From Blastocladiella britannica (taxonomy: Eukaryota; Blastocladiomycota; Blastocladiomycetes; Blastocladiales; Blastocladiaceae): 26,381 nt of DNA. The position numbers and the translations under genes were made by a program. The stretch lies in contig MU624750.1 of assembly GCA_025349905.2 (NCBI GenBank), positions 1 to 26,381 of the forward strand, given 5' to 3'. This document shows, piece after piece, positions 1-26,381 of this stretch; the first letter of the stretch is position 1, and the number at the start of each line of letters is the position of its first letter. A model generated the notes under the pieces. It was not told where the DNA came from and ran no database searches. It was given only the letters and a program-made list of their open reading frames with translations.

Positions 1-441
1 CGTCATTGCCAAGTGCAGTGACCTCCTCGCCAAGCTCGACGTGTTCCGCAAGCACCGCAAGCGGCAGTGGTTGGCAATGATCGGCGAGTTCAAGCAGGCC
101 AATGGGCTGCTCGCCAGAGGCAAAGCCGCGACCGAGGCGGACATGGCGCGGTGTCGTTTGCTGCCGGACTGGTGGGCTCGCCGGATGGAGGAGGCGGTGG
201 CGGTCGGTGAGGGATGCGGGTTGGCGCATGCGCTGAGGCATGTCCGCCAAATGCGCGAGGCGGCCAAGTTGGTGAACGTGCCGTCGGAGATGTTGCGCCG
301 TCTTGGTGCGAAGGCGACAGCGGTCGAGGCCAAGATCAAGGCCAATGCCAACGCGGCTGGTGGCCCCGACCGAGGCGGCCTTGGTGACGCCGTAGGGTTT
401 TTTTTTTCCTGGTTGAAACAGACGTGCAGAATCCTTCTTGA
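1..441 (+). CDS. 3' end of an unrecognised gene (partial, cut by the window start)
   Basis: The frame is open from base 2 and reads as a charged, helical protein (K/R/E/A-rich, with WLAMIGEFKQANGLL and LPDWWARRMEEAV). I do not recognise a family. The unspliced frame runs to 721, but that would overlap the start of the mitofusin gene in another frame. A more likely end uses an intron at about 360-421 (62 nt, donor GTGGCC, acceptor GAAACAG), giving a last exon that encodes DVQNPS and stops at 439-441. An alternative donor at 384 reaches the same stop but makes a 38-nt intron, shorter than any other here. The predicted stop is only 21 bp before the next ATG. A miscounted poly-T run at 398-407 could also explain the odd ending. 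The existence of coding sequence is fairly secure; the exact 3' structure is not. Confidence 0.5.
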
Positions 442-462
442 TTTGCTTCAAAGAAATACAAC

Positions 463-3400
463 ATGGCCAGCAGCCACAACAGCCAAGGCAACCAACGCGA
501 GGCCCCGGCCTTTGCCCCGCTCTCGGGCGCTCACTCGGGCGCCTCGGACGCCGCCCAGTCCCTGTACCTGGCCAACCAGCAGCGCCTCGTCGGCTTCATC
601 CACCAGGCCCGCTCCCTCCTGGCCTCGGTCGAGCACCTTGCCCTCGACCCCGAGCGCTCGGTGCGTCTCTCGTACCCGGCAGACCTGTCTCTGGCCATTT
701 CTCTGGGCCCTTCTCGCCTAGATGAGCTTCAGGGTGAAGTGGCGGACCAGCAGCAGCAGCACGCCCCGTCCTCGCCAGCTCGCTCCGAAGTCGGCACCGC
801 CTCGTCGCGCCAGCAACAGCATCACGCCTCTGCTCGCCGTGTTGGTAGTGGTGGTGGTGGCTCGGTCCACCCACTTCAGCAACAGCAGCACTCTCACCAC
901 CGCGGGTCACCGTCCATTGTCTCGGGAGTAGAAGGCGGCGCTCACGCGCACGCGCACGCGGCCGCCGCGCAGGCATCCCCCTTCAAGGTGCTGGCTTTGG
1001 ACGTGCCCACGTCGCGGCACGGCCGCGTGCTGCTGCCGACGTCGGCGCTCGCCCCACTGCTAGCGGCTCGACTGACGGACGTGCGCGCGCACCTGCATCT
1101 GCTCGAGTCCCGCGTGCTCGACCGCACGTCGCGCATCCTGGTCACTGGCGACCTCAATGCCGGCAAATCGTCATTTGTGAATGCGCTGCTCCGGCGCGAA
1201 GTGTGCCCCGTGGACCAGCAGCCGCTGACCAACGTGTTCACCGAGGTGGTGGACGCGCGGTTCAACCGCCGGTCGCCTGGACGCGAGGAGGTACATGCGG
1301 TCGTGGACCCGGCCGACCCGACGGGGACTGTCGACACGTTCCCTGTTGCGTCGCTCGAGCGGCTGGTGGCCGAGCCCGAACCGTACGGACTCGTCAAAGT
1401 GTACTGCCACGAAGAGTCGGCACCCGCCCCATCCCGGTCGCCGGCGCGCCTGGCTTCGAGCCGACTTGCTCATCCGCTTGCGTCGTCATCGTCGGGATCC
1501 TCTGCCTCTGCCTCGGCGCTCTCGGCCCCAACCGACTCGGGCTGGACACCCGAAATGGGATCTGTCGCGTCGTCGTCGACCACTCCACCCAACGTGGTGG
1601 CGGCGCGTGTCGCTGCTGCCGCCGCATCGGTATCATCCGGATCGCGGTCACTGGCCGGCGTTCCGATCCCTGAGGGCGTGACCGCCACCGCCATTTGGGA
1701 CCTCCCTCCAGCAGCAGACGGCGAAGGGGAGGAGGAAGAGGACCTGGCGTCCGTATTTGGCGGCCCGGCGACCACTTCGGTGCTGGTGGGTTCCGAGCAT
1801 GTGGACGTGCGCCTCATTGACTCTCCCGGCCTCAACCGCGACGTGTGGAACACCATGGCTCTGTTTTCGCAGCAGGCCGAGATTGACGTGATTGTGTTTG
1901 TGGTGTCGGCCGAGAACCACTTTACCCTCTCGTCGCGCGAGTTCCTGGCCAAAGCGGGGCAGGAAAAGGCGTACATCTTTGTGGTGGTCAACAAGTTTGA
2001 CGCCATTCGCAACAAGGACCGCTGTGTCAAGCTGATCCTGCAGCAGATCGAGGACGTCTCGCCGCACACGTACGCGCACCGGCAAAAGCTGGTCCATTTC
2101 GTTTCGGCCGAATCCATGCTGCGCGAATCGCAAAACGGTGGCGGTGGCGGTCCTGGTGGACCCGGTGGACCTGGCGGCCCGAATGGCCCCGGTGGCGCGG
2201 ACAACCTGGCGCGGTTCCTGGACGTGGAGCGCGCACTCAAGGATTTCACGCTCGAAAAGCGCGCGCTGTCCAAGCTGTCCCCGGCCAAGCGGTACCTCGA
2301 CCACTTACTGGGCGACCTGGAGCTGCTGCTCGACTGTAACCTCCGCACCATCGTCGACCAGCTGGCGTCGCTGCGAGGCGAGCTCGACGTGCTGCTGCCC
2401 CGCGAGCGGCAGCTGGACGAGATGCGGGTCGAGGCGGGCGCCGAGATGGACCGGCTGGTGGAGTGGGCGGCAGAGCAGAGCGAGGCCGCGGTGGTACTGC
2501 GGTTTGCCGAGCACCACCAGCTCCAGCTTGCCAAGAACAACCGGGACCTCAAGGCTGGTGGCGAGCTCATCACCAGTGAAGACGACGACGATGAAGAGAA
2601 TGACCCACTGGTGGTGCGCGCTCGTGCCGTCCCTTGGCGCGGGATCCGGCACGCCGCGAGCTACATTGCCGGCGTGCACCGCGTGCTGGTCGAGGCGCTG
2701 CACGCGGACCTGGTGGCGGCGCAGTCGGACGCGGACCAGTCGGTGGCAGCGGCGTACGCGGCCATGGTGGACGTGTACGCTGCGTGGTGCGATGGTGCTG
2801 CGCAAGCGGCCATGCTGGCCGACAATGGCGCTTCCTCATCTTCCGCTGCCTCCAACATGTCGAGCACTCGGTCGTTAGCTGGATCGCGGTCCCCGCCGCG
2901 CGGCGCCACTGCCTCGGCGGCGGCACTGGCGGCCATCGGCGTCTCGGGGCTGGCGCCGCTGCCCAACGCGTCCGCGGGGCTGGTGGACGCGTACCCGATC
3001 CTGGGCGTCGGGTCCCACTCGCTGCCAAGTGGGAGTGACACCAATGGGACTCGCGACATGGCCCCGACCGCGGCGGCACTGATGCTGACCCCCACGGCGC
3101 TGCTGTTCCCGCACTGGCGCGCGCCGCGGCTGCACATCATGTCGTACTCGAGTCTGCGGCAGCAGCTCCCGCGCGGGTCGCCGCGCGAGTGGGTGCGTGG
3201 AGTGACCCCCGTGTCGGCATGGACCACGGTGGTCTCCTACTGGCGCGGGTCGGTGCTGTCGGTCTCGTGGTCAGACGTGGCCGGGTGGCCGGTGGTGGCG
3301 ACGGTGGTGGACGCGATTGGGACGCCGGTGGCCATGTCGTCCATGGCGCTCACGACCGTGTCCTTTGCAACGTCCACGGTGCTGGCCACTCGCAACGTGA

Positions 3401-3861
3401 CTGGCGACATTATTTCCTTGGGCATGCGTGTGGGCGCCCGCCGCGTCGCCACCGCGCTGCTGATTGTCGGCACCGCCGCCGGGTCGCTGGCCGCGTACCA
3501 CGCGCTCGCGACGTTGCCGCACCGGCTCCCCGTGGCCATGGCCCGCGCCGCCCGCCGCCGCCTCGCCGATGCCGCGTACGCGCCGACCGTTGCTGCCCAC
3601 GCTCGCGCGCACGCCCGCGTGGCTCTGGCTCGCGCCGCCGGTGACGCGGGCGCCAAGATGGACGCAGGGATGGCCGCAGTGCGCGCGCGCGGCGCACAGC
3701 TGGTTGCCAACGCCGCCGAACTCGCGGACGTCGAGGAGCGTATGGACGAGGTCCGTATGCGCGCCGCCCTGTTGCGCGCGCAGGTAGCCGCGGTGATGGT
3801 CGAGGAGCTTCGCGTTGCCGGCGCCGAGGGCGGTGCGGGCGAGCGGATCATGATGGTTTAA
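463..3861 (+). CDS. FZO1: Fzo1/mitofusin, mitochondrial outer-membrane fusion GTPase
   Basis: Single-exon gene of 1132 aa. It belongs to the dynamin-like GTPases that tether and fuse mitochondrial outer membranes. Visible GTPase motifs are G1 GDLNAGKS (residues 229-236), G2 Thr256 in PLTNVF, G3 DSPG (453-456) and G4 NKFD (510-513). The stretches CPVDQQPLTNVFTEV, SAENHFTLSSREFL and EKAYIFVVVNKFDAIR are close to fungal Fzo1 in wording and order. Hydrophobic segments near residues 943-975 and 996-1019 are the expected membrane anchor, followed by a C-terminal heptad region (about 1086-1120). The protein is longer than yeast Fzo1 (about 855 aa) because of a Gln/His/Ser-rich N-terminus (about 90-170) and a Ser/Ala/Pro-rich insert of roughly 110 residues between G2 and G3 (about 320-431). 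The ATG at 463 has a good context (ACAACATGGCC). It is followed by the convergent M3 peptidase gene 78 bp downstream. Confidence 0.93.
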   Translation: MASSHNSQGNQREAPAFAPLSGAHSGASDAAQSLYLANQQRLVGFIHQARSLLASVEHLALDPERSVRLSYPADLSLAISLGPSRLDELQGEVADQQQQHAPSSPARSEVGTASSRQQQHHASARRVGSGGGGSVHPLQQQQHSHHRGSPSIVSGVEGGAHAHAHAAAAQASPFKVLALDVPTSRHGRVLLPTSALAPLLAARLTDVRAHLHLLESRVLDRTSRILVTGDLNAGKSSFVNALLRREVCPVDQQPLTNVFTEVVDARFNRRSPGREEVHAVVDPADPTGTVDTFPVASLERLVAEPEPYGLVKVYCHEESAPAPSRSPARLASSRLAHPLASSSSGSSASASALSAPTDSGWTPEMGSVASSSTTPPNVVAARVAAAAASVSSGSRSLAGVPIPEGVTATAIWDLPPAADGEGEEEEDLASVFGGPATTSVLVGSEHVDVRLIDSPGLNRDVWNTMALFSQQAEIDVIVFVVSAENHFTLSSREFLAKAGQEKAYIFVVVNKFDAIRNKDRCVKLILQQIEDVSPHTYAHRQKLVHFVSAESMLRESQNGGGGGPGGPGGPGGPNGPGGADNLARFLDVERALKDFTLEKRALSKLSPAKRYLDHLLGDLELLLDCNLRTIVDQLASLRGELDVLLPRERQLDEMRVEAGAEMDRLVEWAAEQSEAAVVLRFAEHHQLQLAKNNRDLKAGGELITSEDDDDEENDPLVVRARAVPWRGIRHAASYIAGVHRVLVEALHADLVAAQSDADQSVAAAYAAMVDVYAAWCDGAAQAAMLADNGASSSSAASNMSSTRSLAGSRSPPRGATASAAALAAIGVSGLAPLPNASAGLVDAYPILGVGSHSLPSGSDTNGTRDMAPTAAALMLTPTALLFPHWRAPRLHIMSYSSLRQQLPRGSPREWVRGVTPVSAWTTVVSYWRGSVLSVSWSDVAGWPVVATVVDAIGTPVAMSSMALTTVSFATSTVLATRNVTGDIISLGMRVGARRVATALLIVGTAAGSLAAYHALATLPHRLPVAMARAARRRLADAAYAPTVAAHARAHARVALARAAGDAGAKMDAGMAAVRARGAQLVANAAELADVEERMDEVRMRAALLRAQVAAVMVEELRVAGAEGGAGERIMMV

Positions 3862-3939
3862 ACGATCAAGGCCAGTTGACAAGCAAGTGACGAACGAGGA
3901 AAACAAAACAAAACGCAATGCAAATTTATAGCAACCAAC

Positions 3940-6084
3940 TTAATCCTCGAGGACGTGCTTGAGGAACGGCTCCATGTCGGGCTGACGGCCCAGGAACCCA
4001 ACCACCATGTCCATGCCGCCCTTGGTGGCGCCGGGCGTCAAGATCTCCTTGACGTACTGCTGCGCAACCTCGACGCTCATGCACCCGCCCTTGCCCTCGG
4101 CCCGGCGCACAAACTCGGCAAAGCAGTCGTGCGCGTACACTTCCGACACCAGGTACGACGAGTACACCGCATCGTACCCCTGGGCCAAGTGGTACCATGC
4201 CGCCCATGGCCAGGTGCCCTCGGCTAGCTCGGTGCCGTGGATCGTGCGCTGCAGGTCGGCCCAGGTGTTGCGCATCTTGCGCACGATCGCTTCGTCATCG
4301 TCATTGGGACCAATGAACCCGGGCGAGTGAATCGCCAAGTCAAACAGTGACATGTACAGCTGGCGCGAGTACGCGTTGCCCAGCTGCAGCTTGCGCAGTT
4401 TGCGGAGCTTGGCGACCACGTCGGACGGCAGCCCGGCCCCCGTCTCGTGGTGTTTGGCCACGCGCGCCAGCACCCGCTCGTCGTACATCCAGTTCTCAAA
4501 CATTTGCGACGGCAGCTCCAAAAAGAAAATGTCAACCCCGCCCGGGTACGGGTTGACGGACCACGTCCACGACAGCAGCGCATGCGGGGTCTCGGCTTTG
4601 AGCTTGTGCGCCACGTGCCCGAGCTCGTGGCACACTGTGCGCACTTCGCTGAACTTGAGCAGCGACGGCGTCGTTGCGGTCGGGCGCGTCAGATTGCCAA
4701 TGTTGGCCGCAATCGGGTACGTGCGCGATCCCGTCGGCGACCCGTCGATCGTCGACGGCATCAGCGGCGCCACGCACTGGTGAGAGTACTTGCCTGGGCG
4801 TGGGTCTATCCATTTTTGCAGATGTCAGACTTCGAATGTGACCCGAAAAAAAAAAATGGGGACATATGCACGAAGGTCCATGTAAAAGTGGCCGACCAGG
4901 TCGCCGCGCGATCCGTCTTCCTTGCGCGCATAGACAACGTACGCGCGGACATTCTCGTGCCACTTGGGCATATCGTTGGCCTCGGCAAACTCGATCGCCA
5001 GCAGCTCCGAGTACACGCCTAGCAGCTCGCGGACCGCGTGCTCAAGGGGGAAGTACGCGGCAATGGCGTTCTCGTCCACGTCGTACTCTTGGCGCTTGAG
5101 CGCGGCCTGCGCAAACGCCAGGTCCCACACTGCCAGTGGCCCCAACTGGTTTGCGGCCTCGTCCTGCCCCTGTTCGCGCGAGAGTGCGGTCCGTAGCGCC
5201 GCCATATCGGCATCGCGCTTGGGCTGCAATTTGACGGCCAGATCGCGCATCCACTGCAGCTGCGCTGGGTCGCTGACCATGGTGCCCGCGAGCCGCATGT
5301 GCGCGTGGGACGCGAATCCGGCGAGCCGAGCGGCGTGGTCGCGCGCGCGCAGCAGGCGGGCAAGCGTCACCTGGTTGGCTTCGCACCGGCCATTGTACGC
5401 ACAGTGCATCTGGCGGCGGAGCGACCGCGACTTGGCGCCCTGCATGACTGCAACATAGTCCGGGGTCTTGGTCGAGAGTACCGCAATATCACCACTGTGC
5501 TTCTTTTCGAGACCTTCAATGAATGTCGCCGGCAGGCCCTCGAGCTCGGCCACGGGCACCTCGATCGTGGTAGTATCCTCGTTGATGGCCTGCGTGTACT
5601 GCTCCTCGAGCTTGGCGGCGGTAGTCTTGAGCGCGGCAAACTGCGCGCGGTCAGCGTCCGAGTCAATGGCAATCCCGTTGGCCCGGTGCAAGTCGAGCGT
5701 GCGCGAGTACAGGTACCCCAAGTCAGCGGGCACTTGGTCGCGCACCGCCACCAGCGCGTCCCAGACACCCCGGTGCGCGTACGACCCGTCGAACGCCAGT
5801 TTCAGCGTGGTCTTGGCCCGCGCCGCCGCCGTGCGCACGGGACCGTCCGCGTGCACCATGGCCGGGAAAGTCGCAAACTGTTGCCGCGCCGCCGCCGCGT
5901 TCTGCGCCGCGTGGAATGCTAGCAACGTGTTGGCCACCGTGCGGTCCGCCGGCGCGATCGATGCGATCTTGGTACACGCAGAGTGTAGGGAACCGGCCAC
6001 CTCGGCGGCGGTGGTTTCGACCGCGTGCACCGACGTCTGGAACCGAAAGTCGGCCGATGGCATGTCGTGTATGGGCGTTGTCAT
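3940..6084 (-). CDS. PRD1: M3-family oligopeptidase (thimet oligopeptidase/saccharolysin-like)
   Basis: Zinc metallopeptidase that cleaves short peptides, usually in the cytosol or mitochondrial intermembrane space. Two exons: 6084-4872 and 4805-3940. The 66-nt intron (4806-4871) has donor GTGCAT and acceptor GATAG, and splicing restores DLHPRPGKYSH, matching the family's DLYPREGKYGH. The product is 692 aa, the usual length. The zinc site is HELGH (464-468), with the third ligand Glu about residue 501 in LELPSQMFENW. The C-terminal YDAVYSSYLVSEVYAHD and KEILTPGATKGGMDM are hallmark M3A blocks. The loop between HELGH and the third ligand is about eight residues longer than in animal thimet oligopeptidase. 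An in-frame ATG at 6141 would add MPIRRFLHRVLTTTTSRRK, which looks like a mitochondrial presequence. The PSQM-F-EN signature favours thimet/Prd1 over the mitochondrial intermediate peptidase Oct1; the exact orthologue is inference. Confidence 0.92.
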
Positions 6085-6141
6085 TTTTCTTCTTGAGGTG
6101 GTCGTTGTCAGCACTCGGTGGAGGAATCGCCGGATGGGCAT

Positions 6142-6778
6142 TTCTCTCGGTTTTGGGGGAGATGTGTGCGCTGGCCTTGTCCAATTTGTCACGTTTTCTT
6201 GGAGGAAGGATCTCTCTGCACGACGGCCAGAAGGATCATGGTGCCTTTGGCGCACGCGTACCCCGAGATGTCCGCGACCTCGCCTTGTGTGTGTTGCGAT
6301 CATTTCGTGAGATTGGGAGGATCAAGGTGGGATGGAGATCTCCTCCTCTCTTTCGAGATCTCCTCCATTTCTCCAAGCATTCTAAACACGGCCAGACCAA
6401 TTCCTGCTACCATAAATTCCAGTAGACGCGCCGTACTTGGGGCAAAATTATGTCATATTTTGTCATTTTTATATTTGTTTTGTTTGAAAAAGAAAAAGCA
6501 CAAGAAACAGACGTGGCTCAATTTAATGACTTCCATCTCATTACAACCGCAACTTGGTTTCTGTCGACTCCATCCACGGCGATGTATACTAAAGAACGAA
6601 TGGAATAGAGCAAAAGTATTGGTCCAGGGTTTCTCTTTCCCTGCTCTTTTTTCCTCGTTTAATCAGTCCTCGTAGCCGCCCTCAGCGCTTTTTTTTTTTT
6701 TCTTGACGACTCGCTGGCTCGACCAACGTCAAGTTAATACAAACCGACAATACAGTACAAATCATAAAAAAATAAAGA
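6142..6778. other. Divergent intergenic region, no gene seen
   Basis: This gap separates the M3 peptidase (leftward) and the GPI-type protein (rightward), so it should hold both promoters. The left part up to about 6303 remains open in the peptidase frame but reads like untranslated sequence. From about 6420 it becomes AT-rich, with A/T runs. A 12-bp direct repeat GAGATCTCCTCC occurs at 6335-6346 and 6355-6366; the first copy overlaps the palindrome GGAGATCTCC (6334-6343). A-rich sequence (ATAAAAAAATAAAG) lies directly before the ATG at 6779. I see no RNA gene or recognised element. Confidence 0.5.
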
Positions 6779-7512
6779 ATGCAACTTTCGCCACTTGCAT
6801 CGTTCCTGGCTGTCCTCGTCGCGCTGGTCGCGGTCATGGTCCCCTCGTCCCTCGCCAACCCGGACGGCTCGCCCGTGTGCTCTGTTGATGGTGTGTACCC
6901 TCAAAAGTGGCTTCAGTGATGAACAACGATTGAGACTAACAAAAACAATTGATAACAACAGTCGCTGCCATGGCCAAAAACCACGGCGGCGCCCAAAACA
7001 GCACCCTGGGCTTCTTTTTCGATATCACGGTCCTGACCAACACCACATTTGCGGTGAGCGTCAAGACCAAGGTGCCCACGGTCGCCAACTACCGTGGCCT
7101 GCTGCTGTGGGCCAACTCGGCGCGCGGCATTCGCACCGGCACCTGGAAGCTCCCGCCAAACTCAAAGGGGTTCAAAACCGTTTGCGGAGGCATGTCCGTC
7201 ACGCAAGACCGCCCTGGCCTGCGCATGCTGGCGTCCGTGGACCCCGCGTCTCCTGTCAACTTTGTCCTGACGGTCCCTGCCGACGCGCCGCAGCCCATCA
7301 GCTTTAGTGGCGCCATCATTGGCGAGCTCGGGCTCAAGCAATGGAACGTCATCTCCTCGACCCCGGCGCCTGCGTACAACAAGACCGAAGCGGCGTCCAT
7401 GTTCCAGCAACTCGGCGGTGCCTCTGCCGCACTCGGGAGCGGCGCCGCTTCTACTAGCGCCTCTGTGTTTATTGGGCTCGTGGCCGCGATTGCGGCAGCT
7501 GTTTTCGTCTAA
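6779..7512 (+). CDS. Small secreted protein, probably GPI-anchored, function unknown
   Basis: Two exons, 6779-6890 and 6962-7512, with a 71-nt intron (6891-6961; donor GTGTGT, acceptor AACAACAG; splice falls inside a Val codon). The product is 220 aa. It starts with a clear signal peptide (MQLSPLASFLAVLVALVAVM, then VPSSLA before NPDGS) and ends in a small-residue stretch (GSGAASTSAS) followed by a hydrophobic tail FIGLVAAIAAAVFV, the layout of a GPI-attachment signal. The mature part has two cysteines (SPVCSVD and KTVCGG), which could pair, and several N-glycosylation sequons (QNST, LTNTT, YNKT). I do not recognise a domain. A surface or cell-wall protein is the most likely role, by inference from topology only. 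Its stop is 35 bp from the end of the convergent UPF0193 gene. Confidence 0.8.
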
Positions 7513-7547
7513 AATTCCATCCAATAAATCTCTTCATTTTTTTTTTT

Positions 7548-8427
7548 TCAAATTGGCGGCAGCCTGAGACCGCCATGGTGGACTTCAGCTTCATTCAAGG
7601 TCTTGGCCAGCCGCTCGACCTGGCGAACCCGCGTATTGATTTCGGCAGCAATCTTGGTCTGGTACTCAGCACCCTTGCCCAGCTTTTCCATGGACGCCAT
7701 AAACGCATGCCTATCTTCAATCTCCGCCAGCAGTTCTTCGATCGGATCCACCACTGCTGGCTCTGGATCTGGAACACGGCGGCGCTCCTTTTTCTTTGGA
7801 CGAGCACGGCCAACTACATCTGCTTCTTCGTCGTCCCCCTCTTCAATATTGCACTCCAGTATCGATCGGCCAGTTCCTCGGACCATGGACTTTTGCAGTT
7901 TCGTGATTTGCTCCCCTCGGTCTCCTGTTACATTTTGCTTTGTTAATTCAATCCTCAAGTTAAAAAATTGAAAAATTGAGAGGACAAACGTCGAGGAGAT
8001 GGTCGAAACAGTTCGCGCTCGTAATTGCCACACATTTGAGCGATTTCGGGTTGCAGCCGCTTGCTGGGTTTGTGCGCACCGGGCTCCATCCGATATACGG
8101 CCTTGATGGGAGCTCGTGCCGGCGGACTTGCCCTCGATGCTGCTGCTGCTGCCGGGGATTGAAATGGCAGAGCTCCTGTTGGATCTATCATGCTTTGCTT
8201 GAGTAGGATCTATTTCAAATTAACAAAAGTATTTTACCAGAGTATACATGATGAAGCAGTGCCATTTTCTGGCGTTTCGGAAGGTTGGATTTCGCAATCA
8301 TGGATTGCAACAGTTTCTCGGTGCTTTTACTGAATTTGGGAACCGCGGACATGGACGAGGTTGCGCCCGATGCAATGGATACGGTCCCATGCAAGGCTGG
8401 CGTATGTGCTCGCGTGCTAGAAGCCAT
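7548..8427 (-). CDS. UPF0193 (EVG1/C22orf23) family protein, probable flagellum-associated
   Basis: Three exons on the minus strand: 8427-8238, 8184-7990 and 7924-7548. Introns are 53 nt (8185-8237; donor GTAAAA, acceptor ATGATAG) and 65 nt (7925-7989; donor GTTTGT, acceptor TAACAG). The product is 253 aa; the human relative is about 217. The N-terminal block FSKSTEKLLQSMIAKSNL, the middle block CGNYERELFRPSPRRDRGEQ (formed across the second splice) and the C-terminal block EIEDRHAFMASMEKLGKG, then EYQTKIAAEI, follow the order of UPF0193 proteins. The molecular role is not known; family members are found mainly in organisms with cilia or flagella, so an axonemal or basal-body role is inference. 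A Lys/Arg patch (PKKKERRR) follows an acidic stretch. It is divergent from, and only 71 bp away from, an LRGUK-like gene. Confidence 0.82.
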
Positions 8428-8498
8428 TTATTTGATATATTTCTTCAAAGTTCTCTCATTTGAGAGAGTGGGAAAATCATTTCCCATGAAAAATTAAT
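8428..8498. promoter_or_regulatory. 71-bp bidirectional promoter region with two adjacent inverted repeats
   Basis: This is the whole gap between the start codons of the UPF0193 gene (leftward) and the LRGUK-like gene (rightward), so both promoters or 5' leaders must share it or overlap the coding exons. It contains two neighbouring imperfect palindromes with 7-bp arms: TCTCTCA (8452-8458) with TGAGAGA (8461-8467), and TGGGAAA (8469-8475) with TTTCCCA (8480-8486). Symmetric sites like these are typical of dimeric transcription factors. I see no classical RFX X-box. Function is inferred from position. Confidence 0.5.
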
Positions 8499-11378
8499 AT
8501 GATCACCGAACGTCTGATTACGCCAACTTCACGACCAAGCTCGGGCTCGGTGCCCGACCCAGGCACACCTGATGACGATACCTTGCTGCGTTCGCTTTCT
8601 ATGCTTGGACCTTCGGCATCTTCCAGGGCCCGTGGCTGCGTTTTTCGGAAACTAACTCTCCTCGTATGCAACTTATATTACTGGTGGTCAAATGGGTAAT
8701 CTCAAGCTGGGCAATGTGTGTATAGGGTGCCGGGCTGCGAGACATGTCGTTTGTAACGCGATTTCCATGCCTCGAGTTTCTGGATCTCTCTGGCAACTTT
8801 ATCTCTCGTGCGTATACACATATTGACACTGGTCTTTAAAGCATATTAAATGGATTTAAATAGGAGCCGACTCGCTTACGGCGCTCCAGTACTTGGTGGA
8901 CATTGATCTGTCCAATAACCGGCTGGTGTCGTTTTCCATGCAAGACGTACCCGTCAATTTGCAGGTGCTGGATCTTTCGCGAAACCAGCTCATGGATATT
9001 GCCGAGCTTTCGCGACACCCATATCTCCGTCATGTGTGCTTGGATCGTACGCATGGTATTCTTTATTTTATTATGTTTTCTCGCTAACCATTCATTTTGA
9101 ATCAGGAAACCTCATCAAATCGCTGGACGGCTTGCAAAATTGCCATTTCTTGGTGCACTTGTCCATCTCTCATAATGCCATTACCTCGCTGAGGGGGCTC
9201 GAGGGGCTGCCCTTGCAATTTCTCGATGTGGTGCGCTTGATTCTCTTGTTTTTTTTTGTACGGATCACATCCAAATCTAAAGGCGAAATGGAAATATAAC
9301 AGCGCCAAAATCGACTGCGGTCTCTGGAGGGCACAGCGCACCTGGCAACCCTCACGAGCCTCTTGGCCTCGCACAACGACCTAACCTCCCTCCCCGCCAC
9401 ATTATCCCCCGCCTGCGCGTTACTCGCAACCTTATATCTGGATCACAACATGCTCTCCTCGGAACTCGATCTCGCCCACTTGCAGCAGTTTCCGCGTCTG
9501 CGCAATCTGACGCTGTCGGGAAACCCGTGGTCGCGCAGATCTGCCAATGCGACCCCTGTCACCCCGATCAATGGGGTCCCATCGGCGGCCGACGCGCCCG
9601 CGTACGCGCTAGCATCAAGGCGCCGAGCGCTGTACCTGCTTCCACACCTGGAGGCCCTCGATGGATTGCCAACGGGGGTCTCGGAAAAGATCGCCGCAAT
9701 CAATACTTACGACCCGCCAGGGGAAGTGGTCACGGCGGTTGCACATGCGGTCGCGGTCGCCCGCGAGGCGGGACTGGTGGCGCCGCAGCTGGTGCCCGAG
9801 TGGGGACGCATGATGGAGGTCAAGGCAGAGGATGACGACGACTACGACTGTGAGGGGCGGCATGAGTCTCAGTCGCCCACTGCGAGAGTGGGACGTATCA
9901 GCGAGCCTCTAAGCGGGTCCCCGAAAAATCCCACAGACAGCCAAATTGCGCTCCAGGAGTTGACGGACGAGACGCCTATTGCTCAGCGTGCCAAGTCTGT
10001 CCCTGGTTCGTCCTTTACTCTCATGTCCCTCATCGTCTCCCAGGAAATTGCTGACAAAAAAAAACTTACAGACAATTCGCTTTACTTTTCCGCCTCGGGC
10101 CTGGGCTCTCGCCCCTGCCCCTTTGCCCCGCTGGTCCTCGTAGGTCCCGCGGGTGCCGGCAAACGCACGCTCTTACGTCGACTCGTGACCGAGTTCCCCC
10201 ACATCTTTGGCACCATCCCCTCGCACACGACGCGCACTCCACGTGCAGGTGAGCGGCACGGCGTCGACTACTATTTCGTGTCGTCGACCGAAATGGACGA
10301 TCTGGTGCGGTCGGGCAAAATGCTCTCGGTAGTAGCTTTATTTGGCCACCGGTACGGCACGTCGACGCTGGCGGCCGACCGGGTGCGCAACGAGGGCAAG
10401 ATCGGGGTCATGGCGGTTGAAATGGCGGGGGCCACTGCGCTCACGCGCGCTCGCTTCCATGGCCGGCTGGTGGCGGTCGCGCCGCCCTCGGAGGCGGAAC
10501 GGGAGCGACGGTTACAGATGCGGGCGGGCGGTGGACCGAGTGGGGCGGCGCCGGTGCGGCGACCTAGTGCCGGAAAGATCGCTGCACGGAACGGACAGGC
10601 GGGGATTGGGGGGCTCGCGCGCACCGGGAGCAATAGCGGGAGTCTCCTCAACCTCAGCTTCAACGGCGTAAGCACTGGTGTCACTAGCAGCGGCAGCAAC
10701 AATAATGGTCGGCGCAAGTCGCCCAGCCCGGTGTCCTCCATTCCGCCGGGAACGGTCCGCCCTGCCGTCCGCTGGGCAGCGGGCCACATTGTATCCGAAG
10801 CGGCCGAGTTTGGGTCATCATCGTCGTCGCGGTACGGCCGTCAACCGCCACCATCGCAACAACAACCAGGAACAACCAATGCCGAAACACCCATTGGCAG
10901 CATGTCTGGTGACGCCAGTCCCGCTACGATCGCCGCCGCGCGCTCAATGTCGCTGGGTTCGTCGATCGCGCTAGACCAGCGGCAGGACCCGTACGACGAC
11001 GACGAGCAAGACGAAAGTCACGATGGAAGCGGCGCCTCGACGCCCATGGCACTTCCGGATGTGATTTCATGGGCCATGGCCGAGTACGCTGCGGGCGTTG
11101 CTGCCGCCTGTACTGCGCTGCCACCGCCGATGACCGCGGGAGGGCACGCACTGATGCAACAGCAAAATGTGCGAACGCCGGTACCCGTCTTGCTGGTGGA
11201 CGGCGCCCCGCAGCCGTTCGAGTGCGCGGTGTTGAATGCGGACCGCGAGCAGGCGTATGCGGCGATGCGTACCGTTGCCATGCGCGAATTCTCGCGCGCG
11301 TACGCTCGGCAAGTCGAGGGCGAGCGGATGCGGATGGACGTCGGGTGGAATGCGCGGGAAATGGGCATGCGGTACTAA
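8499..11378 (+). CDS. LRGUK: LRGUK-like protein: leucine-rich repeats plus guanylate kinase-like domain
   Basis: Exons 8499-8663, 8726-8807, 8864-9046, 9106-9230 and 9303-11378, with introns of 62, 59, 56 and 72 nt in order 8664-8725, 9047-9105, 8808-8863, 9231-9302. The main model is 876 aa. A further 66-nt in-frame intron at 10006-10071 is likely, giving 854 aa. Leucine-rich repeats run through the first exons (FLDLSGNFIS, DIDLSNNRLVSF, VLDLSRNQL, HLSISHNAITSL, LDVRQNRLRSL, TLYLDHNML). The guanylate-kinase part starts with the P-loop GPAGAGKRT (10143-10169), then SHTTRTPRAGERHGVDYYFV and FGHRYGTS. Its C-terminal helix (FECAVLNADREQAYAAM) is separated by about 220 low-complexity residues. 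In mammals LRGUK is needed for sperm flagellum assembly; a flagellar role here is inference. The aspartate usual after the P-loop domain core is replaced (GVMAVEMAG), so catalysis is doubtful. Confidence 0.85.
10006..10071 (+). other. Probable in-frame (3n, stop-free) intron inside the LRGUK-like gene
   Basis: The 66-nt segment begins GTTCGT, matching the GTNNGT donors of this window, and ends with a CTGAC branch-like site, an A-run and ACTTACAG. Removing it keeps the frame and joins KSVP to DNSLYF just before the guanylate-kinase domain. The retained version would add 22 residues with no clear domain role. Only transcripts can settle it. Confidence 0.6.
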
Positions 11379-11450
11379 AAAAAGATTTATTTTACTCGAG
11401 GAAAAAGGCAAGACAAAAATGGGACAGACTGCTGCAACAAAACGTTGTGC

Positions 11451-12717
11451 TTACGCGCCAATGGCCGTGGCCGCAAGCGACTCAAAGTACCGAACCTTAT
11501 CTCTGATACCAAAGCAGACGAGGCGGGCGAAATCGCGGTCGGCCAGCAGTTTGCGAGCGGCCAGTTCCTCTGGCGCCGCCCGCACCGCCAAAAACGCGTC
11601 CACCTCGCGCCCCACGCGGGCCACGTCCACGAGCGACGGCAGTAGCACGTTGAGGGGCCACGCCGACAGGTCGTGCATGTTCAACAGATCATCGATATGG
11701 TCACCGGCATGGTTGCTGTCGGCATCACCGGCCTCGGCGGCCACTGCGGCCTCGTCAAAGAGCTGCTCTCCGCCATCCTTGGCAGTATCGCCAGAGTAAA
11801 CATTGGAGATTGAAGAAGCCGACAGTACGCGCTCCAGAATTTCCGGGTCGACGTACGGCCGCCGAGCCAAGTGCCGAGCGATGCGGTCGTCGCGCATACG
11901 GTTAGCCAGCGCCACCTGGCCCTGAAGCAGTGGCCCGGGTGCGTACGCGTATGGAGCGGCAATCGCGTGCACGGGCACTTTCCCCGCCGCCACCAGGTCC
12001 GGCAACGACGGCCGGTGCCGCAGAGCGCGCGCCACCACGTCCCTGGCCATGGCCCGGGCCAGAGCGCTCAGCGGGGCCGCCACAGTACGTGAACCGGACC
12101 GAATTGCGACTTCAGATGAGACTGGGATGACGGCGCGGGCGGCAAGGTCAGCTACGGGCGGACGCGCGTTTAAAGCGCCCATGAGCATCCGGCGCACAAA
12201 GAAGCGGGCCAGCCGCGTCGCCACTGCAATGCGGGCCGCGTGTTCCGGACCGTGCACGTAATGGCCCTCTGTGTGCGCGCGCAGCGTCACTACACCTCCA
12301 CGCATCACGTTCGCCGACACCAGTGCTGATAGCGGCGGACGAGTCACGCGGGACAGTGACGACAATGTCACTGCCGAAGCTGCTGCCATCACAGGAGCAT
12401 TGTCTACTTCGCTGGGCTCAAGGACGGCCACGGATGTATTACGGACCGTCAGCATCCGGATGGCACGGCGGGTGCGACGAATGCGACGCGAACGGCGGAA
12501 CCGGGGAGTGGCCAGCAGCGCGGCAAAGACTTTGACGCGTGACGAGGCTCGCAGGTCGGCGTCGTCCAGAAACTATCGAAGTTCCGGGTGGTGAGCCTCC
12601 TGATGGTGAATGGAAAGGTATGGAACGCACGTCGGCAATGGACCACAGAAGGTCGGGGCAGGTGAGGACCGCCCTGACCACGGGCGACGACGGTCCTGGA
12701 ATCGTTTCTGAGGTCAT
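11451..12717 (-). CDS. F-box-like protein with tandem RPEL-type (G-actin-binding) repeats
   Basis: Two exons, 12717-12631 and 12572-11451, with a 58-nt intron (12573-12630; donor GTGCGT, acceptor CGATAG) at phase 0. The product is 402 aa. Splicing creates LTCPDLLWSIADFLDDADL, an F-box-like opening split by the intron. Downstream come three repeats resembling RPEL motifs, each with an L..AL..RP....L pattern: MGALNARPPVADLAARAVIP (Arg about 166), ARALRHRPSLPDLVAAGKVP (about 216) and ARHLARRPYVDPEILERVL (about 267), spaced about 50 residues. A weaker fourth, RVTRPPLSALVSANVM, lies at about 107. RPEL motifs in MRTF and Phactr proteins bind monomeric actin. F-box proteins recruit substrates to SCF ubiquitin ligases. 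The combined role (actin-linked ubiquitination) is inference. The C-terminus (RDFARLVCFGIRDKVRYFESL) is conserved-looking but unrecognised. It converges with LRGUK, 72 bp apart. Confidence 0.62.
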
Positions 12718-12877
12718 TGTTTTTTTCTTTTGGGTTGTTTTTGCCGTGCAGTCGTTAGGTTGGGAGCGTTGCTGAGAACAAGAGAGCGAAGAATGGCGAT
12801 TTTTTCTGTTGTTCATGAGCGCCACGTTCGCGTGACGAGAAGACATCTTTTCCCATCAAAAAAAAAAAATTAAAGCA
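12718..12877. promoter_or_regulatory. Divergent intergenic region between the RPEL gene and 7TM gene A
   Basis: The 160-bp gap must supply promoters in both directions. It contains a T-run (12720-12726) and a long A-run (12858-12869) just before the 7TM start codon. I see no recognisable factor site. Confidence 0.4.
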
Positions 12878-14013
12878 ATGCACTTCACATCTTCGGTACT
12901 TATGATCAACCACAAAGTCCACCGCCATTGAATCTAAACTGATTTCAATTCATGTAGGGGCCGTTCGTGTACAGTGGCGAGTCCCTCCTGCTTGGGCCAA
13001 CCTATATTCTACTGCTCCAAGCGTTTTATGACGCCAAATATCTCTATGCCCGACGCAAATCGCGCTATTATGTCGCATTCCTTGTTTTGGTCGTGCTCCG
13101 CATCTTTGACATTGTTTGCAACTCGACTGTGACTGGTTGGTATTGCTTTTGTTTTTCACTGGTTACTTTAGACAAGCAATTTGACAATGTGAACGTCACT
13201 AGTACTCGATCCGGCCCAGAGCCGCATCGTATACTATATTCAGGTATTGACTATTTTTGCTCTTTACATTATGCAAACCATTCAGCTGCTTTAATCCCAG
13301 ATTATTTTGGAATGGGTCACGGGGAACTTGTTGCCAATTCTTAACTTGATTCGGTATGGCTGGCATCTTGACACATGGTACAACGTTTGAGCGTAGAAAC
13401 ATCTTACATCGCAGACCCCCGACCAAAAAAAAAAAAAAAAACAAAGGTTGAATGCGACTTGCAAAACGACCTATCCGAAACTGGTACGAGTCCTCGTCGT
13501 GTGCACCACGATCTGCTTGATCTTCCACAACACGTCCGTGACCATGTATATCATCAACTGGACATTGGGTGTCAGCCTTGAAAATGACGATATGGTGTTT
13601 GCCATTTGGTCAGTCATGGATGCGGTGTTGAATGCCACCGTGTCGTTTGCCTTTGTCATGCATCTCGAAAAGGTGGTGGGTGACGCTCACAGTTCTCACC
13701 ACACGGCCTTGCGTCGCACCTTATTCAAGGTCAAGTTGTTGCTTGCTTCGGAGTATGTCTCTTGCTTCTTTTTTTTCCAAATACCACTCAAGAAAATTGA
13801 ATAAAACAATTATTGATTAGTGCTACCATCATTATGGTGTCGGATGGGATCCAACTCGGTAAAGTGAGCATTGATCCAATGTGGTCCTTGTACTATTTCG
13901 CCGAGTCGTATCGATTATGCATGCTCGCGCAATTCCTCGTTCTACTCAATCAAGTCATGCGACCGCAGCGCATGTCGATCAGCGGTCCTCGCGTCAGTTC
14001 AGTGAAAAAATAA
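12878..14013 (+). CDS. Seven-transmembrane protein, paralogue A of a tandem pair
   Basis: Six exons: 12878-12895, 12958-13135, 13203-13243, 13301-13353, 13447-13752 and 13821-14013, giving 262 aa. Introns are 62, 67, 57, 93 and 68 nt. Boundaries were chosen by matching paralogue B; exons 2, 3 and 4 are the same length in both (178, 41 and 53 nt) with the same phases. Seven hydrophobic segments are visible: SLLLGPTYILLLQAF; YYVAFLVLVVLRIFDIV; IVYYIQIILEWVTGNLLPIL; LVRVLVVCTTICLIF; FAIWSVMDAVLNATVSFAFV; ATIIMVSDGIQLG; and YYFAESYRLCMLAQFLVLLN. The family is unknown to me; 7TM topology suggests a receptor or channel-like protein, but no rhodopsin retinal lysine or GPCR signature is evident. Intron 4 carries a 17-nt A-run (13425-13441) just before its acceptor. 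The stop is only 37 bp before paralogue B's ATG. Confidence 0.78.
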
Positions 14014-14050
14014 TTAGAATAAATATCCCTTTCAAAAATAAGAAATAAAG

Positions 14051-15221
14051 ATGTCTATCAATGATCCACAACTAAGGTTAACTACCCTGACATCGGTGAG
14101 CCTTCGTGTATTCTTGTCAAGTCAGGTAATCGGATTACATCTCACAACATTTAAATAACAGAGCCATTATGTACTGAGTGGTGAATCCTTTTTGCTCGGC
14201 CCGACCCTCATCTTGCTTTCGGGTGCACTAATTGAGGCCTATGGGCTCTGCAAAAGCCATCGCTCGTATTATTACGTTGCATTCCTGGTATTGGTCATAT
14301 TGCGCGTGCTGGACGTGAGCGTGAATTCGTACATGTGGGGTACGGTTGCTGTAATTCATGAAACCTTATTGGAAAGTATTGAATTTAGTCGATCCAGTGG
14401 AATATAACAACAGCAAGCGATGCCAGTACCCGGCACAGTCTCTTTTATGCGCAGGTAGTCTCATGCTATCTTGTATCTTTTGCACATGCACTCAATTTTC
14501 ACGGTTCAATAAAGATCACCATTGAGTGGATTGCAGGACACTTGCTGCTCATTCTCAATCTCATACGGTGGGTATATCTGCCATTCTCTTCAATTTCGCG
14601 TCATTCACTTTCTGTCAAACAAAAAAGGCTGCACGTTGTATGCGCTACAACTCGCCCAAAGATTGTTCGATTTCTTGTTGGATGTACCATTTGTATACTG
14701 CTGCTTCTCAACTTCACGTCGGGGTATTACTTGGTGGATTGGCTGATGGGATCCAGCATCAAAAACACGGATCGGGCATATGCAGCGTGGTCCGGGTTTG
14801 ATGCGTTGTTGAATGCCACCATCTCGCTGGTGTTTGTGGTGCACTTAGAGGCGGTGGTGGTTGAAGCGAACGCCAACCAAGCGTACCTGCGTCGGACTCT
14901 GTTCAAGGTGAAGGCGTTGCTTGCGTCCGAGTACGTATTGCACTTTATATTATTCTGACACTAAACATTGATCTGTATGTAAGCAGTGCCACCATCATCC
15001 TGACGTCGGCGCTGATCCAGCTGTGCGGTCCTGACCTTGATCCGCTGTGGTCAGTATACTTTTTCTCAGAGGGGTTCCGGCTGTGCATGGTGTCGCATTT
15101 TCTGGTGCTGCTCAATCGGATCATGCGCCAAGATCGACGGTTACAGTCGGTGCGGGTTGTGGCGAGCAAGCAGCAGTCGACGACGACGCGTTGGTCGCAT
15201 GAGATGTTGGAGCTTGAATGA
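14051..15221 (+). CDS. Seven-transmembrane protein, paralogue B of a tandem pair
   Basis: Six exons: 14051-14095, 14162-14339, 14414-14454, 14515-14567, 14628-14930 and 14987-15221, giving 284 aa. Introns are 66, 74, 60, 60 and 56 nt. It aligns along its whole length with paralogue A: SGESFLLGPTLILL, YYYVAFLVLVILRVLD, IEWIAGHLLLILNLIR, FDALLNATISLVFVVHLE, RRTLFKVKALLASDATII and SEGFRLCMVSHFLVLLN. Shared polar residues inside the membrane segments include a Glu in segment 3 (IEW), an Asn in segment 5 (LLNAT), and a Glu in segment 7. The first exon is longer than in A (15 versus 6 codons) and the cytoplasmic-looking tail differs (ends SHEMLELE versus SSVKK), so the termini diverge while the core is kept. 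Function is not known. Exon 3's acceptor at 14413 was preferred over one at about 14388 because it preserves both frame and paralogue alignment. Confidence 0.8.
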
Positions 15222-15292
15222 AAAGTTTGGGGACATTCAAGTACGCCACGCTGTAACGCTCTTTCAAGTGGACGTGTTAAAAGTAAAGTAAA

Positions 15293-17103
15293 ATGTATCC
15301 GTCCTCGGCCACGACTTCGTCGGCACGCATCCACCTAAAGGGTACATACATGCGTCGTCGTCCTTTACTAAATATGTGAGCTGACCGACACCTTATAAAA
15401 AATCAGCAACCCTGGGCTCGGTGGGCGGCGCCATTGCCAAGCGCACGGTCCTGCATACGGCGCAACTGACGCTCACGGACCTGTGCGCGGCCGTGCATTC
15501 GTTGTTCTCGGCCGCACACGTGGCGGTGGCCCCGGCCGGCTCGCGCGCGTACCTGTCCACCAACCTGGCCAACCTGGTGCTGCGGTACATTGACCCGACT
15601 GACGACGCGGCGGACTTGGTGGTGCTGGACTCGGACGCCGATCTGGCTCTGGCCCTGCAACTGACTAACAGTAACTTGCGCCTGGTGGTCAACGACAAAG
15701 AGGCGTTGCCAGTGGTGATGGTGGCGACGGCCACAAAGGGGGCTGCGGCGTCCTCGTCACCGTCGTCGCCGTCGGCTGGGTTGGAAAATCTGTCAATCGC
15801 CGGGAAAGATGCGGCGCGCGTCCTGGAGGCGCTGGCGGACCTGGACGCGCGTCTTGGAGTGGTCCGTGGCGCGTTGGCGGCGGCTGTGGCTCGCGATCGG
15901 GCCGGCAAGCCCCTGAGTCCCGGCGAAATGGCCGAGATGCTCGATCAGCTGACGGTCCATCCCTCGACCACGACGACAAGTGGAGCGGCGGCAGGGAAGT
16001 CCAATGATTCGCGCCGGACCAGTGCCGTCTCGGCTGCCGGTGCGCCGTCGTTTAAGCCGCACACGACATCGTCGCTGATGCTGAGCGCTCCCGCGACCTC
16101 GTCGGCCGCGTACGTGTCGGCGGCGGCGTTTGACGGTGGAGACGCGCCCAGCTCGCCCGAGCGCACGCCGCAGTTCACGCCGGTCACGGCGCCCTCCGCG
16201 GCTCCGCCGATGCCCATGAGCCACAGCCCGGCCCCGGCCGCTGCGTACGGAGCTGTTGCGCCGCAGCCGTCGACGGCAAACGGGTCTGGCTATTACCCGG
16301 CTGGCAGCTCTGGCAGCGTGCCGCCGCCCCCGCCGTCTGCAATGCAGGGCAGTGGCTCTGGTGCTACTGGATATGGCGGAAGCACCGCGGCCATGTACCC
16401 GCCGACGTCGACCACGCCGTACGGAGGAGGAGTTGGAGCTGGAGCTGGAGGTGCGGCTCAACCGGGCTACCCGCCGGCCCCCGCCACGTCAGCCGCCGCG
16501 GGTGCCACTCCGCCCACGACGTCGGGCTACGGCTCGCTCCCGCAGCACGTGGGCACTCCCAGCCACTACCCGCCGACCAACAGCAGCGGCGGAACGACTG
16601 GTGGGTACCCGCCGTCGTCCTCCATGGGCTATGGTAGTAGCGCAGGTGGATACCCGCCGGCGCCGACCGTGGCCCCTTCGGCATCGTCCGCGGCGCCTGC
16701 GCCTCAGAGCTACTATGGCGCGCCGCCACCGTCTATGGCGGCGTCGTCCTCGGGCAACTCGGGGTACAACCAGGCGCCGCCACCGGCTCCGTCCACCGCC
16801 TCGTCGGCGGGTGCAGGTGCAGCAGCAGCGGGTGGGTACCCGCCGACTGGGGCTAGTGCTTACCCGCCGACCAGTTCCGGTGGCTCATACCCGCCGTATG
16901 GAAACAGCGGCGGTGGCGCGCCGCCCGCGGCTAGCGGCCCTTATGGTGGTGGCGGCTACGGTGCACCGCCATCGTACGGCGGAGGTGGCCCCGCGTACGG
17001 CGGTGCGCCTGCAGCGCCGATGCCGGCGCAGGGAACTGGGCAACAGCCGCAGCAGCCGCCGGCGGCCCAAGGGTACTATGGCGGGTACGGCAAGCCATAC
17101 TGA
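15293..17103 (+). CDS. TFG: TFG-like protein: PB1 domain, short coiled coil, YPP/Gly-rich tail
   Basis: Two exons, 15293-15341 and 15407-17103, with a 65-nt intron (15342-15406; donor GTACAT, acceptor AATCAG). The product is 581 aa. Splicing forms ARIHLKATLGSVGG, the first strand of a PB1 domain with its basic Lys. The acidic OPCA half follows (YIDPTDDAADLVVLDSDADL), so this is a PB1 that can both give and receive contacts. A short heptad segment (ARVLEALADLDARLGVVRG) comes next, then a long disordered tail with eight YPP motifs plus Gly-Tyr-Gly and poly-Pro. This order (PB1, coiled coil, P/Y/G/Q-rich tail) is that of TFG, which forms oligomers at ER exit sites and organises COPII carriers. 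The body beyond PB1 is low complexity, so the TFG call rests on architecture and the PB1 wording. Confidence 0.7.
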
Positions 17104-17159
17104 TCCACTTTCTGTGAATGCGAAATGAAAGCCTTTCCAAATGCATGTGCAACGATTAA

Positions 17160-19250
17160 ATGACAACCACCGCAACCCTGCCCGGGCTGCCGCTCGAGCT
17201 GATCTTGGCTATCCTGGACCACCTGGCAGCCATCAGTACCGTTCCGCATGAAGTTCTCGCGACCACTGCCCTGGACTGGACTGCTCTCAAAAATCCCATT
17301 CGCCAACGAAGTGACTTGATCGCAGTGCTGGGCCCCATTGCGCGAACTTGCTCAGCGCTGCTTTTTGTGTGCCGGGCGCAAGTGCGCGATCACCGGCACG
17401 CACATGTAAGGCTCAGTGTTGGCATGTCGCCTCGATCTGCATCGTCCGAGGAAATCGTCCCGGGTTCCTTTGAATCGCCGGATTCGTCATTTTTCTTGGC
17501 AGAGTCGTCGCCGTGGGAGTACCAATTTGTACCGGGCACGTGCGCGGCCGAGTACACGAGGGACGCGATCGTTCCTGAGGGTCAAGATGGAGTCGATTGG
17601 CCACCGAGACCACGATCGCTGGCACTCTACCTGCACCTGACCGCGCCGTACGGTGCGCCGCCGATGCCGCCGCCCACCGACGATGATCTGGACGAACTTC
17701 CAACGTCGCCCACATCTCCCCTTGGCGAGTCGCGATTGTCGGCAGCACCCGTCGCTCGCCCCGACCCGCCCTTACGTCTCTCGAGTGTTGTGCCGGTTCT
17801 CACGCCGCTCGGCCACAACTTGAGCGCGCTCTTGCTGGGATTCCCTGCGACATTACCGGCCGCAGCACTGACCGCGCTTCCGGCCGTTTTGCGACCCCTT
17901 CTCGAACCCAGTGGACAAGGCCCCCCACAGTTACACTCGCTGACGATCCGGCTCGCGCCTGACTCCAAACCGGCCGTACAGACCATGGCGCTGACCGCCG
18001 CATGTGCGTTCCTTTCGGGAGGGTCGGTGCGGCGGCTCGCGGTGTCCATGGTTGCGACCGAGGTCGGGGTTGGGTGGGGCGGCACTGATGTGGCGCACGC
18101 GCTTGTAACGGGGACGGCCGCAGTTCCGAAAGGGCTGCGCTCTATCACGCACTTGGAACTGACGTGGCCCGCGGTGGCTCGCGCTGCGGTACGGAAGTTG
18201 CTGGGGGCAACGGGGGCCGAGCACGTGGCGATTCGGGTCGCACACTGGACCGCTGCTGCAAATGCGGACCAGCCGCCCGAGAATGCAACTGTGCTTCCGG
18301 TACGCGACCTGCGGATCCTGACCCAGCCGCGGTCCGCTTCGCCTTCCGTGCTGCACTTGGCCAGCCTACAGCACCTCGAGCACCTGATGGTGGTCATGAA
18401 CCGGGTGCCAATGCGAGCCATCGGTGTCGATGAGAATGTGGGCGACGACGCGTTTCTCGGCGCCATCTCCCGCGACACGTGGTCACTGCCGCGAGCCGTC
18501 ACGCTCATGTGGCCAGCATCAGCGCCGTCATCATCGACTCGCCTGTCCTGTGTCGGTGGTTTCGGCGGCCCTCCCGCGGCGTACGCGACCGCCACGCTTG
18601 CGCAACTCCGCAATTCATCTTCCGATGAGGCAGAGGGTATCCAGGAACTGGCGCTGTCGCGGTTACCCGAGTTGTCGTACCTCCAACTCCCGCCCGCGCC
18701 CTGCCTGGTCCTGCATTTGGGTGACTCGGTCCGCGAGGCCCCCGCGCTGGTGGCATCCGCCCGCATCGCGCGGTGCGTGTGGATCTTGGACGATCCGGTT
18801 TGGGGGCATCGGCGGAGCAGTCTCATCAACAACAACAACCATGCGCTTGTCGACGACTTTCTGGGAGGCAGCGGGTCGTCCACAGCCACACCTCCGTGGT
18901 TTGTCGATCTCTTGCTGGACAACCCGCGACTTTCCCGGCTCGTGGTGGTCTCGTTCGCCGGCGGGGCGCATTGTGGGATCTCGGCATGGGTCGGTGGTGC
19001 CAGACACCAAGGTACCACCCATGGGGGGTGGATCTATGAGCCCCAAAAGAAGATTGGAAAGGCCATGTATACGGTGCGGTACGGCGCAGGGTGGCCGAGC
19101 CGCTGGATCACTGCTTCTGATCCTCATGACAAGGAGCAGAATGACCAGCCCTGGCGACTTCCATGGGCGGTGCTCGCACTCAATCTCGCTGAGCGCGGTA
19201 CCCGAACCGGCTGGTCCGTGGTCATTGAGCGCCTTCCATTGCCAATATAA
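17160..19250 (+). CDS. F-box-like protein of unknown substrate
   Basis: Single-exon gene of 696 aa, starting 56 bp after the TFG-like stop. The N-terminus LPGLPLELILAILDHLAA (about residues 8-25) is an F-box-like opening, the part that would bind Skp1 in an SCF ubiquitin ligase. The rest has leucine-rich, irregularly spaced segments (LRSITHLELTW, VLHLASLQHLEHLMVVMN, LPELSYLQLPPAPCLVLHLG) that could be degenerate leucine-rich repeats, as in many fungal F-box proteins. A Pro/Ser/Asp-rich linker lies near residues 160-205. No substrate can be proposed. There is a long overlapping open frame on the other strand, which I take as a shadow of GC-rich coding sequence. The start ATG at 17160 has context GATTAAATGACA, and the frame gives the F-box directly. 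Confidence 0.68.
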   Translation: MTTTATLPGLPLELILAILDHLAAISTVPHEVLATTALDWTALKNPIRQRSDLIAVLGPIARTCSALLFVCRAQVRDHRHAHVRLSVGMSPRSASSEEIVPGSFESPDSSFFLAESSPWEYQFVPGTCAAEYTRDAIVPEGQDGVDWPPRPRSLALYLHLTAPYGAPPMPPPTDDDLDELPTSPTSPLGESRLSAAPVARPDPPLRLSSVVPVLTPLGHNLSALLLGFPATLPAAALTALPAVLRPLLEPSGQGPPQLHSLTIRLAPDSKPAVQTMALTAACAFLSGGSVRRLAVSMVATEVGVGWGGTDVAHALVTGTAAVPKGLRSITHLELTWPAVARAAVRKLLGATGAEHVAIRVAHWTAAANADQPPENATVLPVRDLRILTQPRSASPSVLHLASLQHLEHLMVVMNRVPMRAIGVDENVGDDAFLGAISRDTWSLPRAVTLMWPASAPSSSTRLSCVGGFGGPPAAYATATLAQLRNSSSDEAEGIQELALSRLPELSYLQLPPAPCLVLHLGDSVREAPALVASARIARCVWILDDPVWGHRRSSLINNNNHALVDDFLGGSGSSTATPPWFVDLLLDNPRLSRLVVVSFAGGAHCGISAWVGGARHQGTTHGGWIYEPQKKIGKAMYTVRYGAGWPSRWITASDPHDKEQNDQPWRLPWAVLALNLAERGTRTGWSVVIERLPLPI

Positions 19251-19303
19251 AAGAACAGAAGAGAAAAAATGTGATTTTGGTTTGAAAATTTGAGGGAAAG
19301 GAA

Positions 19304-19438
19304 TTAATTGCGGGCACGCTTGCGATCGGGATCGTCTTGGGTCGGCGACCGCGCGCGGCGCTTCACGGCCGGACTGGCAGTGGTGACAGTTGCATCAGAG
19401 GTAGAAGAAATGGGATCCACCTCCATGTCATCTAGTCA
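19304..19438 (-). other. Candidate stop-codon readthrough extension of the peroxiredoxin
   Basis: Directly after the peroxiredoxin UGA (19438-19436) the same frame continues for 43 codons to a UAA at 19306-19304. The stop context is UGA CUA G, the motif known to promote readthrough in several mammalian genes and in fungal glycolytic enzymes. The extension begins LDDMEVDPISS, is Ser/Thr-rich in the middle, and ends KRRARSPTQDDPDRKRARN, which resembles a bipartite nuclear localisation signal with an SP phosphosite. Its base composition stays GC-rich and coding-like up to the UAA and becomes AT-rich straight afterwards, unlike a normal 3' UTR here. Readthrough would give a 243-aa form. The motif and frame are seen; readthrough and nuclear targeting are inference. 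Confidence 0.6.
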
Positions 19439-20170
19439 GGCGTTGGTCTTCTCAAAGTACTCCTTGGCCTTGACGGGGTCCGGGATCAGACCGGTCTTGC
19501 GCTCGGACGCCTTGAAGTTGGCGGGGCAGACTTGTAATTATTTTTTTTTGGAGAAGTGAGTTGAAGATGAGATGCATAAACAATAAAATGGCATACCCTC
19601 GCCGTGCTTGTCCGAGAACTGGAAGGCCTCGAGCAGGCGGATCGTCTCGTCGACCGAGCGGCCCACGGGCGTGTCGTTGATGGTGAGCGACCGCACGGTG
19701 CCTTCGGGGCCAATGATGTAGGTCGCGCGGAGCGGGTGGCCCTCGCCCTCAATCAGGCACCCGTACTCCTTGGCCAGGTGCATGCTGCGATCGGCTACCA
19801 GCGGCAGCTTGAAGTTGGGGCCGAGCCCACCCTGCTTGCGCGGCATGTTGGCCCAGGCCAGGTGGCTGTACTCCGAGTCGCACGAGACGCCAAGCACCTC
19901 GGCGCCAAGAGCCTTGAACTTGTCGTACGCGTCCGAGAACGCCAGCAGCTCGGTCGGGCACACGAACGTGAAGTCGAGCGGGTAGAACAGAAGGATCACC
20001 CACTGGCCGGCATAGTCCGACAGCGACTTGGTCGCAATGGTGCCGTTGGGCAGGACGGTCGGGGCGGTGAAGGCCGGGGCTTGCTTGCGGACGAGGCCTT
20101 TTTCCCGTTTTGCGTTGTTAGCTGGATACAAATGCAAGGTTGATCTCTTTATAAAAGAGGACGTACTCAT
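19436..20170 (-). CDS. TSA1: Typical 2-Cys peroxiredoxin (thioredoxin peroxidase)
   Basis: Reduces hydrogen peroxide and organic peroxides using thioredoxin. Three exons: 20170-20167 (just ATG A), 20097-19597 and 19530-19436. The first intron (20098-20166, 69 nt) is in frame and stop-free, so it is easy to miss; it has donor GTACGT, a CTAAC branch site and acceptor AAAAAG, and its removal gives MSLVRKQAPAFTAP, the normal family N-terminus. The second intron is 66 nt (19531-19596; donor GTATGC, acceptor TTACAAG). The product is 199 aa, as usual. The peroxidatic Cys48 lies in FVCPTE and the resolving Cys170 in EVCPANF. GGLG and the C-terminal KEYF are both present, the pair linked to sensitivity to over-oxidation. 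The UGA stop at 19436-19438 is followed by CUA G and a further open frame. It is divergent from SF3B2. Confidence 0.95.
20098..20166 (-). other. In-frame, stop-free intron splitting the peroxiredoxin start region
   Basis: The 69-nt segment lies four bases after the ATG. It starts GTACGT, has CTAAC 24 nt before the exon and ends AAAAAG. If translated it would insert 23 residues (beginning TSSFIKRS) that no peroxiredoxin has. Splicing is therefore strongly preferred, although a retained form would carry a basic, hydrophobic leader. Confidence 0.82.
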
Positions 20171-20380
20171 GTTGATAATGGGATATGTGTTGATGAGGGA
20201 ACGAAAGAGAAAAAATGAGAGACGCGCTCGCTATTTGAGTTGAGACCCCTCGGCCGGCCTTTTGCGTTGGCTCGCGTCGATCGTGTTCGGCGACGTTCGG
20301 AAAAGGTGTGATCGCACGCGTTATCGTATGGACCTGTCGACTATCTTTCCCAAGTTTAATTCAACATTTAAACAATAATT
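20171..20380. promoter_or_regulatory. Divergent promoter region between peroxiredoxin and SF3B2
   Basis: A 210-bp gap between two start codons read in opposite directions. Sequence is mixed, with an AT-rich strip just before the SF3B2 ATG (CATTTAAACAATAATT). A stress-response element for the peroxiredoxin would be expected here, but I cannot point to a convincing Yap1 or Skn7 site. Confidence 0.4.
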
Positions 20381-22290
20381 ATGCCCGCAACGACGACGAC
20401 GGTGGTACGCGCTATTCATTCTGTCAGCTCAGCTCGCAGACGTTGGTACTAACCATATATTGTATACAGAACGGATCGGCCCCCAAGGCGGCCGCGCCCA
20501 AGCGAGCACGGCGCAAGCCAAAGAAAAAGGTAGTAGCGACTGAAAAGGCTGCGGCCGCCCCAGGAGTGCGACTGGAAGAAGACGATACTGAGGGTGTTGA
20601 CATTGACTATGTGCCCGCAGCCCCCGTTCTCGACGACGTGAGCGACGCCGACCCAGCCTTGGCCGAGTACTTTGGCTCGGTCTTTGCCAAATTCGAGGCC
20701 ACCGACGCGCCCGCTCGTACCGTCGAAACCAACCTGGCCGACGGTGAAGCGGATAATGACGCTGATCGTCCGGCCGAGGAGGATCGCGGATCAGACTCGG
20801 ACTCGGATTCTGACGCTGAGGACGTCGGTCCAAACGCGCCATTGAGTAACCGCAAGCTCAAGAAAGCAGCGCGTCTCTCAGTGGCCGAGCTCAAGCAGCT
20901 CGTGGACAAGCCCGAAATTGTGGAGGTGCGTTTCCAATTTTTCCCTGGGCGGCCTTATTCGTGTATTGACGAATAAAAAAAATGAGAGTAGTGGGTCGAT
21001 GTGACCGCGCCCGACCCAAAACTGCTGGTGGACCTGAAAGGCACGCGCAACACCGTGCCCGTCCCGCTGCACTGGTCGCTCAAGCGCAAGTACCTGCAAA
21101 ACAAGCGTGGACTGGAAAAGGAGCCGTTCCGCTTGCCCGAATTTATTTTGGCCACGGGTATCTTGGAGATGCGCGAGGCGGTTGGCGCCAAAGAGGACGG
21201 GTCGTCGCTCAAGTCGCGCACACGGGAGCGCACGCAGCCCAAGATGGGCAAGCTGGTGATTGACTATGCCAAGCTGCACTCGGCGTTCTTCAAGTGGCAG
21301 ACCAAGCCGCCGCTGACGGGATACGGCGACATGTACTACGAGGGCCGCGAGTTTGAGGCCCGGGTGCGGCACATTCGGCCGGGAGGCGAGCTGACGTCGG
21401 CGTTGCGCGAGGCCCTGGGGATGCCGCCCGTGAGCCAGTACACCCCGCCCGTCCCGCCGCCGTTCCTGATCCACATGCAGCGCCACGGCCCGCCGCCGTC
21501 GTACCCGGGCCTTAAGGTCCCCGGCCTCAACGCGCCGATCCCGCCGGGCGCCGTGTGGGGCTTCCACCCGGGCGGCTGGGGTCGTCCGCCCGTCGACGAG
21601 TACGGCCGCCCGCTCTTTGGCGACGTGTACGGTCCTGCTCCCGGCGACGATCCGATGGCGCTGTACCGGGACGCAGTTGCGGCTGCCAAGAGCGTGCGGT
21701 GGGGCGAGATTGCCCAACCGCAGGGCGACGAGTCCAATGACGAGGATGAGGACGGTGATGACGACGACGAGGATGCCGATCGCATTTCGGGCGGAGAAGA
21801 GGAAGAAGTTACTGAGGTAGCAGCAGCAGCACCAAGGAACAAGAGCGGCGGTGGTGGCGGCGACATGCCCCTTCAGTTCCTGGGGGATGCGGCCGATCCG
21901 ACCGACGAGGACCTGGAGGCATTCGCCGCCAATCTCGGTGCGCCATCGTCACGCGGCGGTCGCCCAGGCCCTCAGATTGGCGCGGGCGACGGCATCGTGA
22001 CGGAAACGCCGCAGCCACCGCGCGAGCTGTACACGGTGGTGGGAGAGCGGTCGGCTACGGGCCAAGCACGATCGGCCGGCACGCTGCTGGGGTCGGACCG
22101 CGTGTACGATGTCCGCAAGCGCGCGGCGCCCGGGATTGAGACCGAGACGCCGCTGCCGCCCGGAGCCGTTGGTGCAGGTGATGGTGGTAACGATGATGGG
22201 ACTGCAACGGCACGCAAGCGGCGCCGGGTTGACGACTCTCGTGCCAGTGCCGGGTCGAGCAGCAAGTCGTCGCGCAACTTCAAGTTCTGA
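20381..22290 (+). CDS. SF3B2: Splicing factor 3B subunit 2 (SF3B2/SAP145/Cus1)
   Basis: U2 snRNP protein that contacts pre-mRNA near the branch site. Three exons: 20381-20404, 20470-20925 and 20992-22290. The first donor is GTACGC at 20405 (an alternative at 20402 removes one codon), acceptor TATACAG, 65 nt; the second intron is 66 nt (20926-20991; donor GTGCGT, acceptor GAGTAG). The product is 592 aa. The basic and acidic N-terminal part is followed by the SF3B2 core: NRKLKKAARLSVAELKQLV, DVTAPDPKLLVDLKGTRNTV, VPLHWSLKRKYLQNKRGLEK, KMGKLVIDYAKLHSAFFKWQ, GDMYYEGREFEARV. The proline-rich PSP block follows (PPPSYPGLKVPGLNAPIPPG, GGWGRPPVDEYGRPLFGDVY). The C-terminal third is acidic and Gly-rich and ends with a KRRR patch. 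Human SF3B2 is about 895 aa; the shorter N-terminus here explains the difference. Confidence 0.95.
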
Positions 22291-22934
22291 AAAAAAAAAA
22301 ACATGAAAAATGAAGAAATCAATGGATTCATTCGCTCGGCCCACCTGCCCATCACCCACTGCTCGCCCACACTATGGTCGCCAACCTCGCTAACTTCGTA
22401 CTCCTCGACCACCACCAGCACTGCCAGCACCACCAGCACAAATCCGCACAAAGCAGAAGCACAGCTGTACCTGCAAGTGGCGGTGGCTGCGCTTGGCCTG
22501 CATCGTGAAAGGGAATTTGGGGCCGTTTGCAACGATTGGCCGCAATCCCGTGAGCGGGTATCCAGCCCCCGATAACTTTCTGAATCGGCGCTTGAGAGGA
22601 TCGTTTTCGATGGCCTCTTTCGTTTTCCTGCGCACATCGAGATACTCCACCACCACTATTTTTCTCAATTTACCACCAGAGTAAAAGCGAAGCGCACGGG
22701 GACACACGTCAAGCCCCTGAATCCAACCTGGACTTAAGTCCAAAAAAGACTGCAGGACTGCAGTCTCGCGTTGCCTACCATTCCACCCGTTACTACCACC
22801 ACACTTCCTCTTGCCATGACCGAGTATGTGTCAAATTCTTTTTAGATTGACTTTTTCTCTATTATCTTTATGCTCACCAATTTTCTCTGCGTCTCTCCTT
22901 CAAAAACCAACTCCAACAATCCCACCAATTTTGT
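22291..22934. other. Intergenic region with one doubtful minus-strand coding frame
   Basis: The region lies between the SF3B2 stop (followed at once by an A-run, 22291-22301) and the WC-1-like start. From about 22736 to 22390 the minus strand is open and reads like a basic protein (KLRKIVVVEYLDVRRKTKEA, NDPLKRRFRKLSGAGYPLTG). A neighbouring minus frame continues with a hydrophobic stretch (ALCGFVLVVLAVLVVVEEYE), so a small tail-anchored protein split by an intron or frameshift is possible. I do not recognise a family and found no convincing start or splice set. The last 120 bp (22815-22934) is pyrimidine-rich and is probably the WC-1-like promoter and leader; an in-frame TGA at 22848 supports the ATG at 22935. 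Confidence 0.3.
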
Positions 22935-25900
22935 ATGGCCGCATGTGCTCCCGTCCCGCCCACGATTGGCAGAAGTAACACTGGCGCCGCTTCCCGCCTC
23001 GCCACCTCCACCGCCGCACCCACGCTTGCCGGTGGTGCCGCCCTCCTGCCGCCGCCGCCGCCGCCGCACCACGCGTACGATCCCTCGGTCCTGCTGGCCC
23101 AGGCCGATGACATGGACGTGGAACCGTGGGATCTGGAGTTTCTGGCTACGCCGCCGCCACCGCCGCCGCCGCTGAGCGCCGCCCATACCGCTGATCCGCG
23201 CATGCCCATGGCGTCGGCGTCGTCGTCATCCACCTCCTCTTCAGCTGTGCCGCCAATGACATCGTCGGCGTCGGCTTCGTCCCGGTCGGCGGATTCGACG
23301 CGTTGGCTTGGCTTTCCGGGGCAGCAGCACCTCCTGCAACCGCAGCAGCAACAACAGCAACAGCAACGGCAGCAACAGCGGGCATACGCGCCGCCCGCTG
23401 ACCGCCGTCACCAGCAGCAGCAACAGCAGCAGCAACAAATACAGCAGCAGCATCAGCAACAACAACAACAGCAACAGCAAATGGGCGCCCCCAGCCCGCG
23501 CACCACCGTCCCCGGCCTGTACAGTGCAACTGGGTTTGACATTCTTGGTGTCTTGGCCCGAGTCGCGACGCGCTCCAGCCCGCAAGTGTCGCTCGGTCCC
23601 GTCGACATGTCGTGCTCGTTTGTGGTGTCGGACGCGCGCAAGCCCGACATGCCGATTCTGTACGTGTCGGAAACGTTTGAGCGGCTCACGGGCTACAGCG
23701 CCGTGGATTGCGTTGGCCGCAACTGCCGATTCCTGCAGTCGCCCGATGGCCTGGTCACCGAGGGCTCGCACCGCCGCTACACGGACAATACCACGGTCGC
23801 CCAGCTCAAATCGGCGCTGCTCGACCACCGCGAGTCACAGTTCACGCTCATCAACTACCGCAAGGGCGGCGAGCCGTTCATCAACCTCATCACCATCATT
23901 CCGATTGCGTGGGACGACGGCGAGGTGGCCTACTTCGTCGGGTTCCAAGTGGACCTCGTCGAGCAACCAAACGCCATCATGCAGCGCATGCGCGACGGCA
24001 CCTACGTGGTCAACTACCAGGTCGCCGATGCGCCCGTCCCGGTGTCGCGCATGCTCTCGGGTGGGGGGTCGGCCTTGGCGGTGGGAGGGCAAGGGTCGTT
24101 CCGGCAGCAACAGCAGCAGCTACAACAACAGCGGCAACAGCAACAGCAACAGGATGCGCAGCAATATCATCACCCTGCCTTGCCATACCCGAGTACCAGT
24201 GGCGGCGCAACAGACCCCGTCTCGTCGTCCGCCGCATTTCCACCAACATTCCCGATTTCTAGACTGAGCGGCGGCCCAACTGCCACTTCTCAAGGCTTTT
24301 CTGACATGCCGCCATCGCTCATGGGTACCAGCAACGGTATGGACCGCATGTCCATGTTTTCACCCCTGACCGCAACTCCGGTGAGCGCCAGCGCACCATT
24401 CCCTCCGACATCGTCCGCGGCTATGGGCGGCAGTGCAGCTTTACCCTCCCGCGGATTCCAAAGCTCCACGGCCACCCCGGGCAACGCCCCACCGCACGCC
24501 ATTCCCAGCTACTCGTTCATGGCCAATTCTGGTGCCTCTGCTGCTGCTGCTGCCTCAAGCGCCGCAGAAATGGTACAAGGAGTAGCACCCAACACCGTGC
24601 TCACGGGCCACTTTGCCATTGACGTGACAGATCTGACGGGCATCCGAGACCTGGCCGACGCTGCGCACGTGTTTTACCGCGCGCTCGTGGACCAGGTCGA
24701 CCTGGTCCACGTGCTGTCCCTGCGCGGCATCTTCTTGTACGTGTCGGCGGACTGCCGCCGCGTGCTCGAGTACAGCGAGGACGAGCTGCTGGGCCGCCCA
24801 CTGGCCGAGTTTTGCCACCCGGGCGACTTGGTGTCGGTGATGCGCGAGCTCAAGGAATCGTCCACGGGCACGCAGCCGGTCAACATGGTGTACCGCATTC
24901 GCCGAAAGCATTCCGGGTATGTGTGGATGGAGGTCTCGGGACGGTGCACGCAGGGCGAAAAGGCCAAGAGCAAGAAGTTTGTGGTGCTGACGGGCCGCGA
25001 GAAGCCCGTGGTGCGCGTGCACCGCGGCGACGTGGCACGCGCCGGTGGGGTCTCGGATACTGACATGTGGGCCAAGCTCGCACTTGAAGGCCTATTCTTG
25101 CACGTGTCGACCGACGCACCACAGTTGATTGGGTTCACACCACCGGAACTGGTCGGCAAGTCGCTGCTGGACCTGGTGTACATTGACGATCTGCCGGCGC
25201 TGCGCCGTGCGCTCGACCTGGTACGCAACGCGCACGTGGTGTCGCTGGTGCACCGCATCAAGAACAAGAAGGGCGAGTACCTTGACGTGGCGTCGTCGTT
25301 CGTTCCCGGAAATTCTGCGGTCGCGGGGCAAGTGCGGTTCGCGTTGCACCGGTGCATGGCGCGGTCGGCGGACGCACCGGCTTCCCTTTCGGCCATCACT
25401 CCGGACGGCGGCGTCGTGCCTCTGGCACCCGTCCCCGGGTACCCGGGCCTGTGTGCGTCGCCGGCAACGCCCGTGGTCGACGACAATGACGACCTGTTTG
25501 ACGTGCTGTCACCGGTGCGATGCACGTCGTGGCAGTACGAGCTGCACCAGCTGCGGTTGCAGAACAGGCGGCTGCGGGCCGAAATCGAGGACATGGACCA
25601 GGCTTCGCGGTCCAAGCGCCGGCGGACCACCCATACTTCCACTTCTGCTGCTGCTGGTGGTACTGCAACCGCCAGGACAGCTGCTCCTGCTGCTTCGAAT
25701 GCTGCTGCCGTACCGCCGCCACCACCGGCGCCACCAGTGCCAGCACCAACACCAGCGGCGCCGCCCGCCCCCTTGTCGATGGGAACGACGCCAAGCTCGA
25801 GTGGCGGCAGCGGGTCCGCCTTCCCGTCCACGCAGGACAGCAGCGGCAGCGGCGGCGTGCCCACCTCGTCGGCATCGACCACGTCGTCGCACCCAAACGA

Positions 25901-26030
25901 CCGGCCCATTCCACCACCACCCACCTCCACCGATGCGGCACTGGCAGGGATCTTTGGTGGACCCGGGTCCATGTCACTTATGCCAAATCGAGGTGGTGGC
26001 GGCCAAGGTCATCATCATCAGCAGCAATAA
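22935..26030 (+). CDS. wc-1: White Collar-1-like LOV/PAS blue-light regulator without zinc finger
   Basis: Single-exon gene of 1031 aa. WC-1 proteins bind flavin in a LOV domain and, with WC-2, switch on light-regulated genes. The LOV domain (about residues 200-335) has the photoactive cysteine Cys264 in VGRNCRFLQ, then LINYRKGGEPFINL and YFVGFQVDLVEQPNAI, very close to Neurospora WC-1. Two more PAS domains follow: about 573-680 (VHVLSLRGIFLYVSADCRRV, YRIRRKHSGYVWMEVSGR) and about 707-800 (LEGLFLHVSTDAPQLIGF, VHRIKNKKGEYLDVASSF). The N-terminus has poly-Pro and long Gln tracts (about 134-182), and another Gln tract lies between LOV and PAS2. Near the C-terminus is a short leucine/charged helix (YELHQLRLQNRRLRAEIEDM) and a SKRRR patch, then Pro/Ser/Gly-rich sequence. 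No GATA-type zinc finger is present, as in basidiomycete relatives, so DNA binding probably needs a partner. Confidence 0.92.
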   Translation: MAACAPVPPTIGRSNTGAASRLATSTAAPTLAGGAALLPPPPPPHHAYDPSVLLAQADDMDVEPWDLEFLATPPPPPPPLSAAHTADPRMPMASASSSSTSSSAVPPMTSSASASSRSADSTRWLGFPGQQHLLQPQQQQQQQQRQQQRAYAPPADRRHQQQQQQQQQIQQQHQQQQQQQQQMGAPSPRTTVPGLYSATGFDILGVLARVATRSSPQVSLGPVDMSCSFVVSDARKPDMPILYVSETFERLTGYSAVDCVGRNCRFLQSPDGLVTEGSHRRYTDNTTVAQLKSALLDHRESQFTLINYRKGGEPFINLITIIPIAWDDGEVAYFVGFQVDLVEQPNAIMQRMRDGTYVVNYQVADAPVPVSRMLSGGGSALAVGGQGSFRQQQQQLQQQRQQQQQQDAQQYHHPALPYPSTSGGATDPVSSSAAFPPTFPISRLSGGPTATSQGFSDMPPSLMGTSNGMDRMSMFSPLTATPVSASAPFPPTSSAAMGGSAALPSRGFQSSTATPGNAPPHAIPSYSFMANSGASAAAAASSAAEMVQGVAPNTVLTGHFAIDVTDLTGIRDLADAAHVFYRALVDQVDLVHVLSLRGIFLYVSADCRRVLEYSEDELLGRPLAEFCHPGDLVSVMRELKESSTGTQPVNMVYRIRRKHSGYVWMEVSGRCTQGEKAKSKKFVVLTGREKPVVRVHRGDVARAGGVSDTDMWAKLALEGLFLHVSTDAPQLIGFTPPELVGKSLLDLVYIDDLPALRRALDLVRNAHVVSLVHRIKNKKGEYLDVASSFVPGNSAVAGQVRFALHRCMARSADAPASLSAITPDGGVVPLAPVPGYPGLCASPATPVVDDNDDLFDVLSPVRCTSWQYELHQLRLQNRRLRAEIEDMDQASRSKRRRTTHTSTSAAAGGTATARTAAPAASNAAAVPPPPPAPPVPAPTPAAPPAPLSMGTTPSSSGGSGSAFPSTQDSSGSGGVPTSSASTTSSHPNDRPIPPPPTSTDAALAGIFGGPGSMSLMPNRGGGGQGHHHQQQ

Positions 26031-26381
26031 TCTGTCTTTAAAAAATATATGCATCAAAACCGGATTGGTGCCTGAATAGTGCCTGATTAGCATTTTTTTC
26101 CCTGATCAGCAACGACTTGCAACCCCCAACCCTTTTTCCTGATCAGGACAACCAAACTAATCATGTCCAGCTAGCTAATAAGGCTCCCGTCCATAATCAG
26201 GCCCTATTCCGGTCGGTATACCCTAATCCTGTGCAGCCTCCATAATACCACAATACCGCATAATCAAGGTCTAATCATGTCAATAACATACTGTTGCTTT
26301 CTTCCGAAACTGATAATGCTGAACTCTGCTCCTCCGCACCCTCATTAGCAGCACATTCCTCAGCACTTGTTTCAACACTAT
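26031..26381. other. AT-rich 3' flank with a repeated nonamer, no gene seen
   Basis: The composition drops sharply in GC after the WC-1-like stop. A nonamer CCTGA(A/T)NAG occurs four times in 76 bp: 26071-26079, 26082-26090, 26101-26109 and 26138-26146. Looser relatives (AATCAGG, CTAATC) continue to about 26280. No open frame or RNA gene is evident. It could be a 3' UTR/intergenic region or the edge of an old repeat. Confidence 0.35.

Follow-up and report, generated by a model that had tools for sequence, protein, structure and literature searches.

A peroxiredoxin gene of Blastocladiella britannica with a candidate type II readthrough cassette that may add an NLS-like tail

The window analysed here, a stretch of 26,381 nucleotides at positions 1 to 26,381 of contig MU624750.1 (C211 among the 624 contigs of the 15.26 Mb Blastocladiella britannica genome that we searched), carries an ordinary typical 2-Cys peroxiredoxin gene. 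The gene and everything described downstream of it lie on the minus strand. Exon 1 contributes only ATGA (20170-20167) and is followed by a 69-nt intron (20166-20098) with a CTAAC branch-like site and an AAAAAG acceptor. Exon 2 (20097-19597), as placed by alignment and Pfam, holds the peroxidatic Cys motif FVCPT and the GGLG motif. Intron 2 (19596-19531; 66 nt, phase 1) is indicated both by intron scoring and by the same junction in the database gene model P0002, and exon 3 (19530-19439), placed by alignment, leads from the resolving Cys (VCPANF) through the YF motif to ...KEYFEKTNA. The spliced product has 199 residues, MSLVRKQAPAF...KEYFEKTNA, and the start obtained by removing intron 1 resembles the N-terminus of the aligned Blastocladiomycota relatives, for example MSSLIRKPAPAF. 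P0002 (222 aa) retains this apparent intron (20166-20098, minus strand) and hence has a different start. On the plus strand, a computed 696-aa ORF without a Pfam match (17160-19250) is convergent with the peroxiredoxin, 53 bases separating its stop from the second stop of the extension described below, and an ORF with DUF382 and PSP domains (21001-22290), which we take to be SF3B2-like, is divergent from it.

The assignment to the typical 2-Cys peroxiredoxins (Prx1/AhpC subfamily) is based on the AhpC-TSA domain, the peroxidatic FVCPT and the C-terminal resolving VCP; Pfam matches to AhpC-TSA and 1-cysPrx_C lie above cut-off on P0002. In the database it is matched best by a B. britannica entry that bears the name "natural killer cell enhancing factor", and 31 PDB sequences match at E up to 1e-60. 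Both motifs linked to over-oxidation sensitivity, GGLG and KEYF, are present, the Gly-Gly-Leu-Gly and Tyr-Phe columns being invariant in all 9 aligned sequences. The protein thus shares with PRDX1, PRDX4 and the tryparedoxin peroxidases the catalytic and resolving Cys, GGLG, YF and the position of its end, and differs from them in no notable respect except the putative extension. The genome also encodes a second 2-Cys peroxiredoxin (L001, C27:45597-46407), which by eye has a presequence-like N-terminal region and several introns, one of them at the same position as intron 2 of the gene in the window. This paralogue ends in YFSKHA TGA TCC, without a UGA CUA context.

The stop codon of the window peroxiredoxin is a UGA (19438-19436) directly after ...AKEYFEKTNA, and it is followed by CUA GAU. 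A preliminary description of the locus had placed it where 2-Cys peroxiredoxins usually end (KEYFEKTNA), and this is borne out by the C-termini of 8 aligned relatives, 5 of them from Blastocladiomycota, all of which lie within 2 residues of the UGA position; we therefore read the UGA as the normal end of the gene and not as an error. The 5 Blastocladiomycota proteins stop there as annotated, and annotation would not reveal readthrough. A basidiomycete peroxiredoxin (P0076) was omitted from this alignment; its annotated protein continues for about 30 residues beyond the YF motif with a tail unlike the B. britannica extension.

Together with the following CUA G, the UGA forms the core of a published high-readthrough motif (19438-19432; PMC4207609, PMC12233894), as the preliminary description had also recognized. 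Passages of PMC4207609 state that termination is weak at UGA CUA (G) and that UGA CUA suffices for readthrough in the fungus Ustilago. The readthrough levels given in the published excerpts are 1.5-2.9% for UGA CUA alone and 17% in one human gene with more distal elements. Upstream of the UGA the peroxiredoxin has AC at -9 and -8, whereas the most favourable published context has AA.

This heptanucleotide is rare in B. britannica. TGACTAG occurs 193 times in the genome (98 and 95 by strand), against 1445 times (717 and 728) for the reversed word, which makes it about 7.5-fold rarer, and, if TGAs are as dense throughout the genome as in a 226-kb sample, about 5 of every 10,000 TGAs lie within it. 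Counting both strands of those 226 kb, CTA follows TGA at 26 of 5681 sites and CTAG at 2, the peroxiredoxin site included. The tetranucleotide CTAG is itself scarce, with 224 occurrences in 452,762 bases (both strands together). We examined 82 of the 193 TGACTAG sites, namely 80 that were fetched, the peroxiredoxin site and one in bulk sequence. At 4 of the 82 the word is preceded by an open frame of 20 codons or more whose codon choice is coding-like, and among these four a marked hairpin (see below) is found only at the peroxiredoxin. We also considered an organism-wide use of UGA CUA of the peroxisomal type; it is not seen in the GAPDH gene, the PGK gene and two Ldh_1_C (malate/lactate dehydrogenase) genes of the same genome, which belong to classes with known readthrough, carry no UGA CUA and end in TAA or TGA ATC; this counts against readthrough.

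Past the UGA, the frame stays open for 43 more codons (19435-19307) and closes at a UAA (19306-19304), exactly as first described. The length of this open frame is uninformative as evidence: at least 43 open codons follow the stop at 40 of 84 ORF ends, a control set (84 or 85 by count) of computed coding-like ORFs rather than annotated genes, among which intron-caused stops will be present. Such a figure is what one would expect if the UGA were an ordinary stop, leaking at most at a basal level, and the open frame, the hairpin and the basic tail had arisen incidentally in a 3' UTR of partly high GC content and served no selected function. We regard this account as a serious possibility, and one that we would sooner doubt than accept.

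The composition of the extension changes along its length. The first 21 codons have 49% GC and a GC3 of 43%, and their synonymous-codon score of -0.30, compared with a shuffle mean of -0.26, is equally low in only 3.3% of 1885 coding pieces. The last 22 codons have 73% GC and a GC3 of 77%, and score +0.45, a value modestly above shuffles (reached by 3% of them, P 0.03) and close to those of other frames over the same patch (0.33 and 0.42, the latter in one antisense frame). For the synonymous choice of all 43 codons, 22% of shuffles do equally well; the codon log-odds of the whole extension amount to 0.15 bits per codon, against a median of 0.12 in coding pieces, and 10 of 2000 dinucleotide shuffles reach 0.15. 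Codon usage thus gives a faint indication that the second half of the extension is coding and none that the first half is, a pattern that ordinary termination would accommodate. The earlier statement that a GC-rich, coding-like composition runs up to the UAA holds for the sharp fall in GC after that codon and fails for the first 21 codons. Searches for relatives favour ordinary termination as well. A first word-based protein database search with the extension gave 15 candidates, none of which scored at E up to 10, and a second gave no candidate with three shared words; since a hit in either search depends on identical words, distant relatives could have escaped. Within the 15.26 Mb genome the stretch occurs once, and the idea that it is a copy of another gene's tail was dropped, no second copy having been found.

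The best change point in codon usage falls at codon 21 (permutation P 0.011), with an equally strong rise in 21 of 904 coding pieces. The division into 21 and 22 codons was set after a possible splice acceptor had been seen at this place, and the change-point test was then run without fixing the split. That acceptor belongs to a candidate alternative intron of 87 nt (19460-19374; donor GGA/GTACTTT within the EYF codons, acceptor CTGCCAG/T), which is the best-scoring intron that removes the UGA and keeps the frame. Kept in the normal message and removed in a minor one, it would delete EYFEKTNA together with the UGA and join ...VKAK-D in frame to PAVKRRARSPTQDDPDRKRARN, so that the isoform would lose the over-oxidation-linked YF tail and gain the basic tail. 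At 8.5 bits its donor, GGAGTACTTT, is better than the median donor of the training set (7.9), its in-frame acceptor CTGCCAG has a CTGAT branch-like site 22 nt upstream, and the passage from non-coding-like to coding-like codons coincides with the acceptor. The total score of 13.5, however, exceeds that of only 1 of 40 computed introns (leave-one-out range 8.0-53.5, median 26.8), and the interior score of -0.9 lies under those of all 40 training introns (lowest 2.6), a comparison that is partly circular because these introns were chosen for AT-rich interiors. Moreover, coding sequence yields equally good pseudo-introns at a rate of roughly one per kb (118 in 122,901 bases), and the donor is presumably a by-product of how EYF is spelled. 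The reference introns are computed rather than annotated, 40 of 49 candidates having been kept by length and AT content; they have donors like GTACGT or GTATGT and CTGAC- or TTGAC-like branch sites, and AAG and GAG acceptors are under-scored because YAG acceptors were required. A splice that skips the UGA had been named at the outset as an event that would overturn readthrough; judged by intron scoring, the one at 19460-19374 is weak but possible, and we consider it decidedly unlikely to be the explanation.

Splicing might also reach the extension by another route, in which the donor of intron 2 is used with the acceptor CTGACTAG/AT (19596 to 19432), exon 3 and the resolving Cys are skipped, and the message continues in frame into the extension. 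Frame and phase fit such a junction, and CTGAC, found in 11 of the 40 computed introns, is their most frequent branch-like motif. Nevertheless, the intron scores 5.2, and its CTGAC lies 5 nt from the AG end, whereas every one of the 22 training introns whose branch motif is strong has it at a distance of at least 14 nt, and we give this form very little credence. The two forms of splicing, taken jointly, make an unlikely but not negligible account of the locus.

Downstream of the UGA, the RNA is predicted to fold into a hairpin with a 12-bp stem (one bulge) and a 10-nt loop (19427-19393), whose inner stem would begin after a spacer of 8 nt (19435-19428). Outer pairs extend it, in the prediction, to a 56-nt structure (19438-19383) of -20.3 kcal/mol with a z of -3.45, equalled by 0 of 200 shuffles, the ends of this piece having been chosen after a wider fold. 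Wider folds are weaker (a 69-nt piece, z -1.78, 9 of 200 shuffles; a 142-nt piece, z -2.47, 3 of 200), and in the second half of the extension structure is not beyond chance (z 0.94). The hairpin was noticed after the fact, the preliminary description making no mention of it. As a control, the same nine sub-windows were tried at every location, a procedure in which the best z at the peroxiredoxin is -3.48. This value is matched by 0 of 84 ORF ends, 2 of 198 coding windows and 4 of 200 random windows, and by 17 of 700 GC-matched windows, 8 of the 700 being also as stable. It is matched by 0 of the 25 other TGACTA sites in 226 kb and by 3 of 81 other TGACTAG sites, none of these three at a coding-like end. 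A position-specific energy test, with spacings of 6-12 nt, finds equal or greater stability in 23 of 500 GC-matched windows and 18 of 84 ORF ends. Overall, these controls suggest a predicted hairpin that is unusual but not exceptional, equalled, according to the test used, by some 1-5% of GC-matched windows; because control windows and ORF ends also reach its values, we take it as suggestive and not decisive. A repeat or mobile-element origin of the hairpin was rejected, since it occurs once in the genome.

The hairpin matters on account of its position. In type II readthrough signals, according to passages of PMC3542737, the UGA is followed by CGG or CUA and often by a stem-loop about 8 nt after the stop, a distance also given as 6-12 nt past the stop (PMC11166343), and the predicted 12-bp stem would start at such a distance, after 8 nt. 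The peroxiredoxin would thus have in common with the viral type II signals both the UGA CUA and the stem about 8 nt on. It differs from them, as these sources describe them, in being a cellular fungal gene with a short predicted stem that is moderately likely by chance.

A classical bipartite NLS consists of two basic residues, a spacer of 10-12 residues and then at least 3 of 5 basic residues. The extension ends in KRRARSPTQDDPDRKRARN (19363-19307), which agrees with this pattern, and the earlier description of a bipartite-NLS-like tail is accurate in that sense; import itself is what we infer from the pattern. Of 3000 random open stretches of 43 codons, 134 contain a bipartite-like pattern of this kind, a frequency that ordinary termination can draw upon; the pattern is present at 1 of 85 ORF ends. 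Bipartite and monopartite patterns occur together in 18 of 3000 random open stretches and at 0 of 85 ORF ends. The tail contains 8 K/R residues, and at least 8 are found in 374 of 14,497 open shuffles; by these counts chance seldom yields a basic tail of this kind, which favours readthrough. Readthrough extensions with working NLSs have been described in Drosophila and Arabidopsis (PMC3840789, PMC9293766), and the fly authors argue that functional signals are often present in random peptides (PMC3840789). Gain of an NLS through readthrough in these organisms, as for example with CURT1B, is what we propose for the peroxiredoxin; those cases are backed by ribosome profiling and localization assays (PMC3840789, PMC9293766), whereas ours is built on sequence alone. 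The B. britannica genome also encodes a member of the redoxin family whose long N-terminal region is rich in Lys, Asp and Glu (L005, C76:39319-39660). Since this protein is possibly, by our own reading, a Dot5/PrxQ-like nuclear enzyme, a separate nuclear peroxiredoxin may already exist.

Two other readings concern translation of the same message. Some peroxiredoxins elsewhere are selenoproteins, and selenocysteine use has been reported for a few early-diverging fungi, both of which lend some appeal to the UGA as a selenocysteine codon. Against this, a search of 18900-19700 on both strands with Rfam at E up to 10 gave no SECIS match, its one weak match being to mir-341. Of 1503 first-look candidates, 53 were scored; the one tRNA-Sec candidate reported has 40 bits against a gathering score of 47, and in ARAGORN it comes out as tRNA-Arg. 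Having turned up neither a SECIS match nor a convincing tRNA-Sec among those 53, we disfavour selenocysteine, which is barely credible here, and the relevant passage of PMC4207609 states that fungi lack the selenocysteine machinery. Alternatively, ribosomes might terminate and reinitiate at an in-frame ATG at extension codon 4, which has G at -3 and G at +4, and translate a separate small ORF into a 40-residue peptide. Reinitiation after an ORF as long as 199 codons is generally inefficient, however, and no relatives of the 40-residue peptide were found in a word-based protein search, so that we hold this scenario to be highly improbable. Even combined, selenocysteine and reinitiation have a very small share in our assessment.

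The single account that in our judgement best explains these features is programmed readthrough, with a nuclear-tagged peroxiredoxin as its minor product; we hold it tentatively and at not quite even chances. The main product would remain the normal 199-residue typical 2-Cys peroxiredoxin, terminated at the UGA, and a minority of ribosomes would probably read the UGA by near-cognate decoding. The CUA G context and the RNA hairpin 8 nt downstream, in a type II readthrough architecture, may aid this decoding. Readthrough would add 43 residues, and one more at the UGA itself, and the longer protein would end in the bipartite-like basic signal, which could bring the peroxiredoxin into the nucleus. 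Readthrough and its level, like the import and any role of the longer form, are what we infer; the gene, its stop, the motif, the predicted hairpin, the open frame and the tail are there to be read.

What speaks against ordinary termination is that three features coincide at this stop: a leaky context that is rare in the genome, a hairpin spaced 8 nt from the UGA, and an end resembling an NLS. Multiplying the measured rates by an assumed 8000 genes, about 1.7 genes ending in UGACUAG would be expected by chance. The number of these that would in addition possess a hairpin of this sort and an open frame of 43 codons or more is about 0.02-0.04 with the GC-matched hairpin rates and about 0.17 with the ORF-end hairpin rate of 18/84; these figures overstate the case because the features were picked after looking. 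We see in this locus a real and uncommon sequence arrangement, and put forward, with somewhat less than even confidence, that it is a type II readthrough cassette through which a peroxiredoxin acquires an NLS-like tail.

The mechanism is of a known kind, and the peroxiredoxin is a new candidate case of it. In Ustilago Tpi1, Rpe1 and Art1 and in human LDHB and MDH1, as passages of PMC4207609 describe, UGA CUA (G) stands on an enzyme gene and is followed by an in-frame targeting extension, and likewise in the peroxiredoxin. The known UGA CUA (G) extensions described there carry a peroxisomal signal, whereas that of the peroxiredoxin would carry a nuclear one and is accompanied by a predicted hairpin. 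A literature search on peroxiredoxin and stop codon readthrough, fungi included, returned no study on peroxiredoxin readthrough among the titles and abstract openings.

A further possibility concerns regulation. In passages of PMC4207609, ribosomal prolyl hydroxylation is reported to influence termination where a C follows the stop. The B. britannica genome encodes an Ofd1/Tpa1/OGFOD1-type prolyl hydroxylase homologue (L034, C292:4102-4890; Ofd1_CTDD, E 2.8e-63), and because a homologue of this type is present, oxygen control is conceivable, and no more than that. In its fullest form the proposal would be that a minor nuclear form of the peroxiredoxin is made from a compact cellular type II cassette, the UGA CUA G and its 8-nt-spaced hairpin, whose output is set by oxygen via uS12 hydroxylation; we consider this full scenario quite improbable.

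If readthrough were set by oxygen in this manner, nuclear peroxide scavenging would track oxygen supply without new transcription. If readthrough itself is real, functional UGA CUA G readthrough would extend to an early-diverging fungal phylum, with a target that is nuclear and not peroxisomal. A motif-plus-hairpin layout best known from viruses would then be in use by a cellular gene, and B. britannica would provide one species' example of a single gene that supplies a nuclear form of a peroxide-scavenging enzyme.
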